Part shown: piece after piece, positions 1-64,000 of the stretch
Position numbering within the stretch: the stretch's first letter is position 1
Layout: each line of letters begins with the position of its first letter
DNA from: Polaribacter sp. Hel_I_88
GTDB taxonomy: Bacteria > Bacteroidota > Bacteroidia > Flavobacteriales > Flavobacteriaceae
NCBI RefSeq assembly: GCF_000687935.1
Contig: NZ_JHZZ01000001.1
Coordinates: 3,544,001-3,608,000, forward strand
Reading direction: 5' to 3'
DNA: 64,000 bases
The notes under the pieces: model-generated
The model's database searches: none
Told to the model about the DNA's origin: nothing
Seen by the model: the letters and a program-made list of their open reading frames with translations, nothing else
Program-made: the position numbers and the translations under genes

Positions 1-236
1 TAGTAATCGGAAGGTTTTTTGCCAAAATCTGCAAAAAAACGTTCAAAAACATCTGGCATCCAATACCAAGAAGGTCCTAAATCGAAGGTAAAACCTTCAT
101 TTTTATATTGTCTTGCTCTACCTCCTAAAGTATCGTTTTTTTCTAAAACAGTAACTTCATATCCTTCTTTTGCTAAATAACAAGAGGCTGATAAAGAGGA
201 AAAACCAGAACCTATTATGTATACTTTTTTATTCAT
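1..236 (-). CDS. crtI: Phytoene desaturase, N-terminal part (partial, runs off left edge)
   Basis: This is the first 78 codons of a gene that continues beyond the left edge. The translation begins MNKKVYIIGSGFSSLSAS, an FAD-binding Rossmann start with the GxGxxS loop at residues 9-14. It continues with an ENDTLGGRARQY segment and FDLGPSWYWMPD, both typical of CrtI-type carotenoid desaturases, which use FAD to introduce double bonds into phytoene at the membrane. A TATATTTG -7-like element lies at 254-261 on the same strand. The gene is on the same strand as, and 63 bp downstream of, a MerR/B12-binding regulator, which is a common flavobacterial arrangement. The family call is firm; the exact product specificity (phytoene versus another carotenoid) cannot be judged from the N-terminus alone. 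Confidence 0.88.
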   Translation of the reverse strand, partial: MNKKVYIIGSGFSSLSASCYLAKEGYEVTVLEKNDTLGGRARQYKNEGFTFDLGPSWYWMPDVFERFFADFGKKPSDY

Positions 237-299
237 TTAGTTGATTTGTCTAACAAATATAAATATTAATTAAACAATTTATTTTATAAGATTAAAACT

Positions 300-1193
300 T
301 TATAAGACTTTTAACAAATCAGATATAGAATTGTACAAGATAATATTTGAACCTAAATCTAAATGTTCCACCTTTTGCACTTTTCTACCAACTGCTATAA
401 ATTCGTTATTAGTGTTGGTCATTATCTCATTAATATCATTAAAATATTTTTCTATCTTATCATCATAAGGTTGTATTGTTAAAGCTGCTATAAAGCAAAT
501 TTCGCGTTCACCTTTTAAAAAGTAATCAAGATTATTTAATGGTAAACTCTGACCTAAATATATGGTGTGAAATCCTCTTAAAACTAATTCATAATTTAAG
601 TACAACAATCCTAATTCATGAATTTCATTCTCAGGTAAAAACAACACAAAGGTTTTATTTGTATTGATAATATTAAATTGTAATTTCTCTGTATTTATTT
701 GGATTTTTTGTGCAATTAAATTTGATATAAAATGCTCATGAGCAGGCAATAAAGTTTCTGTATGCCATAATAAACCAATATGTTCTAAAAAAGGAATAAA
801 TACATCTTTAAAAATATCTCTAAATGTTTTTTTATGAAGTAAAGTGCTATAAGTGTTGTTAAACAAAACTTTATCGAACTGAAACATCGATACTTTAAAA
901 GAATTGATGGCTTCATCATTAATAGCAGTTTTAAAAGCCAATTCTCTAGATTGAAGGATAATTTCTTCATCTGACATTGCTGCTATTTTAGATACTTTGT
1001 AATTATTATTGTTTAACAAAACGATATTAAGAAGCTTTGTTAAGTCTTCTGGTGTATAATACCTAATATTTGTTTCAGATCTTTTGGGAGTTAATAAATT
1101 GTACCTTTTTTCCCAAATTCTAATTGTGTGCGCTTTAATTCCAGAAATATTTTCAAGGTCTTTTATGGAAAAATCTTGTTTTATATTGTTCAA
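300..1193 (-). CDS. MerR-family regulator with cobalamin-binding domain (CarH/LitR-like)
   Basis: A light- or B12-responsive repressor candidate. Residues about 8-70 form a MerR winged helix (SIKDLENISGIKAHTIRIWE, then the RRY-like wing). The middle part is a helical cap with W143-x9-E153-H154, the Wx9EH motif of adenosylcobalamin photoreceptors. The C-terminal part is a B12-binding Rossmann domain with E190-x-H192-x-x-G195, the E/DxHxxG motif that supplies the lower axial histidine. The start is taken as TTG at 1193 (MNNIKQDFSIKDL), not the upstream TTG at 1217: the latter lies inside a TAGATTTG -7-like element (1215-1222) and adds eight unconserved residues. The neighbour crtI suggests control of carotenoid synthesis; sigma factor genes diverge upstream. 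Whether it binds cobalamin in this organism is inference. Confidence 0.85.
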   Translation of the reverse strand: MNNIKQDFSIKDLENISGIKAHTIRIWEKRYNLLTPKRSETNIRYYTPEDLTKLLNIVLLNNNNYKVSKIAAMSDEEIILQSRELAFKTAINDEAINSFKVSMFQFDKVLFNNTYSTLLHKKTFRDIFKDVFIPFLEHIGLLWHTETLLPAHEHFISNLIAQKIQINTEKLQFNIINTNKTFVLFLPENEIHELGLLYLNYELVLRGFHTIYLGQSLPLNNLDYFLKGEREICFIAALTIQPYDDKIEKYFNDINEIMTNTNNEFIAVGRKVQKVEHLDLGSNIILYNSISDLLKVL

Positions 1194-1311
1194 TTTATTT
1201 AATTTTATATTTAACAAATCTAATAATTTAAATTGATAATAAAATTTATTTTAGAAAAATGTAACATTTCTTCTTTTTAAACTACTAATAAATTAACTAA
1301 CTATACTTAAA

Positions 1312-1806
1312 GTGCAGAAAGATTTAGAGACTAGATTTTTATCGGACTTTGAAACAAACCAAAATATTGCGCATAAAATTTGTAGAATTTATACTACAGA
1401 TAAAGACGCTCATAACGATTTGTTTCAAGAGATTACCATTCAGCTTTGGAAAAACTACCCAAAGTTTAGAGGTGATTCCAAATTTAGCACTTGGATGTAT
1501 AGAGTAGCTTTAAATACAGCGATTTCTTTATATAGAAAATCGACAAGAAGAATTAAAACACAAGATATAAGTGATTTTGCATACAAAATAAAAGGAAGTG
1601 AATATGATGACACTGAAGAAAAGCAATTAGCCTCTTTATACAAAGCAATTCACCATTTAAATGATATTGATAAAGCTTTAATTTTTTTGTACTTAGAAGA
1701 TAAACCTTACAAAGAAATAGCTGAAACATTAGGAATAACTTCTGTAAATGCTAGAGTAAAAATGAACAGAGCAAAAGAAAAATTAAAAAACATTTTAAAC
1801 CCATAA
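1312..1806 (+). CDS. ECF-type RNA polymerase sigma-70 factor
   Basis: A 164-residue alternative sigma factor. Region 2 covers about residues 15-85, with the core-binding helix containing DLFQEITIQLWKNYPKFRGDS and the promoter-melting FSTWMYRVALNTAIS segment. Region 4 covers about 105-160 and ends in the helix-turn-helix ITSVNARVKMNRAKEKLK. The start is GTG at 1312; no in-frame ATG fits. It diverges from the MerR/B12 regulator (118 bp apart) and is followed after 2 bp by a membrane protein gene, so the two are co-transcribed. In such pairs the downstream membrane protein can act as anti-sigma factor, but no zinc-binding anti-sigma motif is visible here. The regulon is unknown. Confidence 0.9.
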   Translation: MQKDLETRFLSDFETNQNIAHKICRIYTTDKDAHNDLFQEITIQLWKNYPKFRGDSKFSTWMYRVALNTAISLYRKSTRRIKTQDISDFAYKIKGSEYDDTEEKQLASLYKAIHHLNDIDKALIFLYLEDKPYKEIAETLGITSVNARVKMNRAKEKLKNILNP

Positions 1807-1808
1807 AT

Positions 1809-2423
1809 ATGGATTTATTAGAAAATTATAAAAAAGCTTGGATTAACCAGCCAGAAGATACTAAAAAATTATCTTCTTTAGAAATTTACAAGTTGGCACA
1901 TTCCAAATCGTCATCAATTGTAAAATGGATATTTATAATAGGTATTTTAGAGTTTGTTATTTTAAACTCTGCCTATTTTATTGTTGATATGGATGAAGCA
2001 TATACTGAGTATAAAAAAATGGGATTGGAAAATTTTATTTTTTATTCTCAAATTGCAGCTTATGGTATTTTATTTTATTTTTTAGCTATGTTTTATCTAA
2101 ATTATAAAAGAATTTCAACAACAGATTCCACAAAAATTTTAATGAAAAAAATTATTAAAACACGTAAAACAGTTAGAGATTATGTTTTATTTAATTTGAG
2201 CTATTTAGCGTTGGTGATGATAGTAGTTACCATAGCATCTATCAATAATAATTTCGAAGATTTAAATAACAAACAAATATTTTTAATCATTTTAGCAACC
2301 TTAATAGCTACACTTTTACTTTTAGGTATATTGTGGTTATTTTATCAATTATTATATGGTTTCTTATTAAAGAAGTTAAATAGAAATTATAAAGAATTGG
2401 CCAAATTAGATTCTATGAACTAA
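1809..2423 (+). CDS. Four-helix membrane protein downstream of the sigma factor (possible anti-sigma partner)
   Basis: A 204-residue protein I cannot assign to a characterised family. It has a short cytoplasmic N-terminus (DLLENYKKAWINQPEDTKKL, residues 2-21) and four hydrophobic segments at about 37-60, 77-100, 124-146 and 157-182. The charged N-terminus before the first membrane segment resembles the layout of membrane-bound sigma regulators. The 2-bp gap to the sigma gene and 10-bp gap to the next gene indicate one operon. Relatives in flavobacteria often carry the misleading label 'beta-carotene 15,15'-monooxygenase'; nothing in the sequence supports that activity. The anti-sigma role is inference from position only. 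Confidence 0.6.
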   Translation: MDLLENYKKAWINQPEDTKKLSSLEIYKLAHSKSSSIVKWIFIIGILEFVILNSAYFIVDMDEAYTEYKKMGLENFIFYSQIAAYGILFYFLAMFYLNYKRISTTDSTKILMKKIIKTRKTVRDYVLFNLSYLALVMIVVTIASINNNFEDLNNKQIFLIILATLIATLLLLGILWLFYQLLYGFLLKKLNRNYKELAKLDSMN

Positions 2424-2433
2424 TCTTTTACTT

Positions 2434-2916
2434 ATGAAAAAAATAATCGTTTTAATATTTTCTATTTTTTCATTAACAACGTTTTCGCAAAAAACTGATT
2501 TTTGGGAGAATGTGCAATTTGGTGGTGGCTTTACGCTAGGTTTTGGAAATCAAACAACTGTTGGTATTTCACCAAGTGCTATTTATAATTTTAACAATGG
2601 TTTTGCATTAGGTGCAGGCCTTGGTTATTTATATAGCGAAATAAATGATTTTTCTACAACTGCATACAGCACAAGTATTATTTCATTATATCAAACAAAA
2701 TTTAATATTCAGCTTTCTGGCGAATTCGATTATTATTTTGCAAACCAAAAAACACAAGGTTTAAACACTTTCAATTCAAACTTCCCAGCATTACATTTAG
2801 GAATTGCTTATAATCAAAACAGGTTTGCTATTGGTATTCGTTATGATGTTTTGTATGATGAAAATAAAAGCATTTTTGCGTCGCCAATTTCACCAGTTTT
2901 CCGTTTCTATTTTTAG
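2434..2916 (+). CDS. Small outer-membrane beta-barrel protein
   Basis: A 160-residue exported protein. Residues 1-18 are a Sec signal peptide (KKIIVLIFSIFSLTTFS, cleavage before QK). The rest alternates short amphipathic strands rich in Gly, Tyr, Phe and Asn (FGGGFTLGFGNQTTVGISPS, ALGAGLGYLY) and ends in the aromatic FRFYF, a typical barrel-assembly signal with terminal Phe. The size suggests an eight-stranded barrel. It is last in the sigma factor operon, 10 bp behind the membrane protein. Its stop codon overlaps the stop of the convergent aldolase gene by three bases. The substrate or function is unknown. Confidence 0.7.
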   Translation: MKKIIVLIFSIFSLTTFSQKTDFWENVQFGGGFTLGFGNQTTVGISPSAIYNFNNGFALGAGLGYLYSEINDFSTTAYSTSIISLYQTKFNIQLSGEFDYYFANQKTQGLNTFNSNFPALHLGIAYNQNRFAIGIRYDVLYDENKSIFASPISPVFRFYF

Positions 2917-3932
2917 AAATTTTTCAATGCTTTTAGTAAAATTTCATGCATTTCGTCTGTATAATCTAAGTGTGTAACAATACGTATTTTTCCTTCGCCC
3001 ATTGGTGTTAGCAAAATATTGTTTGCTTTCATTTTGTTGATAAAAAACTCATCACCTATTTTTTTATCAACATAAAAAATAACAATATTAGTTTCTATAG
3101 GTTCTACTTTTGTGATGTAAGAAAGTGCTCCTAAAAGTGCACCTATTTCTTTTGCCTTTTGATGATCTTCTGCCAATCTTTCCACATGATTATCTAAAGC
3201 ATACATTCCTGCTGCTGCTAAAAAACCAACTTGCCTCATACCTCCTCCAAATAGTTTCCTTAATCTTAAAGCATAATTTATATCTTTTTTAGAACCCAAT
3301 AAAACTGAACCAATTGGTGCTCCTAAACCTTTAGATAAACAGATGGAAATGGTATCAAATAATTCTCCATATTGTTTTGGAGTTTCATTTTTTGCAACCA
3401 AAGCGTTAAATAAACGCGCTCCATCTAAATGAAATTTTAAATTATTTTTTTGGGCAACTTTTTGTATTTTTTTAATTTCTTCAAAATCCCAACAAGCTCC
3501 TCCTCCTTTGTTTGTAGTATTTTCAAGAGAAATTAGTTTTGTGAGTGGCAAATAAATCTGTGGTTTTACAGCTGCTACATCTTCAATTTGATTGGCTGTA
3601 AACATGCCTCTTTCTCCATCAATCAATTTACAAGTAACGCCAGAATTAAAAGCGACTCCTCCACTTTCGTAATTATAAATATGGGCATATTTATCTGCAA
3701 TCACTAAATCTCCAGGATTTGTGTGTAATTTTATAGCAGTTTGATTTGCCATAGTTCCTGATGGAAAAAACAACGCATCTTCCATTCCAAACATTTTTGC
3801 CACTTTTTCTTGTAACGCATTTACTGTAGGATCCATTTGAAAAACATCATCGCCAACTTTTGCGCTCATCATGGCATCCAACATTCCTTTTGTTGGTTTT
3901 GTAACTGTATCTGAAATAAGGTCTATAATCAT
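2913..3932 (-). CDS. ltaE: Low-specificity L-threonine aldolase (PLP-dependent, GntG/LtaE family)
   Basis: Cleaves L-threonine or L-allo-threonine to glycine and acetaldehyde in the cytoplasm. The 339-residue protein is normal length for fold-type I aldolases. It begins IDLISDTVTKPTKGMLDAM, the conserved N-terminal signature. HLDGARLFNA at 168-177 supplies the Asp and Arg that contact PLP. The Schiff-base lysine is K201 in CLSKGLGAPIGS. The FGGGMRQVG loop follows at about 228-236. It stands alone, converging on the barrel gene with overlapping stop codons. The family also includes other beta-hydroxy-amino-acid aldolases, so the substrate range is open. Confidence 0.9.
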   Translation of the reverse strand: MIIDLISDTVTKPTKGMLDAMMSAKVGDDVFQMDPTVNALQEKVAKMFGMEDALFFPSGTMANQTAIKLHTNPGDLVIADKYAHIYNYESGGVAFNSGVTCKLIDGERGMFTANQIEDVAAVKPQIYLPLTKLISLENTTNKGGGACWDFEEIKKIQKVAQKNNLKFHLDGARLFNALVAKNETPKQYGELFDTISICLSKGLGAPIGSVLLGSKKDINYALRLRKLFGGGMRQVGFLAAAGMYALDNHVERLAEDHQKAKEIGALLGALSYITKVEPIETNIVIFYVDKKIGDEFFINKMKANNILLTPMGEGKIRIVTHLDYTDEMHEILLKALKNF

Positions 3933-3990
3933 AATTTTTTGATGTACTTTTTTTATAATTTGAATTTAAACGCAAAGAAATAATATGGAA

Positions 3991-6414
3991 TTAAAAAGGG
4001 CTACTTCCAATTGGAGAACCATCAGGAATTTGTGGTGCTGACGATTTTTTAAATGAAGTTGGATTCTTCAAAAAGCCATCAATCGTTTTTATCATTGCAG
4101 CATCGTATATTTTTTGAACACCTTTTGTATTTTTGCCTTCAAGGATTTCTTTAATTTCCTGTAGCTTAAACATTGCAATTGCGTTTACTTGTTGGTATTG
4201 ATTTTTATAGGTTGATAAATACATTAATGCTTCTAAAAACTGCGTATTTACAACATTTTGCAACTCTTGGTAATACGTATCTTTATGATTTTTTCTGATT
4301 GTATTTATTATTAAAATATCAACTAATTCATTAAACCCTAATTGTGAATCGTCTAAACTTTTATGTGCAATTAATCGAGATATTCTTTGTGGATGCAACA
4401 ATAAATCTAGCGTCATTTCAGAAGCAGTTTCTACAGCAGAAAAAGCATCGAAAGCAACTCCTAATTTACTATTAAAAGATTCGCGAGTTCTATTATACCC
4501 ATAAGCTCTTGGAGGAAAAAGTGCTAATTTTTCTTTAGGAATTGCAATTTCATCTACAGCAATAGTATTTATAACTGCAGCTAAAGCTTTTAGTTCTGTA
4601 TCTCCAGAAACTCTTTCTACCACTTTTTGATTTCCACCTTTTACTGCATAAGAATACTCCAAACCTCCAATTAATTTTACGGTTGCTTCTGTTTGAAAAC
4701 GATGTAAAAAATAAAGTGGCACAAACACATCTTCTAACACAGAATAAGGTTCGCTAGATTTTATATTATCCAAAGAAAAATTAGCAATGGCTGTTTTTCT
4801 TACCCTTAAAAGATTCATTAATTCATCATAAATATTGTCTCCATTATCCCATAAATGTGCTGTTGCACTTGCACTTCCTGTTGGTCTTGCATCTGCATCA
4901 GATAAATATTTTAAACCACTTGCATACGCATTTTCTAAAATATTTTTCAATTCAGTTTCTTCATTTTTATCATTTGCAAAATCTTGATAAGAGTAGTTTA
5001 CAATTACTTTATCCCAAGCACCAATTTTAGTGTCATACGCATCAGAAAAATCAATTTTACCATTTTTTAAACTGAATTTAGGATGTGGATAATCCATTAC
5101 AGAAGTTCGTCCATTTGTGCTTGCTGCAAAATTATGGCTGAAGCCTAAAGTGTGTCCAATTTCATGTGCAGCTAATTGTCTAATTCTTGCAATTGCCATT
5201 TGCATTGCAAAATCATCATCAACTGTATTATTTTTATAAGGTGCTTGCAAAGCTTGTGCAATTAAAAAATCTTGGCGAATTCGCAAACTTCCTAAACTGA
5301 CATGACCTTTTAAAATCTCGCCAGTTCTTGGATCAGAAATATTGGCTCCATAACTCCAACCTCTTGTAGATCTGTGAACCCATTGCACAACATTGTAACG
5401 AACATCTAACATATCTGCACCTTCAGGCAACATTTTAAACTGAAAAGCGTCTTTGTAACCAGCAGCCTCAAAAGCTTGATTCCACCAACGTCCACCATCT
5501 AAAAGTGCGCTTCTTACAGGTTCAGGAGTTCCTCTATCCAAATAATAAATAATTGGTTCAACTGCTTCAGAAATTGCTGCATTCGGATTTTTTTTCTCCA
5601 ATCTGTGTCTATAAATAAAACGTTTTGTAATTGATTCGTTTACAGGAGTTGAATAATCCAAATAGCTCATTTGCCAAGAACCAGCTCTTGGATCATACTT
5701 TCTTGGTTTGTAGTTATTATCTGGTAATTCCACAAAAGAATGATGTTGATGCACAGTTACCAAACTTGCATCTGGAGTTACACTTCTTATATTATATCCT
5801 TTTGGAGTTCCTTTAAAGGTTAGCATTAAATCGAACTCAACATTTTTTGGAAACGCTTTTGTTCTTTCTAAATAAAAAGCCGATTTACTTTTATCTAAAC
5901 TATAATTTCCTTGATTATTTCTAGCTAAAGTGGTTGCAACTCCATGCGCATCACTCATAAAAAAGTCAGTTGCATCTACTAAATAAGCGCCATTTTTTTC
6001 CTGGTTGATAACAAAACCATGTAAAACCGATTTTGCAAACGCTTCTTTTACCGAGTTTTTTTCTTCTTCATTATCAGTAATGGCTCTAAAATCTTGATTT
6101 GGCTGAATCATTAATATTTTATTTCCAGCTTTTTTAAAATAGACAACCACTCCACCTCTCAATTGTCCACGATCTAAACCAATATCATTAGAACCAATTC
6201 CTTGCGAAAGTGCGTTTACATATAAAAATTCAGTATCTAAATTTTCTATTTGCAAAAATATCTTGTCTTTGTTTTCATTATAATAAAAAGGAATGTAGCC
6301 TTCGTATTTTGTAATGCCTTCTTGCAATTTTTTAGCTGTTTTTTCTTCAAAAAATTGAGAAAATCCATCAAAAGAAAAGAAAATTATTAGAAGTATAAGT
6401 ATTGATTTTTTCAT
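3991..6414 (-). CDS. Secreted zinc-dependent metalloprotease (metzincin, DUF5117/DUF5118 type)
   Basis: An 807-residue exported protease. Residues 1-19 form a signal peptide ending FSFDGFSQ. The N-terminal part corresponds to the DUF5118/DUF5117 region found in large Bacteroidota metalloproteases. The catalytic motif is H417-E-x-x-H421-x-x-G-x-x-H427 (HEIGHTLGFSH), with a Met-turn at about 439-441 (SVMDYPHP), so zinc binding and catalysis look intact. The C-terminal third is helical and of unknown role. There is no visible T9SS tail and no lipobox, so the final location (periplasm or outside) is uncertain. It lies 37 bp downstream of the nuclease gene on the same strand but is functionally unrelated. 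Confidence 0.87.
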   Translation of the reverse strand: MKKSILILLIIFFSFDGFSQFFEEKTAKKLQEGITKYEGYIPFYYNENKDKIFLQIENLDTEFLYVNALSQGIGSNDIGLDRGQLRGGVVVYFKKAGNKILMIQPNQDFRAITDNEEEKNSVKEAFAKSVLHGFVINQEKNGAYLVDATDFFMSDAHGVATTLARNNQGNYSLDKSKSAFYLERTKAFPKNVEFDLMLTFKGTPKGYNIRSVTPDASLVTVHQHHSFVELPDNNYKPRKYDPRAGSWQMSYLDYSTPVNESITKRFIYRHRLEKKNPNAAISEAVEPIIYYLDRGTPEPVRSALLDGGRWWNQAFEAAGYKDAFQFKMLPEGADMLDVRYNVVQWVHRSTRGWSYGANISDPRTGEILKGHVSLGSLRIRQDFLIAQALQAPYKNNTVDDDFAMQMAIARIRQLAAHEIGHTLGFSHNFAASTNGRTSVMDYPHPKFSLKNGKIDFSDAYDTKIGAWDKVIVNYSYQDFANDKNEETELKNILENAYASGLKYLSDADARPTGSASATAHLWDNGDNIYDELMNLLRVRKTAIANFSLDNIKSSEPYSVLEDVFVPLYFLHRFQTEATVKLIGGLEYSYAVKGGNQKVVERVSGDTELKALAAVINTIAVDEIAIPKEKLALFPPRAYGYNRTRESFNSKLGVAFDAFSAVETASEMTLDLLLHPQRISRLIAHKSLDDSQLGFNELVDILIINTIRKNHKDTYYQELQNVVNTQFLEALMYLSTYKNQYQQVNAIAMFKLQEIKEILEGKNTKGVQKIYDAAMIKTIDGFLKNPTSFKKSSAPQIPDGSPIGSSPF

Positions 6415-6450
6415 CTTGTAATTTGTGTTATAAGTTATAATTTTAGTTAA

Positions 6451-7455
6451 TTATTTTAAATTTTTGATTTGCTGAATTCTAGCTTTAGCCTCAATTAATA
6501 AAGAGTGTAATTTTTGTTCTAATTGTTTTTTTGGCGGTAATTCTGTCCAATATTCAGCAACCATAATTCCATCTTTGTGCATTTCTAAAAGTTCTATTTG
6601 CTCATTACTTTTACCTGCACAAAGAATTAAACCAATAGGATTATTTTCTCCTTCTTGCTTATCATATTTATTTAGCCATTTTAAATACAATTCCATTTGG
6701 CCTTTATAAGCTGGTTTAAATTCGCCAATTTTTAATTCGATGGCTACCAATCTTTTTAGTTTTCTGTGGAAAAATAATAAATCTAAATAAAAATCTTTTT
6801 CGTCTAAAATAATTCTTTTTTGTCTTTCGATAAAAGAAAAACCTACACCTAATTCCAAAATAAAATTTTCTATTTCTTTTATAACTGCTGATTCTAAATC
6901 ATTTTCTAAATACCCATCTTTTAATCCTAAAAAATCCAAAAAATACGGATCTTTAAAAGTGTTTTGTAAATCTTGTAATTCGCTTATGGTTTGCAGAGTT
7001 GCAATTTCTTTTCTTTCAAAAGCTTTTCTTTGGATTTGATGAATTAAAACCCTTTTACTCCACTTTTCTTCTATAGATTTTTGAGCATAAAACATCTTTT
7101 GTTCCTTTGACTTTAAAGGCAATAGTTGTAAAAAATGACTCCAACTCAATTGTGTCACCAGTGGTGTCACAATGTTTATATCATCAAATTGCTCTGCAAA
7201 CTGCATCATTCTTCTAACATTTCGCAAAGTGTAGCTTCGTCCAAATTGATTTTCTAAATCTTTTGCCACATTTTTAACTACTTTTTCTCCATATTCTGCA
7301 CGTTCGTTTTTTAAAATATGATCGTTTATTTTTTTACCAATTTGCCAATATGTAATTGTTAATATACTATTAACGCTAGCAAATAACTGTAATTTTCCTT
7401 TTTCAATAATTTGAGAAAACTCACTAAACAAAGCACTATTTAATTCTTTACTCAT
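6451..7455 (-). CDS. YhcG-family PDDEXK nuclease-domain protein (DUF1016)
   Basis: A 334-residue protein of the widespread DUF1016/YhcG family. The N-terminal half (about 10-160) is helical, with the conserved YWQIGKKINDHILKNERAEYG and SWSHFLQLLPLK segments. The C-terminal half (about 175-320) is a PD-(D/E)XK-type nuclease fold: FYLDLLFFHRKLKRLVAIELK supplies the Asp and the ExK pair, and GQMELYLKWLNKYDKQEGENNPIG follows. Members are often found near restriction-modification or mobile genes, and a defence or DNA-processing role is suspected, but none is established. Here it has no restriction partner: its neighbours are a protease and prfB. It may be a recent acquisition. Confidence 0.85.
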   Translation of the reverse strand: MSKELNSALFSEFSQIIEKGKLQLFASVNSILTITYWQIGKKINDHILKNERAEYGEKVVKNVAKDLENQFGRSYTLRNVRRMMQFAEQFDDINIVTPLVTQLSWSHFLQLLPLKSKEQKMFYAQKSIEEKWSKRVLIHQIQRKAFERKEIATLQTISELQDLQNTFKDPYFLDFLGLKDGYLENDLESAVIKEIENFILELGVGFSFIERQKRIILDEKDFYLDLLFFHRKLKRLVAIELKIGEFKPAYKGQMELYLKWLNKYDKQEGENNPIGLILCAGKSNEQIELLEMHKDGIMVAEYWTELPPKKQLEQKLHSLLIEAKARIQQIKNLK

Positions 7456-7798
7456 TTATTTTAAACATTTTTCTTTTGATAATTTCTGCAACTTTTTACA
7501 ATTTTCTAAATTAAAGAAAATAAAGTAAAAGTCTTTTAAAATCTAATTTCTTTTTTTTGTTAAAGAGAGTTGCACAAAGTTTTTAATGAGATTCACAGAG
7601 AAACTTCTTATTACGCAATAATTTTAATTTCAAAACAATAATTATAGTAAAAATCTTATTTTTCCTAAACGAAACTCTGTGATTTTTTTCTCAACGTATA
7701 TCCGTTAAAATATTTTAAAACCATCTTTATAAAATTTCCAAACATCTATCAACTTAAAAAACTTGAAATCTTAAAAATTCATTTATTTTTGTTCTTGT
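7456..7798. other. 343-bp intergenic region upstream of prfB
   Basis: No gene is visible. The right end carries the prfB promoter. The centre holds an imperfect inverted pair, ATTCACAGAGAAAC near 7590 and ACTCTGTGATTT near 7672. It recalls CACAGAG-rich intergenic repeats elsewhere in the window (33.2 and 42.4-42.6 kb). The rest is plain AT-rich sequence. Confidence 0.4.
7763..7791 (+). promoter_or_regulatory. Bacteroidota-type promoter of prfB
   Basis: TTG at 7763-7765, an 18-bp spacer and TATTTTTG at 7784-7791 match the -33/-7 consensus of the primary sigma factor of Bacteroidota (TTTG, about 19 bp, TAnnTTTG). The ATG at 7799 is only 8 bp beyond the -7 element, so the transcript should have an extremely short leader. 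Confidence 0.55.
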
Positions 7799-8887
7799 AT
7801 GATTACACAAGACCAACTTAAAGATATTGCTATTAGAATTGAGAAACTAAAAGGTTATTTAGAAATCGAAAAAAAACTCATAGAAATAGCCAATGAAGAA
7901 GAAAAAACGGTAGATCCTAATTTTTGGAACGATCCAAAAGCTGCTGAATTGTTAATGAAAGAGCTCCGTTTTAAAAAGAAATGGGTAGACGATTACAACC
8001 AAATAATTCGTTTAAATGAAGATTTAAATGTGTTTTACGATTTTTATAAAGAAGGTGAAGCAGAAGCAGAAGATGTAGAAAATCAATATGAAAAAACGAG
8101 TACATTTTTAGAAGATATTGAGTTTAAAAATATGCTTTCAGAAGAAGGCGATTCTTTATCTGCAACCATACAAATTACTGCTGGGGCTGGAGGAACAGAA
8201 AGTTGCGACTGGGTAGAAATGCTTTCTAGAATGTACACAATGTGGGCAGAAAAGCAAGGTTTTAAACTAAAAACACTCAATTATCAAGCAGGAGATGTTG
8301 TGGGTATCAAAACAATTACTATTGAAATTGAAGGCGATTATGCTTTTGGTTGGCTAAAAGGGGAAAATGGTGTACATAGATTGGTGCGTATTTCACCTTT
8401 CGATTCCAATGCAAAACGCCATACAACATTTGGATCTGTATATGTTTTTCCTGTGGCAGATGACTCCATTGAAATTGACATAAATCCTGCTGATGTAGAA
8501 ATTGTTACTGCACGTTCAAGTGGAGCTGGAGGACAAAATGTGAATAAAGTTGAGACAAAAGTTCAGTTAACTCACAAACCCTCAGGTATTCAGATTTCTT
8601 GTTCAAACTCACGTTCTCAGCATGACAATAGAGCAACTGCCATGAAAATGCTAAAGTCTCAATTGTACGAAATTGAATTGCAAAAACAACAAGCTGCTAG
8701 AGATGAAATTGAATCTGGCAAATTAAAAAACGAATGGGGAAGTCAAATAAGAAATTACGTAATGCATCCTTATAAATTAGTAAAAGATGTTAGAACAGGC
8801 CACGAAACTGGCAATGTAGATAATGTTATGAATGGCGATATCAATCCGTTTTTAAAAGCTTATTTAATGTTGAATGGGCAGAAATAG
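7799..8887 (+). CDS. prfB: Peptide chain release factor 2 (RF2)
   Basis: Terminates translation at UGA and UAA codons on the ribosome. The 362-residue protein has an N-terminal helical domain, the SPF stop-codon-recognition tripeptide at 199-201 ([14 protein letters not shown]) and the GGQ peptidyl-hydrolysis motif at 244-246 ([14 protein letters not shown]), so both key sites are intact and the SPF tripeptide marks RF2 rather than RF1. The autoregulatory +1 frameshift found in many prfB genes is absent: the equivalent region reads AAA GGT TAT TTA GAA in one uninterrupted frame, with no in-frame TGA. ATG at 7799 is the only sensible start and has no Shine-Dalgarno sequence. Confidence 0.97.
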
Positions 8888-8972
8888 AGGCCTATACTAG
8901 CCTTCCCAAAGGGAAGAAACTCTAATCTTTGTGGAATTTTTTTAAAAACGCAATAATTAAATCGATTACAAA
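8888..8972. repeat. Short palindromic repeat remnant between prfB and arsC-like gene
   Basis: CTTCCCAAAGGGAAG at 8899-8913 is a palindrome. It is closely related to CTCCCTTTGGGAG at 8994-9006, which lies inside the first codons of the next gene. The pair looks like one small repeat family inserted on either side of the gene start. Confidence 0.45.
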
Positions 8973-9353
8973 ATGACTAAAACTAAAGATATTCTCCCTT
9001 TGGGAGAAAGGGGGCTTTTAATATTCCACAATCCAAGATGCAGAAAATCTAGAGAAGGTTTACAGATTTTAGAAAATTCTGGTCAAGAATTCGAAATTGT
9101 AAAATATTTAGAAGATGTTCCATCAGAAACAGAACTGAAAGAAATCATAGAAATACTAGAAATCTTCCCAATTCAATTAATAAGAAAAACAGAGAAAATC
9201 TGGAAAGAAGAATATAAAGGAAAAGAACTTTCGGATTCAGAAATCATCAAAGCAATGGTTCAAAATCCTAAATTAATAGAAAGACCAATTGTCATTAATC
9301 ATGATAAAGCAGTTATTGGAAGACCTCCTGAAAATATAAAGTCAATTTTATAA
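8973..9353 (+). CDS. ArsC/Spx-family reductase (arsenate-reductase-like) with repeat-derived N-terminal extension
   Basis: A thioredoxin-fold protein of the glutaredoxin-dependent arsenate reductase family. The core starts at about residue 15: LLIFHNPRCRKSREGLQILE, with the catalytic Cys23 in the NPRC loop. RPIVINHDKAVIGRPPE (about 103-119) keeps the Arg-Pro-Ile and GRPPE elements of the family. The usual N-terminus would be M-x-x-I-F-H-N-P; here fourteen extra residues (MTKTKDILPLGERG) come from a palindromic repeat that reads through in frame. The last residues (ENIKSIL) also differ from the usual ENVLELL, and a fragment of that usual tail survives downstream at 9445-9486. Arsenate reduction is not proven; many homologues have unknown substrates. 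Confidence 0.82.
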   Translation: MTKTKDILPLGERGLLIFHNPRCRKSREGLQILENSGQEFEIVKYLEDVPSETELKEIIEILEIFPIQLIRKTEKIWKEEYKGKELSDSEIIKAMVQNPKLIERPIVINHDKAVIGRPPENIKSIL

Positions 9354-9401
9354 ATTTAAAATTACTTTTTCAAAAGTATGAGTTTCTTCCCGAGTTTATA
9401 T

Positions 9402-9417
9402 TGAGCGTAGTCGAAAT
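9402..9417. repeat. GAGCGTAGTCGAA-type intergenic repeat
   Basis: TGAGCGTAGTCGAAAT at 9402-9417 matches the core of the inverted repeat at 21529-21604 (GAGCGCAATCGAA and TTCGAGCGCAGTCGAG). This short motif is frequent between flavobacterial genes, from memory. Here it lies between the arsC-like gene and its detached tail fragment. Confidence 0.5.
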
Positions 9418-9444
9418 AGGAAGATTAAGATAGGATTCAAAGAA

Positions 9445-9486
9445 ATTATGGGCAAATCTCCAGAAAATATTTTAGAATTGCTCTAA
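9445..9486 (+). pseudogene. Detached C-terminal tail of an arsC-like gene
   Basis: The frame starting at 9445 reads I-M-G-K-S-P-E-N-I-L-E-L-L-stop. It aligns with the C-terminus of the preceding gene (V-I-G-R-P-P-E-N-I-K-S-I-L-stop) and resembles the standard family ending even more closely. It has no start codon or upstream coding sequence, so it is a remnant left by duplication or insertion. Confidence 0.55.
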
Positions 9487-9584
9487 ATAACTTCACCGAA
9501 TTTTGTTTAACTTATTTTTAACTTATTTAGACTAAACTTAAAAGGACATTTGTAGTCTTACATTAAATCTTAAATTAAAAAGTT

Positions 9585-12050
9585 TTGACTAAACAAATAT
9601 CTATTTTTATTTTTTGCCTTTTTTCGGCATCAGTTTTATTTTCTCAAATGGCAATGCCAATTAAAGAAATTTCTATTACAGGAAAAGTAGTAGACTCAAA
9701 ATCAAACCAACCCTTAGAGTACGCAACCATTGTGTTAAAAAACACGGATACTCAAAAAATTTCTGGAGGAATTACAGATATGGAAGGTAAGTTTGATATT
9801 AAAACTCCAACAGGAAATTATGAAATTAGTGTAGAATTTATTTCTTTCAATTCTAAAAAATATCCCAAACAAAATATTACTAGTGATTTAGATTTAGGAA
9901 CTATAAAGTTATCTGAAGACTCAAAGGCTTTAGATGAAGTCGTTATTATCGCAGAAAAAACAACGGTTGATATTCGCTTAGATAAAAAAGTTTTTAATAT
10001 TGGTAAAGATTTATCAATTAGAGGTGGTAATGCAAGCGACGTTTTAGGAAACGTACCTTCTGTGCAAGTAGATGTTGAAGGAGCAGTTAGTTTGCGTGGA
10101 AACGAAAACGTAACCATTTTAATTGATGGAAGACCAAGTGCATTAGTGGGTATGAATGGTGCAGAAGCATTAAGACAAATTCCAGCTGAAGCAATAGAAA
10201 AGGTAGAAGTTATTACCTCTCCATCTGCAAGATATGATGCTGAAGGAACAGCTGGTATTTTAAACATCATTTTAAGAAAAAATAAATTAACAGGTTTTAA
10301 CGGTTCTGTTCAGTTAGATTTAGGATATCCTGCAAGAGTAGGTACTGCTTTTAACGCAAACTGGAGAACAGAAAAATGGAATCTTTTTACAAACACTGGT
10401 TTTAGATATAATGAAACTCCAGGAAATGCTTTTTCAGATTCTGATTATCTCTCTTCTTCTACTCAAAATGCAAAAGTTGTTGAACAAAGAAATTTTGACA
10501 GGTTAGGAAGATCAATATTTACAAGTTTTGGAGCAGAATATTATCTAACTGAAAAATCAAGTATTATTGGAAATATAATATTTAGCAAAGGAAATGATGA
10601 TGATGTGAATACGAATGATATTCAAAGATTTAACGCTCAGGGAGGTATTAACGAAGCTACTTTTAGAACAGAAGGTGAAGGAGAAGATGAGCAAAGAGTA
10701 CAATATACCTTAGATTATGTAAATAATTTTGATGATACTGGTAAAAAATTATCAATCAACTTACAATATTCTACAGAAGCAGAAGACAAATTAAATAATA
10801 TTACAGAAGTAGACACACAAGCAAATCTTTTAAACGATTTAGAATTGGTTTTAGAAGATCAAGATGAAAATAGTGGTTTATTACAAATAGATTATGTGCA
10901 TCCTGTTGGAGAAGATATTCAGTTTGAAGCAGGTTATAGAGGTAATTATAGAGATATTTTTAATAGTTTTTATTTAGCAGAAAGACAAACTTTTCCTGAT
11001 GGAGAACTAATACCAGATGCTGGTTTAAATAATTCATTTAATTACGAAGAATTTGTAAATGCTGCCTATTTTCAATATGGTCAAAAATTTAATAAAATTT
11101 CATTGTTAGCAGGTTTACGTTATGAATACACAAACATAGAAATTGTACAACAAACATCTACAACCAATGATGAAAGATCGTATGGAAACTTATTCCCAAC
11201 TATTAACGTTGGCTACGAATTAAATGATAGTGAAAGTTTTACAATAGGGTATAATAAAAGAATTAGAAGACCAAGAGGAAGAAGTTTAAATCCTTTTCCA
11301 AGCAGATCTAGTGAAAGTAATATTTACAGTGGTAATGTAGATTTAAATCCTGTAATTACAGATGCAGTAGATTTAGGGTATTTAAAACGTTGGGATAAAT
11401 TTACATTAAGTACTTCAATTTACTATAATATTAGTAATGATAATTGGGAACGAATTCAAGAAAATACAGGAGAAATTACAGATAATGGAGATCCAATAAC
11501 AAGAAGGTTTCCAGTAAACTTGTCTACAGAAGAAAGATTAGGTTTTGAATTTACCTTAAACTACAGACCTTTTAAAGTTTGGAACATCAATAGTGATTTT
11601 AATTTATTTCATGTAACAACTGATGGAGATTACACAAGTCCAACTACCAATGTTACACAAAGTTTCGACTTTGAAAACACTGCATTTTTTATACGATTGA
11701 ATCAAAAAATAACATTGCCTTCTAAAATCGATTTACAAATTAACTCAAATTATAGAGGTCCTAATAGAAATGCGCAAACAGAAAGTCAAGGTGTTTTTAG
11801 TATGAATCTTGCTGCAAGTAAAGATATTTTAAAAGAAAAAGCATCTATTAGTTTAAATTTTAGCGATGTTTTTAACAGCTCAATTAGTAGAAGAACTACA
11901 AATTTACCAGGTTTTTTAGATCAATATTCAGAGTTTCAATGGAGAGAACCACAAGTTAGAGTAAGTTTTGTATATCGTTTTAATCAAAAGAAAAAAGAAA
12001 TTAGAGAAAACAGAGAAGATATTGGTGGTGGAGAAGATTATGAAGGATAG
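9585..12050 (+). CDS. TonB-dependent receptor with carboxypeptidase-like regulatory domain
   Basis: An 821-residue outer-membrane transporter. The start is TTG at 9585: it gives a proper signal peptide (residues 1-20, ending in VLFSQ), whereas the first in-frame ATG would remove it. Residues about 28-110 form a CarboxypepD_reg-like domain (ITGKVVDSKSNQPLEYATIV). Residues about 120-220 form the plug, with DVLGNVPSVQVDVEGAVSLR and ILIDGRPSALVG. The remainder is a beta-barrel of the outer membrane protein beta-barrel type. The C-terminus has an acidic tail after the last strand (REDIGGGEDYEG). No SusD partner is present, so it is not a polysaccharide-utilisation SusC. The substrate is unknown. 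Confidence 0.88.
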   Translation: MTKQISIFIFCLFSASVLFSQMAMPIKEISITGKVVDSKSNQPLEYATIVLKNTDTQKISGGITDMEGKFDIKTPTGNYEISVEFISFNSKKYPKQNITSDLDLGTIKLSEDSKALDEVVIIAEKTTVDIRLDKKVFNIGKDLSIRGGNASDVLGNVPSVQVDVEGAVSLRGNENVTILIDGRPSALVGMNGAEALRQIPAEAIEKVEVITSPSARYDAEGTAGILNIILRKNKLTGFNGSVQLDLGYPARVGTAFNANWRTEKWNLFTNTGFRYNETPGNAFSDSDYLSSSTQNAKVVEQRNFDRLGRSIFTSFGAEYYLTEKSSIIGNIIFSKGNDDDVNTNDIQRFNAQGGINEATFRTEGEGEDEQRVQYTLDYVNNFDDTGKKLSINLQYSTEAEDKLNNITEVDTQANLLNDLELVLEDQDENSGLLQIDYVHPVGEDIQFEAGYRGNYRDIFNSFYLAERQTFPDGELIPDAGLNNSFNYEEFVNAAYFQYGQKFNKISLLAGLRYEYTNIEIVQQTSTTNDERSYGNLFPTINVGYELNDSESFTIGYNKRIRRPRGRSLNPFPSRSSESNIYSGNVDLNPVITDAVDLGYLKRWDKFTLSTSIYYNISNDNWERIQENTGEITDNGDPITRRFPVNLSTEERLGFEFTLNYRPFKVWNINSDFNLFHVTTDGDYTSPTTNVTQSFDFENTAFFIRLNQKITLPSKIDLQINSNYRGPNRNAQTESQGVFSMNLAASKDILKEKASISLNFSDVFNSSISRRTTNLPGFLDQYSEFQWREPQVRVSFVYRFNQKKKEIRENREDIGGGEDYEG

Positions 12051-12051
12051 T

Positions 12052-12130
12052 CTTTGGGCGTTTTAACAGGCTTTCCATTATATCTTTTTTCCGAAAAAGA
12101 AAAAAGGATGCCATTTCAATCCTTAACGCA
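12052..12130. repeat. Long flavobacterial intergenic repeat, copy 1 (GGGCGT...TAACGCA type)
   Basis: It starts TTTGGGCGTTTT, contains AGGCTTTCC, a hairpin of TCTTTTTTCC against AAAAAAGGA, then GGATGCCATTTCAATCC, and ends TTAACGCA. A degenerate second copy with the same start and end lies at 63699-63790. It directly follows the TonB receptor stop and precedes its terminator, so it lies in the 3' untranslated region. Confidence 0.6.
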
Positions 12131-12144
12131 CTTACTCAAACTTA

Positions 12145-12179
12145 TAAAAAACTCGTTCAAATTTTTGAACGAGTTTTTT
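12145..12179 (+). terminator. Rho-independent terminator of the TonB receptor gene
   Basis: ACTCGTTCAA and TTGAACGAGT form a 10-bp stem with a short ATTT-containing loop, followed by a T tract. The same stem sequence is reused 210 bp further on. Confidence 0.85.
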
Positions 12180-12355
12180 GTGTTTTATGGAATTGATATT
12201 TTAATTCTCAGCTCTATCAAAATTTGTATTAAATACAATATTGATAATTTTATCAACCTTTCATATTAAAATAAATAACAAATAATTTAACTTCTCAATT
12301 ACTAGCACCTTTTAAGTTAACTTATTGTTCACGAAATAATTTTTCAAATTAATAC

Positions 12356-12393
12356 CATAAAAAAACTCGTTCAATTCCTTGAACGAGTTTTAT
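12356..12393 (-). terminator. Terminator of the 57-residue membrane protein gene (bidirectional hairpin)
   Basis: ACTCGTTCAA and TTGAACGAGT again form a stem. On the minus strand it is followed by a run of seven T, 21 bp beyond the stop of the small gene. Between the two hairpins (12180-12355) no gene or feature is visible. Confidence 0.75.
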
Positions 12394-12413
12394 ATAAAAA
12401 TATATTTTAAAAA

Positions 12414-12587
12414 CTACTTTCCTTCAGCAGCTTCTTTTGCTTCTTTCTTTAATTTAAAGTTTTCCCAAATTGTTCCTCCAATCCAATAAGGAACTACAAA
12501 AGTTAATAAGAATATTAACAACCAAAAACCAGCTGTAAAAATAAACATGAATAAAACTAATCCTGAAAATTGAGAAAAATCTAACAT
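12414..12587 (-). CDS. Small membrane protein (57 residues), unknown function
   Basis: A short gene encoding MLDFSQFSGLVLFMFIFT and then a second hydrophobic stretch WLLIFLLTFVVPYW, which together make one long or two short membrane segments at residues about 9-35. After IGGTIWENF comes a basic and then Ala/Glu-rich cytoplasmic tail (KLKKEAKEAAEGK). It is complete with ATG and TAG and is followed by its own terminator, which argues for a real gene. Its start is 156 bp from the divergent fumC start. I recognise no family. Composition and coding pattern match the neighbours. Confidence 0.68.
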   Translation of the reverse strand: MLDFSQFSGLVLFMFIFTAGFWLLIFLLTFVVPYWIGGTIWENFKLKKEAKEAAEGK

Positions 12588-12743
12588 TGTTGAAAATTTG
12601 TAAATATTATGTTACAAAAATAACACATATTTTCAAATTGTGCGAATAAATTAAAAAAACTTTTAACAGGATTTATACAAAACTGTTTATCTGTAATCAT
12701 TTTAGATTGTGTAAATTTGTTACTCTTAAAAAACATCCAAAAA

Positions 12744-14144
12744 ATGACAAAATACAGAATAGAAAAAGACACAATGGGTAACGTAAATGTGCCAGCAGAT
12801 AAATATTGGGGAGCACAAACAGAACGTTCTAGAAATAATTTTAAAATTGGTGCAGCAAGTTCTATGCCTTTAGAAATTGTATATGGTTTTGCGTATCTAA
12901 AAAAAGCAGCTGCATATACAAATTGTGAATTGGGTGTTTTATCATCAGAAAAAAGAGATTTAATTGCACAAGTTTGTGATGAAATCTTAGCTGGTAAACA
13001 TGATGATCAATTTCCTTTGGTAATTTGGCAAACAGGTTCAGGTACGCAATCTAACATGAATGTGAATGAAGTGATTGCAAACAGAGCTCATGAAATTGCT
13101 GGAAAAACAATTGGTGAAGGAGATAAAACCATTCAACCAAATGATGATGTAAATAAATCTCAATCATCAAATGATACTTTTCCAACAGGAATGCACATTG
13201 CAGCTTACAAGAAAATTGTAGAAAATACAATTCCTGGAATTACGCAATTAAGAGATACCTTAAAAGCAAAATCAGAGGCATTTGCTGATGTTGTAAAAAT
13301 AGGACGTACGCATTTAATGGATGCTACTCCCCTAACCTTAGGTCAAGAATTTTCTGGGTATGTTTCTCAATTAAACTTTGGTTTAAAAGCACTAGATAAC
13401 ACGTTAGAGCATTTAAGTCAATTAGCGTTAGGAGGAACTGCAGTTGGTACAGGTTTAAATACGCCAAAAGGGTATGATGTTTTAGTGGCAAAATATATTG
13501 CAGAATTTACAGGAATGCCATTCATAACAGCAGAAAATAAATTTGAAGCGTTAGCTGCTCATGATGCTTTAGTTGAAACGCATGGAGCCTTAAAACAAAT
13601 AGCAGTTTCATTAAATAAAATTGCAAACGATATTAGAATGATGGCTTCTGGACCAAGATCTGGAATTGGAGAAATTATTATTCCTGCAAACGAACCTGGT
13701 TCATCTATTATGCCTGGAAAAGTAAATCCTACACAAGCAGAAGCTATTACAATGGTTTGCGCACAAGTTATGGGTAATGATGTTGCTGTTACAGTTGGTG
13801 GCACTCAAGGGCATTATGAATTAAACGTTTTTAAACCAATGATGGCTGCAAACGTGTTAGAATCTGCGCAATTAATTGGAGATGCTTGTAGATCTTTTGA
13901 TGAAAATTGTGCTGCTGGTATTGAACCAAACAGAACTAGAATTACAGAGTTGGTGAACAATTCCTTAATGTTAGTAACTGCTTTAAATACCAAAATTGGG
14001 TATTATAAAGCTGCAGAAATTGCAAACACTGCTCATGAAAATGGAACAACTTTAAAACATGAAGCTGTACGTTTAGGGTACGTTACTCCAGAAGAATATG
14101 ATGCTTGGGTAAAACCAGAAGAAATGACAGGAAGTTTGAAATAG
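12744..14144 (+). CDS. fumC: Class II fumarate hydratase
   Basis: Converts fumarate to L-malate in the citric acid cycle, cytoplasmic homotetramer. The 466-residue protein starts at ATG 12744 ([17 protein letters not shown]); an upstream TTG adds nine unconserved residues. It has [14 protein letters not shown] near residue 97-110, [10 protein letters not shown] near 187-196 and the superfamily signature [11 protein letters not shown] at 319-329, which carries the catalytic serine loop. Length and all three conserved regions are normal. TAAATTTG at 12712-12719 could be its -7 promoter element, although no clear -33 element is present. A terminator follows. Confidence 0.97.
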
Positions 14145-14167
14145 ACTTTAATAATATAAATTATAGA

Positions 14168-14198
14168 AAAGCTGTAATTAACTTTACAGCTTTTTTTT
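14168..14198 (+). terminator. Terminator of fumC
   Basis: AAAGCTGTAA and TTTACAGCTTT form a stem with a five-base loop, followed by eight T. It lies 24 bp after the fumC stop and 16 bp before guaD, so guaD needs its own start or read-through. Confidence 0.85.
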
Positions 14199-14213
14199 AA
14201 CTTAAAAAATAAT

Positions 14214-14687
14214 ATGAGTAAACACAAAGAATTTATGAGTGAAGCAGTAAAGGCTGCTTTAAAAGGAATGAGTAATAATGAAGGAGGTCCTTTTGGATGT
14301 ATCGTTGTAAAAGATGGAGAAATTATTGGTCGTGGAAATAACAAAGTTACATCTACAAACGATCCTACAGCACATGCAGAAGTTACTGCTATTAGAGATG
14401 CTTGTAAAAATGTTGGCTCTTTTCAGTTAGATGGTTGTATAATTTATACTTCTTGCGAACCTTGTCCTATGTGTTTAGGCGCAATTTATTGGGCAAGACC
14501 AGACAAAGTGTATTATGGAAGCAATCAACAAGATGCAGCAGATATTGGTTTTGATGACGAATTTATTTACAAAGAAATTCCATTGCCTTACGAAAAAAGA
14601 AGCATTCCTTTTGAACAAGTTGGACGAGAAATTGCTCTAGAACCTTTTCAAAAATGGTCTGAAAAACGAGACAAAATTGAATATTAA
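14214..14687 (+). CDS. guaD: Guanine deaminase (CDA superfamily)
   Basis: Deaminates guanine to xanthine in purine salvage. The 157-residue zinc enzyme has H54-A-E56 (zinc ligand and catalytic glutamate) and P83-C84-P-M-C87 (two zinc ligands). The C-terminal part, DAADIGFDDEFIYKEIPLPY and RSIPFEQVGREIALEPFQKW, is characteristic of GuaD and separates it from the tRNA adenosine deaminase TadA, which shares the zinc motifs. The gene is monocistronic, flanked by terminators on both sides. The substrate call is by family resemblance. Confidence 0.88.
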   Translation: MSKHKEFMSEAVKAALKGMSNNEGGPFGCIVVKDGEIIGRGNNKVTSTNDPTAHAEVTAIRDACKNVGSFQLDGCIIYTSCEPCPMCLGAIYWARPDKVYYGSNQQDAADIGFDDEFIYKEIPLPYEKRSIPFEQVGREIALEPFQKWSEKRDKIEY

Positions 14688-14692
14688 TAACT

Positions 14693-14725
14693 AAAATCCT
14701 AATGTAAAAATTAGGATTTTTTCTT
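14693..14725 (+). terminator. Terminator of guaD
   Basis: AAAATCCTAAT and ATTAGGATTTT form an 11-bp stem with a short A-rich loop, followed by a T-rich run, 6 bp after the stop codon. Confidence 0.85.
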
Positions 14726-14794
14726 TAAAACATATCTTCAATTTTATTTTATACATCTATAAAAACAGTATTTTTGTTTTTTTAAAGAAAGCAT

Positions 14795-15568
14795 ATGACG
14801 TTGACAGATTTTACCCCAATTATCGAAACCATAGAAGAAGCGTATGAAATTCCACATTTAAACGCCACAAGAAGAATTTCTGCACTTTTACCCCACGATT
14901 ATTACAAAACAGACAAAAGATATCCTGTTTTGTACTTACAAGATGGCCAAAATTTATTCAACCCAATGTCTCAGTATGGAGATTGGGCAATCGATAAATC
15001 TTTAGCTAAACTAGCTGAACATGGAGAAGCAGATATTATTATTATTGCCATAAATCATGGAGAAAAAGAACGCATAAATGAATACTTACCTTATTATCAT
15101 CCACGTTTTGGACAAGGAAAAGGCACATTTTACATTCAGTTTATGACAGAAAAATTAATTCCATACATCAACGAAAAATACAGAACACTTACCGATTTTG
15201 AAAACACAGGAATTGGAGGCAGTTCTATGGGTGGATTAATAAGTTTACATGCAGGTTTATCTAATCCAGGAACTTTTGGGAAATTGATGATTTTTTCACC
15301 AAGTTTATGGATTTCAAGAAAAATTTATAAAAGCACTAACAGTTTTGCTCCACTAGAAAAAGCTAAAATTTATTTATATTCTGGAGGAAAAGAAAGTGAA
15401 GAACATTTGCCAAACGCAATTGAACTTGGCAACATTATCAATCAAAAAATGGGGAAAGGTCATCAGATAGATTTCCATTTTTCTATTAATGATGAAGGAA
15501 ATCACTCAGAAGTACATTGGCGCAAAGAATTCCCAAAAGCCATACAATGGCTTTTTTATAACAAATAA
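14795..15568 (+). CDS. Alpha/beta-hydrolase, esterase (EstD/Fes-like)
   Basis: A 257-residue cytoplasmic hydrolase of the putative esterase family. The nucleophile elbow is G141-G-S-S144-M-G-G. YPVLYLQDGQNLFNP at 43-57 is the oxyanion-side segment, and the late histidine probably lies in GNHSEVHWRKEFPKAI. No signal peptide is visible. It is the first gene of a three-gene plus-strand run, 6 bp ahead of an M17 aminopeptidase, then an ATP-grasp enzyme. A second, different esterase belongs to the facing operon. Family members cleave siderophore esters, thioesters or other small esters; the substrate here is unknown, though a role in releasing or trimming an amide-linked product fits the locus. 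Confidence 0.8.
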   Translation: MTLTDFTPIIETIEEAYEIPHLNATRRISALLPHDYYKTDKRYPVLYLQDGQNLFNPMSQYGDWAIDKSLAKLAEHGEADIIIIAINHGEKERINEYLPYYHPRFGQGKGTFYIQFMTEKLIPYINEKYRTLTDFENTGIGGSSMGGLISLHAGLSNPGTFGKLMIFSPSLWISRKIYKSTNSFAPLEKAKIYLYSGGKESEEHLPNAIELGNIINQKMGKGHQIDFHFSINDEGNHSEVHWRKEFPKAIQWLFYNK

Positions 15569-15574
15569 ACTAAG

Positions 15575-16987
15575 ATGAAATTTACACACATAAAAAGTAT
15601 AGATACTACCAAAGATTTTATTTTACCTTGTAAAAAAGACGATTTAAAATCAATTCAAGAGTTTTTACCAATTGCAAATCCAGACTTTGATGGAAGTTTT
15701 AATACGCACCTTTTAATTTATGGAACAAAAGGAAACCGAATTTATCTAGTTGGTTTAGGTGAAGATAAAAATGCTGGTCAAATAGAAAGTACATTTCAGA
15801 AGTTTGCTTTTGAAACATGTAAATATTGGAGCAATGATATTCAGCTTTATGCTGATGGTTTAAATGATGATGAACTTTTAAAAACTGTTATTGGGTTAGA
15901 AATGAGTCAATATACAATTGGCGAATTCAGATCTAAAAAAGAAGATAAAAAGGAGTTTACAGTTGTTATTTCATCAACAAAAAATATTGAAAACATTCTT
16001 GAAGAGGGCAAGTTTACTGGCGAAACTATCAATAAAATTAAAGGTTTGGTTGATGCTCCACCTAATGTAAAAACTCCAGAATATTTAGGAAATTGGGCAG
16101 AAAAATCAGCAAAAGAAGCTTCTTATACGTGTACAGTTTTAAAACAAAAACAATTAGAAGAACAAGGTTTTGATGCTGTTTTATCAGTTGGAAAAGGAAG
16201 CGTAAATCCGCCAGTTGTCATCATCAACGAATATAAAGCAAAAGATACTGAAACTATTGATATTGCTTTGGTTGGGAAAGGAATTACATTTGATTCTGGA
16301 GGATTGTCCATAAAACCATCTACCAATTTACACTACATGAAAAGTGATATGGGTGGAGCTGCAGTAGTTTTAGGTGTTGTAGAATTGGTGGCAAAATTAA
16401 AACTAAACATCAATATAATCGGAATTGTAGCATCCGCAGAAAATGCTGTAGATGCCAATAGTTATAGACCTGGAGATGTTATCAACTCATATTCTGGTAA
16501 AACTATTGAGATTATAGATACAGATGCAGAAGGCAGATTGGTTTTAGCTGATGGACTAAATTTCGCTATTAAAAAATACAACCCAGAATATATTATTGAT
16601 CTTGCAACTTTAACAGGAAGTGTGGTGAGAACTTTTGGGTATGCAGCTGCAGGAATGTTTACTGAGAATCAAGAAATGGCAAATACAATGTCTGCTGTTG
16701 GGTACAAAGTGCATGAACGTGTTTGGCAATTGCCAATGTTTGAGGATTATGAAGCCGATTTAAAATCTGACGTTGCTGATATTAAAAACTTTAACGGAAA
16801 ACCAATTGAAGGAGCTATAAACGCAGCAAAATTTTTAGAATTCTTTACAGAAAAACATCCAAAATGGATGCACTTAGATATTGCAGGAGTTTCTTTTGGA
16901 AGTTCTCAATACGCAAAAATGAAAAGTGCTACAGGATATGGAATTCAATTAATTACAAATTTCATTAAAGAAAAAGCTAATAAATAA
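15575..16987 (+). CDS. pepA: Leucyl aminopeptidase (M17 family)
   Basis: Removes N-terminal residues from peptides, cytoplasmic hexamer with two metal ions. The 470-residue protein has the N-terminal regulatory domain to about residue 150 and the catalytic domain after it. GKGITFDSGGLSIKP (K235, D240) and D315-T-D-A-E-G-R321 supply the metal-binding and catalytic residues; the usual NTDAEGR reads DTDAEGR here, a conservative change at the first position. It starts 6 bp after the esterase and ends 44 bp before the ATP-grasp gene. Some M17 enzymes handle Cys-Gly or gamma-glutamyl products, which would suit the neighbouring GCS2/ATP-grasp genes, but general peptide turnover is equally possible. 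Confidence 0.92.
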   Translation: MKFTHIKSIDTTKDFILPCKKDDLKSIQEFLPIANPDFDGSFNTHLLIYGTKGNRIYLVGLGEDKNAGQIESTFQKFAFETCKYWSNDIQLYADGLNDDELLKTVIGLEMSQYTIGEFRSKKEDKKEFTVVISSTKNIENILEEGKFTGETINKIKGLVDAPPNVKTPEYLGNWAEKSAKEASYTCTVLKQKQLEEQGFDAVLSVGKGSVNPPVVIINEYKAKDTETIDIALVGKGITFDSGGLSIKPSTNLHYMKSDMGGAAVVLGVVELVAKLKLNINIIGIVASAENAVDANSYRPGDVINSYSGKTIEIIDTDAEGRLVLADGLNFAIKKYNPEYIIDLATLTGSVVRTFGYAAAGMFTENQEMANTMSAVGYKVHERVWQLPMFEDYEADLKSDVADIKNFNGKPIEGAINAAKFLEFFTEKHPKWMHLDIAGVSFGSSQYAKMKSATGYGIQLITNFIKEKANK

Positions 16988-17031
16988 TTTCATTTTTTGT
17001 AAATTTAAAATCAACTTAAAAACTTAAACCT

Positions 17032-18231
17032 ATGTCTCAAAAACCTTTAAATTTTCTTTGTATTACAACTTATTTTAAAGGTGAACCTTTTTTGGAAAGC
17101 TGTAAAAAAGAAGGACATAATGTATACTTATTAACCAAGAAAAAACTTGAAAATGAAAAGTGGCCTTGGAATTCTATAGACGATGTTTTTTATATTGATG
17201 ATTGGAAACAAGAAGATATTGTTAAAGGAATTGCTTATAAATTTAGAGAAATAAAATTTGATCGTTTTGTAGCTTTAGATGATTTTGATGTTGAAAAAGT
17301 AGCACTTTTACGTGAGCATTTTAGAATGCCAGGAATGGGTAGAACAACTGCGCATTATTTTAGAGATAAACTTGCAATGCGAATGAAAGCTGAAGAGGAA
17401 GGTGTTAATGTGCCAAAATTTACATCGCTTTTTAGTAATGATGCTATCAATAAGTATGCTGATACAATTCCTGCTCCTTGGCTTTTAAAACCAAGAATGG
17501 AAGCTTCTGCAACTGGAATTAAAAAAATTCATTCTAAAGACGAATTATGGCAAATTGTAAATGATTTAGGTGATGAAAGAGACAACTATTTGATAGAAAA
17601 ATTTGCTCCTGGAGATGTTTTTCATGTAGATGGTTTAAATGTTGATGGAAAAGTAAAATTTGCAAGAGTTAGTAAATATTTAGACACACCTTTTGAAGTA
17701 GCTCATGGAGGAGGTATTTTTAGATCTGCAACTTCAGAAATTAGTTCTAAAATAGAAAAAGGTTTGCAAAAAATGAATAAACAGGTTATGAAAGCTTTCG
17801 GAATGCAATTTGGAGCTTCTCATACAGAATTTATTCAATCGAAAGAAACTGGAGAATTATTCTTTTTAGAAACATCATCAAGAGTTGGTGGCGCAAATTT
17901 GGCTGAAATGGTTGAATATGCTTCTGGCATAAACCTTTGGGGTGAATGGGCTAAAATTGAATCTGCGAATCTTAAAAAAGAGATTTATAAATTACCAAAA
18001 ACTAAAAATCAATATGCAGGGATTGTAGTTTCTTTAAGCAGATTTGAACATCCAGATACTACCAGTTTTAAAGATGAAGAAATTGTGTGGAGAATGGATT
18101 TAAAATGGCATATTGGCTTTATAGTCGTTTCTGATTCTAGCGAAAAAGTATTAGAATTATTAGATAAATATACCCATAGAATTGCAAATGAATTTCACGC
18201 GAGTATTCCTGCTCCTGATAAATCTTTGTAA
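17032..18231 (+). CDS. ATP-grasp carboxylate-amine ligase, specificity unknown
   Basis: A 399-residue ATP-grasp enzyme, expected to activate a carboxylate as acyl phosphate and join it to an amine. A pre-ATP-grasp Rossmann-like domain (1-110) opens with NFLCITTYFKGEPFLE. PWLLKPRMEASATGIKKIHS (about 148-167) is the nucleotide-binding lysine and glycine-rich loop. GDVFHVDGLNVDGKVKFARV follows, and FLETSSRVGGANLAEMVE near residue 283-300 holds the Mg-binding Glu and Asn/Arg region. It resembles the carbamoyl-phosphate-synthase/biotin-carboxylase branch more than RimK. It ends the plus-strand arm of the amidoligase locus and converges on the opposite arm across a large palindrome. The substrate cannot be deduced. 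Confidence 0.82.
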   Translation: MSQKPLNFLCITTYFKGEPFLESCKKEGHNVYLLTKKKLENEKWPWNSIDDVFYIDDWKQEDIVKGIAYKFREIKFDRFVALDDFDVEKVALLREHFRMPGMGRTTAHYFRDKLAMRMKAEEEGVNVPKFTSLFSNDAINKYADTIPAPWLLKPRMEASATGIKKIHSKDELWQIVNDLGDERDNYLIEKFAPGDVFHVDGLNVDGKVKFARVSKYLDTPFEVAHGGGIFRSATSEISSKIEKGLQKMNKQVMKAFGMQFGASHTEFIQSKETGELFFLETSSRVGGANLAEMVEYASGINLWGEWAKIESANLKKEIYKLPKTKNQYAGIVVSLSRFEHPDTTSFKDEEIVWRMDLKWHIGFIVVSDSSEKVLELLDKYTHRIANEFHASIPAPDKSL

Positions 18232-18252
18232 ATTTTAATTGGTAAACTTATA

Positions 18253-18341
18253 TCCTGCAAGGTCTATTTTTGACCTTGTAGGTGTTTCTAATAAAATAAT
18301 TTTTTGATAAATACCTACAAGGTTTTGAAAACCTTGCAGGA
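18253..18341. repeat. Nested palindromic repeat between convergent operons (likely bidirectional terminator)
   Basis: The outer arms TCCTGCAAGGT and ACCTTGCAGGA are exact inverted copies at the two ends. Inside them ACCTTGTAGGTGTTT and AAATACCTACAAGGT form a second nested pair. Each half is itself a small hairpin. The element fills the space between the stop codons of two converging ATP-grasp genes and could stop transcription from both sides. Confidence 0.75.
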
Positions 18342-18352
18342 AAGTTTTAAGT

Positions 18353-19555
18353 TTATTGCTCAAAAAAACCTGTGCTACCTCCTACCCAAGTTTTGTCTTT
18401 ATTGTATTTTACTCCAACCATTTCTCCTTTGCTTAAACGCATTAAATTACTTACAATCTCAGTTTTGTTGGTTTTAGAATTGTGTAACAACATCATTCTA
18501 ATTTCGCATTTAGCATTTTCATCCATTGTTTGAATTACGGGTGCATACGCAACTTTTTCTTGTAATAAATAATTAGATTTATTGGTGATATCATCTATCA
18601 TTTTCCGAGTTACGTGAATTTGAACTCCTGCTCCAGCAAAAGAATACAAAGGTTTTAGAACATAATTCTCTAAATCTTCTGGTATCGTTTCTAGTTTGTC
18701 TAAATAGAAAGATTTTGGAACAAATTCACCTTTTAAAAGTGGCATTGTGTATTTACTAATTCTATAAAACCAGTTTGGATGTCCAATCCATTCTACATCA
18801 ACTTCATCTAAAAAATCGAACTCTCTTTCTAAATCGTCTCTTTGAAATAGTTCATCAAAAATTATTCTATTATATATTTTTAAAACTTTTATCTCTTTGC
18901 CTTCATCATCAGCATAAAAAAGTTCTTTACCTCTTTTAATTAACTTAGAAATACACAAAATTTTAATGCCTAACTTTTTTTCAGTTGCAAAAAAATCGAC
19001 AGCAGTTGCTTGTTTCTCTGGCTCAATTTCTAAAAGAATTACTTGTTTCGGATTCGTTTCGCCAACAATTTCTTGTTTTAAAAGCTCAACATATTTTGTT
19101 GGATTTATTCCATTTACATGTTGTGAAAAATCTTCTGGAATTACATTCCCGAAATGTTTTTTATACATGCTGCCTAATAATTCCTGAAAAAAATACAACG
19201 TTGGGAAACCTTGTAATTCAATTAATTTTGGGGTTAAATCTCCATTTTCGTCTTTACAGATTCCAAAATCGAACTGAATAAATTTAGCATATTCATCTTC
19301 ATTAGGTACAATTGTATTGGCATCAAAAAAAGCACCATTGGTCAACTCCTTAAAATTTGGTTGATTGATAACAGCCATAATATCATCACAAGCTTTTATC
19401 AACTTCTCTTTTAATGCTGCTGGAATAAAAACAGGTGTTTCTGCAATTTTAAATTTTGGAACGTACTTATGTGTATTGATAATATCTTCTAAAAAAAGTT
19501 GATACTTTTCTTCAGAAAAATCCTCATTATATAATTTTCTAATTTGATGTATCAT
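18353..19555 (-). CDS. ATP-grasp-like enzyme, last gene of amidoligase operon
   Basis: A 400-residue protein without a characterised relative that I recognise. The C-terminal half looks like an ATP-grasp: YVLKPLYSFAGAGVQIHVTR has the lysine and glycine loop, LLQEKVAYAPVI the hinge, and EIRMMLLH...SNLMRLSKGEMVGVKYNKD the acidic and Asn/Arg metal site. The N-terminal half carries a conserved-looking DFGICKDENGDLTPKLIELQGFP segment that could bind an acceptor. It may be a rearranged or circularly permuted member. It lies 6 bp after the amidotransferase-like gene, so the two should be translated together. Function inferred only as a ligase in the same pathway. Confidence 0.65.
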   Translation of the reverse strand: MIHQIRKLYNEDFSEEKYQLFLEDIINTHKYVPKFKIAETPVFIPAALKEKLIKACDDIMAVINQPNFKELTNGAFFDANTIVPNEDEYAKFIQFDFGICKDENGDLTPKLIELQGFPTLYFFQELLGSMYKKHFGNVIPEDFSQHVNGINPTKYVELLKQEIVGETNPKQVILLEIEPEKQATAVDFFATEKKLGIKILCISKLIKRGKELFYADDEGKEIKVLKIYNRIIFDELFQRDDLEREFDFLDEVDVEWIGHPNWFYRISKYTMPLLKGEFVPKSFYLDKLETIPEDLENYVLKPLYSFAGAGVQIHVTRKMIDDITNKSNYLLQEKVAYAPVIQTMDENAKCEIRMMLLHNSKTNKTEIVSNLMRLSKGEMVGVKYNKDKTWVGGSTGFFEQ

Positions 19556-19561
19556 TAATAA

Positions 19562-20383
19562 TTAAGATAAAATTAGTGCTTGTTTTTTGCTAATAGCATT
19601 TCTTATAAACTTTGGTAAAATAGTTTCATACGTCATAATTAATTTATCTGGATCATCCATTCTATCCATCATTTGCGCATATTTTTCTTCGCCAAAACTA
19701 CTAATAATTACTTTTTTATTTTCTTCTAAAGCAAAATGATCAGCCATGCTTACAGGATCTGCTTCTGGATGAAATTGTGTACCCACAAACTCATCAGAAA
19801 AACGAACAGCCATAATTGCACGCTCTAATTCTACATGAGTTCTAATTTTCTCTAAACTTAAAATAGAAGCTCCTTTTTCTTTAAAAACTTGTAATCTTGG
19901 TTGTACTAATTGCCAATCTCTGGAATCTACAGCATAAAAAGGATCATTTAAACCTTCTAATAAAACATCTTTTTTACCTTTTTTTGTTTTATGAACTGGT
20001 AAAATACCAAAAGAAGTACTTTTTCTTAATTTAATTTCTCCTAACTCAAAATATTTACACATCACTTGAAAAGAATAACAAATAAAGAATACTGATTTTT
20101 TATCATCAGATTCTTTGTTATGATTCCATAAATTTTGCATCAATTCTAAATAAGGTTTTCTCCATAACTCCTCTTCTAAAGGACTTCCTGGACCACCACT
20201 TGATATATAAATATCGTACGTATTATCTGGTATTTCACTTTTATGTCTTACATCAAAAATGGTAAAACTCACTTCTTCATGAAAAGTTTCTACGATTTCT
20301 TTGATACAACGTAAACCCTGATTTGGGGCATTGTTGTTCATATCTAAAATGGCAACTTTTACTTTCTCGTTATTCATTAACAT
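19562..20383 (-). CDS. Class I glutamine amidotransferase-like protein
   Basis: A 273-residue protein of the triad glutaminase fold. SSGGPGSP at 61-68 forms the oxyanion region. The nucleophile is C102 in FICYSFQVMC, and H205 and E207 in GTQFHPEADP complete the triad. The residue after C-Y is Ser rather than the Gly of the usual GxCxGxQ elbow. No synthetase domain is fused, so it must either pass ammonia to a partner ligase or act as a hydrolase of gamma-glutamyl or related amides. It lies 7 bp downstream of the GCS2 ligase and 6 bp upstream of the ATP-grasp-like gene. Automatic annotation as GMP synthase would be wrong. Confidence 0.8.
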   Translation of the reverse strand: MLMNNEKVKVAILDMNNNAPNQGLRCIKEIVETFHEEVSFTIFDVRHKSEIPDNTYDIYISSGGPGSPLEEELWRKPYLELMQNLWNHNKESDDKKSVFFICYSFQVMCKYFELGEIKLRKSTSFGILPVHKTKKGKKDVLLEGLNDPFYAVDSRDWQLVQPRLQVFKEKGASILSLEKIRTHVELERAIMAVRFSDEFVGTQFHPEADPVSMADHFALEENKKVIISSFGEEKYAQMMDRMDDPDKLIMTYETILPKFIRNAISKKQALILS

Positions 20384-20390
20384 AAAATAC

Positions 20391-21485
20391 TTAAACTCCT
20401 AAAATTGTTTGTTCTGTTATATAATCTACTACCTTTACTAAATCTTTCGTTTCTTCAAAAACCTTTAATTGCCTGTCTGCTCCTGTTCCATTTTCTAATA
20501 TTTTAAAGATGGATTCTACTTCTTCTCTAGAACCTAAATCGTCTAAAACATCATCTACAAAATCTACAAACTCAGCCATTAAATGTTTTGTTTCGACTTC
20601 TTTTTCAAGACCAAAATCAATCATTTTCCCTGCAATTCCATATCTACTTGCTCGCCATTTATTCTCGTTAATTAACGCTCTATGGTACACCATAAAGTTT
20701 AAATTATGCGTTCTTAACTTGTATAATTTAGCCACTAAAGCTTGAATTAATGCAGCAATACATACAGTTTCATCAACAGTCATTGGAATATCACAAATAC
20801 GAACTTCTAACGTTGGGAAAATTGGGTGAATACGAATATCCCACCAAATTTTCTTTGGATTGTCTATACATTTTGTTTTAACCAAAAGGTTTACATAATT
20901 CTCATATTGTGCATAGTTATCGAAAACTCCAGGAATTCCTGTTCTTGGAAACTTATCAAAAACCTTTGATCTAAAAGATTTAAAACCTGTATTTCTACCT
21001 TCCCAAAAAGGCGAGTTTGTAGACAAAGCATATAAATGAGGTAAAAAATAACGCATGGCATTTACTAAATGTAATGCCATATTTTTATCTTCCATACCCA
21101 CATGCACATGCAAACCAAAAATTAAATTAGATCTTGCAGTATCTTGTAACTCATTAATTATCTCATCGTATCTAGGATTTGGTGTAATTAATTGCGTTTC
21201 CCATTTAGAAAAAGGATGTGTACCTGCAGCACCAATTTTATATCCTAAACCACCTGCAATATCAGAAATTGATCTTCGAAGTCCAGAAATTTGCTGTCTT
21301 GCATCTGTAATATCTTCACAAATATTTGTACCAACTTCAACCACAGCTTGATGCATTTCTGCTTTTACTTGGTCGTTTAAAGTTTTGGCGGCTTCTGAAA
21401 CAATTTTTTGATCGTGAGAAACCAACTCTCTTGTTGCAGGATCAATTACTTGGTACTCTTCTTCTATACCTAATGTAAATTTCAT
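20391..21485 (-). CDS. GCS2-family carboxylate-amine ligase (YbdK-like)
   Basis: A 364-residue enzyme of the glutamate-cysteine ligase 2 superfamily, which joins an amino acid or other amine to a glutamate-like carboxylate with ATP. The N-terminus MKFTLGIEEEYQVIDP has the acidic metal-binding strand of the family. GLHVHVGMEDKNMALHLVNAMR near 125-146 and WDIRIHPIFPTLEVRICDIP near 215-234 are its conserved histidine and arginine regions. E. coli YbdK has only weak glutamate-cysteine ligase activity, so the true substrates of this branch are open. It precedes the amidotransferase by 7 bp and is separated from the upstream ATP-grasp by a 142-bp gap containing a large inverted repeat. Confidence 0.87.
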   Translation of the reverse strand: MKFTLGIEEEYQVIDPATRELVSHDQKIVSEAAKTLNDQVKAEMHQAVVEVGTNICEDITDARQQISGLRRSISDIAGGLGYKIGAAGTHPFSKWETQLITPNPRYDEIINELQDTARSNLIFGLHVHVGMEDKNMALHLVNAMRYFLPHLYALSTNSPFWEGRNTGFKSFRSKVFDKFPRTGIPGVFDNYAQYENYVNLLVKTKCIDNPKKIWWDIRIHPIFPTLEVRICDIPMTVDETVCIAALIQALVAKLYKLRTHNLNFMVYHRALINENKWRASRYGIAGKMIDFGLEKEVETKHLMAEFVDFVDDVLDDLGSREEVESIFKILENGTGADRQLKVFEETKDLVKVVDYITEQTILGV

Positions 21486-21528
21486 ATGGGAAAAAATATT
21501 AATGAATAAAGTTAATTAAAATTTAGTC

Positions 21529-21604
21529 TGTCTCCTTGAGCGCAATCGAAAGGTTTGATAATTATTTAGGAACTAACAAGTTCTCGACTGCGCTCGAACA
21601 GACA
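21529..21604. repeat. Imperfect inverted repeat inside the amidoligase operon
   Basis: The left arm TGTCTCCTTGAGCGCAATCG and the right arm, read on the other strand as TGTCTGTTCGAGCGCAGTCG, pair with few mismatches around a 35-bp loop. The core GAGCGCAGTCGAA is the same family as at 9402-9417. It may attenuate transcription between the tailed ATP-grasp gene and the GCS2 gene. Confidence 0.7.
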
Positions 21605-21627
21605 TTTTAAAATTACTTTAAAAAAAT

Positions 21628-22710
21628 CTACTTTTTAGCAGATTTAGATTTTGTTGGAGTTTTTTTCGCTGATGCTTTTTTTACAGGTGCTTTTTTCGCA
21701 ACCGTTTTTTTAGCAGGCGCTTTCTTTACGGGTGCTTTTTTAGCCACTGCTTTTGGAGCAGCAACTTGATCTGTAACAAAACTTCCCCAAGTTAAATTCA
21801 TTTGGCCTTTTTTGTATTGTTTTGCTTTTTCAATAGCCATATTTGCAGCATTTTCTACAATCCAATCAAAATTTTCTTGACCTACAGAATGAATATCAGC
21901 ATCTGGTGCAGGATTACAAAAATCAATAGCATAAGGAATGCCATCTCTTACTGCGAATTCTACTGTATTAAAGTCGTATCCTAAAGCTTTGTTTAAACGA
22001 ATACAATATTCGTGCACAGTATCTAATATTTTTTGATCAACAGGTTCGCCATCTAAAACATAACGTAAATGATGAGGGTTTCTTGGCTCATATTGCATAA
22101 TATGTACATTATCAGTTCCTAAAACATAACATCTAAAATATTCTTTAAAATTGATTTCCTCTTGTAGCATCATTACAAGATTCTCTGTTTCTCCATGTTT
22201 TTGCCATAAATCTTCAGGATTATCAACTCTATATACACTTTTCCATCCACCTCCATCATGTGGTTTCATATAAGCAGGAAAACCAATAGTTTCAAACATT
22301 TTTTCCCAATCAAAAGGATATTTCATGTTTCTAAAAGAGTTTTCAGTAGTATCTGGTGGTCTTTGAGACGTTGGTAAAATAAATGTTTTTGGTACAGGCA
22401 CTCCCACTTTTTCAGCCAAAGCATTGTTGAAAAACTTTTCATCTGCACTCCACCAAAAAGGATTGTTAATAACAGCAGTTCCTGTAATTGCAGCATTTTT
22501 TAAATACGCTCTGTAAAAAGGAACATCTTGCGAAATTCTATCAATAATTACTGCATACTCATCTGATTTTGCTTGTTCTACAGTATCAATTAAAACTGCT
22601 TCAGCCATCATATCTTTGATGCCTTGTTCCTTAATTTTCTGATTAACTCTGTCTATAAATGCTTGTGGAAACGTGTTTTCTTGTCCGAATAAAATTCCAA
22701 TTTTTCTCAT
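21628..22710 (-). CDS. ATP-grasp ligase with histone-H1-like Lys/Ala/Pro tail
   Basis: A 360-residue enzyme. The N-terminal 90 residues (MRKIGILFGQENTFPQAF) form the pre-ATP-grasp domain. PAYMKPHDGGGWKSVYRV near 145-162 is the nucleotide-binding loop, and GYDFNTVEFAVRDGIPYAIDFCNPAPDAD near 244-272 holds the metal-binding Glu, Asp and Asn. This fits the RimK/D-Ala-D-Ala-ligase type. Residues about 317-360 are a low-complexity tail of repeated KKAPVKKAPAKK units, about half lysine, as in histone H1 and bacterial H1-like proteins. Such a tail is unexpected on a ligase; it could bind nucleic acid or polyanions, or serve as an acceptor for modification. It is 39 bp downstream of the esterase. Confidence 0.82.
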   Translation of the reverse strand: MRKIGILFGQENTFPQAFIDRVNQKIKEQGIKDMMAEAVLIDTVEQAKSDEYAVIIDRISQDVPFYRAYLKNAAITGTAVINNPFWWSADEKFFNNALAEKVGVPVPKTFILPTSQRPPDTTENSFRNMKYPFDWEKMFETIGFPAYMKPHDGGGWKSVYRVDNPEDLWQKHGETENLVMMLQEEINFKEYFRCYVLGTDNVHIMQYEPRNPHHLRYVLDGEPVDQKILDTVHEYCIRLNKALGYDFNTVEFAVRDGIPYAIDFCNPAPDADIHSVGQENFDWIVENAANMAIEKAKQYKKGQMNLTWGSFVTDQVAAPKAVAKKAPVKKAPAKKTVAKKAPVKKASAKKTPTKSKSAKK

Positions 22711-22749
22711 AATGCTGTATATATTTTTGTGTTTGTTAGTTGTGTCTTT

Positions 22750-23454
22750 TTATATTGTTGATAAATAATGAGGAAACATTTGTCTCCAAATTGGCCAATC
22801 GTGTTCAGCCCATTTTCGTTCATCAAACCAAAAAGGAATATTTTTATCCGTTAATATTTTTGCTAAATTTTGATTTGCTTCTAAACAAATATCCCAATCG
22901 CTTGTTCCTAAAATAATTTTCATATTCCAAAGTTCTGAGTGATTACTACCAGGAAGAAAATCTACAGGATTGTTATAGAAAACATTGTCATCATAATACC
23001 CATCTAAAAAAGATTTGATATCAAAAGAACCACTTAAACTAAACATATGGCTTACTCTTTCTGGATGTTTAAATGCAAAGTTTGCTGCATGATACCCACC
23101 AAAACTAACACCAGCAACAGCTATTTTTTGCATGCCTCTTTCTTGGCAAATTGGGTTAACAACTTCATCCATAATAAATTTATCATACCAAATATGATTT
23201 CTTACACGATCTGCAGGATGAATATTTTTATCATACCAACTTAATTCGTTTATAGAATCTGGACAATAAATCTGCACTAAACCTTCCTCTAAAAACCATT
23301 TTGCAGATTCAATTAATTTAAAATCTCTACACTCGTAAAATCGCCCACTAGTAGTTGGAAATAAAACTAAAGGATAACCTGCATGCCCAAAAACCAACAT
23401 TTCGATATCTTTACTTAATGTTGGTGAATACCATTTGTGATATTGTTCTTTCAA
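22750..23454 (-). CDS. Esterase family protein, first gene of amidoligase operon
   Basis: A 234-residue alpha/beta-hydrolase of the putative esterase family. The nucleophile is S117 in AGVSFGGYHAANFAFKHP. EMLVFGHAGYPLVLFPTTSGRFYE at 18-41 is the conserved first-strand region of this subgroup. The catalytic histidine is probably in WAEHDWPIWRQMFPHYL near the C-terminus. No signal peptide is present, so it acts in the cytoplasm. It leads the minus-strand run esterase, ATP-grasp, GCS2, amidotransferase, ATP-grasp-like, with gaps of 6 to 142 bp. The substrate is unknown; conserved linkage to ligases suggests that it cleaves an ester or thioester of the pathway product or intermediate. Confidence 0.8.
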   Translation of the reverse strand: MKEQYHKWYSPTLSKDIEMLVFGHAGYPLVLFPTTSGRFYECRDFKLIESAKWFLEEGLVQIYCPDSINELSWYDKNIHPADRVRNHIWYDKFIMDEVVNPICQERGMQKIAVAGVSFGGYHAANFAFKHPERVSHMFSLSGSFDIKSFLDGYYDDNVFYNNPVDFLPGSNHSELWNMKIILGTSDWDICLEANQNLAKILTDKNIPFWFDERKWAEHDWPIWRQMFPHYLSTI

Positions 23455-23830
23455 TAGATAAGTGTTAAATTAATTTTAAATTTAAAAGTGTAAAATTACA
23501 CTATTTCAGAGACTTACATTAAATTTTCACGATTATTGATGGTGAATTTTCTATATGTTCTCCATTTTATATATATCTTATAAAATGAGTGCTATAATTA
23601 TTTAAATGACCATTTTTAAACATAAAAAACTAAATATCTTAAAAAATAATTAAAAAGCGAGGTTTTTGTGTTTTTTTATTTTTTGATTTATGAAGTATGT
23701 TTGGCGCCTTTTTTAGTTCAAAGAATGTATTTTCTTATTTTTTAAAGCGCAATAATTAAAATATTGGTTAGAAATACATCTATAATAAAGAAGTTGATTT
23801 TTATATATGGTTGTCTTTTTAGTTAAGGAA
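23455..23830. other. 376-bp AT-rich intergenic region
   Basis: It lies between the start of the esterase operon and the end of the MATE gene, so it must contain the operon promoter. I see no convincing TAnnTTTG element, no gene, and only a weak inverted pair (ATTTTCAC and GTGAATTTT near 23523-23556). Confidence 0.4.
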
Positions 23831-25225
23831 TTAAACTCTTTTAATAAGTTCCTTTTTTTCCTCAATCAACTTTAAAGTTAATTTATTAAACCTGATATAC
23901 AACAACACTGAAGCCGTTGTTAAACCTGCCAAAAGTCCTAACCAAATACCAAAACTACCATACATATCTTCTTTACCTAAAAAGTAAGAAACAGGAAAAC
24001 CAACACACCAATAAGATATAAAGGTAAGTATTGTTGGCACTTTAACATCTTGCAAGCCACGCAAAGCTCCCAAGAAAACGACTTGAATACTATCTGAAAT
24101 TTGGAAAAACGCGGCTACTAATAATAAATCTGCAGCAATTGAAACTACTTCCATGTTATCTGCATAATTTTTGGCATCATTTAAATCCATATAAATGTTT
24201 GGTAAACTTTTATGGAAAATAAAGAATAATAATGCAAATAAACTTGCCAATAAAGCACCTAATAAAAAGATAGAAAATGCAATTCTACGCAATTCTTTGT
24301 AGTTCTGTAAACCTTTTTGATTCCCAACTCTAATCATAGAAGCCACACTTAAACCCATAGCTACCATAAATGTCATGGAAGATAAATTCAACGCAATTTG
24401 ATTTGCTGCTTGCGGATTTTTGCCCAACAAACCACTCAACCAAATGGCTGCTGTAAAAATTGCGACTTCAAAAAACATTTGCATCGCACTTAAAGAACCT
24501 AAGTTGATAATTTTTTTAATCATCAAACTATCTAAGACAAAGAGTTTTATATCTTTTACAATTTTTGCAGAACGCTCTTTGTAACGCAATAAAACCCACA
24601 AATAAATAACCATTACAAAACGTGAAACCAGTGTTCCATAAGCTGCACCAACAATGCCCATTTCTGGAAAACCAAATTTACCAAATATCAAAATATAGTT
24701 TAAAACTACGTTTACAATATTTGCTAATAAAGTAGCATACATTGGGTATTTGGTCATCGACATTCCATCGCTAAATTGCTTTATTGCTTGGAAAATTATC
24801 AACGGAATTAAAGAAAATGCCACTAAATCTAAATACGGAATTGCCAGTGCTACAACTTCTTCTGGCTGTTGCATTAAATACATTAATGGTTTTGAAAAAA
24901 ACACCAAAAGAAATAATATAATACCTAATGTTGTGCATAAAAACAAACCACTTTTATAACCAGATCTTGCTTGTTGTAGATTATCAGACGAATCTGCTTC
25001 TGCAATAATTGGTGTAATTGCCGTTGAAAAACCAATTCCAATAGACATTGCAATAAACATAAAACTGTTTCCTAAAGAGACTGCTGCTAGTTCTGCAGTT
25101 CCTAATTGGCCAACCATAATATTATCTACAAAAGCCACAAAAGTGTGCCCTAACATGCCCAACATTACAGGTGCTGCTAGTTTTAAATTGTATTTAAATT
25201 CTGATGTATATTGTGTGATGTTCAC
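23831..25225 (-). CDS. MATE family efflux transporter (NorM-like)
   Basis: A 464-residue inner-membrane antiporter of the multidrug and toxin extrusion family, using Na+ or H+ gradients. It has twelve hydrophobic segments in two related halves. The N-terminal half has AAPVMLGMLGHTFVAFVDNIMVGQLGTAELAAVSLG, with the helix 1 Asp (FVDNIMVG), and the second half repeats the pattern after NLGSLSAMQMFFEVAIF. Length is normal for NorM-type members. It is monocistronic, although it could also export the product of the adjacent amidoligase operon, which runs on the same strand 524 bp upstream of it; that is speculation. The substrate is unknown. Confidence 0.92.
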   Translation of the reverse strand: MNITQYTSEFKYNLKLAAPVMLGMLGHTFVAFVDNIMVGQLGTAELAAVSLGNSFMFIAMSIGIGFSTAITPIIAEADSSDNLQQARSGYKSGLFLCTTLGIILFLLVFFSKPLMYLMQQPEEVVALAIPYLDLVAFSLIPLIIFQAIKQFSDGMSMTKYPMYATLLANIVNVVLNYILIFGKFGFPEMGIVGAAYGTLVSRFVMVIYLWVLLRYKERSAKIVKDIKLFVLDSLMIKKIINLGSLSAMQMFFEVAIFTAAIWLSGLLGKNPQAANQIALNLSSMTFMVAMGLSVASMIRVGNQKGLQNYKELRRIAFSIFLLGALLASLFALLFFIFHKSLPNIYMDLNDAKNYADNMEVVSIAADLLLVAAFFQISDSIQVVFLGALRGLQDVKVPTILTFISYWCVGFPVSYFLGKEDMYGSFGIWLGLLAGLTTASVLLYIRFNKLTLKLIEEKKELIKRV

Positions 25226-25307
25226 GGTTTATGCTTGCTTTTTTCAGTGGGCAAAAATACAATTAGTTATCAATACAAATAGTGTGTATCTTAAAAAATA
25301 AAAGCAT

Positions 25308-25338
25308 AAAAAAACCACTTTTAGGGAAAGTGGTTTTA
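25308..25338 (-). terminator. Terminator of the fasciclin gene
   Basis: AAAACCACTTT and AAAGTGGTTTT form an 11-bp stem with a short loop, 28 bp after the stop codon. The minus-strand T run lies at the lower-coordinate end. Confidence 0.8.
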
Positions 25339-25365
25339 AAATTATATTAAATTTTACTAATAAGA

Positions 25366-25926
25366 TTAAGATTTTGGTAATAAGACACTATCTATAACGT
25401 GAATTACACCATTAGATTGATTTACATCTGCGATTGTCACAATTGCTTTACCCCCATTTTCATCAGAAATATAAACTTTTTTGTCTTTCATCCAAGCTGT
25501 AATAGTTCCTCCACTAACAGTTTTAATTGCTACTTTTCCGTCATTATCTTTAATCATTTTAATTAAATCTGCAGCACTAACTTTGCCAGCAACTACGTGA
25601 TACGTTAAAATTGTTTGTAATTGCTTTTTGTTTTCTGGCTTTAATAAAGTTGCAACAGTTCCTTCTGGCAAGATTTCAAACGCTTTATTGATTGGTGCAA
25701 AAACAGTAAAAGGGCCATCTCCTGATAATGTTGCTACTAAGTCTGCTGCTTTTACTGCTGCTACAAGTGTTGTATGATCTTTAGAGTTTACAGCATTTTC
25801 TATAATATTTTTAGTTGGAAACATTTCTGCTCCACCAACCATTTTAGTGTTTTGAGCAAAATAGGTTTGTCCTATAAATAATGTAAAAATAAAAATTGAC
25901 GCTTTTAAAAAATTTGATTTGTTCAT
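25366..25926 (-). CDS. Secreted fasciclin (FAS1) domain protein
   Basis: A 186-residue exported protein with one FAS1 domain. Residues 1-24 form a signal peptide (IFIFTLFIGQTYFAQ). The domain spans about 38-184: TTLVAAVKAADLVATLSGDGPFTVFAP contains the H1-region and the FTVFAPIN motif, LQTILTYHVVAGKVSAADL the YH motif, and NGVIHVIDSVLLP closes the domain. FAS1 domains mediate adhesion or protein interaction in the envelope. In flavobacteria single-domain secreted FAS1 proteins are often under stress sigma factors; no such promoter is claimed here. It diverges from tpx across 200 bp. Confidence 0.92.
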   Translation of the reverse strand: MNKSNFLKASIFIFTLFIGQTYFAQNTKMVGGAEMFPTKNIIENAVNSKDHTTLVAAVKAADLVATLSGDGPFTVFAPINKAFEILPEGTVATLLKPENKKQLQTILTYHVVAGKVSAADLIKMIKDNDGKVAIKTVSGGTITAWMKDKKVYISDENGGKAIVTIADVNQSNGVIHVIDSVLLPKS

Positions 25927-26126
25927 AATGATAAATTTATTTAGTATTAATTAATTTTTGTGTTACCCTTATATTTACGCATAGAATGAAGTTACGGTTT
26001 TGTATAATTGTTAAAAAAGTATTAAATCGAAAGCAATACTTAAAATTAAGGATGTTTTAGATATTATTTTTTAGGGATTGATTTAATTATTCTTACTTTT
26101 GGATATCAATAAAAAAAATAAATAAA

Positions 26127-26624
26127 ATGGCAGATATTACATTAAAAGGAAACGCAATAAGTACCATAGGAGATTTACCAAAAATGGGCAGCAAAGCACC
26201 AAGTTTTACATTAACAACTGTAGATTTATCGCATAAATCTTTATCAGATTATGAAGGTAAAAATATCATTATGAATATTTTTCCAAGTGTAGATACTGGT
26301 ATTTGTGCAATGTCTGTAAGAGAATTTAATGAAAAAGCATCTGGTTTAGAAAATACTGTAGTTTTATGTATTTCTAAAGATTTACCTTTTGCACAGGCTC
26401 GTTTTTGTGCTGCAGAAGGTTTAGATAATGTTGTAATGCTATCTGATTTTGCCAAAGGAAATTTTGGAAAAGATTACAAACTAAACATTGCAAATGGACC
26501 AATGGCAGACTTGCATTCTAGAGCAATTGTTATTGTAAACCCAAAAGGAATTGTTACCTACACACAACAAGTTCCTGAAATTGCTGAAGAACCAAATTAC
26601 GAAGCTGCTTTAAAAGCTATTTAA
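26127..26624 (+). CDS. tpx: Thiol peroxidase (Tpx, atypical 2-Cys peroxiredoxin)
   Basis: Reduces hydrogen and lipid peroxides using thioredoxin. The 165-residue protein has the peroxidatic Cys60 in PSVDTGICAMSVREFN and the resolving Cys94 in ARFCAAEGLDN, at the usual Tpx spacing of about 34. The C-A-A after the peroxidatic cysteine is C-A-M here, a mild deviation. There is no signal peptide. It leads a run of co-directional genes with dgkA 3 bp downstream, followed by ftsK and lolA, a gene order often seen in Bacteroidota. Confidence 0.95.
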   Translation: MADITLKGNAISTIGDLPKMGSKAPSFTLTTVDLSHKSLSDYEGKNIIMNIFPSVDTGICAMSVREFNEKASGLENTVVLCISKDLPFAQARFCAAEGLDNVVMLSDFAKGNFGKDYKLNIANGPMADLHSRAIVIVNPKGIVTYTQQVPEIAEEPNYEAALKAI

Positions 26625-26627
26625 AAA

Positions 26628-27008
26628 ATGAAAAATCCTAATGATGGTTTTTTAAGAGGTAGAGTTAGAAGTTTAAAATTTGCCTTTAAAGGTTTATGGA
26701 TTTTAATGACTACTGAAGACAGTATTAAAGCACAATTATTTTTCGCTTTAATTGCAACTATCTTAGGGTTCGTTTTTAATATTTCTGAAATGGAATGGGC
26801 TGTACAATGTTTAGCAATTGGTTTAGTTTTAGTTGCTGAAGCTGCAAATTCTGCTATCGAAGAAGTTGCCGATTTTATTCATCCAGAATTCCACGTAAAA
26901 ATAGGATTAATTAAAGATATTGCTGCAGGTGCACCAACATTTGCAGCTTTAATCTCTTTAATTATTGCTGGTATTATTTATGTTCCAAAAATTTCTTTGT
27001 TGTTGTAA
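26628..27008 (+). CDS. dgkA: Diacylglycerol kinase family protein (undecaprenol-kinase type)
   Basis: A small inner-membrane kinase that phosphorylates diacylglycerol or undecaprenol with ATP. The 126-residue protein has three membrane segments at about 30-48, 52-70 and 100-122. The conserved acidic helix reads AEAANSAIEEVADFIHP (about 66-82), carrying the Glu and Asn residues of the active site, and KIGLIKDIAAGAP follows. It lacks a soluble NAD kinase-like fold, so it is the integral-membrane DgkA class. Start ATG lies 3 bp after the tpx stop, so the two genes are translationally linked. Confidence 0.9.
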   Translation: MKNPNDGFLRGRVRSLKFAFKGLWILMTTEDSIKAQLFFALIATILGFVFNISEMEWAVQCLAIGLVLVAEAANSAIEEVADFIHPEFHVKIGLIKDIAAGAPTFAALISLIIAGIIYVPKISLLL

Positions 27009-27026
27009 GCAAAAATGTATCTTTAC
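26996..27026 (+). promoter_or_regulatory. Possible promoter for ftsK within the end of dgkA
   Basis: TTTG at 26996-26999, a 19-bp spacer and TATCTTTA at 27019-27026 match the Bacteroidota -33/-7 pattern except for the last base. The ftsK ATG follows 26 bp further on. Confidence 0.4.
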
Positions 27027-27052
27027 CCTCTAAAAATTTACTTTTATTTTTA

Positions 27053-29518
27053 ATGGCCAAAAAGAAGCAAATCTTAAAAAAACCAACAGTTAACAAAGAA
27101 ATTAAAGCGGATAAAAAAAATAGTTTTTTTTCTTATTTTAAAACAAGACAAGCACAAACCATTTTTGGTTTTTTCTTGATGTTATTCGCATTTTTTTTGG
27201 GCATTGCCTTTATTTCCTTTTTTTTTAATTGGCAAGAAGACCAAAGTACTTTAAATTATTTAACAGATAAATCTGTAAAAAGCAGTAATTTATTAGGTAA
27301 GATTGGTGCCAATTTAAGTCACTTTTTTATTTACGATGGTTTTGGTTTAGCAGCTTTTATAATTGCTTTTCAAATTTTTATGTCAGGATTTTATATTTTG
27401 ATAAAACAAAAATTCTCGAAAGTTATTATTTCTTGGAATTGGAGCTTAGTAGCCATGCTTTGGATTTCTGTAACGCTTGGTTTTTTACATCAAAAATATG
27501 CACTTTTATCTGGGGTTATTGGTTTTGAAATTAATGAATATTTACAAACTTTTATTGGTAAAACTGGCTTAACAATTGTTTTAATCTTTTTATTCTTAAC
27601 CTATTTAATTGTTCGTTATAAAGTTAATATTGATGCTTTTATTGAAAAAATGAAGCAAAAAAGAATTGAAAGAACAGAAAGACAAGCTTTAGAAAAAGAA
27701 GAAATATCAATAGAAAAAGAATCTAATAAAATTGATACAAAAGAAAAGGTAAAAGAAGTTGTTGCTGATACAAAAACTAAAAAATCGGAATTTGAATTAA
27801 GTGTAGATAATTTAAAACCTACAATTTCTAAACATTCTGATGTTAAAACTGCTAAAGAAAAACTTACCTTATTAATTGAAGAAAAACCTGCAACAGAAAT
27901 TCAAGTAGAGGAAACTGTTGGAGATATGAATGATGTTGGAATAGACATTGCTATTGCAAGAGAAGAAGAATCATCTACAGAAAATTTATCAGATAAAATA
28001 TTACAAGATTTTGGTGAGTTTGATCCTACTTTAGAATTATCTAATTTTAAGTTCCCAACTTTTAATTTACTGAAACAATATAATGAGAGTATTTCTATTG
28101 ATCCTGAGGAATTAGAAGCCAATAAAGACAGAATTGTAGATACTTTAAAAAATTATAAAATTGGAATTGCAGAAATAAAAGCGACTGTTGGACCAACAAT
28201 TACCTTATATGAAATTGTACCAGAAGCTGGAATTAGAATCTCAAAAATTAAAAACTTAGAAGATGATATTGCCTTGTCTTTATCAGCTTTAGGAATTAGA
28301 ATTATTGCTCCAATTCCTGGAAAAGGAACGATTGGTATTGAAGTTCCAAACAAAAAATCGACTATTGTTTCTATGCATTCTGTAATAACCTCAAAGAGAT
28401 TCCAAGAATCTCATATGGAATTACCAATTGCATTAGGTAAAACAATTAGTAACGAAACATTTGTGGTAGATTTAGCAAAAATGCCTCACCTTTTAATGGC
28501 AGGAGCAACTGGTCAAGGAAAATCGGTGGGTTTAAATGCAGTTTTAACATCACTCTTATATAAAAAACACCCAGCAGAAGTTAAGTTTATTTTGGTAGAT
28601 CCAAAGAAAGTAGAACTTACTTTATTCAACAAAATTGAGCGTCATTATTTGGCAAAATTACCAGATGTTGAAGAAGCAATTATTACAGACACTACCAAAG
28701 TTGTACATACGTTAAATTCGCTTTGTATTGAAATGGATAATCGTTACGATTTGCTAAAAGCAGCCATGGTTCGTAACATTAAAGAATACAATGCGAAATT
28801 TAAACAACGAAAATTAAATCCTAATGAAGGGCATCAATTTTTACCTTATATTGTTTTGGTAATTGATGAATTTGCAGATTTAATTATGACTGCTGGTAAA
28901 GAAGTAGAAACGCCAATTGCACGTTTAGCACAGTTGGCAAGAGCTATTGGAATTCATTTAATTGTAGCAACACAAAGACCTTCTGTAAACGTAATTACTG
29001 GTATTATAAAAGCGAACTTTCCAGCAAGAATTGCATTTAGAGTAACTTCTAAAATAGATTCTAGAACCATTTTAGATGCTGGTGGAGCAGATCAATTAAT
29101 TGGACGTGGAGATTTATTATATACAGCAGGAAACACATTAAGCAGAATACAATGTGCTTTTGTAGATACTCCTGAAGTAGAGAAAATAACCGATTTTATT
29201 GGTTCTCAAAAAGCATATGCTGATGCTTATTTATTGCCAGAATATGTAGATGATGAAAGTGGCACAAGTATTGATATTGATATTGAAGATAGAGATAAGT
29301 TATTTAAAGATGCAGCAGAAATTATTGTAACTGCGCAACAAGGTTCAGCTTCTTTATTACAAAGAAAATTAAAATTAGGCTACAATAGAGCTGGTAGATT
29401 AATTGACCAGTTAGAGGCTGCTGGCATTGTTGGCGGTTTTGAGGGCAGTAAAGCAAGACAAGTTTTAGTACCCGATTTTGTGGCTTTAGAACAATTATTA
29501 GAAAACGAAAAGAATTAA
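27053..29518 (+). CDS. ftsK: DNA translocase FtsK/SpoIIIE
   Basis: Hexameric ATP-driven pump that moves the chromosome terminus through the division septum. The 821-residue protein has four N-terminal membrane segments (about 36-58, 95-117, 127-147, 170-188), a charged Glu/Lys-rich linker (195-330), the alpha/beta motor with Walker A GATGQGKS at 484-491 and Walker B VLVIDEFADLI near 605-615, and a C-terminal winged-helix gamma domain (about 755-815, ASLLQRKLKLGYNRAGRLIDQLE) that reads polarity sequences. The linker is short, as usual in Bacteroidota. It is followed by lolA after 38 bp. Confidence 0.97.
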   Translation: MAKKKQILKKPTVNKEIKADKKNSFFSYFKTRQAQTIFGFFLMLFAFFLGIAFISFFFNWQEDQSTLNYLTDKSVKSSNLLGKIGANLSHFFIYDGFGLAAFIIAFQIFMSGFYILIKQKFSKVIISWNWSLVAMLWISVTLGFLHQKYALLSGVIGFEINEYLQTFIGKTGLTIVLIFLFLTYLIVRYKVNIDAFIEKMKQKRIERTERQALEKEEISIEKESNKIDTKEKVKEVVADTKTKKSEFELSVDNLKPTISKHSDVKTAKEKLTLLIEEKPATEIQVEETVGDMNDVGIDIAIAREEESSTENLSDKILQDFGEFDPTLELSNFKFPTFNLLKQYNESISIDPEELEANKDRIVDTLKNYKIGIAEIKATVGPTITLYEIVPEAGIRISKIKNLEDDIALSLSALGIRIIAPIPGKGTIGIEVPNKKSTIVSMHSVITSKRFQESHMELPIALGKTISNETFVVDLAKMPHLLMAGATGQGKSVGLNAVLTSLLYKKHPAEVKFILVDPKKVELTLFNKIERHYLAKLPDVEEAIITDTTKVVHTLNSLCIEMDNRYDLLKAAMVRNIKEYNAKFKQRKLNPNEGHQFLPYIVLVIDEFADLIMTAGKEVETPIARLAQLARAIGIHLIVATQRPSVNVITGIIKANFPARIAFRVTSKIDSRTILDAGGADQLIGRGDLLYTAGNTLSRIQCAFVDTPEVEKITDFIGSQKAYADAYLLPEYVDDESGTSIDIDIEDRDKLFKDAAEIIVTAQQGSASLLQRKLKLGYNRAGRLIDQLEAAGIVGGFEGSKARQVLVPDFVALEQLLENEKN

Positions 29519-29556
29519 ACAAATACTTTTATTTAAAAAAAGGAAATTAGAGAAAT

Positions 29557-30213
29557 ATGAAAAAAATAACAATTTTATTTTTAAGTTTATTTTTAACAAC
29601 CATTACATTTTCACAAAACTCAGCAAAAGCAAAATCTTTGTTGGACGAAGTTTCTGCAAAAATGAGTGCTTATAACAATATGTACTTAGGTTTTAGCCAA
29701 ACATTAAGCAACAAAGAAGCTGGCATAAAAGAAGGTGATGAACCACCAATTAGAGGAGAAATTAATTTGCAAGGAGAAAAATATAACTTAAATTATTTAG
29801 GGAATAATTTTATTTACGATGGTAAAAACTTGTATGTAATTAATAACGAAGAAAAAGAAATTTCCATTACTTCTGGAGATATGAGTGGAGATGATGGTTT
29901 TATTTATCCATCAAAATTATTAACTTTTTACAAAGAAGGCTATAATTTTGAAATGGGAAAATTAGAGAACATTAATGGAAGAAACATTCAGTTTGTAACT
30001 TTAAACCCTATAGATAGCGATTCTGATATTGTAAAAGTAGAATTAGGTATTGATGCAAAAACAAAGCACATTTACAAGTTGATTCAAACAGGTTCTAATG
30101 GAGCAAAAACAAGTTTTGTAATTACTACTTTTAAAAGCAATCAACCTTTATCAAATAACTTTTTTACGTTTGATAGACAAAAATATGTAAGTCAAAAATA
30201 CACCATTGATTAA
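29557..30213 (+). CDS. lolA: Outer-membrane lipoprotein carrier protein LolA-like
   Basis: A 218-residue periplasmic protein with a signal peptide (residues 1-20, ending TITFSQ). The remainder matches the LolA-like fold: AKSLLDEVSAKMSAYNNMYLGFSQT, the central GEINLQGEKYNLNYLGNNFIYDGKNLYVIN sheet and LTFYKEGYNFEMGK. LolA ferries lipoproteins from the inner to the outer membrane; some Bacteroidota members of the family may carry other lipids. It follows ftsK and precedes an LptF/LptG-type permease, which groups envelope-transport genes. A hairpin terminator separates it from the permease. Confidence 0.88.
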   Translation: MKKITILFLSLFLTTITFSQNSAKAKSLLDEVSAKMSAYNNMYLGFSQTLSNKEAGIKEGDEPPIRGEINLQGEKYNLNYLGNNFIYDGKNLYVINNEEKEISITSGDMSGDDGFIYPSKLLTFYKEGYNFEMGKLENINGRNIQFVTLNPIDSDSDIVKVELGIDAKTKHIYKLIQTGSNGAKTSFVITTFKSNQPLSNNFFTFDRQKYVSQKYTID

Positions 30214-30244
30214 TTATAAATATTATTTCAATTAACAATAAATT

Positions 30245-30285
30245 AGTAGCATCTTATCTTTTAAGATGCTACTTTTGTTTTTTTT
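30245..30285 (+). terminator. Hairpin between lolA and lptF/G (terminator, ends at the next start codon)
   Basis: AGTAGCATCTTA and TAAGATGCTACT are exact inverted copies with a four-base loop, followed by TTTGTTTTTTTT that runs directly into the ATG at 30286. TACTTTTG at 30270-30277 within the descending arm also fits the -7 consensus. Confidence 0.8.
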
Positions 30286-31737
30286 ATGAAAATATTAGAT
30301 AAATACATTTTAAAGAGCTTTTTAGTTCCTTTTGTAGCTACATTTTTAATTGTACTATTTGTATTGGTAATGCAAACTTTATGGCAAGCTTTCGAGAATA
30401 TTGCTGGTAAAGGAATTAGCGTTATTTTTATACTAAAATTTTTATATTACACTACTTTAATGATTATTCCACAAGCATTGCCAATTGGCGTGCTTTTGTC
30501 ATCTATAATGGCATTGGGTAATTTAGGCGAGAATTATGAGTTTGCAGCTGCAAAATCTGCAGGAATTTCTTTACAAAGATTGGTAAGGCCAATCGCATTT
30601 TTAGCTATTGCCTTAAGTGGAATAAACTTCTTATTCCTAAATAATATTTTTCCGTATGCAAATTTAAAACAGAAAAATTTGTACTTGAATATCAAAAAGA
30701 AAAAACCAGCTATGGCTTTAGTTGCTGGTAGTTTTAATGCGGATATTCCCGGATTTCAAATTAAATTCGATGAAAAATATGGGGAAGATGAAAATCTTTT
30801 AAAGAACGTATTAATTTACGATTTAAAAGGCAACAAAGGAAATCAAAAAGTAATTACTGCAGAAAGGGGAAAAATAGTTACAGAAGAAGGAAGTAGATAT
30901 ATGACCTTTATTTTATACGATGGTAATTATTATGAAGAACACGTAAAATCTGCAAGGACGCTTGCAAAAAGGCAAAAAATGGCAGCCTCAAATGCTACTT
31001 TTAAAGAATATGAATTTAATATTGATATTGGTGATGCTCTAGACCAAGGAACCTTAGATACTATAGTTTCTTCTACAAGTGCAATGATGCTAACTTTACA
31101 ACAAATTAAAGACACCATTCCTGAGTTAAAAAGAAGTTATGACGAAACCTTAGAGCTTCGTGCAAAAAATATTTACACAACTATACAGGCAAAAGAATTA
31201 TATCAATATCCAGACTCTTTAAAAAAAGAAGATTTAGAACCAATTATCATCGATAATTTTGAAGTTCAAGAAAAAATTACAATCCTAAATGCAGCAATTA
31301 CAAAAGCAAGTAGACTCAGTAATACCTTAAAAAATACCACAGTTCAAATAAAATATTCGCGCAAAGTACTTAACTTTTTCGATACAGAATATTACAACAG
31401 AATGGCATTTTCACTTTCTTGTATTATTTTGTTTTTTATTGGTGCTCCTTTAGGCTCTATCATTAGAAAAGGTGGTTTTGGTTTGCCCATGATTTTAGCA
31501 ATTGCTGTGTATGTAATTTACTTTTTTGCAAATACTTTTGGTAAAAACTTGGCAGAAGAAAGTTCCATATCATCATTTTTAGGCTCTTGGATTTCTGCAA
31601 TTATCATGGTTCCTGTCGCAATTTTATTAACAAGAAGAGCCACAAAAGATAAAGGAATATTTAACATAGATTCCTTTTTACAACCTATTACAAAATTTTT
31701 TAAAAAAATATTCTCCAAAAAAACGGAAAAAATATGA
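30286..31737 (+). CDS. LptF/LptG family permease (YjgP/YjgQ)
   Basis: A 483-residue inner-membrane component of the lipopolysaccharide export ABC system. It has three N-terminal membrane segments (about 12-35, 58-80, 100-122), a large periplasmic beta-jellyroll region (about 130-360) and three C-terminal segments (about 362-385, 392-410, 418-438). The start MKILDKYILKSFLVPFVATF is the family's standard N-terminus. It is longer than E. coli LptF/G (about 360), owing to an insertion of about 100 residues in the periplasmic part, as seen in other Bacteroidota. Whether it is F or G cannot be decided. Its stop overlaps the ribB start by 4 bp (ATGA). Confidence 0.9.
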   Translation: MKILDKYILKSFLVPFVATFLIVLFVLVMQTLWQAFENIAGKGISVIFILKFLYYTTLMIIPQALPIGVLLSSIMALGNLGENYEFAAAKSAGISLQRLVRPIAFLAIALSGINFLFLNNIFPYANLKQKNLYLNIKKKKPAMALVAGSFNADIPGFQIKFDEKYGEDENLLKNVLIYDLKGNKGNQKVITAERGKIVTEEGSRYMTFILYDGNYYEEHVKSARTLAKRQKMAASNATFKEYEFNIDIGDALDQGTLDTIVSSTSAMMLTLQQIKDTIPELKRSYDETLELRAKNIYTTIQAKELYQYPDSLKKEDLEPIIIDNFEVQEKITILNAAITKASRLSNTLKNTTVQIKYSRKVLNFFDTEYYNRMAFSLSCIILFFIGAPLGSIIRKGGFGLPMILAIAVYVIYFFANTFGKNLAEESSISSFLGSWISAIIMVPVAILLTRRATKDKGIFNIDSFLQPITKFFKKIFSKKTEKI

Positions 31738-32879
31738 CCACGCAAACACTTCATAAAAGTACACAATTAAACACCATAGAAGATGCTATTAACGACATTA
31801 GAAATGGCAAAGTTATTATTGTTGTTGATGATGAAAACCGTGAAAATGAAGGTGACTTTTTAGCAGCCGCAGAAAAAGCAACGCCAGAAATGATTAATTT
31901 TATGGCAACTCATGGTAGAGGATTAATTTGTGCGCCTTTAACAGAAAAACGTTGTAAAGAATTGGAGTTAGGAATGATGGTTAGCAACAACACAGACCCA
32001 ATGGAAACTGCTTTTACGGTTTCTATAGATTTACGTGGAAAAGGTGTTACTACAGGAATTTCTGCATCAGACAGAGCTTTAACAATACAAGCTTTAATTC
32101 AAGAAGATACAAAACCTTTCGATTTGGCAAGACCAGGACATATTTTTCCTTTAAAAGCTAAAGAAGGTGGTGTTTTAAGAAGAACAGGACACACAGAAGC
32201 TGCCATAGATTTTGCAAGATTAGCGGGTTTACAACCAGCTGGAGTTATTGTAGAAATTATGAATGAGGATGGAACTATGGCACGTTTACCACAACTTTTA
32301 AAAGTGGCTAAAAAGTTTGATATTAAAATTGTTTCTATTGAAGATTTGGTGGCTTATAGAATGGAACACGATTCTTTAATCGATAAAAAAGAAGATTTTG
32401 AAATTGATACCCGTTTTGGAAAATTTAGACTAAGAGCATATCAACAAACCACAAACGATCAAGTTCATATTGCCTTAACCAAAGGAACTTGGACTAATGA
32501 AGAAGGTGTTTTAACAAGAATAAACTCAACATTAGTAAATAATGATATTCTAGGAACGTTAACCAACAATCCTGATAAAAAACTAGATAAAATGTTTAAG
32601 GTTGTGAATGACGAAGGAAAAGGTGCCATTTTATTTATCAATCAAAAAAATGAATCTAAAAACTTATTGAGTAGATTGAACATTTTAAAAGAAAATCAGA
32701 AAAAAGGAGAAACAAAAGCGCCTGCAATTGGTATGGATCAAAGAGATTTTGGAATTGGTGCGCAAATTCTACACGATCTAAACATCAGCAAATTAAAATT
32801 GGTAACAAATACACAACAAACAAAACGTGTTGGTATGATTGGTTATGGATTAGAAATTGTGGATTATGTTCAGTATTGA
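31734..32879 (+). CDS. ribB: 3,4-dihydroxy-2-butanone-4-phosphate synthase fused to a degenerate GTP cyclohydrolase II domain
   Basis: Makes the four-carbon riboflavin precursor from ribulose 5-phosphate. The N-terminal domain (about 12-210) is intact: DDENRENEGDF at 32-42 supplies metal and substrate acids, and RPGHIFPLKAKEGGVLRRTG followed by HTEAA the rest. The C-terminal domain (about 215-381) aligns with GTP cyclohydrolase II but lacks its zinc site: the region normally HSECLTGD reads INSTLVNND, the RCDCG loop reads LTNNPD, and the RQEGRNIGL motif is missing. The protein is therefore probably RibB-only, and a separate RibA must exist elsewhere. It overlaps the permease gene by 4 bp, so translation is coupled. 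Confidence 0.9.
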   Translation: MTTQTLHKSTQLNTIEDAINDIRNGKVIIVVDDENRENEGDFLAAAEKATPEMINFMATHGRGLICAPLTEKRCKELELGMMVSNNTDPMETAFTVSIDLRGKGVTTGISASDRALTIQALIQEDTKPFDLARPGHIFPLKAKEGGVLRRTGHTEAAIDFARLAGLQPAGVIVEIMNEDGTMARLPQLLKVAKKFDIKIVSIEDLVAYRMEHDSLIDKKEDFEIDTRFGKFRLRAYQQTTNDQVHIALTKGTWTNEEGVLTRINSTLVNNDILGTLTNNPDKKLDKMFKVVNDEGKGAILFINQKNESKNLLSRLNILKENQKKGETKAPAIGMDQRDFGIGAQILHDLNISKLKLVTNTQQTKRVGMIGYGLEIVDYVQY

Positions 32880-32910
32880 TTCAAGGTTTAATATTCAAGA
32901 TTCAAACACA

Positions 32911-33178
32911 GATTTAGTGAAAATTCTTGTGAAATAAAGTTGACACGAATTTCACGGATTTTCACTGATAATTAACGTTAGAATTTCTTGTTTTTTCTTT
33001 GCGGACTTTGCGTTTAGTTTTAGACATGAATTACACAAATTTCACTAAAACTCTTGCTCAATAAAGTTGACACGGATTTCACGGATTTTCACTGATGATT
33101 GAGGTTAAAATTTTCTTGATTTTTTCTTTGCTTTCTTTGCGAAAAAACTTGGCGGACTTTGCGTTTAATTTTTGACAC
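32911..33178. repeat. Two tandem copies of a long intergenic repeat (about 127-140 bp each)
   Basis: Both copies share TAAAGTTGACACG, then ATTTCACGGATTTTCACTGA, then GCGGACTTTGCGTTTA. Copy 1 runs about 32911-33037, copy 2 about 33038-33178; copy 2 contains an extra TTTGCGAAAAAACTTGG. At 33175-33225 follows a CACAGAG-rich tract. The whole gap from 32880 to 33284 holds no gene. Confidence 0.7.
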
Positions 33179-33284
33179 AGAGAAACGCAGAGATTTGCAC
33201 AGAGAATCACAGAGATTATAGTTTTACTCGGATTTTACAGTTTTAATAAAACAAATTAACGCAAAATTTTCCCCTTTTGAGGAA

Positions 33285-33980
33285 TTAAAGGGGCATTCCT
33301 GTTTCTATTTCAACTGGCTTTTTATGCTGTTGAAACAACCTTGCTGTTAAATCACCTTTTAAAATAATTTCATCACCATTTACTTCTAGCCAACTTCCTT
33401 CACGCAAACCTAAAACATCCATAGTATTAAAAACATGAAACTCTTTTATTCGGGTTTCTCTGGTTTCACCTTTGTGTTTTGATCCTACAATTGGGTCTAA
33501 ATAATGGGCATTGATGTTAAATGGAATACAACCCAAAGTTGTAAAACTTGGCGGATATACAATGGGCATATCATTGGTATTCATCATATTAATACCACAA
33601 ATATTACTACCTGCACTTGTACCTAAATATGGTGTTCCGTTTTCTAAAACGTTTTTTAAGGTTAATAAAACATCGTTTTTATAGAGTTGATTTACCAACT
33701 CAAATGTATTTCCACCACCAGTAAAAATAGCCTCAGCTTTTAAAATGGCTTCTTTTGGGTTTTCAAATTCATGAATGCCAACAACATCAATCTTAATTTT
33801 AGCAAAAGCATTTTTGGCAATTTTAGTGTACTCAGTATAAGTAATTCCACTAGGTCTTGCATAAGGAATAAACAAAATGGTTTTTACATTCACAAAAAAA
33901 GATTGTAATGTTGGTAATAAATATTCTAAATATCCACTTCCGTAAATTGTTGAAGTACTTGCTACTAACAGTTTTTTCAT
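33285..33980 (-). CDS. pepE: Dipeptidase PepE (alpha-aspartyl dipeptidase, S51 family)
   Basis: Hydrolyses Asp-X dipeptides in the cytoplasm by a serine mechanism. The 231-residue protein is normal length. The nucleophile is S122 in YLGTSAGSNICG, preceded by the GGGNTFELV segment at 88-96. The catalytic histidine is probably H159 in NAHYLDP. KIDVVGIHEFENPKEAILKA matches the central part of the family. It is transcribed towards ribB; the repeat tract lies between them. No evidence of operon partners. Confidence 0.92.
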   Translation of the reverse strand: MKKLLVASTSTIYGSGYLEYLLPTLQSFFVNVKTILFIPYARPSGITYTEYTKIAKNAFAKIKIDVVGIHEFENPKEAILKAEAIFTGGGNTFELVNQLYKNDVLLTLKNVLENGTPYLGTSAGSNICGINMMNTNDMPIVYPPSFTTLGCIPFNINAHYLDPIVGSKHKGETRETRIKEFHVFNTMDVLGLREGSWLEVNGDEIILKGDLTARLFQQHKKPVEIETGMPL

Positions 33981-34086
33981 TTTGCAAAGTTACTATTTAT
34001 GAATTCATTTAAAAGTAGTATTTTTGTAAAAATAATTGAGTTTTTAATCCTTAATTAAACAAAAAATTCAATTTTAAACAAAAATT

Positions 34087-34632
34087 ATGAAAACAAAAAT
34101 TTTAATTGCAACTGTACTAATTTCTTTTTTATATTCTTGTAGCGTAAATAACTCCTCAGATGTTGTTGTTCCTGCTCCAGATTTAGTGGGAACTTGGAAT
34201 TTAACAAGTGTTACTATGGATAATGCTGTTTTGAGTGTAACAAGTCCTGTAATTACAACTTTAACAGGTGAAGGATTTGGTAAAAATTTAAATGCAAGCA
34301 TGACTTTTACTGAAAACCCAAATAATGTAGTAATTGATGGCAACTTTGTGTTTCAATTAACCTACAAAGATGCTAATAGCCAAGAATCTACTGAAGATCT
34401 TCTTTTAGACAATCTATTTTTTAACGATACTTTTGGTTTTTTATCTAGTTCTTGGACTTTGAACGATAATATTTTAACCTTAAATGAAGGTGGAGAACAA
34501 TTAAATATTAACGTAATATCTTACATTGGTAATGTAATTACAATTGAAACAGACGTAAATAAAGCAATTACTGTAGATAATGTAACATCTACTGTTACAG
34601 GAAAAGCGCTGTTAACAATAGAGAAACAGTAA
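34087..34632 (+). CDS. Lipocalin-like lipoprotein
   Basis: A 181-residue outer-membrane or periplasmic lipoprotein. The lipobox is LYSC at 15-18, so Cys18 is the lipidated residue after a 17-residue signal peptide. LVGTWNLTSVTMDN near 33-46 is the GxW entry typical of lipocalin-like proteins; several beta-strand segments follow (SMTFTENPNNVVIDGNF, SSSWTLNDNILTLNEGG). Function and ligand are unknown. It is monocistronic, with its own terminator, and diverges from pepE. Confidence 0.78.
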   Translation: MKTKILIATVLISFLYSCSVNNSSDVVVPAPDLVGTWNLTSVTMDNAVLSVTSPVITTLTGEGFGKNLNASMTFTENPNNVVIDGNFVFQLTYKDANSQESTEDLLLDNLFFNDTFGFLSSSWTLNDNILTLNEGGEQLNINVISYIGNVITIETDVNKAITVDNVTSTVTGKALLTIEKQ

Positions 34633-34652
34633 AACATCTAGAAATTATTCTT

Positions 34653-34684
34653 AAAAGCATCATAAATTTTATGATGCTTTTTTC
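34653..34684 (+). terminator. Terminator of the lipocalin-like gene
   Basis: AAAAGCATCATAAA and TTTATGATGCTTTT form a long stem with almost no loop, followed by a T run, 21 bp after the stop. Confidence 0.85.
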
Positions 34685-34749
34685 GTTTAACAAAAGTTTA
34701 CAATTGTATTAGTATATTTTTAAGAAGTAGTTCTCCTTTCTTTGTAAGT

Positions 34750-35520
34750 ATGAGAAATCAACCACTACTCTACTTACTACTTTTTTGTACATTTAGTTAT
34801 GCACAAAAATCAAATCAAATAACTACAGGACAAGTTTTTTTTGACAAAGAACCTGTTGCTGATGTTCATATTGTAAATAAAAAATCCAATAATGGAACTA
34901 TTTCTAATGATTTTGGTTTGTATGAAATTTCTGTTTCAATTGGCGATGTTTTAGAATTTTCTCATCTGAATTTTATGACGGAAAATATTGTAGTTACCAA
35001 AGAAATTTTAGCACAAGAAATTTATAAAATTACTCTAAAATTAAAAACGTACGAATTAGAAGAAATTATTATCGAAAAACAAAAGGGAATTTTTTATGTA
35101 GATCCAGAAATAATGACTGGTCCAATTGTAAACGCTCAAACCTTAAATTTACCTTATGCCAAATCAAAAGCAAAAAAAGATGACAATATTGTAAAAATGA
35201 GTTCTGGAGCTGTTGTTAGTTTGGATAATTTAATTGGTGCTTTAAATGGGGATAACAGACGTAAAAAAATACTTAAAAAAATTAGTACTGAAGATAAAGT
35301 AATATCCAAAATAAGAAAATATTACACAGATGATTTTTTTATTACTGACTTAAAAATTAAGCAAGAAAACATCAATCCTTTTTTAAATTATTGTTTTAAA
35401 AAGAATATTATTACATATTATAATGAAAAAGACTTGTTGAAATTAACATCAATTTTAATGACAGAAAGTAAAAGTTTTCCTCAAGACAAAACCGAAATCA
35501 CATGGCTTCAAAAAAATTAA
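34750..35520 (+). CDS. Carboxypeptidase-like regulatory-domain protein, paralog 1
   Basis: A 256-residue exported protein. Residues 1-18 form a signal peptide (LLYLLLFCTFSYAQ). Residues about 24-115 form a CarboxypepD_reg-like domain without a plug or barrel: TTGQVFFDKEPVADVHIVNK, then NGTISNDFGLYEISVSIGDVLEFSH and KTYELEEIII. The C-terminal half has no recognised domain; its GAVVSLDNLIGALNGDNRRKK stretch recurs in paralog 3 as GMIPLDLILNTLNGTIKR. It is the first of three tandem paralogs, 80 bp before the second. Function unknown; all three probably act in the periplasm or at the outer membrane. Confidence 0.78.
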   Translation: MRNQPLLYLLLFCTFSYAQKSNQITTGQVFFDKEPVADVHIVNKKSNNGTISNDFGLYEISVSIGDVLEFSHLNFMTENIVVTKEILAQEIYKITLKLKTYELEEIIIEKQKGIFYVDPEIMTGPIVNAQTLNLPYAKSKAKKDDNIVKMSSGAVVSLDNLIGALNGDNRRKKILKKISTEDKVISKIRKYYTDDFFITDLKIKQENINPFLNYCFKKNIITYYNEKDLLKLTSILMTESKSFPQDKTEITWLQKN

Positions 35521-35600
35521 TGATTTTAACATAAGTTTAAAAGCTGTTTTACAAAATCTTATAGAAAAAAAAGCGAAATTTGTTAGAACTAACTTAGGCT

Positions 35601-36407
35601 ATGATCAAAAAACTACTATTTTTTATATTTCTTTTTTCGATATCAATCCATGTTTTTTCTCAAGAAAAAAGACAATTAATTCGAGGAAAAGTACAAGATT
35701 CTATTGGTATTGTTAAAAATGCGAACATCATCAACCTAAAAACAAAACAAGGTACTTTTTCTAGTGATGAGGGTTTCTATAGAATATTTGTTTCTAAAGG
35801 CGATACTTTAAGTTTTTCTTCTGTGCAACATTTGCCAAAAAAAATAGTTATAACAGAAAAGATTTTAGAACAAAATGGCACCAATGTTTTGCTAAAATCA
35901 AACATTTATGAGTTAGATGAGTTCGATTTAAAAAGACATAATTTAATGGGCAGACTGGGTATAGATTCTAAAGATGTGCCTAGAGATGTGCAAGATTCTT
36001 TATTAAGAAACGTTATGGATTTTTCGAATGTTAATTTTGCTGAAAAGGATTTTTCAATTGATGAAATTGAAAAAGTAAGACCACCAATTGTAAACACAAT
36101 GGCTGGCTCCATACCTATGGCTGGTGCAGGTGCAACTGCTGTAATTCCTTTTCAAGGTTCAGCTAAATTATGGGCTTTAAGAAAAAAATTGGCACAAAAA
36201 AAAGCGTTTCCTTATAAAATATTATCTGAATTAGGAGAAAAATTTTTCTTTGATGATTTAAAAATTCCTGTAGATAGATATTTTCACTTTTTAGAATATT
36301 GCAATCCTTTAGGAATTGAAAATTTACATAAAGAAGGACGACAATTAGAAGTCATTAAAATTTTAAGAGCAGAAAGCGAACCTTATTTGAAGCTTATAGA
36401 AGAGTGA
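35601..36407 (+). CDS. Carboxypeptidase-like regulatory-domain protein, paralog 2
   Basis: A 268-residue exported protein with signal peptide (1-20, ending HVFSQ). The regulatory domain (about 24-115) reads IRGKVQDSIGIVKNANIINL, then GTFSSDEGFYRIFVSKGDTLSF and SSVQHLPKKIVI. It then has YELDEFDLKRHNLMGRLGID, shared almost word for word with paralog 3. The C-terminal half contains a hydrophobic AGSIPMAGAGATAVIPFQ segment in place of the other paralogs' leucine-rich stretch. Its stop TGA overlaps the GTG start of paralog 3 by 4 bp, so the two are translationally coupled. Confidence 0.78.
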   Translation: MIKKLLFFIFLFSISIHVFSQEKRQLIRGKVQDSIGIVKNANIINLKTKQGTFSSDEGFYRIFVSKGDTLSFSSVQHLPKKIVITEKILEQNGTNVLLKSNIYELDEFDLKRHNLMGRLGIDSKDVPRDVQDSLLRNVMDFSNVNFAEKDFSIDEIEKVRPPIVNTMAGSIPMAGAGATAVIPFQGSAKLWALRKKLAQKKAFPYKILSELGEKFFFDDLKIPVDRYFHFLEYCNPLGIENLHKEGRQLEVIKILRAESEPYLKLIEE

Positions 36408-37165
36408 AAAAAATAACTTTCCTTTTTTTTATAATCACAATTAGTTCTTTTAGCCAAAAAACAAAACCAATTTACGGCACAGTTGTAGATTCTTTAGGTG
36501 TTGTAAATGATGCCAATATTTATAATAAAAACTCCAAAATTGGTACAAATTCTACGCAAAAAGGCGATTTTAAAATCTATTGTAAATTAGGGGATACCTT
36601 AGTTTTTAGCTCTGTTCAACATCAAACAAAAGAATATATTGTTAACCAAGGCAGTTTTGTAAGTTTCAATTTTAAAATTTATTTAGCTTTAAAAACCTAT
36701 GAATTAGATGAATTTGAACTTAAAAAACATAACCTTTCAGGAGTTTTAGCTTTGGATGTATCTCAAGTAAAAGAAAATGAAAACGAGATTAGTGCAGTTT
36801 CACTTGGCTTGCCAAATGCTGGCATTCCTAAATTAAAGCCTATTGATAGAAAAATTTATACGGCCAGCACAAGCAATGGAATGATTCCTTTAGATTTGAT
36901 TTTAAATACCCTTAATGGCACTATAAAAAGGTTAAAAAATCAAAAGAAAATTATTGAAGATAATGAAGATGTAGCAGAACTTTACAGCGAATATAAATTT
37001 AATTTAGGTGCAGATTTTAAAATTGCTAAAGAAGATGAATACAGATTTTTATATTATTGCAGAAGCGATTCTTCTTTTATTGCTGAACGTTCAAAAACCA
37101 AATTTGAGTTTATAAACTTCTTAAAATTGAAAGCAAAAGAGTTCAATCAGCTAAAAAATGATTAA
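36404..37165 (+). CDS. Carboxypeptidase-like regulatory-domain protein, paralog 3
   Basis: A 253-residue exported protein starting at GTG 36404 inside the previous stop. The signal peptide (1-18) ends TISSFSQ. The regulatory domain reads IYGTVVDSLGVVNDANIYNK, then GTNSTQKGDFKIYCKLGDTLVF and SSVQHQTKEYIV; the YELDEFELKKHNLSGVLALD linker follows. It is closest to paralog 2, which suggests that these two arose by the more recent duplication. The next gene, DUF6702, starts 30 bp downstream. Function unknown. Confidence 0.77.
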   Translation: MKKITFLFFIITISSFSQKTKPIYGTVVDSLGVVNDANIYNKNSKIGTNSTQKGDFKIYCKLGDTLVFSSVQHQTKEYIVNQGSFVSFNFKIYLALKTYELDEFELKKHNLSGVLALDVSQVKENENEISAVSLGLPNAGIPKLKPIDRKIYTASTSNGMIPLDLILNTLNGTIKRLKNQKKIIEDNEDVAELYSEYKFNLGADFKIAKEDEYRFLYYCRSDSSFIAERSKTKFEFINFLKLKAKEFNQLKND

Positions 37166-37195
37166 TTTGGCTCAATAATTGATTTTTATCTTTTC

Positions 37196-37693
37196 ATGAA
37201 AACAAAACACACTTTATTAATACTTTTTATCATTCCACTTTTATCGTTTACAACGCACAAATATTATTTGAGTTTAACACAACTTACCTATAAAAGCGAG
37301 TCAAAATCAATACAAATTATTATGAACGTTTTTATGGATGATATTGAGCTCGCTTTGAATAAAGATAATGATATCGATTTGCAATTAACTACCAAAAAAG
37401 AACTAAAAAATAATGATGTTTATTTTGAAAATTACTTAAAAGAAAAACTCCTTTTTAAAGTGGATGGAAAAGCAAAAAACTTTAATTATATTGGCAAAGA
37501 ATATGAAGGAGATCTAGTTTATTTTTATCTCGAAATAGAAAATATTAACCAATTAGAAACCATACATGTTACTAATAACATTTTAACAAAGCATTTTCCT
37601 GAACAACAAAATTTAGTAAAATCGAAAGTCGGTAAAAAAAATAAAAGTGTTTTACTTACTAAAGATGAAAATACGACTACTCTAAAATTTTAA
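37196..37693 (+). CDS. DUF6702 family protein
   Basis: A 165-residue protein with an N-terminal signal or anchor sequence (HTLLILFIIPLLSFTTHKYY). The body starts YLSLTQLTYKSESKSIQIIMNVFMDDIE and contains repeated short strands with a conserved LxTKKELKNNDVYFENYLKEK pattern; this matches the DUF6702 family found beside M1 peptidases in flavobacteria. No catalytic residues are evident. It lies 30 bp after the regulatory-domain paralog and 29 bp before the M1 peptidase, so a shared transcript and envelope role are likely. Confidence 0.8.
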   Translation: MKTKHTLLILFIIPLLSFTTHKYYLSLTQLTYKSESKSIQIIMNVFMDDIELALNKDNDIDLQLTTKKELKNNDVYFENYLKEKLLFKVDGKAKNFNYIGKEYEGDLVYFYLEIENINQLETIHVTNNILTKHFPEQQNLVKSKVGKKNKSVLLTKDENTTTLKF

Positions 37694-37722
37694 TTAAAAA
37701 CCAACTATTAAACACACCATTT

Positions 37723-39834
37723 ATGAAAAAACTCAGTTTTTTATTTTTTTCCTTTTTATTTGTAGCCACTTCTTATGGGCAGATTACAAAACAAGGGCAC
37801 ACAAATCAAAATAAATTTAGGAAGTTAAAACAAGAATTACCAACGCCTAATTTAGAGAGAACAGCTTCTGGAGCACCAGGAACAGCCTATACCCAACAGA
37901 AGGTAGATTATAGTATGGACATCATTTTAGATGATGAAAACACCAAAATTACAGGTGCAGAAACCATTACATATCACAATAATTCTAAAGATGATTTAGC
38001 GTATTTATGGGTTCAGTTAGATCAGAATATGAGAGCTAAAGATTCTAAAACTCCAGATATTTCCCCAAACTCGATTCCAGATAAATTAAGCAAAAGCAGG
38101 TTTGAAAAAAATTATGTAGAGGAAGCATTTGATGGTGGATTTAACATAATGAGCGTTACCAATATGGATGGTTCTAAACTTTCCTATACCATTAACCAAA
38201 CCATGATGCGTATTAATTTACCAAATCCTTTAACATCTGGAGCAACCTTTAAATTTAATATTGAATGGTGGTATAACATCAACAATCATAGAACTGATGG
38301 AGGAAGATCTGGTTATGAGCATTTTCCTGAAGATGGTAATAACAATTATGTAATTGCACAATTCTACCCAAGAATGTGTGCTTATGATAATGTAGAAGGT
38401 TGGCAAAATGACCAGTTTTGGGGGCGAAGTGAATTCGCACTAGAATTTGGAGATTTTACAGTAAATATTACAGTTCCTGAAGACCACATGTTAGGAGCAA
38501 CAGGAGTTTTACAAAACCCAAAAGATGTTTTCTCTAAAAAAGAATTAAAAAGAAGAGAAGAAGCAAGCAAAAGTTTTGACGAGCCTGTAATTATTAGAAC
38601 ACAAGAAGAAGCAGAAAAGATTGAAAAATCAAAAGCTACAAAAACTAAAACTTGGAAATTTATTGCAGAAAATGTGCGTGATTACGCTTTTGCAACGTCA
38701 AGAAAATTTATTTTTGATGCAATGGCTGTAAATATAAATGGTAGAACAGTAATGGCAGAATCTTTATACTCTAAAGAAGCAAATCCTTTATATGGAGACC
38801 ATTCTACAAGAGCTGTTGCACAAACTTTAGAAACCTATTCTCGATACACGTTTGATTATCCTTACCACAAAGCAATTTCTGTAGATGGACAAATGGGTAT
38901 GGAATATCCACAAATTTGCTTTAATCCTGGAAGACCAGATTTAGAAGATGGTGGTTATTCTGATAGAATGAAATACAGAATGGTTAAAGTTACAATTCAT
39001 GAAGTTGGGCATAATTTTTTCCCAATGATTGTAAATTCTGATGAAAGACAATGGACTTGGATGGATGAAGGTTTAAACTCATATATGGAAATGTTAGCGG
39101 AATTAGATTATGATAAAGACTTCCCTATTGTTAGAGGATATCCTAAAAATATTGTAAAATATATGGCTGGAGATCAATCTAAAATTGCGCCAATTATGAG
39201 CAAAGGAGATAATGTCTATGAATTTGGAAACAATGCGTATGGAAAACCTGCAACTGCTCTTTGGATTTTAAGAGAAACTATTATGGGTAAAGAATTATTT
39301 GACCACGCTTTTAAGACATATTCTCAAAGATGGATGTTTAAGCGTCCTTCTCCAGCAGATTTTTTTAGAACCATGGAAGATGCTTCTGGTGTTGATTTAG
39401 ATTGGTTTTGGAGAGGTTGGTTTTACACCACTGATGTTACAGATATTGGAGTTAAATCAGTAAAAAAATTCAGCACAAAAGAAGTTGAAGATGCTGTTGA
39501 GTTTGTAGAAGATGCTTCAGAAGGTTTAGGATTTGCCAACAATCAAAGCAAATATCATTATGAAATTACCTACGAAAAACCAGGAGGTTTGGTAATGCCA
39601 ATTATTGTTGAATTTACGTATAATGATGGTTCTAAAGAAAGAAAAACATATCCTGCTCAAATTTGGAGATATACAGATGATGAAGTCACCAAAGTATTTT
39701 CATCAACAAAACAAATAGCAAGCATTATGATTGATCCAGATTTAGAAACTGCAGATGTAGACACATCTAATAACAGTTTTCCAAGACAAAATGCTGATAA
39801 ATTTGATCAGTTTAAAGAAAAAGTAAAACAGTAA
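37723..39834 (+). CDS. Secreted M1-family metallopeptidase, copy 1
   Basis: A 703-residue exported zinc peptidase. Residues 1-20 form a signal peptide ending TSYGQ. The beta-saddle N-terminal domain spans about 55-330. The catalytic motif is H426-E-V-G-H430 with the third zinc ligand E449 (WTWMDEGLNSYME). The substrate-binding GxMEN motif of aminopeptidases is replaced by GMEYP at 392-396, so the N-terminal-amine recognition may differ. There is no T9SS tail; it ends DKFDQFKEKVKQ, shared with copy 2. It follows DUF6702 by 29 bp and probably ends that operon at the large hairpin downstream. Confidence 0.9.
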   Translation: MKKLSFLFFSFLFVATSYGQITKQGHTNQNKFRKLKQELPTPNLERTASGAPGTAYTQQKVDYSMDIILDDENTKITGAETITYHNNSKDDLAYLWVQLDQNMRAKDSKTPDISPNSIPDKLSKSRFEKNYVEEAFDGGFNIMSVTNMDGSKLSYTINQTMMRINLPNPLTSGATFKFNIEWWYNINNHRTDGGRSGYEHFPEDGNNNYVIAQFYPRMCAYDNVEGWQNDQFWGRSEFALEFGDFTVNITVPEDHMLGATGVLQNPKDVFSKKELKRREEASKSFDEPVIIRTQEEAEKIEKSKATKTKTWKFIAENVRDYAFATSRKFIFDAMAVNINGRTVMAESLYSKEANPLYGDHSTRAVAQTLETYSRYTFDYPYHKAISVDGQMGMEYPQICFNPGRPDLEDGGYSDRMKYRMVKVTIHEVGHNFFPMIVNSDERQWTWMDEGLNSYMEMLAELDYDKDFPIVRGYPKNIVKYMAGDQSKIAPIMSKGDNVYEFGNNAYGKPATALWILRETIMGKELFDHAFKTYSQRWMFKRPSPADFFRTMEDASGVDLDWFWRGWFYTTDVTDIGVKSVKKFSTKEVEDAVEFVEDASEGLGFANNQSKYHYEITYEKPGGLVMPIIVEFTYNDGSKERKTYPAQIWRYTDDEVTKVFSSTKQIASIMIDPDLETADVDTSNNSFPRQNADKFDQFKEKVKQ

Positions 39835-39928
39835 AAAAGTAGGCAGTTTGCAATATATAAGAAGCAATAATTCTTTTTATTTCAAACTGCTAGTTACTAA
39901 AGACTGAAGACTGTTGACTCTGGACTAA

Positions 39929-39974
39929 AAAAAGATAAAGGTTTGTTAAAATTTTAACAAACCTTTATCTTTTT
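39929..39974 (+). terminator. Terminator of M1 peptidase copy 1
   Basis: AAAGATAAAGGTTTGTTAAA and TTTAACAAACCTTTATCTTT form a perfect 20-bp stem with almost no loop, followed by T. It separates the two M1 paralogs. Confidence 0.85.
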
Positions 39975-40019
39975 GGTTACTTATTGTAAATTTAGCCCAA
40001 ATAAATTCAAACAAAACAA

Positions 40020-42221
40020 ATGAAAAAAATCTATTTATTAGTATTTTCTTTATTCTTTGTAGCAACAGCAACCTTTGCTCAAGAACAAAAGGAAGAAAAG
40101 AAAACACAACAAGGACACACAGATCAAAACAAATTCAGACAAATGAAGGACGTTTTGGCTACTCCAAACGATCAGCATACAGCTTCTGGTGCTCCAGGTC
40201 ATCAATACACCCAACAAAAAGTGGATTATGTAATGGATATTCGTTTAGATGAAAGTGAAAATAAAATATATGGTGATGAAAAAATTACATATCATAACAA
40301 TTCTAAAGATGTTTTAGAATATTTATGGGTGCAATTAGATCAAAACATGAGAGCAGACGATTCTCAAACTCCTTTAGCAAAATCTAATGGAGCAGCTGCT
40401 TTTATTACTCCAGAAAACTTTAAAAGTACCTTTATGAAAGAAGGGAAAGGTTTTGGTTTTAACATCGAAAAAGTTGAAACTGATGGTAAGCCTTTATCAC
40501 ACTTAATCAACAGAACAATGATGCGTATTAATTTACCAAAAGCATTGGCTCCTGGAGATAAATTTGATTTCAGAATTAAATGGAATTATAAAATAAACGA
40601 TATTAATAAAGATGGTGGACGTTCAGGTTTAGAATCTTTTGAAGATGGAAATAACAATTATACAATTGCTCAGTTTTTTCCAAGATTAGCGGTTTATAAT
40701 AATGTAGAAGGATGGCAAAATATGCAATTCTGGGGCAGATCTGAATTTGCTTTAGAATTTGGAGATTATGAAGTAAACTTAACTGTACCTGCAGATCATA
40801 TTGTAGAAGCTACTGGTTCTTTACAAAATGAAAAAGATGTGTTAACAAAAACACAACGTAATCGTTTTGAAAAAGCAAGAAAAAGTTTCGATAATCCTGT
40901 AGTTATTGTTACACAAGAAGAAGCAGAAAAAACTGAAAAAGGACGTGCAACTGGCACAAAAACTTGGAAATTTAAAGCTGAAAAAGTTAGAGACTTTGCT
41001 TTTGCAACTTCAAGAAAATATATCTGGGATGCAATGGCTGTAAATATTAATGGAAAAACTGTAATGGCTACTTCATTATATCCTAAAGAAGGAAATCCTT
41101 TATGGGAAGAGCACTCTACAAGAGCTGTTGCAACAACTTTAATTGAGTATTCTAAATTAACATTCGATTATCCTTATCCTAAAGCTGTTTCTGTACATTC
41201 AGAAAGACAAGGAATGGAATACCCAATGATTTGTTTCAACTTTGGTCGTCCAAATCCTGATGGAACCTATTCTGACAGAACAAAAAAAGGAATGATTGGT
41301 GTAATTATTCACGAAGTTGGTCATAACTTTTTCCCAATGATTGTAAATTCTGATGAAAGACAATGGACTTGGATGGATGAAGGTTTAAACTCTTTTGTTG
41401 AAATTTTAGCAGAAGATGTGTATGATGCAGAATTATTCGCATCAAACCCAGCAAAAAATATTACACGTTATATGGGTGGAGATCAATCTAATATCTCTCC
41501 TATTATGTCTCAAGGAGATTATGTAAAACAATTCGGACCAAATGCATATTCTAAACCAGCTGCTGGTTTGTATATGTTGCGTAAAACAATTATGGGTCCA
41601 GAATTATTTGACCATGCTTTTAGAACCTATTCTCAAAGATGGATGTTTAAACACCCAACTCCAGAAGATTTCTTTAGATCTATGGAAGATGCTTCAGCAA
41701 TGGATTTAGATTGGTTCTTTAGAGGTTGGTTTTATACAACTGATGTAACTGACATTGGTATTAAGGAAGTTAAGCCTTTATATTTAACTGATAAACCAAG
41801 TGAAAGAGTTACAAAATTAAAAGAGCAATACAAGCAGTATTTTGATAATTTAGGTGAGTTAGTGTACATTACAGATAATAAAGAAGATGCAAATGCAAAT
41901 GCTATGGACAAATATGTTGATGGTGAAGAAGTTCCTTCTTTTATGTATTCTGTTGAATTTGAAAAGCCAGGAGGTTTGGTAATGCCATTGATTGTTGAAT
42001 TAACCTATGCTGATGGTACAAAATCGAAACAAACATTCCCTGCTCAAATTTGGATGCAAGATGATGCAACTGTAAGAAGAGTATTTTCTTCTACACAAGA
42101 AATCACAAAAATTACTGTAGATCCAGATATGGAAACTGCAGATGTTGATACTTCTAACAACAGTTGGCCAAAACCAGAAACTGATAAGTTTGATCAATTT
42201 AAAGAAAAAGTAAAAGAATAA
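40020..42221 (+). CDS. Secreted M1-family metallopeptidase, copy 2
   Basis: A 733-residue paralog of the preceding peptidase, similar along its whole length. Residues 1-20 form a signal peptide ending ATATFA. The motif H431-E-V-G-H435 and E454 (WTWMDEGLNSFVE) are intact and GMEYP replaces GxMEN again (398-402). The main difference is an insertion of about 35 residues near 600-635 (LKEQYKQYFDNLGELVYITD) before the common C-terminal strand domain EKPGGLVMPLIVELTY. It has its own terminator and is probably transcribed separately. The two copies may differ in peptide preference. Confidence 0.9.
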   Translation: MKKIYLLVFSLFFVATATFAQEQKEEKKTQQGHTDQNKFRQMKDVLATPNDQHTASGAPGHQYTQQKVDYVMDIRLDESENKIYGDEKITYHNNSKDVLEYLWVQLDQNMRADDSQTPLAKSNGAAAFITPENFKSTFMKEGKGFGFNIEKVETDGKPLSHLINRTMMRINLPKALAPGDKFDFRIKWNYKINDINKDGGRSGLESFEDGNNNYTIAQFFPRLAVYNNVEGWQNMQFWGRSEFALEFGDYEVNLTVPADHIVEATGSLQNEKDVLTKTQRNRFEKARKSFDNPVVIVTQEEAEKTEKGRATGTKTWKFKAEKVRDFAFATSRKYIWDAMAVNINGKTVMATSLYPKEGNPLWEEHSTRAVATTLIEYSKLTFDYPYPKAVSVHSERQGMEYPMICFNFGRPNPDGTYSDRTKKGMIGVIIHEVGHNFFPMIVNSDERQWTWMDEGLNSFVEILAEDVYDAELFASNPAKNITRYMGGDQSNISPIMSQGDYVKQFGPNAYSKPAAGLYMLRKTIMGPELFDHAFRTYSQRWMFKHPTPEDFFRSMEDASAMDLDWFFRGWFYTTDVTDIGIKEVKPLYLTDKPSERVTKLKEQYKQYFDNLGELVYITDNKEDANANAMDKYVDGEEVPSFMYSVEFEKPGGLVMPLIVELTYADGTKSKQTFPAQIWMQDDATVRRVFSSTQEITKITVDPDMETADVDTSNNSWPKPETDKFDQFKEKVKE

Positions 42222-42244
42222 GTTTTTAGTTTTTCTGATAAAAG

Positions 42245-42284
42245 AAAACCTCACAATTATGTATGTAATTGTGAGGTTTTTTTT
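42245..42284 (+). terminator. Terminator of M1 peptidase copy 2
   Basis: AAACCTCACAATTA and TAATTGTGAGGTTT form a 14-bp stem with a six-base loop and a long T tract, 24 bp after the stop. Confidence 0.88.
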
Positions 42285-42360
42285 GGTTTTAAGTTATGAT
42301 ATTATTTAAGTTTTAAACCTAATTGAAAATGAAAACCATTACAATTAGTTTTAGCTTTTA

Positions 42361-42621
42361 GACCTTTTGAGAGAAATCACACAGAGTTGGAACGTTTTTT
42401 GTTAGCAAGTTTATGAGACTTCTCTTAAAATTAAAGTGACACTATTGTGAGTAAAAAAAACTAAAAATTTCCATCCAGTTTTGTCCTCGAATTACGTAAC
42501 TTTTACAATTTCGACCCTTTGGGAGAAATCACACAGAGTTAGAAAGTTTTGTGTTATCAAACTTATGAGACTTCTCTTAAAATTAAAGCGACTCTGTTGT
42601 GAAGAAAAACAAAAAATTTCA
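42361..42621. repeat. Two direct copies of a ~109-bp intergenic repeat, period 152 bp
   Basis: Copy 1 (42361-42469) begins GACCTTTTGAGAGAAATCAC, copy 2 (42513-42621) GACCCTTTGGGAGAAATCAC. Both continue with ACAGAGTT, TTATGAGACTTCTCTTAAAA and GTGAC/GCGACT...TTGTGA. Within each copy CACACAGAGT near the start and ACTCTGTTGTG near the end are inverted, so each unit could fold into a long hairpin. The rest of the gap from 42222 to 42682 has no gene. Confidence 0.7.
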
Positions 42622-42682
42622 TATGATTTCGTGTTTTCAATCTTTTTGGAAAAACCACTATAAAATATAATTACAGTTTTAA

Positions 42683-43564
42683 TTAATAAACACCAATTTC
42701 GTTAATCATTCCTGAAGTTGGGTTTTTCTGCTCTTTAATGTCATAATAAATAAACACGATAACAACTGTAGAAACTAAATACAAAATGAAATTAATCAAA
42801 TAAGAAATACCTACTAAAGTTAAATAAATAGGATCTCCGAAAGAATTTAATAATTCAGAAGGGTCTTGACCTTCTAAGATGGTAGTCATATCAGCACCTT
42901 GATAGATACTTGCTGGTAAACCTGCGAAAAAACCAAGAATACCAATTAAGATTTGTATTACCAATAAAATTCCAAAAGTCTCCCACCAATGCCCTTTAAT
43001 AAAACTGAAAGAATCACTTACAGCATCTAAAACACCATTATTTTTAAAAACTACCAAACAAATAGATAATGATAAAACTACTGCAAAATAAACACCTGGC
43101 AGAATACAAAATATCATTCCAAAACCAACAATAATTGCCACTAAAATAAACAAACCTATGTATGTCCAAAATTTATCTTGTGTTGTTTTTTGAACTTCAT
43201 CATAATTAACAACACCTTTATTTGATATGTAAGATTTTATATAAGCTAGAGAAGACACAGTCATTAAAGCATAGGCGACTATATATGAACAAATAAATAT
43301 TAAAAGTGGTAAGAAAATTTGAGAAAAATTTAAATCATTAAAACTACCATTTTCTTCAAAATCTGCTAATCTCACAAAGAAATCAGAAAACGTCATAAAA
43401 AAATAAATAACTGCACAAATAGCTATGATAACAGGAACTATTGATATTTTTATAATTGTTCCTAAAAATGGTTTCCATTCTACACTCAAAAACTTGATCG
43501 TATCAGAAATCATTGCTCCTAAATCTCTTGTTTTTTTAAAGTTGATAAAATTTTGGTCTTCCAT
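42683..43564 (-). CDS. Multi-pass membrane protein, unknown function
   Basis: A 293-residue integral membrane protein. The start is taken as ATG 43564 (MEDQNFINFKKTRDLGAMIS); an upstream TTG at 43591 would add nine residues and nearly abut guaB. Six hydrophobic segments lie at about 35-60, 75-105, 130-165, 185-205, 215-240 and 255-280. The N-terminal ARDLG-type soluble stretch followed by DTIKFLSVEWKPFLGTIIKI resembles flavobacterial proteins usually left unnamed. It follows guaB on the same strand by 35 bp. I cannot propose a function. Confidence 0.65.
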   Translation of the reverse strand: MEDQNFINFKKTRDLGAMISDTIKFLSVEWKPFLGTIIKISIVPVIIAICAVIYFFMTFSDFFVRLADFEENGSFNDLNFSQIFLPLLIFICSYIVAYALMTVSSLAYIKSYISNKGVVNYDEVQKTTQDKFWTYIGLFILVAIIVGFGMIFCILPGVYFAVVLSLSICLVVFKNNGVLDAVSDSFSFIKGHWWETFGILLVIQILIGILGFFAGLPASIYQGADMTTILEGQDPSELLNSFGDPIYLTLVGISYLINFILYLVSTVVIVFIYYDIKEQKNPTSGMINEIGVY

Positions 43565-43599
43565 TTCTAGTTTTTTATAAATATGTTGCAAATAATTAA

Positions 43600-45075
43600 T
43601 TACCTTCTACTATAATTTGGCGCTTCTTTAGTAATGGCTACATCATGTGGATGACTTTCGTTAATACCGCTTGCTGTAATTCTTATAAATTGTCCTGTTT
43701 CTTTTAAAGTCTCAATATCTTTAGCTCCACAATAACCCATTCCTGCTCTTAAACCACCAACAAACTGATGAATACTTTCAAACAATTCTCCTTTATAAGG
43801 TACCCTACCAACAATTCCTTCAGGAACTAATTTTTTAATATCATCTTCTACATCTTGGAAGTATCTGTCTTTAGAACCATGTTTCATTGCTTCTACAGAA
43901 CCCATTCCTCTATAAGATTTGAACTTTCTTCCTTCGTAAATAATCGTTTCTCCTGGAGATTCTTTAGTACCTGCTAAAAGCGATCCTAACATTACACAAT
44001 CTGCACCTGCAGCAATTGCTTTAGGAATATCTCCTGTATAACGAATTCCACCATCTGCAATAACTGGAACTCCACTACCTTTAATAGCATGTGCTACTTC
44101 TAAAACCGCTGAAAATTGAGGATACCCAACTCCTGCAACAACTCTAGTTGTACAAATAGAACCTGGTCCAATTCCTACTTTTACAGCATCTGCACCAGCA
44201 GCAACTAAATATTGAGCAGCTTGTGCTGTTGCAATATTTCCAACAACAACATCTAATTCTGGAAACTTTTCTTTTACTAATTGCAATACTTTTACAACCC
44301 CTTCTGTATGACCATGAGCTGTATCAATAATTACAGCATCTACACCAGCATTTACTAAAGCTTCTGCTCTATCCACAGCATCTGGAGTTACACCCAAAGC
44401 TGCTGCAACTCTTAACCTACCAAAAGAATCTTTATTAGCAATTGGTTTTTGGGTAACTTTTGTGATGTCTCTAAACGTAATTAATCCTTTTAGCTTATAA
44501 TCTTCATCAACAATTAAAAGTTTTTCTATTTTATAATTCTGAAGAATTTTTTCGGCATCATTTAAAGATGTACCAACATCTGCAGTCACTAAATTTTCAC
44601 TGGTCATTACCTCAACAATAGGTCTGCTATTGTCATGTTCAAAACGTAAATCTCTGTTAGTAACAATTCCTTTTAGAGTTCCATGATCATCCACAATCGG
44701 AATTCCACCTATTCCATGCTCTTTCATAAATGCTTTTGCATCCAATACTTTTGCAGTTAAAGGCAATGTTACAGGATCTAGAATCATTCCACTTTCTGCA
44801 CGTTTTACTTTTCTAACTTCTTGCGCTTGTTGCTCAATCGTCATGTTTTTGTGTAAAACACCAATACCACCTTCTCTAGCAATGGCAATTGCCAAAGCAG
44901 ATTCTGTAACAGTATCCATAGCTGCAGAAGCTATAGGAACATTAATCGTGATATTTCTGGTAAATTTTGTTTGAATGCTTACTTCTCTTGGAAGTACTTG
45001 AGAAAAAGCTGGAACTAAAAGAACATCATCGTATGTAAGTCCTTCTCCTAAAATTTTGTTTGCGTGTGCTATCAT
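43600..45075 (-). CDS. guaB: Inosine-5'-monophosphate dehydrogenase
   Basis: Converts IMP to XMP with NAD+, the committed step of guanine nucleotide synthesis. The 491-residue protein has the catalytic TIM barrel interrupted by two CBS domains (about 95-205), with [23 protein letters not shown] and [23 protein letters not shown]. The catalytic Cys308 is in [13 protein letters not shown]. The Arg-Tyr flap is around [10 protein letters not shown]. Length is standard. TAAATTTG at 45101-45108 (minus strand) fits the -7 promoter consensus 26 bp before the start. It diverges from a FecA-like receptor gene. Confidence 0.97.
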
Positions 45076-45255
45076 GTTGCAATTAAGATATAATTGCGTA
45101 CAAATTTACAATTTAAATTGATTGTATACTAATTTAATATGGGGGTTTATAAAAGCACCAAAGTATAATTTACTTGAATCGAAAAAAAATATTCGAAAGT
45201 TATATTCTGGAAACCAATATTTTATAAATTTAATATTTATTTATTCTAAATAAGC

Positions 45256-45286
45256 TTTGCAGATATGCAATGAGGTTGTATCTTTG
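45256..45286 (+). promoter_or_regulatory. Strong Bacteroidota promoter of the FecA-like receptor gene
   Basis: TTTG at 45256-45259, a 19-bp spacer and TATCTTTG at 45279-45286 match the -33/-7 consensus exactly. The ATG at 45327 lies 40 bp downstream of the -7 element. Confidence 0.75.
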
Positions 45287-45326
45287 CGCCTGTTTTAAAA
45301 ATCTATTTATAATTAATCTAAATAAA

Positions 45327-47558
45327 ATGAAGAAAGGTATTCTTGTACTTTCAGCCTTATGTACATTAGCCATAAGTGCTCAAGAAAAAAAGAAAAAAGA
45401 AGTTACGTTAGATTCTATTCAGAAACTGGATGAAGTAATTATTTCTACAACAGCCATTTTTGGGAACAAATATGTAGCAAAAAACAGAACAGGTTCTGCC
45501 TATTACCTGTCTCCTAAAGAATTACAAAAATTTGGTTTTACAGATGTAAACAGAGCGTTAAGAACAGTGCCTGGAGTGAGCATTTATGAAGAAGATGGTT
45601 TTGGTTTACGACCAAATATCAGCTTACGTGGTACTTCTCCAGAAAGAAGTTCTAAAATTACGTTGATGGAAGATGGTATTTTAATTGCACCTGCTCCTTA
45701 CAGTGCTTCTTCTGCTTACTACTTCCCTACTATTGCAAGAATGGAAGCTGTAGAAGTTTTAAAAGGAAGTAGCCAAGTGCAATATGGACCTTTTACAACT
45801 GGTGGCGCTATTAATATGATTTCTTCTCAAATTCCGACTGAATTTGGTGGTCAAGTAAGAGCTAGTTTTGGTAGTTTTAATTCCAGCCAATTGCATGCTA
45901 AAGTTGGTGGAGGAAATGAAACTTTTGGCTATATGGTTGAGTATTTAAACTATGGTTCAGATGGATTTAAAACTTTGCCAAGTGGAAAAGACACAGGTTT
46001 TGATAAAAATGATGTTGTAGCCAAATTTGGAGTTAATTTATTCCCAAATGCGCGTGTAAAACAATCTTTAGAATTCAAATTTCAGTATTCAGATGAAGTT
46101 GGTAACGAAACCTATTTGGGATTAAGCGAAGCAGATTTTAACGAAAATCCATTTGCAAGATATGCTTCTTCAGATGCTGATAAAATGACTACAGATCATA
46201 CACAATATGCTATTACACATAAAGCAGATTTTTCGAAAAACATTCGATTAACAACCACTGCATATCGTAATAATTTTGCTAGAAACTGGTACAAATTAAA
46301 TGATGTTACTTTTAATGGCGATACACAATCTATTGCCAATATTTTAGAAAACCCAACTTCTTTACCAAATCATTTTAATATTGTAAACGGGAGTGTAAAT
46401 TCAGGTGCAGATGCTATTGGAATCAAAGCAAACAATAGAAAATATTACTCACAAGGCATTCAATCAAAATTAGATTATCACTGGTATAAAGGAGATGCTT
46501 TTCATGATATTGAAGTTGGTTTTCGTTTTCATTATGATGAAGAAGATCGTTTTCAGTGGGTAGACAAATACAGCATTTCTGATGCAGGTGTTTTAGCTTT
46601 AACCACTGCTGGAGTTCCTGGAACAGATGCCAACAGAATTACAAGTGCTAATGCGTTTGCTTCTTTTATTACCTATAAACTAAAATACAATAATTGGACG
46701 TTTACACCTGGGGTTCGTTATGAAAACATCACTTTAAAAAGAGAAGATTTTGGTAAAAGTGATGTAAACAGAACTGGTGTAAATTTAGCAGAAAGAGAAA
46801 ATTCAGTGGATGTTTTTATACCTGGAATGGGTACAAATTATAGATTTAATAACGACTTTTCTATTTTTGGAGGTATTCACAAAGGGTTTTCACCTCCTGG
46901 AAATCAGGAAGGTCAAGAACCAGAAGAAAGTATTAATTACGAGTTAGGAACGCGTTTTAACATTGCAGGAATTTCTGGAGAATTTGTAGGCTTCTTTAAT
47001 GATTACTCAAACCTTTTAGGAAGCGATTTAGCTGCTACTGGTGGCACAGGTTCGTTAGATCAATTTAATGCTGGTGAAGTAAATGTAAACGGAATAGAAT
47101 TGTTGTTGAATTATAATTTCGCAAAAGCGGATGCAAAAATTGCCTTGCCTTTGTCTTTTGGTTATACGTTTACCAATACAGAATTCCAAAATAGTTTTGG
47201 GAGCGATGATGGTTTGTGGGGAACTGTAACTGTGGGAGATGAATTGCCATACATTCCAAAACATCAATTTAATGTTGGGTTTTCTTTGGAACACACAGCT
47301 TTTGAAATCAATTTTAACGGACGTTACAATGGTGAGTTTAGAACACTCGCTGGTGCTGGAGCAATCCCAAACAACGAAAAAGTAGCCAGTAATTTTATTG
47401 TGGATGTTTCTGGGAAATACTATGTAACAAAACAACTACACCTTACTGCAAATATTATTAATTTGTTAGATGAAACCTATGCAGCTTCAAGAGTTCCTGC
47501 AGGTTTAAGACCTGGACATCCTTTTGGAATTTATGGTGGTTTGGAATTTAGATTTTAA
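45327..47558 (+). CDS. TonB-dependent receptor, ferric-dicitrate (FecA)-like
   Basis: A 743-residue outer-membrane transporter. The start is ATG 45327, which gives the signal peptide MKKGILVLSALCTLAISAQ; an upstream in-frame start at 45270 lies within the promoter and is rejected. There is no regulatory domain: the plug follows directly, with LDEVIISTTAIFGNKYV and RTVPGVSIYEEDGFGLRPNI, then SLRGTSPERSSKITLMEDG, the hallmark of FecA-like receptors. The barrel ends LRPGHPFGIYGGLEFRF with terminal Phe. Iron-chelate uptake is the likely role, but no FecR/FecI genes are nearby and no Fur box was recognised. Confidence 0.88.
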   Translation: MKKGILVLSALCTLAISAQEKKKKEVTLDSIQKLDEVIISTTAIFGNKYVAKNRTGSAYYLSPKELQKFGFTDVNRALRTVPGVSIYEEDGFGLRPNISLRGTSPERSSKITLMEDGILIAPAPYSASSAYYFPTIARMEAVEVLKGSSQVQYGPFTTGGAINMISSQIPTEFGGQVRASFGSFNSSQLHAKVGGGNETFGYMVEYLNYGSDGFKTLPSGKDTGFDKNDVVAKFGVNLFPNARVKQSLEFKFQYSDEVGNETYLGLSEADFNENPFARYASSDADKMTTDHTQYAITHKADFSKNIRLTTTAYRNNFARNWYKLNDVTFNGDTQSIANILENPTSLPNHFNIVNGSVNSGADAIGIKANNRKYYSQGIQSKLDYHWYKGDAFHDIEVGFRFHYDEEDRFQWVDKYSISDAGVLALTTAGVPGTDANRITSANAFASFITYKLKYNNWTFTPGVRYENITLKREDFGKSDVNRTGVNLAERENSVDVFIPGMGTNYRFNNDFSIFGGIHKGFSPPGNQEGQEPEESINYELGTRFNIAGISGEFVGFFNDYSNLLGSDLAATGGTGSLDQFNAGEVNVNGIELLLNYNFAKADAKIALPLSFGYTFTNTEFQNSFGSDDGLWGTVTVGDELPYIPKHQFNVGFSLEHTAFEINFNGRYNGEFRTLAGAGAIPNNEKVASNFIVDVSGKYYVTKQLHLTANIINLLDETYAASRVPAGLRPGHPFGIYGGLEFRF

Positions 47559-47582
47559 AATTTCTACGAATAAAAATTTTAT

Positions 47583-47616
47583 AACTCGAACAGTGTAAAC
47601 TGTTCGAGTTTTTTTG
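47583..47616 (+). terminator. Terminator of the FecA-like gene
   Basis: AACTCGAACAG and CTGTTCGAGTT form an 11-bp stem with a six-base loop and a seven-T tract, 25 bp after the stop. Confidence 0.9.
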
Positions 47617-47757
47617 GTTTTGATAGTAAGGAGTTTTCTCTTTGGTTTTTCAAACAAAAAAAACGTACTTCGCTAAAGCAAGGTTTACAGACACTAAACT
47701 TCTGCATATCTTGCTAAATTAGGAGAATAATAAAACAAAAGTTCCGCATATAATTAA

Positions 47758-47770
47758 GTTACCACACATT
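47758..47770. repeat. Left boundary repeat of accessory module 1
   Basis: GTTACCACACATT; its inverted complement differs by one base from AACGTGTGGTAAC at 48543-48555. The two enclose the genes at 47792-48530. Confidence 0.55.
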
Positions 47771-47791
47771 TACAAACCAAGAAAAATCCAT

Positions 47792-48172
47792 ATGCACATT
47801 AAACAATTAGAAAGTGTATTTAAACTTGAATCGAAAGAACGATATGGATATTTAATAAGAAAAATTGCCGATTTTGAACAAGTATTTTTAATTACGGACA
47901 AAAAAGGAAATTTTGTAACTTGTGGAAATAAAGACGAATTGATTATTCCAATTTGGTCCGAATTAGAATTCGCTCAAGAATTAATAAAAAAAGAATGGAA
48001 AAAATGTCGAATTAAAAAAGTTGAACTGACTGATTTTATTATTTGGATGGATAAGTTAGAAACGGAAAATTATCTTGTTGGCGGATTTCCAAATCAAAAA
48101 CTTAATTCAATAGTTGTTAAACCAATCGAAATCAAGAATCATTTGATATTTGAATGTAAACAATATGAATAA
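47792..48172 (+). CDS. DUF2750 domain protein
   Basis: A 126-residue soluble protein. The N-terminus MHIKQLESVFKLESKERYGY and LIRKIADFEQVFLITDKKG match the DUF2750 pattern, and IPIWSELEFAQELIKKEWKKCRIKKVELTDF and LVGGFPNQKLNSIVVKP complete it. Members are scattered in diverse bacteria, often in accessory regions, with no known function; immunity-like roles have been suggested for related small families but nothing here tests that. It lies in a module bounded by inverted repeats and is followed after 13 bp by a small membrane protein gene. Confidence 0.75.
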   Translation: MHIKQLESVFKLESKERYGYLIRKIADFEQVFLITDKKGNFVTCGNKDELIIPIWSELEFAQELIKKEWKKCRIKKVELTDFIIWMDKLETENYLVGGFPNQKLNSIVVKPIEIKNHLIFECKQYE

Positions 48173-48185
48173 ATAATATACTGAA

Positions 48186-48530
48186 TTGAATACCTCTGAA
48201 TTTTTAAAAATAAGAACGAATTATCTCGGAATTGGAATTAAGGCAATTCTATTTTTCGGAATTACACTACTTTTCTTTTTTATTGAGATACTTGCTTTTT
48301 TTCTAATTTATGGTTCTGGAGCAAGTTCAAGTAGAATTTCAGAAATATGGTATGTTGATTTAATTTTAAATTATCTTCCAATTATACTTGTGGGAGGATT
48401 TTTAATTTTCAGAATAATAATAAATTATAGAAAACAGAGATATATTAATTTCAAAACGAATTTGATTACATTTTTAATTTTGATATTTCTATTCTCAATC
48501 AAGAATCATCTTGAAAAATTAATTTTGTGA
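48186..48530 (+). CDS. Small membrane protein of accessory module 1
   Basis: A 114-residue protein with three hydrophobic segments at about 18-40, 54-74 and 86-104, beginning at TTG 48186 (MNTSEFLKIRTNYLGIGIK). There is no upstream ATG in frame, so the start is uncertain. No family is recognised. It lies 13 bp after the DUF2750 gene and ends 12 bp before the right boundary repeat, so both genes would move as one unit if the module is mobile. Confidence 0.55.
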   Translation: MNTSEFLKIRTNYLGIGIKAILFFGITLLFFFIEILAFFLIYGSGASSSRISEIWYVDLILNYLPIILVGGFLIFRIIINYRKQRYINFKTNLITFLILIFLFSIKNHLEKLIL

Positions 48531-48542
48531 AATAAAAATAAA

Positions 48543-48687
48543 AACGTGTGGTAACACCGTATAAACTTTATTGCTGGTTTTAGCTCACTTGGGAAATTCC
48601 TCCGGAATTTCGCCGTTCGTGTTTTATTTACTAAATTCACTGTTTAAACAACGCAACAAAGCTTATACAACAACGGTAGCAAACATT
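48543..48687. repeat. Structured spacer between two accessory modules (attC-like in size, not in consensus)
   Basis: The left end is AACGTGTGGTAAC (48543-48555), the right end GGTAGCAAACATT (48675-48687). GTATAAACTTTATTGC near the left and, on the other strand, GTATAAGCTTTGTTGC near the right are inverted copies with two mismatches. The centre has the perfect hairpin GAAATTCC-TCC-GGAATTTC. The overall fold would be a long imperfect stem. No gene is present. Confidence 0.6.
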
Positions 48688-48720
48688 AAAACTAAATTTT
48701 TATAATTACAATTATGTACA

Positions 48721-49785
48721 ATGAAACAAATTTACTTTTTAATCACAATTTTACTTTTAACACCTACGACCTTTTATGCACAAACAGTCACTAATGTTGT
48801 CACTGGCTTAAATGGTCCTATTGCTTTAGCATTCAACAGAAATACATTGTATGTTGCTGAATCTGGTGGAAATAAAATTTCTAAAATTGACATCACTGAT
48901 ACAACACCAACAGCTACTGATGTTGTTACTGGCTTAACTCGTCCTGCTGGATTAACATTCAACGGAAATGACTTATATGTTGCTGAATCTGATGGAAATA
49001 AAATTTATAAAATTGACATCACTACTACAACCCCAACAGCTACTGATGTTGTCACTGGCTTAGTTAGTCCTGTTGGTTTAGCATTCAATGGAAATGACTT
49101 GTATGTTGCTGAATTTGGTGGAAATAAAATTTCTAAAATTGATATCACTGCTACAACACCAACAGCTACTAATGTTGTCACTGGCTTAACTGGCCCTACT
49201 GGATTTGCATTCAACGGAAATGACTTATATGTTGCGGAATATGGTGGAAATAAAATTTCCAAAATTGATATCACTGCTACAACACCAACAGCTACTGATT
49301 TTCTCACTGGATTAAATGGTCCTATTGCATTAGCTTTCAAAGGAAATGACTTGTATGTTGCTGAACTTGATGGAAATAAAATTTCTAAAATTGACATCAA
49401 TGCTACAACACCAACAGCTACTGATGTTGTCACTGGCTTAAATGGTCATTATGAATTAGCATTCAACGGAAATGACTTGTATGTTGCTGAATATTCTGAA
49501 AATAAAATTTCTAAAATTGACAACAACACAATATCATTAAATGACTTTTCTTTAAACAAAGACATAGTAATATATCCAAATCCTTCAGATGAGTTTATTC
49601 AATTTTCTAGTTTGACAGAAAATAATAAATATAGTATTTTTGATATCTTAGGTGCTGAAATCAAAAAAGGAGTGATTTCTAATAATGAGAAAATTAACAT
49701 TAGAAATTTTACAAATGGACTATATTTCTTGAAATTTGATAATGGCAACACGTTTAAATTTATAAAAAAAGAGGGTATTAAATAA
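48721..49785 (+). CDS. Secreted six-repeat beta-propeller protein with T9SS sorting tail
   Basis: A 354-residue exported protein. Residues 1-20 form a signal peptide (ending PTTFYAQ). Six tandem repeats of 42 residues follow (about 22-272), each of the form ATDVVTGL-x-PxxLAFNGN then DLYVAExxGNKISKIDI and TATTPT. This NHL/SMP-30-like repeat count suits a six-bladed propeller. The last 80 residues (NKDIVIYPNPSDEFIQFSS, IFDILGAEIKKG, FTNGLYFLKFDNG) are a type A C-terminal sorting domain, so the protein should cross the outer membrane by the type IX system. Repeats are very similar at DNA level (126-bp period), which points to recent amplification. The ligand is unknown. Confidence 0.85.
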   Translation: MKQIYFLITILLLTPTTFYAQTVTNVVTGLNGPIALAFNRNTLYVAESGGNKISKIDITDTTPTATDVVTGLTRPAGLTFNGNDLYVAESDGNKIYKIDITTTTPTATDVVTGLVSPVGLAFNGNDLYVAEFGGNKISKIDITATTPTATNVVTGLTGPTGFAFNGNDLYVAEYGGNKISKIDITATTPTATDFLTGLNGPIALAFKGNDLYVAELDGNKISKIDINATTPTATDVVTGLNGHYELAFNGNDLYVAEYSENKISKIDNNTISLNDFSLNKDIVIYPNPSDEFIQFSSLTENNKYSIFDILGAEIKKGVISNNEKINIRNFTNGLYFLKFDNGNTFKFIKKEGIK

Positions 49786-49816
49786 CGTTTGCTAACAAAG
49801 AACTGAGCTAAAAACC
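49784..49816. repeat. Right boundary repeat of accessory module 2
   Basis: AACGTTTGCTAAC at 49784-49796 is the near-inverse of GGTAGCAAACATT at 48675-48687 and overlaps the stop codon of the propeller gene. AACTGAGCTAAAAACC at 49801-49816 is the near-inverse of GGTTTTAGCTCACTT at 48576-48590. Module 2 is therefore flanked by two-part inverted repeats. Confidence 0.55.
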
Positions 49817-50139
49817 AAACAAATTCTTCATTAAATTTAGACAATAATTTTCTGGCATTGTTGAAGTAGCATACATATCCTTTGGACTGTTGTTATCCAA
49901 TTTAACAAGTTATAAAACCGTCATTTATTCACTCTCAAAACTAAAACGTTTATAATTAATTACTGATTATAGGCTACTTACGAAAATATAGGACTTTCTT
50001 AATTGGTAATTTTTCACTAAATTAGTGCTTAGTCATGCAACCAAAAAAAATAATACTGTTAGTACCATTAGAAAAAATAATGATAATAATCCTTTAAAAA
50101 TTTAATCCGCGTCTAATAAATCAATTAAAAACTATACAA
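49797..50139. other. Intergenic region of about 340 bp, no gene seen
   Basis: After the boundary repeat, the sequence is AT-rich with no clear hairpin terminator and no plausible gene. It lies between the propeller module and a frameshifted gene, and may include decayed sequence. Confidence 0.4.
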
Positions 50140-50810
50140 ATGAAAAAGTTACTATTAGTGTTCATATTTGGATTGATCATAAATTCTTCAATTGCTCAAG
50201 AAATCAAAAATTATCATTTAAATGGACAATTAGAGTCTGTGGGTTTTGAGAAAAATGGAGAACGAATAGGTCTATGGAAATTTTACGATGGCAAAATGCG
50301 GGTTATAATGGTGTAATAGATAAAACTAAAACTGGACCTTTAATAAAAGAGGGCATTTATAAGGAAGGGAAGAAAACTGGAGAGTGGAAAGAGTATTATA
50401 ACAATGGGAAACTTAAGAGCATATATAATTACAAATCAGATAAATTATTTGGTGCCTTTAAACAATTTAATGAAAAAGGAGAATTAATCAGTCATATTGA
50501 GAATTTTAATGAAAACAATCCAGATATTTATTTATCGGTATATAAATCTAAAAGTATTATTCCTGCGATTTTAAAAGTTATAAAATCTTCAGAAAATAAA
50601 TTAATGATAGAAGGTTTAAAGGATTTTTTTGGAGACTCATTTACTAATAGAGAAGAGTTAATAAAAGTTAGTAAGCATAAATATAAAATTGAATTAAAAA
50701 ATTTAGACAAAATATTTTTTGAATTTACACCTTATAATTCAGAATTGATATTGAATATTAATACTAATAAAGTTGATATGAACTTAACTTTTCGTAAAAT
50801 TATCAAATAA
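50140..50810 (+). pseudogene. YwqK/MORN-like exported repeat protein interrupted by a frameshift
   Basis: ATG 50140 opens a signal peptide (MKKLLLVFIFGLIINSSIAQ) followed by YHLNGQLESVGFEKNGERIG and LWKFYDGK, the start of a MORN-like/YwqK-type repeat. That frame stops at 50313. The matching continuation, KEGIYKEGKKTGEWKEYYNN then GKLKSIYNY, is in another frame that remains open to 50810. A single-base indel around 50275-50325 would join the two into one protein of about 220 residues. The second part alone lacks a signal peptide and a good start. The gene is therefore either inactivated, or contains a sequencing error; a programmed frameshift is less likely because no slippery heptamer is evident. 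Confidence 0.65.
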
Positions 50811-51063
50811 AAGCATTTAACAAATTATACCATTATTTAGCATTATATTTAATCAGCAAAGTAAGTAAATGATTTGCCAAAAAAAAGCAGTAGTAAAACA
50901 AGCTAAAACTCATAAACTACTATCTAATGCAATGCTTACAACTGACTTTATTCGTTTTTAATTTTATGCATAAACAGTTAAACAAGGTTTTTAAAAATTT
51001 TGATGCAGCAGATTTTTAGCATACAATTTCTATTATATTTGTTGCGTTTAAATTTAACTCATT

Positions 51064-52014
51064 ATGGAATTGATTATAGGCTATATTGGTTTTATTATTG
51101 CTGCTTACTCAGTTATTGCCAACGATGTTATTCAAACGCTGGGTACATTTATATCTTCAAACTATAAAGTTAAGTGGTGGTTACTTTGGTTTTTTGCCAT
51201 AAGCATTTTAACTGTAACACTATGTTATGGTTGGTATATTAATGATGGTGATGTATCTTATGGAAGATTAACAAATATACCATTACCAGCAACCTTGGAA
51301 TGGTGGTATTTGTTAGCACCAATTGCACTATTGGTCATCACTCGATTCGGAATTCCTGTGAGTACCACATTTATGATTTTGAGCCTTTTTTCATCGGGTA
51401 TGATTATTGAAAAAATGATATTAAAATCAGTTTATGGATACGCAATCTCTTTTGTTTTTGCTATGTTAGTTTATGTTGTTGTTTCAAAGAAATTCGAGTC
51501 TAAGCTTTCTATCGATACATTAGCCAAACACAAAAAGAAACATTATTGGTTAGTAGCACAGTGGTTTTCTACCGGATTTTTGTGGTCTCAATGGCTAATT
51601 CAGGATTTTGCGAATATTTATGTTTTTCTTCCTAGAAAACTTTCTATTGAACAGCTCTTAATCTCATTGAGTTGCATTCTCTTAATTATGGCCTATATTT
51701 TTAGAAAACGAGGTGGAAAGATTCAAGAAATAGTCAATCAAAAATCTAATACTAAGAATATTCGTTCTGCTACTATTATTGACTTAATTTATGGGGTTTT
51801 TCTTTTTGTATTTGGAAACCTAAATTCGATTCCAATGAGCACTACTTGGGTATTTATTGGCATTTTAGCAGGTAGAGAATTAGCAATTACCTACTTATTA
51901 AATAAAAATAAAATAAAATACACTTACATCATTATTGCCAAAGATTTTGGCAAAGTTAATATTGGACTTGCTGTAAGTTTAGTAATTGCGTTTTTAATTC
52001 AATATTTAAAATAA
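51064..52014 (+). CDS. PiT-like inorganic anion permease, divergent
   Basis: A 316-residue inner-membrane protein with about eight to nine hydrophobic segments. YSVIANDVIQTLGTFISS near residue 16-33 resembles the GANDVANAxGT signature of PiT phosphate transporters, and GIPVSTTFMILSLFSSG near 97-113 and SIPMSTTWVFIGILAGRE near 258-275 look like the paired STT motifs of its two inverted halves. It is shorter than typical PiT proteins (about 400 or more) and the first motif lacks the leading Gly. No pap- or pho-related neighbour is present. The ion transported (phosphate, sulfate or other) cannot be judged. TATATTTG at 51034-51041 may be its -7 element. Confidence 0.6.
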   Translation: MELIIGYIGFIIAAYSVIANDVIQTLGTFISSNYKVKWWLLWFFAISILTVTLCYGWYINDGDVSYGRLTNIPLPATLEWWYLLAPIALLVITRFGIPVSTTFMILSLFSSGMIIEKMILKSVYGYAISFVFAMLVYVVVSKKFESKLSIDTLAKHKKKHYWLVAQWFSTGFLWSQWLIQDFANIYVFLPRKLSIEQLLISLSCILLIMAYIFRKRGGKIQEIVNQKSNTKNIRSATIIDLIYGVFLFVFGNLNSIPMSTTWVFIGILAGRELAITYLLNKNKIKYTYIIIAKDFGKVNIGLAVSLVIAFLIQYLK

Positions 52015-52333
52015 TTAGAATGTTTTAGGTATTTATTACACTATTTTGAACCTGTAGCTGTTGGCTTTCGAGAATTTTTTTTGCTAAGTAAGCTATTAAA
52101 AAGCATCAAAAATGCACCTATAAATATATCTATTATGCCTTTTAAAGTAAATGTTTTTTAGACTTGTAAAGGCTTAATTACTGCAATATACAGCTTTAAA
52201 AATAATAAAAAATGCTCTTAAAAGATATAAAAAACAACTTACTAAACGCATTAGGATAGAATATACTTTTCGGAAAGACGTAATAAAAATTGCGTCTGTA
52301 GGCGTTTTAATTAAAAGTGGCCAATTGGGTTCA
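52015..52333. other. Intergenic region of about 320 bp, no gene seen
   Basis: It lies between the convergent permease and oxoamine synthase genes. Nothing gene-like is visible. ACGTAATAAAAATTGCGTCT near 52277 is a weak inverted sequence. Confidence 0.4.
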
Positions 52334-52374
52334 AAAACAAAAAAACCTTGCTAACGTACATTAGTAAGGTTTTA
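52334..52374 (-). terminator. Terminator of the oxoamine synthase gene
   Basis: AAAACCTTGCTAA and TTAGTAAGGTTTT form a 13-bp stem with one mismatch; the minus-strand T tract follows at lower coordinates, 24 bp after the stop. Confidence 0.8.
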
Positions 52375-52397
52375 AAATATTATTTTTATTTAAAAAA

Positions 52398-53645
52398 TTA
52401 CACCACTGCTGCTGCAATCTTTTTATACGTTCCATTTTGTAACTTTTCTCTTATTGCAGAAAAAGCTGTTATGGTATCATCAATATCCTCTTGAGTGTGT
52501 GTTGCTGTAGGTATCAATCTTAAAATAATTAAACCTTTTGGTATTACTGGGTACACCACAATAGAACAGAAAATTCCGTGATTTTCTCTCAGATCGTTTA
52601 CCATGGCCATAGCTTCAGGTATTTCTCCATTTAAAAATACAGGAGTAATACAGGTTTGTGTAGTTCCTAAATCGAAACCTGCTGCTCTTAAACCAGATTG
52701 TAAGTTTCTTGTGTTTTCCCACAATTTTTCTTTTAACTCTGGCATAGTACGCAACATATCCAAACGCTTTAAAGCCCCTTTAACCATTGCCATTGGTAAT
52801 GATTTAGCAAAGGTTTGCGAACGCATATTGTATTGCAAATACTGCATTACATCTTTATCTCCAGCTAAAAAAGCACCAAAACCTGCCATTGATTTTGCAA
52901 ATGTTGCAAAGTAAACATCAATATCATCTTGTACTCCTTGCTCAAAACCAGTACCTCTTCCTCCTTCTCCAAGAGTTCCAAAACCATGAGCATCATCTAC
53001 TAAAATTCTAAAATTGTATTGTTTCTTAAAAGCGATGATTTCTTTTAAACGTCCTTGTTCTCCTCGCATTCCAAAAACACCTTCAGAAATTACTAGAATT
53101 CCTCCTCCAGTTTTTTCTGCCATTTTTGCAGCACGTTTTATGTTTTTCTCAAAACTTTCCATATCATTATGTCGATATACAAAACGTTTTCCTGAATGCA
53201 AACGAACACCATCTATAATACAGGCATGTGTATCCATATCATAAACAATAATATCATTTTTGGTAACCAAAGCGTCTATAGCAGACATAATTCCCTGGTA
53301 ACCAAAATTTAATAAATATGCTTTTTCTTTATGAACAAATTCTGCACATTCACGTTCTAATTGCTCGTGAATTGGTGTGTGTCCAGACATCATTCTAGCA
53401 CCCATTGGGTAAGCCATTCCATGTTCTGCAGCAGCTTCTCCATCAACTTTTAAAACCTCTGGGTGGTTTGCCAACCCTAAATAATCATTGATACTCCAAG
53501 TAACTACTTTTTTACCATTAAAAGACATTCTATTAGAAATAGGACCTTCTAACTTCGGAAAAACATAATATCCTTCTGCTTGTTCTGCCCATTTTCCTAA
53601 AGGACCTTTATCTTTTTTAAATCTATCAAATAAATCTGTCGTCAT
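52398..53645 (-). CDS. Alpha-oxoamine synthase, candidate cysteate fatty-acyltransferase (capnine synthesis)
   Basis: A 415-residue PLP enzyme of the family that condenses an amino acid with an acyl-CoA or acyl-ACP (KBL, SPT, BioF). LVDDAHGFGTLGEGGRG at 215-231 has the conserved Asp and His, and the PLP lysine is K251 in YFATFAKSMAGFGAF. The N-terminus has the conserved WSINDYLGLANHPEV segment. Relatives annotated as glycine C-acetyltransferase or serine palmitoyltransferase include the flavobacterial enzyme reported to make capnine from cysteate and a fatty acyl group, needed for gliding. The adjacent cysteine-synthase-like gene (87 bp upstream, same strand) would supply cysteate, which favours that role. 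Serine palmitoyltransferase remains possible. Confidence 0.8.
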   Translation of the reverse strand: MTTDLFDRFKKDKGPLGKWAEQAEGYYVFPKLEGPISNRMSFNGKKVVTWSINDYLGLANHPEVLKVDGEAAAEHGMAYPMGARMMSGHTPIHEQLERECAEFVHKEKAYLLNFGYQGIMSAIDALVTKNDIIVYDMDTHACIIDGVRLHSGKRFVYRHNDMESFEKNIKRAAKMAEKTGGGILVISEGVFGMRGEQGRLKEIIAFKKQYNFRILVDDAHGFGTLGEGGRGTGFEQGVQDDIDVYFATFAKSMAGFGAFLAGDKDVMQYLQYNMRSQTFAKSLPMAMVKGALKRLDMLRTMPELKEKLWENTRNLQSGLRAAGFDLGTTQTCITPVFLNGEIPEAMAMVNDLRENHGIFCSIVVYPVIPKGLIILRLIPTATHTQEDIDDTITAFSAIREKLQNGTYKKIAAAVV

Positions 53646-53732
53646 TATATGTTCTGTTTTTAAAAACGTGCAAAGTTAGTGAAAATTAAGAATTTTAACA
53701 ATTAAGCACAATTTATTGTTTTATTTAGAATA

Positions 53733-54731
53733 CTACTCAATAAAACCTTGTTTTTTCATCCATTTATCACTGTAAATCTTATTCATGTATCTTGAGCCAT
53801 GATCTGGAAAAATTAATACAACCACACTATTTTCATCAAAATAATCTTGTGCTTCATATTGTTTTGTAGCTTGTAGAACTGCTCCACAAGTATATCCACA
53901 AAAAATACCTTCCTTTTTTACAATGTTTCTTGCTGCTAATGCAGCTTCTTTATCAGATACTTTTTCATATATATCAATTACATCAAAATCGGTTGCAGTC
54001 GGAATTAAATTTTTACCTAAACCTTCAATTTTATAAGGCGAAACTTCGTTTAAATCTAACTCACCAGTTTCATGATATTTCTTTAAAACTGAACCAATAG
54101 CATCAACTCCTAAAACTTTAATGTTCGGATTTTGTTCTTTTAAGTACTTGCCTGTTCCAGAAATAGTGCCTCCTGTTCCACTTGCTACCACTAAATGTGT
54201 AATTTTACCTTGAGTTTGTTCCCAAATTTCTGGACCTGTAGTTCTGTAATGTGCTTCAATATTTAATTCGTTAAAATATTGATTGATATATACAGAATTC
54301 TTTGTTTTTTTATGAATGGTTTTGGCAACCTCATAATACGATCTTGGATCGGCTGCTGGCACATTTGCAGGACAAACATGTACCTCTGCTCCCATTGTTT
54401 TTAATAAATCGATTTTATCTTGAGAAGATTTATCTGAAACTGCTAAAATACATTTATAGCCTTTTACCAAACCTATCATTGCCAAACTAAACCCAGTATT
54501 ACCAGACGTTGTTTCTACAATAGTGGCTCCTTTTTTAAGAATCCCTTTTTTTTCTGCATTTTCTACGATATGCAGCGCAATTCTATCTTTTTGAGATAAC
54601 CCAGGATTAAAGGCTTCTAGTTTTGCGTAGTAGGTACCTTTTAAATGTTTGGTAATTCTTTGGAGTTTTACCATGGGTGTTTCTCCTACCAACTCTAAAA
54701 TAGTATTGCTAATTCCTTGATTTCTTGTCAT
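53733..54731 (-). CDS. PLP-dependent cysteine-synthase-family enzyme, candidate cysteate synthase
   Basis: A 332-residue fold-type II PLP enzyme. The Schiff-base lysine is K48 in [14 protein letters not shown]; the usual CysK has SVKDR at this point. [17 protein letters not shown] near 68-84 is the substrate loop and [14 protein letters not shown] near 188-201 the phosphate-binding loop. It ends in a family-typical [17 protein letters not shown] segment. Family members make cysteine, cystathionine or, with sulfite, cysteate. Its place just upstream of an alpha-oxoamine synthase suggests cysteate supply for sulfonolipid synthesis. General cysteine synthase is the alternative. A hairpin upstream separates it from the oligopeptidase gene. 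Confidence 0.85.
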
Positions 54732-54746
54732 GCTTACTTTTCATGG

Positions 54747-54807
54747 AAAAACCTCACAGATTTTTTGGATACTGAACAGCATTCAGCATGAAAAACCCGT
54801 GAGGTTT
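54747..54807 (-). terminator. Hairpin between the oligopeptidase and cysteine-synthase-like genes
   Basis: AAACCTCAC and GTGAGGTTT are the outer arms. GCTGAATGCTGTTCAG inside forms a second small hairpin. On the minus strand a short T run follows the outer stem, 16 bp before the start of the cysteine-synthase-like gene. Confidence 0.6.
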
Positions 54808-54859
54808 GTTTTTCAACCGGTTGCAAAAGTACACAACCTTATTGAATTACAAAATTGAT

Positions 54860-56977
54860 TTAAATTTTAATCTCTTCTATAGCAACTTTATTTTCTAATG
54901 CTAAGAAAAATGTATAATCTTTTGCAGTTTCTTTTAAAGCTTCAAATCGGCCAGAAGCTCCTCCATGACCTGCTTCCATATTGGTGTGCAACATCAACAA
55001 ATTAGTATCTGTTTTAAGTTCTCTTAGTTTAGCAACCCATTTTGCAGGTTCCCAATATTGTACTTGAGAATCGTGATAACCTGTTGTTACCAGCATATTT
55101 GGATATTCTTTTGCTTCTACTTGATCATAAGGTGAATATGATTTTATATACTCATAATACGCTTTATCATTAGGATTTCCCCACTCATCATATTCTCCTG
55201 TAGTTAAAGGAATGGAATCATCTAACATCGTAGAAATTACATCAACAAAAGGTACAGCAGCAATAATTCCATTATATAATTCAGGGTTCATATTTATAAT
55301 AGCACCCATTAACAAACCTCCTGCAGAGCCACCCATTGCATATAAATGTTTGGCAGATGTGTAATTATTTTCAATTAAAAATTTAGAGCAATCTATAAAG
55401 TCTGTAAATGTATTTTTTTTGTTCAACATTTTACCATCTTCATACCATTCGCGTCCTAAATATTGACTTCCTCTAATATGCGCTAATGCAAAAACAAAAC
55501 CTCTATCTAACAAACTTAAACGCGTTGTAGAAAAACTATCGGAAACTGTATGCCCATAAGAACCATAAGCATATTGTAGTAATGGTGTGTCTTTGTTTAA
55601 CTTTGTATCTTTATGATATACCAAAGAAATCGCAACTTTTTTTCCATCTCTAGCTGTTGCCCAAGCACGTTCGCTTTTGTAATTTTCTTTGTTAAACTTT
55701 CCTCCTAAAACTTCTTGTTCTTTTTTTATTTCTTTGGATTTATCTGCCATATTAAAATCGATGACAGAACTTGGAGTTGTAAAAGAATTGTAAGAATATC
55801 TTATCATATCTGTGTCAAATTCATCATCTCCATACACACCAACTGAATAGGTTTCTTCATCAAAAGGTAAATAATAATCTTCAGTTTCATCCCAACGTTT
55901 TATTCGGATTCTATTCAAACCATTTGTACGTTCTTCTAAAACTAAATAGTCTTTATAAATTGAGAAATCTTCTAATAAAGTATCTTCTCTATGAGGAATA
56001 ACATCTACCCAATTCTCTATCGTTGTTTGAGAAACTGGTGTTTTCATCAACTTAAAATTAGTAGCATTGTCTTTATTCGTCATTAAATAAAAATGATCTT
56101 TATAATGAGAAACGTTATATTCTAAATCTGCTACTCTTTCTTGCAACATGGTAAATTGACCAGTTGGATTATTGGCATCTAAATACTGAGCTTCGTTAGA
56201 AAGTGTACTGTAAGAACCAATAATTATGTAGTCTTTAGATTTTGATTTGGTTACATACGTTCCAAAAGTTTCATCTTTTTCATGATACACTTCTACATCT
56301 TCTGATGTTGGTGTGCCTAAAACATGTCTGAAAATTTTTTCGCTTCGTAAAGTTTTTGGATCTTTTTTGGTGTAAAAAATGGTTTTATTATCATTTGCCC
56401 AAACAGAACCTCCTGTTGTATTATCGATGATATCTTTATAAATTTCGCCTGTTTCCAAGTTTTTAATTCGTAAAAAATATTGTCTTCTACTTACAGTATC
56501 AGTGGCAAAAACAACCAGTTTATTATCTTCAGAAACATTTAAACCTCCTAATTGATAATACTCAAAGTCTTTTGCCATTTCATTCACATCAAACAAAATT
56601 TCTTCTTCAGCTTCTAACGTTTCTTTTTTTCTGCTATAAATTGGGTATTGACTTCCAATTTCGAAACGTGTGCTATAAAAATAACCATTACTTTTTATAG
56701 GCACAGAAGAATCATCTTCTTTAATTCTGCCTTTCATTTCATGAAATAATTCTTCTTGAAACGTTTTTGTATAGTCAGTTACAGTATCATAATACTTATT
56801 TTCGGCTTCTAAGTAAGCAACCACTTTTTGAGTTTGTTCATCTTTTATAGGCGCCAATTTTTGATCATCAGACAAACGCATCCAAAAATAGTTATCTATT
56901 CTTACGTCTTCGTGTTTTGTTAATTCAGTTGGTATTTTTTCGGCTACAGGATGCTTTGCATCAGTACTCTTCATCAT
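54860..56977 (-). CDS. ptrB: S9-family oligopeptidase (oligopeptidase B type)
   Basis: A 705-residue cytoplasmic serine peptidase. The N-terminal part (about 75-420) is a seven-bladed propeller that restricts access, and the C-terminal part the alpha/beta-hydrolase. The nucleophile is S551 in YAMGGSAGGLLMGAI. Catalytic Asp is in VTTGYHDSQVQYWEPAK and His in NMEAGHGGASGRFE near 668-681. The N-terminus HPVAEKIPTELTKHEDVRID is typical of oligopeptidase B (PtrB), which cleaves after basic residues; the acidic specificity residues were not checked. No signal peptide. Length is standard. Confidence 0.93.
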   Translation of the reverse strand: MMKSTDAKHPVAEKIPTELTKHEDVRIDNYFWMRLSDDQKLAPIKDEQTQKVVAYLEAENKYYDTVTDYTKTFQEELFHEMKGRIKEDDSSVPIKSNGYFYSTRFEIGSQYPIYSRKKETLEAEEEILFDVNEMAKDFEYYQLGGLNVSEDNKLVVFATDTVSRRQYFLRIKNLETGEIYKDIIDNTTGGSVWANDNKTIFYTKKDPKTLRSEKIFRHVLGTPTSEDVEVYHEKDETFGTYVTKSKSKDYIIIGSYSTLSNEAQYLDANNPTGQFTMLQERVADLEYNVSHYKDHFYLMTNKDNATNFKLMKTPVSQTTIENWVDVIPHREDTLLEDFSIYKDYLVLEERTNGLNRIRIKRWDETEDYYLPFDEETYSVGVYGDDEFDTDMIRYSYNSFTTPSSVIDFNMADKSKEIKKEQEVLGGKFNKENYKSERAWATARDGKKVAISLVYHKDTKLNKDTPLLQYAYGSYGHTVSDSFSTTRLSLLDRGFVFALAHIRGSQYLGREWYEDGKMLNKKNTFTDFIDCSKFLIENNYTSAKHLYAMGGSAGGLLMGAIINMNPELYNGIIAAVPFVDVISTMLDDSIPLTTGEYDEWGNPNDKAYYEYIKSYSPYDQVEAKEYPNMLVTTGYHDSQVQYWEPAKWVAKLRELKTDTNLLMLHTNMEAGHGGASGRFEALKETAKDYTFFLALENKVAIEEIKI

Positions 56978-57116
56978 TTTATTATCATTTTACAAGCGAC
57001 CGCAAAAATAAGACTAATAAATAAGGATAAAAGAAAAAATATTTTCATTTTTGAAGAATACAAATTCTTTATGAATTTGTTAGTTTTGTATTTATAATTA
57101 AAAAAATATAAAAATT

Positions 57117-57440
57117 ATGTTTGGAGATATGTCTGGAATGATGCAGAAAATTAAAGATGCTCAAAAAAAAGTAGAAGAAACTAAAGTACGTTTAGATTCT
57201 GTTTTGGTTAATGAAACTGGTGCAGATGGAAAAATAAAAGTAACTTTAACTGCTAATAGAGAAATAAAATCGATTTCAATTGATGATGCTCTACTTAATG
57301 ATAAAGAGGAATTAGAAGATTTTTTAATCATCACCTTAAATAAAGCTATTGCAAAAGCATCGCAAATTAACGAACATGAAATGGCTGTTGCTGCAAAAGC
57401 TGGCATGCCAAATATTCCTGGAATGGATATGTTTAAATAA
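57117..57440 (+). CDS. YbaB/EbfC family nucleoid-associated protein
   Basis: A 107-residue DNA-binding protein that acts as a homodimer. The N-terminal helix [21 protein letters not shown] is the usual start, followed by the three-stranded sheet ([28 protein letters not shown]) and a C-terminal helix with [20 protein letters not shown]. It ends [10 protein letters not shown], the usual Gly/Met-rich tail. It diverges from the oligopeptidase gene. In many bacteria the gene lies next to dnaX and recR; that linkage is absent here. Confidence 0.94.
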
Positions 57441-57650
57441 TTGTGAGTTTGAAGCGTGAAGTTGGAAGTTGGAAGCTTAATATTTAATCATTTATATAAT
57501 TATCAATAAAAAAGTAGAGAATAGAGAAAAATTAAAACGAAAGACCTAAGAATAAATAAAATTATTAAATTTCTTGTCTTTTTAGTCTTGGTTCTTGGTT
57601 CTTGATTCTTGAATATTGTTTCTTGAATCTTTCTTCTAAAAATAAATAAA
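57441..57650. repeat. Short degenerate direct repeats between ybaB and DUF2752
   Basis: GAAGTTGGAAGTTGGAAG at 57458-57475 and a tract of TCTTGGTTCTTGGTTCTTGA units at about 57585-57640 are simple degenerate repeats, a common kind of flavobacterial intergenic filler. No hairpin terminator stands out. Confidence 0.6.
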
Positions 57651-57938
57651 ATGTTTATCAATTTAAAAGAGTACATGTTACCTTGTTTTAGCAAAACCCT
57701 TTTTGGGATTGAGTGTTTGGGTTGTGGTTTTCAACGCTCTTTTTTAATGTTACTTCAAGGTGATTTTTTAGGATCTTTTAAGATGTATCCTGCAATTTTT
57801 ACATTATTAGGTTTATTCTTGTTTATTTTGATAAATTTTAAAGCAAAATTTAAGCAATCAAAAAAAATAATTAGTAGTTTAGCGTACTTGAACTTATCAA
57901 TTATGATTATAAACTATCTTATAAAAATTAACTATTAA
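57651..57938 (+). CDS. DUF2752 membrane protein
   Basis: A 95-residue protein with two to three membrane segments. The DUF2752 signature reads LPCFSKTLFGIECLGCGFQR at 10-29, with paired cysteines C22 and C25 around a Gly, and then LLQGDFLGSFKMYPAIF. Family members are small membrane proteins of unknown function, frequently found beside CCC-motif proteins as here (8 bp downstream). The cysteine pair could bind a metal or be redox active; that is not established. Confidence 0.85.
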   Translation: MFINLKEYMLPCFSKTLFGIECLGCGFQRSFLMLLQGDFLGSFKMYPAIFTLLGLFLFILINFKAKFKQSKKIISSLAYLNLSIMIINYLIKINY

Positions 57939-57946
57939 ACAAACCC

Positions 57947-58261
57947 ATGAAAAAACTAAGCACAACTTTAATTTACATACTATCATCCTTAAGTTTACTT
58001 TGCTGCTGCTTTGCAGGTCTTGGAATTTTATTAGCACTTCCTTCTTTTTTAATTGCCAATAAAAAATTAAAAGAAGCACATGAATTTCCTGATGAGTATG
58101 ATTTTGACGCCGTAAAAGCAATGAAAACAGCTAAAACATTTGCATTAGTTGCGTTGAGTATTAATGGGTTGTATTTTATCTATAGCATCTATAGTCTTGC
58201 AACTACAGACTGGGATACTTTTATGAATGAATTTAATTCGCAAATGGAAAAATACCAATAG
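57947..58261 (+). CDS. CCC-motif membrane protein
   Basis: A 104-residue protein with two membrane segments (about 8-38 and 67-88). The first has the triple cysteine SLLCCCFAGLGILLALPSF at 16-34 that names the family. The loop between the segments contains EFPDEYDFDAVKAMKTAKTFA. Function unknown. It is 8 bp behind the DUF2752 gene and followed by its own terminator, so the two form a small operon. Confidence 0.85.
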   Translation: MKKLSTTLIYILSSLSLLCCCFAGLGILLALPSFLIANKKLKEAHEFPDEYDFDAVKAMKTAKTFALVALSINGLYFIYSIYSLATTDWDTFMNEFNSQMEKYQ

Positions 58262-58291
58262 AAATTAAAATACTTTAAGAATTTAAGTAAT

Positions 58292-58332
58292 AAATATCCA
58301 ACTACTCTCTTAGAAATAGTTGGATATTTTTT
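58292..58332 (+). terminator. Terminator of the DUF2752/CCC-motif operon
   Basis: AATATCCAACTA and TAGTTGGATATT form a 12-bp stem with an 11-base loop, followed by a T tract, 30 bp after the stop. Confidence 0.85.
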
Positions 58333-58427
58333 GTTTAAAATACTTTTCTATTTGAGTTACATTTAACATCATATAAACAAATTCGCTTCTTTAAATCGAC
58401 TAACTTTGTACTGTTAAACAACGATAT

Positions 58428-61073
58428 ATGAATACAGAGAAAAATAAAAAATCGATAGGGAAAAGAATTTTAAAATGGGGAGTATCGATTTTACTAATTA
58501 TATTAATTGCATTGGTATCCATTCCGTTTTTATTTAAGGATAAAATTGTACAAATGGTTACCAATACCATTAACAATAACATAAATGCTACAGTTACTTT
58601 TAAAGAAACAGATTTAAGTTTATTTACCAATTTTCCACTTGCAAGTATAACCGTAAGCGATATTGCAGTAACTAATAAAGCTCCTTTTTTAGGCGATACT
58701 CTGTACAGTGCAAAACAATTAAATTTTAGCATGAAAATTACAGAATTGCTAAAAAAAGCAGATGAAGTTATTGAACTAAAAAGTATTGCAACAAATGACG
58801 GACAAGTAAATATCATCTTTAACAAAGAAAATGTTGGAAATTATGATATCGCTATTGCTAAAGACGAAACGAATTCAACAGCTACAAACAGTTCTTTTTC
58901 TTTTGATATTCAAGAATACGAATTAAAAAACATGAAGTTTGTATATCTTGATAGAAGCAGTAACATGAAAGTTACCGTAAATGATATAAACCATACAGGT
59001 AAAGGAAATTTCGCCCAAGATGTTTTAGATTTAGACACAAAATCTACCGCAAATTTATCTTTTGATATGGATAGCGTAAATTACTTAAACAACGTAGCTA
59101 TTTCTTTAGATGCTGTTTTAGGAATCGACTTAAAAAACAGTAAATACACCTTTAAAGATAATACAGGATTTATCAATCAATTACCTTTAGAGTTTGATGG
59201 TTTTATTCAATTAGTTGATGAAAATCAATTATATGATATCAACTTTAAAACACCAACATCAGAATTTAAAAATCTTTTAGCATTGTTACCAGCACAATAT
59301 TCTGGAAATTTAAATGCTATAAAAACCGAAGGAAATTTTGATTTAAAAGGATCTGTAAATGGTATTTTATCTACAGAAAGAATTCCTGCTTTTGATATTA
59401 CATTTTCATCAAAAAACGCCATGTTTAAATATGATGACTTGCCAAAAGCGGTTAGAAACATAACTATTGATGCCAAAATTATCAACAAAACAGGAAACAC
59501 AGACGATACCTATGTAAACGTAGAAAAATTAAATTTTAAGATTGATGAAGATGCGTTTACTGCCAATGGAAATATTGCCAATTTAACCACCAATCCAAAA
59601 GTAAATTTAGCAGCAAAAGGGAACATCAATTTAGCCAATATTAGCAAAGCATATCCTGTAAAATTAGAACAAGAATTAGCTGGAATTCTAAAAGCAGATG
59701 TAACTACAAGTTTTGATATGGAAGCTATTGAAAAAGGCAATTATCAAAATATAAAAAATACAGGAACTATTTCTCTAAACGATTTTAAATATGATGGAAA
59801 AGATGTAGCAAATCCTTTTTACATAACCAAAACAGCCATAACCTTCAATACAAATACTATAAAATTAAATGAGTTTGATGCAAAAACAGGAAGTTCTGAT
59901 CTTGCAATTGATGGAAATTTAAATAATTTTTACGGATTTTTATTTAATGATGAAGTTTTAAAAGGGAATTTCAACCTAAACTCGAATACTTTTAAAATAG
60001 CTGATTTCTTAGCAGAAAGCTCAAATGAAGAACAAACTACCACAACATCAGCCTTAAAAATACCCGCTTTTTTAGATTGTACATTTAATGCGGATGCAAA
60101 AAAAGTGGTGTATGATAATATTAATTTAAGCAATGTTTCTGGCGTTATTTTCGTAAAAGATGAAGCTGTAAACCTTAAAAATTTAAAATCTGATGTTTTT
60201 GGAGGTAAAATAGGTTTTGATGGAAACGTTTCAACAAAAGGAAATACTTCCACTTTTGCTCTTGATTTAAAGCTAGATAAAATAAATATTACTGAATCTT
60301 TTAGTGCTTTAGATATGCTAAAAGCAATAGCTCCAATTGCCAATACAATTGGAGGTAACATAAACTCTACGATTAATCTTTCTGGGAATTTAAATGAAGA
60401 TATGACTCCGAATTTAAAAACCATTACTGGAGAATTATTTGGAAAACTTTTAGATCCTAAACTAAACACAAGCAACTCGAAAGTATTGAGTTTGTTAGGA
60501 AATAAAGTTTCTTTTTTAGATCCTAATCAATTGAGTTTAGATGGCATTAATGCTTTTTTATCTTTTGATAATGGTATTGTAAATATCAAACCTATTCCTT
60601 TAAAGTATAAAGATGTGGGTATAGAAATTTCTGGAAATCATAGTTTTGATAATGTGATGAATTATGATGTTGTTTTTGATGTGCCTGTAAAATATTTAGG
60701 AACAGAAGTTACCAATTTAATTGCAAAGTTAAATCCAAAAGATGCAGCAGAGATTAAAAACATTCCTGTAAAAGCAAACTTAACAGGTAGTTTTACAAGC
60801 CCTAATATTTCCACAAATATAAAAGATGTAACTGCTAGTTTAGTTCAGAATTTGGTGGAAAGACAAAAGCAAAACTTACTAAACAAAGGGAAAGATAAAA
60901 TAACTGATTTATTAGGTTTGGATAAAGATAAAAAAGATTCTACGAATACTGCAACTCCTCCACAAACTAATAAAGAGGTAACAAAAGAAGCTGCTAAAGA
61001 TAAAATTAAAGGTGTTTTAGGTGGGCTTTTTGGAAATAAGAAGAAAGATAGTGTGAAGAAAGAAAATCAATAG
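58428..61073 (+). CDS. AsmA-like envelope protein
   Basis: An 881-residue protein anchored by one N-terminal membrane segment (about 14-36, ILKWGVSILLIILIALVSIP). The long periplasmic part is repetitive beta-sheet of the AsmA/Mdm31-like bridge type: LFTNFPLASITVSDIAVTNK near 63-82 is the N-terminal AsmA signature, and KLDPKLNTSNSKVLSLLGNK to VGIEISGNHSFDN near 675-740 the AsmA-like C-terminal region. The final 70 residues are low-complexity Lys/Asp/Thr. These proteins are thought to help move phospholipids between membranes. TAACTTTG at 58401-58408 may be the -7 promoter element. Confidence 0.88.
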   Translation: MNTEKNKKSIGKRILKWGVSILLIILIALVSIPFLFKDKIVQMVTNTINNNINATVTFKETDLSLFTNFPLASITVSDIAVTNKAPFLGDTLYSAKQLNFSMKITELLKKADEVIELKSIATNDGQVNIIFNKENVGNYDIAIAKDETNSTATNSSFSFDIQEYELKNMKFVYLDRSSNMKVTVNDINHTGKGNFAQDVLDLDTKSTANLSFDMDSVNYLNNVAISLDAVLGIDLKNSKYTFKDNTGFINQLPLEFDGFIQLVDENQLYDINFKTPTSEFKNLLALLPAQYSGNLNAIKTEGNFDLKGSVNGILSTERIPAFDITFSSKNAMFKYDDLPKAVRNITIDAKIINKTGNTDDTYVNVEKLNFKIDEDAFTANGNIANLTTNPKVNLAAKGNINLANISKAYPVKLEQELAGILKADVTTSFDMEAIEKGNYQNIKNTGTISLNDFKYDGKDVANPFYITKTAITFNTNTIKLNEFDAKTGSSDLAIDGNLNNFYGFLFNDEVLKGNFNLNSNTFKIADFLAESSNEEQTTTTSALKIPAFLDCTFNADAKKVVYDNINLSNVSGVIFVKDEAVNLKNLKSDVFGGKIGFDGNVSTKGNTSTFALDLKLDKINITESFSALDMLKAIAPIANTIGGNINSTINLSGNLNEDMTPNLKTITGELFGKLLDPKLNTSNSKVLSLLGNKVSFLDPNQLSLDGINAFLSFDNGIVNIKPIPLKYKDVGIEISGNHSFDNVMNYDVVFDVPVKYLGTEVTNLIAKLNPKDAAEIKNIPVKANLTGSFTSPNISTNIKDVTASLVQNLVERQKQNLLNKGKDKITDLLGLDKDKKDSTNTATPPQTNKEVTKEAAKDKIKGVLGGLFGNKKKDSVKKENQ

Positions 61074-61114
61074 GGAATCAAAAAATTACCTACACAAAAT
61101 ATAGAAAAAATAAA

Positions 61115-61168
61115 CATCACTCAAAATGACAACTTTTAAAATGTCTATTTGAGTGATTTTATTTTTTA
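61115..61168 (+). terminator. Terminator of the AsmA-like gene
   Basis: ATCACTCAAA and TTTGAGTGAT are the outer arms, and TGACA and TGTC continue the stem inward, followed by a T-rich run, about 42 bp after the stop. Confidence 0.75.
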
Positions 61169-61230
61169 GCCAAATAGTCTCCAGATGTTTTTTATATTTG
61201 AATTCAATATTATAGTCTTCCAATAATGCT

Positions 61231-61653
61231 ATGAAAAATAAATTACGATTCCTTATCATCTTAATCTTACTTTATTTTTTTAGCTATATTTTTTATGGAA
61301 AAAACTCTCTAGGGTTACAAATTATAGAAAACACGACTTTCTCAAAAGCTCAAGATGCTATACAAATTCAAATTTTTGATTTGGAGGATTACAATCGAAA
61401 TCAACTAGAAATCACCAAAATTGTAAAGGAAAAAGGGTTCAAAAATGTAAACGTTAATTATGCTGAAAACTTTTTAAACGACAAAAGTTTCAGCTATTGG
61501 TTAGATTTAGAACCTTTAACTCCGTTTATTACTTTTAGTTATGATGGTTTTTTCAAAAAAGATAAAATTTCAGCAGCATATGAAAGCTTATACATTTGGT
61601 GTTTTTTCAAATGGATAAGAGTTTATAAAAAAGAAAAAAGTTTAACTTCTTGA
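61231..61653 (+). CDS. Small membrane-anchored protein, unknown function
   Basis: A 140-residue protein with one N-terminal membrane segment (6-23, RFLIILILLYFFSYIFYG), which may be an uncleaved anchor, then a soluble part. The soluble part has no family I recognise: an acidic and aromatic region (AQDAIQIQIFDLEDYNRNQL), and LEPLTPFITFSYDGFFKKDKI. It is probably exposed to the periplasm. It lies between the AsmA-like gene (same strand, separated by a terminator) and a convergent DUF5362-like gene. Confidence 0.65.
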   Translation: MKNKLRFLIILILLYFFSYIFYGKNSLGLQIIENTTFSKAQDAIQIQIFDLEDYNRNQLEITKIVKEKGFKNVNVNYAENFLNDKSFSYWLDLEPLTPFITFSYDGFFKKDKISAAYESLYIWCFFKWIRVYKKEKSLTS

Positions 61654-61666
61654 TTTTTAAATCAAC

Positions 61667-62116
61667 CTAAACTAAAGATCCAGCTACTATTGAAAAAACA
61701 ATCAAAAGCACATATAGAGAAATTACAATAATGGTTAAAACACCAATATATTTAAAGTGTGATTTTAAGTTTTCAAAAGCATCTGCAAGTACATCATCAT
61801 TTTTGGTTGCTAATGCCGATTTCATTTTTCTAGAAAATTTAAACAAATACCAAACTGGCATAAAATACAGCAAAGCCGAAACAACGTACATAATTGCTAA
61901 TGGCAAACCTATAGCTGGCAAACCTTGTTGTTGAGAAACCATATTTAACATGGGTGCATACACAGTTGCTATTAAAATTGCTCCAATTAATGTAAGTGCA
62001 ATACTAATAAAACCTAAAATAGAAAAGAAGAAAGTCCATCTTGCTATTTCTCTTAAAAAGCTTTTAGATTTTGAGGTTACAACTAACTGCTCTAATTGCG
62101 TAATTGGACTTGGCAT
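61667..62116 (-). CDS. DUF5362-like membrane protein
   Basis: A 149-residue membrane protein with three membrane segments (about 27-50, 70-92, 125-148). The N-terminus LEQLVVTSKSKSFLREIARWTFFFSILGFI resembles the flavobacterial DUF5362 group, in which a short soluble region containing a KxFLxEIAxWT motif precedes the first membrane segment. LATKNDDVLADAFENLKSHFKYIGVL, between the last two segments, is also family-like. Function unknown. It follows rocD after a hairpin on the same strand. Confidence 0.72.
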   Translation of the reverse strand: MPSPITQLEQLVVTSKSKSFLREIARWTFFFSILGFISIALTLIGAILIATVYAPMLNMVSQQQGLPAIGLPLAIMYVVSALLYFMPVWYLFKFSRKMKSALATKNDDVLADAFENLKSHFKYIGVLTIIVISLYVLLIVFSIVAGSLV

Positions 62117-62140
62117 AATTTCTTGGTTTTTTGTAAAATC

Positions 62141-62198
62141 AAAAATAAAAAAAATAAGCCACTAATTCACCATTTTAAATTGATGAATTAGTGGCTTA
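62141..62198 (-). terminator. Terminator of rocD
   Basis: TAAGCCACTAATTCA and TGAATTAGTGGCTTA form a perfect 15-bp stem with a 14-base loop, followed on the minus strand by a T-rich tract. It lies 20 bp after the rocD stop. Confidence 0.85.
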
Positions 62199-62217
62199 AA
62201 ATATAAAATTTAATTTC

Positions 62218-63495
62218 TTATTTAAACTCAGAAATTGTTTTTGTAATAATTGAAATACAATCTCTTAATTGCTCTTCATTCATTACTAAAGGTGGTGCAA
62301 AACGAATAATATTTCCATGGGTTGGTTTTGCCAACAAACCATTGTCACGTAATTTTAAACAAATATCCCATGCAGTAGAACTATCTTCAGTATCGTTTAT
62401 TAAAATTGCGTTTAACAAACCTTTTCCTCTTACAGATTTTACTAAATGATTCGTTTCAGCAAATTTGCTTAATTCTTCTCTGAAAATAATCCCTAATTTA
62501 TCTGCATTATCAGCTAAATTTTCATCGGCAACCACTTGCAAAGCAGCAATGGCAACAGCAGCAGCAATAGGATTCCCACCAAAAGTAGAACCATGATTTC
62601 CTGGTGAAATTACATTCATAACAGCATCATTTGCTAAAACTGCAGAAACAGGATAAGCGCCTCCACTTAAAGCTTTTCCAAGAATTAAAATATCTGGTTT
62701 TACTTCTGGAGTTCCAGAACAATTTTTATCTTCACAACTACAATTTCCACACGTTGCTAATAACCTACCAGTTCTTGCAATTCCTGTTTGTACTTCATCT
62801 GCAATAAACAGTACATTATGGTCTTCACACATTTTTTTTGCAGCAGCTAAATACCCTTCAGAAGGTACAAAAACTCCAGCTTCACCTTGAATTGGTTCTA
62901 CCAAAAATGCAGCAATATTATTGCTACTTTCTAACGTTTCTTGTAATTCTTGAAGATTATCATATTCAATTTTTATAAATCCTTTTGTATAAGGACCAAA
63001 GTTTTTTCTTGCAACAGGATCGTTAGAAAAAGAAATGATGGTTGTTGTTCTTCCATGAAAATTATTTTCACAAACAATAATTTCTGCTTTATTTTCTTTG
63101 ATTCCCTTTACCTCATATGCCCATTTTCTGGCAATTTTTAAAGCAGTTTCCACAGCTTCTGCACCAGTATTCATTGGTAATAATTTGTCGAAACCAAAAA
63201 GTTCTGTTGCAAATTTTTCATATTTACCAAGCATATCATTATAAAAAGCTCTTGATGTTAAGCTTAATGTTTTTGCTTGATTCGTCATTGCATCAACAAT
63301 TTTTGGATGACAATGCCCTTGATTTACAGCAGAATATGCAGATAAAAAATCATAATATTTTTTACCTTCTGCATCCCAAACATGTACACCTTCTCCTCTA
63401 CTTAAAACCACAGGAAGTGGATGATAGTTGTGAGCACCATGTTTTTCTTCTAATTCAATCGCTTGTTGCGAACTTAATTTGTCTAAAACAGTCAT
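62218..63495 (-). CDS. rocD: Ornithine--oxo-acid transaminase
   Basis: Converts ornithine and 2-oxoglutarate to glutamate semialdehyde and glutamate in arginine catabolism. The 425-residue protein starts at ATG 63495 ([20 protein letters not shown]); the open frame extends 21 codons further upstream but that stretch is unlike the family. [14 protein letters not shown] at 231-244 supplies the PLP aspartate and the K274 in [16 protein letters not shown] forms the Schiff base. Between them lies a cysteine-rich insertion, C249-x2-C252-x-C254-x4-C259 ([20 protein letters not shown]), absent from most ornithine aminotransferases known to me. It could bind a metal ion or be redox sensitive. Confidence 0.94.
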
Positions 63496-63698
63496 TTTAT
63501 TTTTTTTAAATGTTTGTACTAAAAACATTCCTGTTCTACCTTTTTCTTTCTGATACAAAAATTTATTTTTTGGTCAAAAATTCAGCGTGGGAAAGAAATC
63601 ATCCTCGAAGTTTTACAAAAGTAATAAAAAATTAAAATCCATCAACCTTAATAAAGAGAAGAAACAATAAATTAATTCAATATATCTCATACTTTTTT
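63496..63698. other. Left part of the terminal intergenic region, no gene seen
   Basis: The AT-rich region upstream of rocD is expected to contain its promoter; no strong TAnnTTTG element was found. The total gap from 63496 to 63990 is 495 bp. Confidence 0.4.
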
Positions 63699-63790
63699 TG
63701 GGCGTTCCCTAAAAAGTTCGCGCTTTCACTACTCGCTTTTTTTGTGAAAAACAAAAAAGAGCTCAAACAAGTAGCTCAATCGCTAACGCA
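63699..63790. repeat. Long flavobacterial intergenic repeat, degenerate copy 2
   Basis: It starts TTGGGCGTTCCCT, contains CGCTTTC, a hairpin between GCTTTTTTTGT and ACAAAAAAGAGC, then TAGCTCAATCGC, and ends CTAACGCA. The ends and order of blocks match copy 1 at 12052-12130. It is upstream of the gene that starts at 63991. Confidence 0.55.
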
Positions 63791-63990
63791 AATAGAGCAA
63801 ACTAAAAACTGTTGATAAAAAAATCTGATTTCGATTAAAGAAAAAACTTAATGAGCTCAATTTTAAATCAAAAAAAATTTAATTTTGATTCCTATAGATA
63901 AGTAAAAAAAATATACTTCTATTATTCTTTTGTATACTTTAGCCTTTGCTAAAAAAACAATTAAACTAATAAAAAAACAATGTATCAATC

Positions 63991-64000
63991 ATGAAAAAAA
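63991..64000 (+). CDS. Start of a gene truncated by the right edge
   Basis: ATGAAAAAA at the very end, after an AT-rich leader, is the usual start of a flavobacterial exported protein (M-K-K). Only three codons are visible, so nothing more can be said. An ATG at 63980 stops after four codons. Confidence 0.35.

Follow-up and report, generated by a model that had tools for sequence, protein, structure and literature searches.

The 3′ end of the arsC-like gene of Polaribacter sp. Hel_I_88 exists twice: the downstream end is ancestral and stands apart from the gene, and the upstream end, which the gene uses today, is linked to a dispersed repeat (R). We read the locus in this way because the downstream fragment is native to its position, and because the present end and the spacer behind it are homologous to those of another species of the genus (genome G119). 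The orphan tail is a small but real relic of gene-end turnover rather than a functional element. The locus lies in a window of 64,000 nucleotides (the whole stretch of DNA analysed) of this genome (G000; chromosome of 3,996,527 bases), in which prfB, arsC and a TonB-receptor-like gene follow one another (Table 1). The arsC gene ends ...GRPPENIKSIL-TAA, and GGCAAATCTCCAGAAAATATTTTAGAATTGCTC-TAA at 9451–9486 encodes GKSPENILELL-stop; both ends can thus be read as the first-pass annotation had given them, except that the distance from the stop to the GGC codon of the fragment, given there as 92 bp, measures 97 bases (9354–9450). The similarity between the two tails begins further upstream than first stated, pairing the fragment from 9439 to 9483 with the present end of the gene, and the repeat said to lie between them proved to be the core of R.

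Table 1. Features of the arsC locus (positions in the window)
Feature	Positions	Strand	Evidence
prfB (peptide chain release factor 2), left-flank anchor	7799..8887	+	PF03462 and PF00472
arsC-like gene, glutaredoxin-type arsenate reductase family (predicted), 126 aa, present end KAVIGRPPENIKSIL	8973..9353	+	PF03960 1.5e-16; TIGR00014
arsC N-terminal extension MTKTKDILPLGERGL: in-frame R2-kind repeat (CTCCCTTTGGGAGAAAGGGGGCTT) in place of the usual start ATGATAAAAATA	8973..9017	+	
Tail 1: present arsC end plus stop	9306..9353	+	22 bases around the stop closest to G119
AT-rich spacer of 29 bases, from new stop to R	9354..9382	+	alignment of spacer and R with the insert of G119
Dispersed repeat R, 55 bases, core GAGCGTAGTCGAA at 9403–9415	9383..9437	+	copies elsewhere
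Tail 2: orphan native arsC end KEIMGKSPENILELL-stop	9439..9486	+	shuffles; identity with G009
Ancestral arsC–TonB-receptor intergenic region with TTTAAC boxes	9487..9584	+	collinear in alignment with G009, G119 and G082
TonB-dependent receptor-like gene, right-flank anchor	9585..12050	+	PF14905 2.7e-107, PF07715, PF13715

By score, the arsC product belongs to the glutaredoxin-type arsenate reductase family (whole protein against TIGR00014, 123.8 bits with a curated cut-off of 106.05; PF03960, 60.9 against 24), and its reductase activity is a prediction. Two TTTAAC boxes, 11 bases apart, lie within 9487–9560 upstream of the TonB-receptor gene and are present at many loci of the genus; they look like a candidate regulator or promoter site. 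An Rfam scan of 7700–12600 returned a single family above its gathering score, the Flavo-1 RNA (RF01705; 53.7 bits, cut-off 42), which lies further downstream on the minus strand (12060–12140). Window positions 12070–12121 are also 91% identical to a stretch between prfB and arsC in genome G009 (L101). Structured RNA in the insert itself was considered and rejected—the window copy showed no excess stability and no hairpin beyond chance (z 0.15; other strand, −0.32).

We scored tails with a profile built from 140 regular arsC tails and run over the 400 bases after each arsC stop (shorter stretches of 42 and 191 bases at L209 and L213). An arsC match was found in 152 of the 166 genomes of the genus, and three weaker matches (G091, G100 and G156) were left out; 151 loci were read and 147 parsed (L145, L149, L179 and L191 did not parse), 146 of them from the genus, with two from G129, and one (L032, genome G037) from another family of the order. 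Tail 2 scored 2.1, a value that none of 5,000 dinucleotide shuffles reached (best, −9.2); the similarity is therefore not within chance, which was one of the two conditions under which the first-pass annotation would have given up its proposal. The sole other locus that stood out was that of G119, where KTDIIMPSKNILEIV-stop scored −7.3 (reached by 1 of 5,000 shuffles), and the next-best score was −20.0. The double-ended arrangement is found at these 2 of the 147 loci only. We regard the orphan native tail as well established, with little room for doubt.

Alignment with close relatives, the check that had been proposed, identifies which of the two ends is native. In the sister species (G009), the single arsC gene runs unbroken into CTCCAGAAAATATTTTAGAATTGCTCT, followed by the same intergenic region and the TonB-receptor gene. 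A run of 27 bases of that end (CTCCAG...CTCT) is unchanged in the window fragment and absent from the window gene; upstream of these 3′ 27 bases, where identity with G009 is perfect, the match of tail 2 becomes poorer. When a 27-base stretch (shifted by one) was compared with 131 tails (those of the 147 that fit the motif used, window tail 1 among them), G009 matched at 26 positions, the next-best tail at 21 and the median tail at 16. The sequence directly after tail 2 is collinear with G009, G119 and G082, and the orphan tail of G119 likewise adjoins the intergenic region common to G009 and G082. On this comparative evidence, namely that the G009 gene reads into identical bases and that the G119 orphan tail also borders the native intergenic region, the fragment at 9439–9486 is identified as the native 3′ end of arsC. 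The intact equivalent of the remnant occupies its place in G009 and G082, whose loci are single-ended and collinear; the earlier view that the fragment is nearer to the family-like end is borne out by these undisplaced single ends and the double end in G119. The G009 gene (L004) has lost the stop of its ancestor and continues for four more residues (SMTK), and its tail looks as if it had once been out of use.

The upstream end points to G119. Among the 146 other loci, G119 comes closest over the 22 bases that surround the present stop (19 of 22; next, 16), and when the G000 insert (spacer plus R) was aligned with the G119 insert, none of 5,000 shuffles did as well. G119 has an R-like element in the same place, diverged and with an edge that is not sharply defined, which joins arsC at about the same lysine codon; its core also aligns in inverse orientation, less well (score reached by 147 of 5,000 shuffles). 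The homology of the inserts, the R-like element in the same place and the join near the same codon make a single origin of the double-ended arrangement likely. Two other sources were tried and rejected: inverted copying of the upstream region of G009 as the source of the spacer is not well supported (score 24, reached by 214 of 5,000 shuffles), and a tail made de novo from repeat sequence is ruled out by the full family KAVIGRPPENI in tail 1.

Copies of R were present in several members of the genus in a similarity search in which four candidates were scored per genome. The copy most like that of the window lies between prfB and arsC in G009 (L101, 8221–8275; 96% identity over 55 bases, opposite orientation); the next G009 copy matched at 86% and one in G183 at 93%. 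Within G000, the next copy was 88% identical over 56 bases and another 90% over 40, with shorter pieces up to 100%. The exact 13-mer GAGCGTAGTCGAA occurs twice in the genome, and the wider family is commoner; GAGCGTAG is common to the G000 and G009 copies, but it recurs in cores from other members of the genus (for example, 26 of 26 bases in G121 and G099), so that a shared origin of the G000 window copy and the G009 copy is no more than likely. R thus stands before arsC in G009 and, inverted, after arsC in G000, on opposite sides of the gene in sister species.

The GGGCTT-type edge of R coincides with gene boundaries far more often than random points do. Of 19 copies, among which L113 and L115 represent one gene in two species, 15 had the edge at a boundary: 9 at a stop and 6 at a start, compared with 5.1% of random points. 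A second set comprised 13 copies from the window's own genome (12 with the short R2 core and one with the R core); here the edge was at a boundary in 9 (8 at a stop and 1 at a start; random, 5.5%). For these counts, a gene was taken to be any open frame with 100 codons or more (60 or more where a start-side frame runs off the stretch read) rather than an annotated gene. Altogether, coding-region boundaries accounted for 24 of 32 edges (window 9437/9438, L101–L116, L222, L241–L252, L255 and L256), many of which touch or overlap the stop codon, as against about 5% of random points. The window copy is one of the exceptions: its edge (here GGATT, adjoining the orphan tail at 9437/9438) falls inside arsC coding sequence.

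R is REP-like in being dispersed, mostly outside genes and with termini that adjoin or provide stop codons. REPs of the GTAG and CGTC families are described as having termini that often give stop codons to flanking open reading frames, and as lying in some cases at the N-termini of open reading frames (PMC3733652). R resembles the REPs described there in being small, dispersed, mostly between genes and sometimes at an N-terminus, but differs from them in its greater length (55 bases or more), its GGGCTT edge and its at least two kinds of core (PMC3733652). A further difference is that no copy of R or R2 was found near the 6 Y1_Tnp (RAYT) loci examined, out of 20 Y1_Tnp matches in G000, G009, G119 and G082. 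A search outside the genus gave no match at E ≤ 1e-8 in 148 other genomes of the family sample (one of them of the genus), and such a search would miss diverged cases, as a genus search of the same type left the G119 arsC locus out of its candidates—the double end of G119 was recognized by reading the arsC loci. Judged by titles and the starts of abstracts, searches of the open-licence literature brought up no paper on R.

A related repeat has altered the other end of the gene. At 5 of the 147 loci (G000, G009, G026, G082 and G154), the usual arsC start is replaced by an in-frame R2-kind repeat (PLGERGL), with the ATG 18 codons before HN.RC in every case; these five loci do not form one clade in the flank trees, R2-like copies are dispersed in the G000 genome, and the G119 gene has no such N-terminus. 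Rickettsia palindromic elements differ from the R2-kind repeat in sequence and in phylum, and the position here is that of gene ends. What the two have in common is that a repeat is fused into a protein gene, here at the N-terminus of arsC (PMC3733652). A repeat edge of one kind thus adjoins arsC in two places, near codon 3 at its upstream end and at the orphan tail on the downstream side. This agrees with a second copy of the gene that was headed by a repeat and has lost its body.

Gene remnants arise from the loss or the replacement of a duplicate copy. The present case is like them in that a truncated arsC 3′ end stands at its native position, collinear with the downstream gene and beside an intact copy, and is unlike gene remnants in general in that it retains only about 15 arsC codons and has the edge of a REP-like repeat as its junction. 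Our best reading, which we hold at about an even chance, is that tail 2 is what remains of a second arsC copy that lost its body. The ancestor would have had two arsC 3′ ends in a row: the upstream copy, with an end and a stop of its own, would be the present gene, and the downstream, native copy would have been headed by R. Loss of the body of the downstream copy would then have joined R directly to the last 15 codons, the native intergenic region and the TonB-receptor gene. The double end probably arose once and is now present in G000 and G119, and not in their sisters; it may have spread between lineages by homologous recombination or have been lost again elsewhere, and renewed loss would be easy because the two tails are direct repeats.

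The locus has two versions of the stretch that runs from KAVIGRPPENI to the stop. In two species, R joins the second version within coding sequence and at nearly the same codon; an edge in such a position, as against the boundary position in 15 of 19 copies, is what a deletion would leave. We infer the two-copy intermediate, because no second arsC match (E ≤ 1e-3) was found near arsC in 156 arsC-bearing sequences (most with about 1–1.5 kb either side, five with 14–18 kb). None of these sequences holds both complete copies. Of the two mechanisms that the first-pass annotation had offered, deletion of most of a tandem copy keeps the best fit, but lacks a surviving tandem pair among those 156 sequences. 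It is further weakened by the rarity of the arrangement (2 of 147 loci) and by the diverged R-like element of G119 with its ill-defined edge. Displacement by repeat insertion is insufficient alone, because GRPPENI is present twice, and R copies do not normally have duplicated flanks.

The main alternative is that homologous recombination imported a foreign arsC 3′ part together with the spacer and R, replacing the native end with no local duplication; the right-hand crossover would have fallen inside the old tail, leaving the native tail as a scar. Trees of 47, 43 and 37 chosen rows bear on this and are among the evidence for a lost second copy. Both flank trees place G000 with G009 (support 99 in each), the TonB tree places G119 with G082 (support 97), and the arsC tree places G000 weakly with G119 (93/51), with G009 next to that pair (95/78). 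Between G000 and G009, the dS of arsC is 0.86 (0.56–1.61) and that of the flanks 0.48 (0.37–0.62) for prfB and 0.40 (0.30–0.50) for the TonB gene, an excess that speaks both for import and for a lost second copy, although the arsC interval overlaps that of prfB. The dN of arsC for this pair is 0.115 (0.070–0.186), compared with 0.019–0.051 in six other pairs with flank dS of 0.21–0.49 (one genome used twice). It reaches 0.121 in the pair G024–G104, with flank dS of 0.80. The gene is fast-evolving in general, and the excess divergence between G000 and G009 is suggestive only, because G024–G104 also has a high arsC dN; such an excess would follow if the genes of the two species were not strictly orthologous.

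Import would also account for a tail 2 that is native to the G000/G009 pair beside a tail 1 and insert that match G119, for the drop in identity with G009 upstream of the 3′ 27 bases, as a crossover there would give, and for the lack of a tandem pair in the 156 sequences. However, the donor itself would need a double end, which only moves the origin elsewhere, and the N-terminal extension is common to G000 and G009. The informative sites among G000, G009, G119 and G082 (12 for G000 with G119, 8 for G000 with G009 and 4 for the third grouping) include five in the tail among those 12, so that the arsC body without the tail stands at 7 against 8. The body does not favour G119 over G009, which counts against the lost-copy reading as well, and a paralogous or foreign body is only a possibility. 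We consider import possible, at clearly less than an even chance.

The close bracketing of R by a direct repeat (spanning −77 to −45 and +1 to +33) could instead mean that R inserted into the end of arsC and duplicated a long target there, of at least 33 bases, of which the gene kept the first copy. Such duplication is out of keeping with the family: in a test of 20 scored matches in 19 sequences, the window copy alone had flanks that 0 of 500 shuffles equalled, followed by L222 (a 16-base repeat; 3 of 500) and L106 (11 of 500), and the remaining 17 ranged from 83 to 475 of 500. The two tails also differ more than a recent duplication would allow, and we judge this origin improbable. Still less credible, and very improbable in our view, is that tail 2 is a translated mini-gene of 12 codons (ATG 9448 to stop 9486), such as a leader before the TonB-receptor gene. 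An in-frame ATG does open the tail in both G000 (MGKSPENILELL) and G119 (MPSKNILEIV), and 6 of 19 R copies lie just before a start codon; yet the frame occurs in two species only, the 3′ part of each follows its own sister's native tail rather than the other, and the insert holds no RNA structure beyond chance. Chance likeness of an 11-residue stretch, short as it is, has a negligible probability in view of the shuffles and of the 27 bases identical to G009 at the orthologous position.

The loss of a second copy thus remains our preferred origin for the relic. With its small size and a repeat of a known kind, it is of limited interest, and closer attention is due rather to how the repeat family behaves at gene ends. 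The value of the relic lies in being a readable intermediate in the change of a C-terminus, in which old and new ends survive together with the repeat that joins them and the sister species are single-ended. A broader proposal, which we put forward as rather unlikely, is that a REP-like family rewrites gene ends in the genus: its GGGCTT edge would settle at coding-region boundaries, supplying stops and occasionally start regions, and arsC would have been changed both ways, its N-terminus being replaced in five species and, through the junction of R and tail, its C-terminus in two, with the old end still legible as an intermediate state. Together with the in-frame capture of the N-terminus, the wider edge pattern would make the role of small repeats in the evolution of gene ends in Bacteroidota countable.

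Follow-up and report, generated by a model that had tools for sequence, protein, structure and literature searches.

A histone-H1-like polycationic tail on an ATP-grasp ligase of a conserved Bacteroidota gene cluster

The ligase, its tail and its neighbours

The window analysed here, a stretch of 64,000 nucleotides from Polaribacter sp. Hel_I_88, carries on its minus strand (21628..22710) an open reading frame with an ATG start for an ATP-grasp ligase of 360 residues, in which a core (residues 1-310) is followed by a polycationic Lys/Ala/Pro tail (residues 311-360 and the stop codon; 21628..21780, minus strand). The tail holds 17 lysines and a single aspartate, giving a net charge of +16, and the protein ends in ...LTWGSFVTDQVAAPKAVAKKAPVKKAPAKKTVAKKAPVKKASAKKTPTKSKSAKK*, with some 45 residues of low complexity. 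An earlier note on this DNA had described a histone-H1-like tail on the enzyme; we confirm it, the position given there being correct to one base (residues 316-360 and the stop codon occupy 21628-21765). Six consecutive KK doublets, starting at residues 324, 329, 334, 339, 344 and 349 and thus spaced as KKxxx, cover residues 324-350 (21661..21741, minus strand). This regularity is visible in the sequence itself and in the tandem repeats that TRF finds in the tail DNA, one of 45 bp x 2.0 (21674-21761, 81% matches) and a second of 15 bp x 2.7 (21661-21700). It extends to the orthologues, lysine positions in 72 tails being autocorrelated at lag 5 (z 19). A period of 5 is by itself no proof of selection, because a tandem origin from 15-bp units would also yield it.

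In the AlphaFold2 model, pLDDT is below 50 at residues 315-337, about 50 in the remaining tail and mostly above 90 in the core; given this low confidence relative to the core, the tail is predicted to be disordered and the core confidently folded. The Pfam model HC2 (PF07382) matches the tail weakly (E 2.6e-4; 21.6 bits, below the gathering cut-off of 40) and the NCBIfam model of the Rv3852 family reaches 28.7 bits against a cut-off of 100. Since both scores fall below their cut-offs, the likeness of the tail to histone-H1-like proteins is one of composition, without family membership.

The core has the ATP-grasp fold. It superimposes on the D-Ala-D-Ala ligase 3lwb with Z 14.2 and rmsd 2.9 over 193 residues, and Z is at least 8 in 709 of the 999 chains compared; the best Foldseek matches are ArgX and LysX, and RimK is among the nearest folds. 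K149, G153, G154, W156, E251, D263 and N266 are invariant in an alignment of 55 orthologues and are candidate nucleotide and metal ligands. The RimK_fam and LysX profiles match below cut-off, and three assignments were rejected on their scores: RimK family alpha-L-glutamate ligase (TIGR00768; 36.4 bits, NCBIfam cut-off 143.4), D-alanine--D-alanine ligase (PRK14572; 19.1 bits, NCBIfam cut-off 489) and D-Ala-D-Ser ligase (19.5 bits, cut-off 520). Thus, the ATP-grasp core is common to RimK, LysX, ArgX, D-Ala-D-Ala ligase and the window ligase, but the latter scores far under the family cut-offs. Within its own genus the core is 94% identical to that of P. aestuariivivens.

The ligase belongs to a conserved cluster whose other members, recognised as conserved neighbours by synteny, also lie on the minus strand of the window. 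An esterase (alpha/beta hydrolase, PF00756; 22750..23454) is encoded directly upstream of the tailed ligase, which is followed by a GCS2/YbdK-type carboxylate-amine ligase (PF04107; 20391..21485), assigned by the NCBIfam equivalog PRK13515 at 540.6 bits (cut-off 371), by a class-I glutamine amidotransferase-like protein (PF00117; 19562..20383) and by a second C-N ligase with the glutathionylspermidine synthetase/YgiC fold (18353..19555). This last conserved protein has no match among Pfam and NCBIfam profiles; its AF2 model (pLDDT 91.8) aligns with E. coli YgiC (7uk8) over 345 residues (VIA Z 26.4, rmsd 3.4), and on this model it would represent an unnamed family of C-N ligases. From the families present one may guess that the product of the cluster is a gamma-glutamyl- or polyamine-type amide. 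An amidoligase study by Iyer and colleagues, from 2009, is said to be the likeliest to describe this ligase cluster.

A third ATP-grasp protein (PF13535; 17032..18231) is encoded on the plus strand, opposite to the cluster, which it adjoins in some genomes as judged by synteny; an M17 aminopeptidase and another esterase do likewise, in the window and in some relatives. The block formed by esterase, M17 aminopeptidase and third ATP-grasp gene (window 14795-18231) is commoner within 6 kb of the ligase in tail-less genomes: the aminopeptidase lies within that distance in 10 of 23 tail-less against 1 of 31 tailed genomes, a difference confounded by ancestry and to which the window is an exception.

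Two further features of the window were recorded. The gap between the ligase and GCS2 genes (21500-21627) contains an imperfect palindrome with TTCGAGCGCAGTCGAGA (21582-21598, minus strand), which by eye resembles a flavobacterial intergenic repeat and is present in the window in one copy only. At 48721-49785 lies the gene for a secreted-looking protein of 354 residues, with about six 126-bp tandem repeats (86% matches) that correspond to 42-residue units containing LYVAE..GNKISKID; its C-terminus resembles a type IX secretion signal.

Distribution and evolution of the tail

We gathered 223 orthologues of the ligase, 215 of them distinct and complete, from a sample chosen partly for nearness to the window and partly for spread over the phylum. 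The ligase is distributed patchily: its gene is present in 6 of 117 genomes at the level of the genus, in 31 of 397 at that of the family and in 128 of 395 at that of the phylum. The earlier note had held that absence of the tail in nearly all orthologues would point to a neutral extension. Absence is indeed frequent, 126 of the 215 proteins reaching less than 25 residues past the core, but it is not near-universal, since 89 extend by at least 25 residues and up to 166. All of these 89 extensions are net basic, 86 of them at +5 or more, with a mean composition of 27% K+R, 20% A, 9% P and just 7% large hydrophobic residues. The expectation that the tail would be kept among orthologues while its sequence drifts is borne out near the window, where all 6 genus-level carriers and all 17 of the nearest Winogradskyella-area carriers are tailed, with lengths from 34 to 152 residues and with lysines under purifying selection (see below). 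Only a stub is found in Flaviramulus and Gelidibacter, and in the loci sampled from Flavobacterium, Chryseobacterium and most Algoriphagus and Belliella.

Mapped onto the core tree, the tail trait requires 16 state changes, against a mean of 68, and never fewer than 57, with shuffled labels. One ligase of a conserved but uncharacterised cluster has therefore acquired or shed a tail about 16 times. Among the proteins of the cluster, the tail is restricted to this ligase: an extension of 25 residues or more occurs in 41 of 79 ligases but in none of the products of seven neighbouring genes from the same loci. Loose C-termini across the whole cluster are ruled out, as those of the partners vary by just 0.7-1.9 residues (s.d.). 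The genes for the esterase, the GCS2 ligase, the amidotransferase and the GspS-like ligase are equally frequent in tail-less and tailed clades, and across the loci the ligase tail showed no association with the loss of any core partner gene. Because the tail is volatile in length and absent in many clades, it must be dispensable for catalysis.

How the tail evolves was examined in close relatives. Its dN/dS is below 0.5 wherever estimable (17 pairs) against about 0.01-0.04 in the core, so that the tail evolves faster than the core yet under constraint. Alignment of lysine-rich repeats favours lysine matches, and the null for lysine retention was therefore obtained by shuffling one tail of each of 16 close pairs and realigning. 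Lysine identity in these pairs is 93%, against 63% (maximum 68%) in the null; for A/P/T/S/V the corresponding values are 67% and 43%. Neutral evolution, when simulated, erodes lysine codons more quickly than those for A/P/T/S/V, and the data show the reverse. At 355 of 920 tail positions with identical residues the codons differ. Since lysine identity exceeds the shuffle null and the order of loss is opposite to that of the neutral simulation, purifying selection retains the lysines of the tail, and the orthologue and selection tests together argue that the Lys/Ala/Pro tail is not a product of chance.

Replication slippage, to which the earlier note had thought the repeats might be due, fares less simply. 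Slippage or unequal exchange very likely drives the changes in tail length; lysine retention against two nulls rules out neutral slippage as the sole cause. In Subsaximicrobium (L003), a long stretch within the ligase tail is duplicated almost exactly, which points to unequal exchange inside this tail in the recent past.

Segments of similar composition in TopA and bL21

A search of the genome of the window with the tail sequence returned only the ligase itself, probably owing to the handling of low-complexity sequence. Two DNA patterns were then scanned over the whole genome, a narrow screen that may have missed other tailed proteins; besides the ligase, they found only the C-terminus of topoisomerase I, TopA (TPKKKAAKKKPAAKKKTPAKKTAKKK), and a linker of the ribosomal protein bL21 that leads to a helix-hairpin-helix (HhH) domain. 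Both proteins act on nucleic acid. No gene for Hc1 (PF07432) was found in this genome. As a control, TopA and bL21 were compared in 30 genomes, a non-random choice of which half have the ligase tail and half do not. The lysine-rich TopA end is present in nearly all of them, regardless of the ligase tail, and the bL21 KAP linker in most, often ending in an HhH or Rho_N-type domain. A genome-wide tail habit is thereby ruled out, the TopA end being nearly universal but the ligase tail confined to half of these genomes; because the two are independent, the tail is a property of the ligase itself and reflects no genome-wide compositional effect.

The bL21 segment itself varies. In Flavobacteriaceae (L095, L114 and L284-L313) the KAP linker is joined to an HhH domain; elsewhere a Rho_N/SAP-type domain takes its place, and in some cases the domain is absent. 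The end of this ribosomal protein is a nucleic-acid module that is swapped between genomes.

In three ligases of the Winogradskyella group (L336, L340, which is gene L006, and L351), the KAP tail runs into an intact HhH domain of about 80 residues. The domains scanned, those of L340 and L336, match HHH_5 (PF14520) at 31.4 and 34.3 bits, above the cut-off of 27; a Pfam scan of the window ligase gave no HHH_5 match. The L340 domain shares 72% identity with its counterpart in bL21 of the same genome, the sole genome compared, and dN/dS of the domain among the three ligases is about 0.07-0.11. This purifying selection after the swap suggests that the domain is in use. The core tree places L336 and L340 as sisters and L351 apart, so that the trio counts as two changes; the AU p is 0.167, and the three may have a single origin. 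Recombination between similar KAP-coding stretches may be an easy route for such a swap.

A polycationic tether and its alternatives

Lysines kept by selection while the length drifts lead us to propose that the tail probably moors the ligase to DNA, RNA or the ribosome. On balance, and with a good deal of reserve, we favour the view that the tail, disordered and polycationic in the manner of Hc2 and histone H1, tethers a soluble ATP-grasp amide-ligase, most likely to nucleic acid or the ribosome. Such a tail would bind polyanions without sequence specificity, the likeliest target being the cell's own nucleic acid, that is, nucleoid DNA or rRNA and the ribosome, and would hold the ligase, and perhaps its partners too, at that surface. 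The catalytic domain would carry out the chemistry and the tail would alter location, residence time or local concentration; with the chemistry seated elsewhere, the tail could be lost or lengthened without wrecking the enzyme. The three Winogradskyella-group orthologues would have extended this tether with an HhH domain like that of bL21. For the nucleic-acid tether suggested in the earlier note, the TopA and bL21 segments and the HhH additions thus provide circumstantial support.

Several observations weigh against this tether. Many clades keep the cluster but have no tail, the ligase core shows no recognisable kinship with enzymes of nucleic acids, and polycations also bind polyphosphate, acidic proteins and anionic peptides; recombination between KAP repeats may have produced the HhH fusion incidentally, although the intact, constrained state of this domain speaks against pure accident. 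RimK, LysX and ArgX, among the nearest folds, act on acidic peptides or carriers. With GCS2 and GspS-like ligases adjoining, the tail might accordingly grip a metabolic polyanion, either polyphosphate or an acidic peptide that is substrate or product of the cluster, making the ligase processive or seating it on a granule, as the AlgP and PhaF tails act at granules (PMC9239181). We think this improbable: the sole folded domain added is the HhH, a nucleic-acid module, and no gene for an acidic carrier protein or polyphosphate was noted near the ligase. A still smaller chance attaches to docking on an acidic partner protein, or a contribution to solubility, with no role in nucleic-acid binding; a charge-based tail of loose sequence fits this equally well, and partners are co-encoded, but the same partner genes are present in tailed and tail-less clades and the addition of a bL21-type HhH would go unexplained.

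The two remaining readings we hold to be very improbable. The first, raised in the earlier note, takes the tail as a substrate of the ligases of the locus; in detail, the C-N ligases of the cluster would attach amino acids or other moieties to the side chains of its lysines. Two or three such ligases are encoded together, one of them with the GspS fold, which links carboxylates and amines, and lysines are the very residues that selection keeps. The idea is weakened because tail-less clades retain the esterase, GCS2, amidotransferase and GspS-like genes equally often, and TopA also keeps a lysine-rich end, for which no such use is expected. A neutral low-complexity extension, grown by slippage of 15-bp units, would account for the 15- and 45-bp repeats, for the strong variation in length between close species and for the many clades in which the tail is missing, and yet has little to say for it in view of the lysine retention, far over the shuffle null and opposite in order to the neutral expectation, of the synonymous codon differences, of the basic charge of every long extension and of the few state changes on the tree.

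Returning to the tether, a wider proposal can be made, which we regard as doubtful: that an amide-ligase pathway widespread in Bacteroidota acts on the nucleoid or the ribosome, or while attached to one of them, the ligase being held there by an H1-like tail that is exchangeable and can be strengthened with the bL21 HhH domain. If true, this would suggest that the pathway carries out a peptide-type modification of proteins or RNAs associated with nucleic acid and not the synthesis of free small molecules. H1-like polycationic tails are already known from nucleoid proteins, topoisomerase I and granule proteins; here such a tail is found on a ligase of a conserved cluster, with lysines under selection and a bL21-type nucleic-acid domain added in three genomes. 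Among the matches listed in full-text literature searches, judged by title and abstract, no ATP-grasp enzyme with an H1-like tail was found, and an earlier mention is possible. Two matters become testable, the reason for such tails on enzymes and the cellular site and target of the ligase cluster, with the natural tail-less orthologues as ready-made controls.

Comparison with known systems places the tail among several precedents. Hc2 of Chlamydia consists of pentamers with two basic residues and three that are mainly A/V/T/P (PMC2848022), a make-up also found in ligase residues 324-350. As in the ligase tail, consecutive pentads, even charge spacing and length variation by repeat number are seen in Chlamydia Hc2 (HctB) and in Bordetella BpH1 (PMC2848022); however, these are free-standing DNA-binding proteins, whereas the ligase array forms the C-terminus of a 360-residue ATP-grasp enzyme, and its HC2 score stays under the cut-off. 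The KPAA tail of Pseudomonas AlgP, which is DNA-binding and required for polyphosphate granule spacing, is present also in PhaF (PMC9239181). Both have an H1-like K/A/P tail as the ligase does, and PhaF provides a precedent on a storage-granule protein (PMC9239181), but they are built of KPAA units and have no catalytic domain, in contrast to the KKxxx pentads of the ligase. In topoisomerase I of Streptomyces, C-terminal lysine repeats stabilise the enzyme on DNA and raise its residence and processivity (PMC7398561); there too the repeats sit on the C-terminus of an enzyme, but the substrate is DNA, whereas the chemistry of the ligase is amide ligation. Finally, the bL21 extension of Flavobacteriaceae, a KAP linker followed by HhH or Rho_N, has a linker in the style of the ligase tail; the window ligase has the KAP part only, and three Winogradskyella-group ligases have the bL21 HhH domain in common with it.
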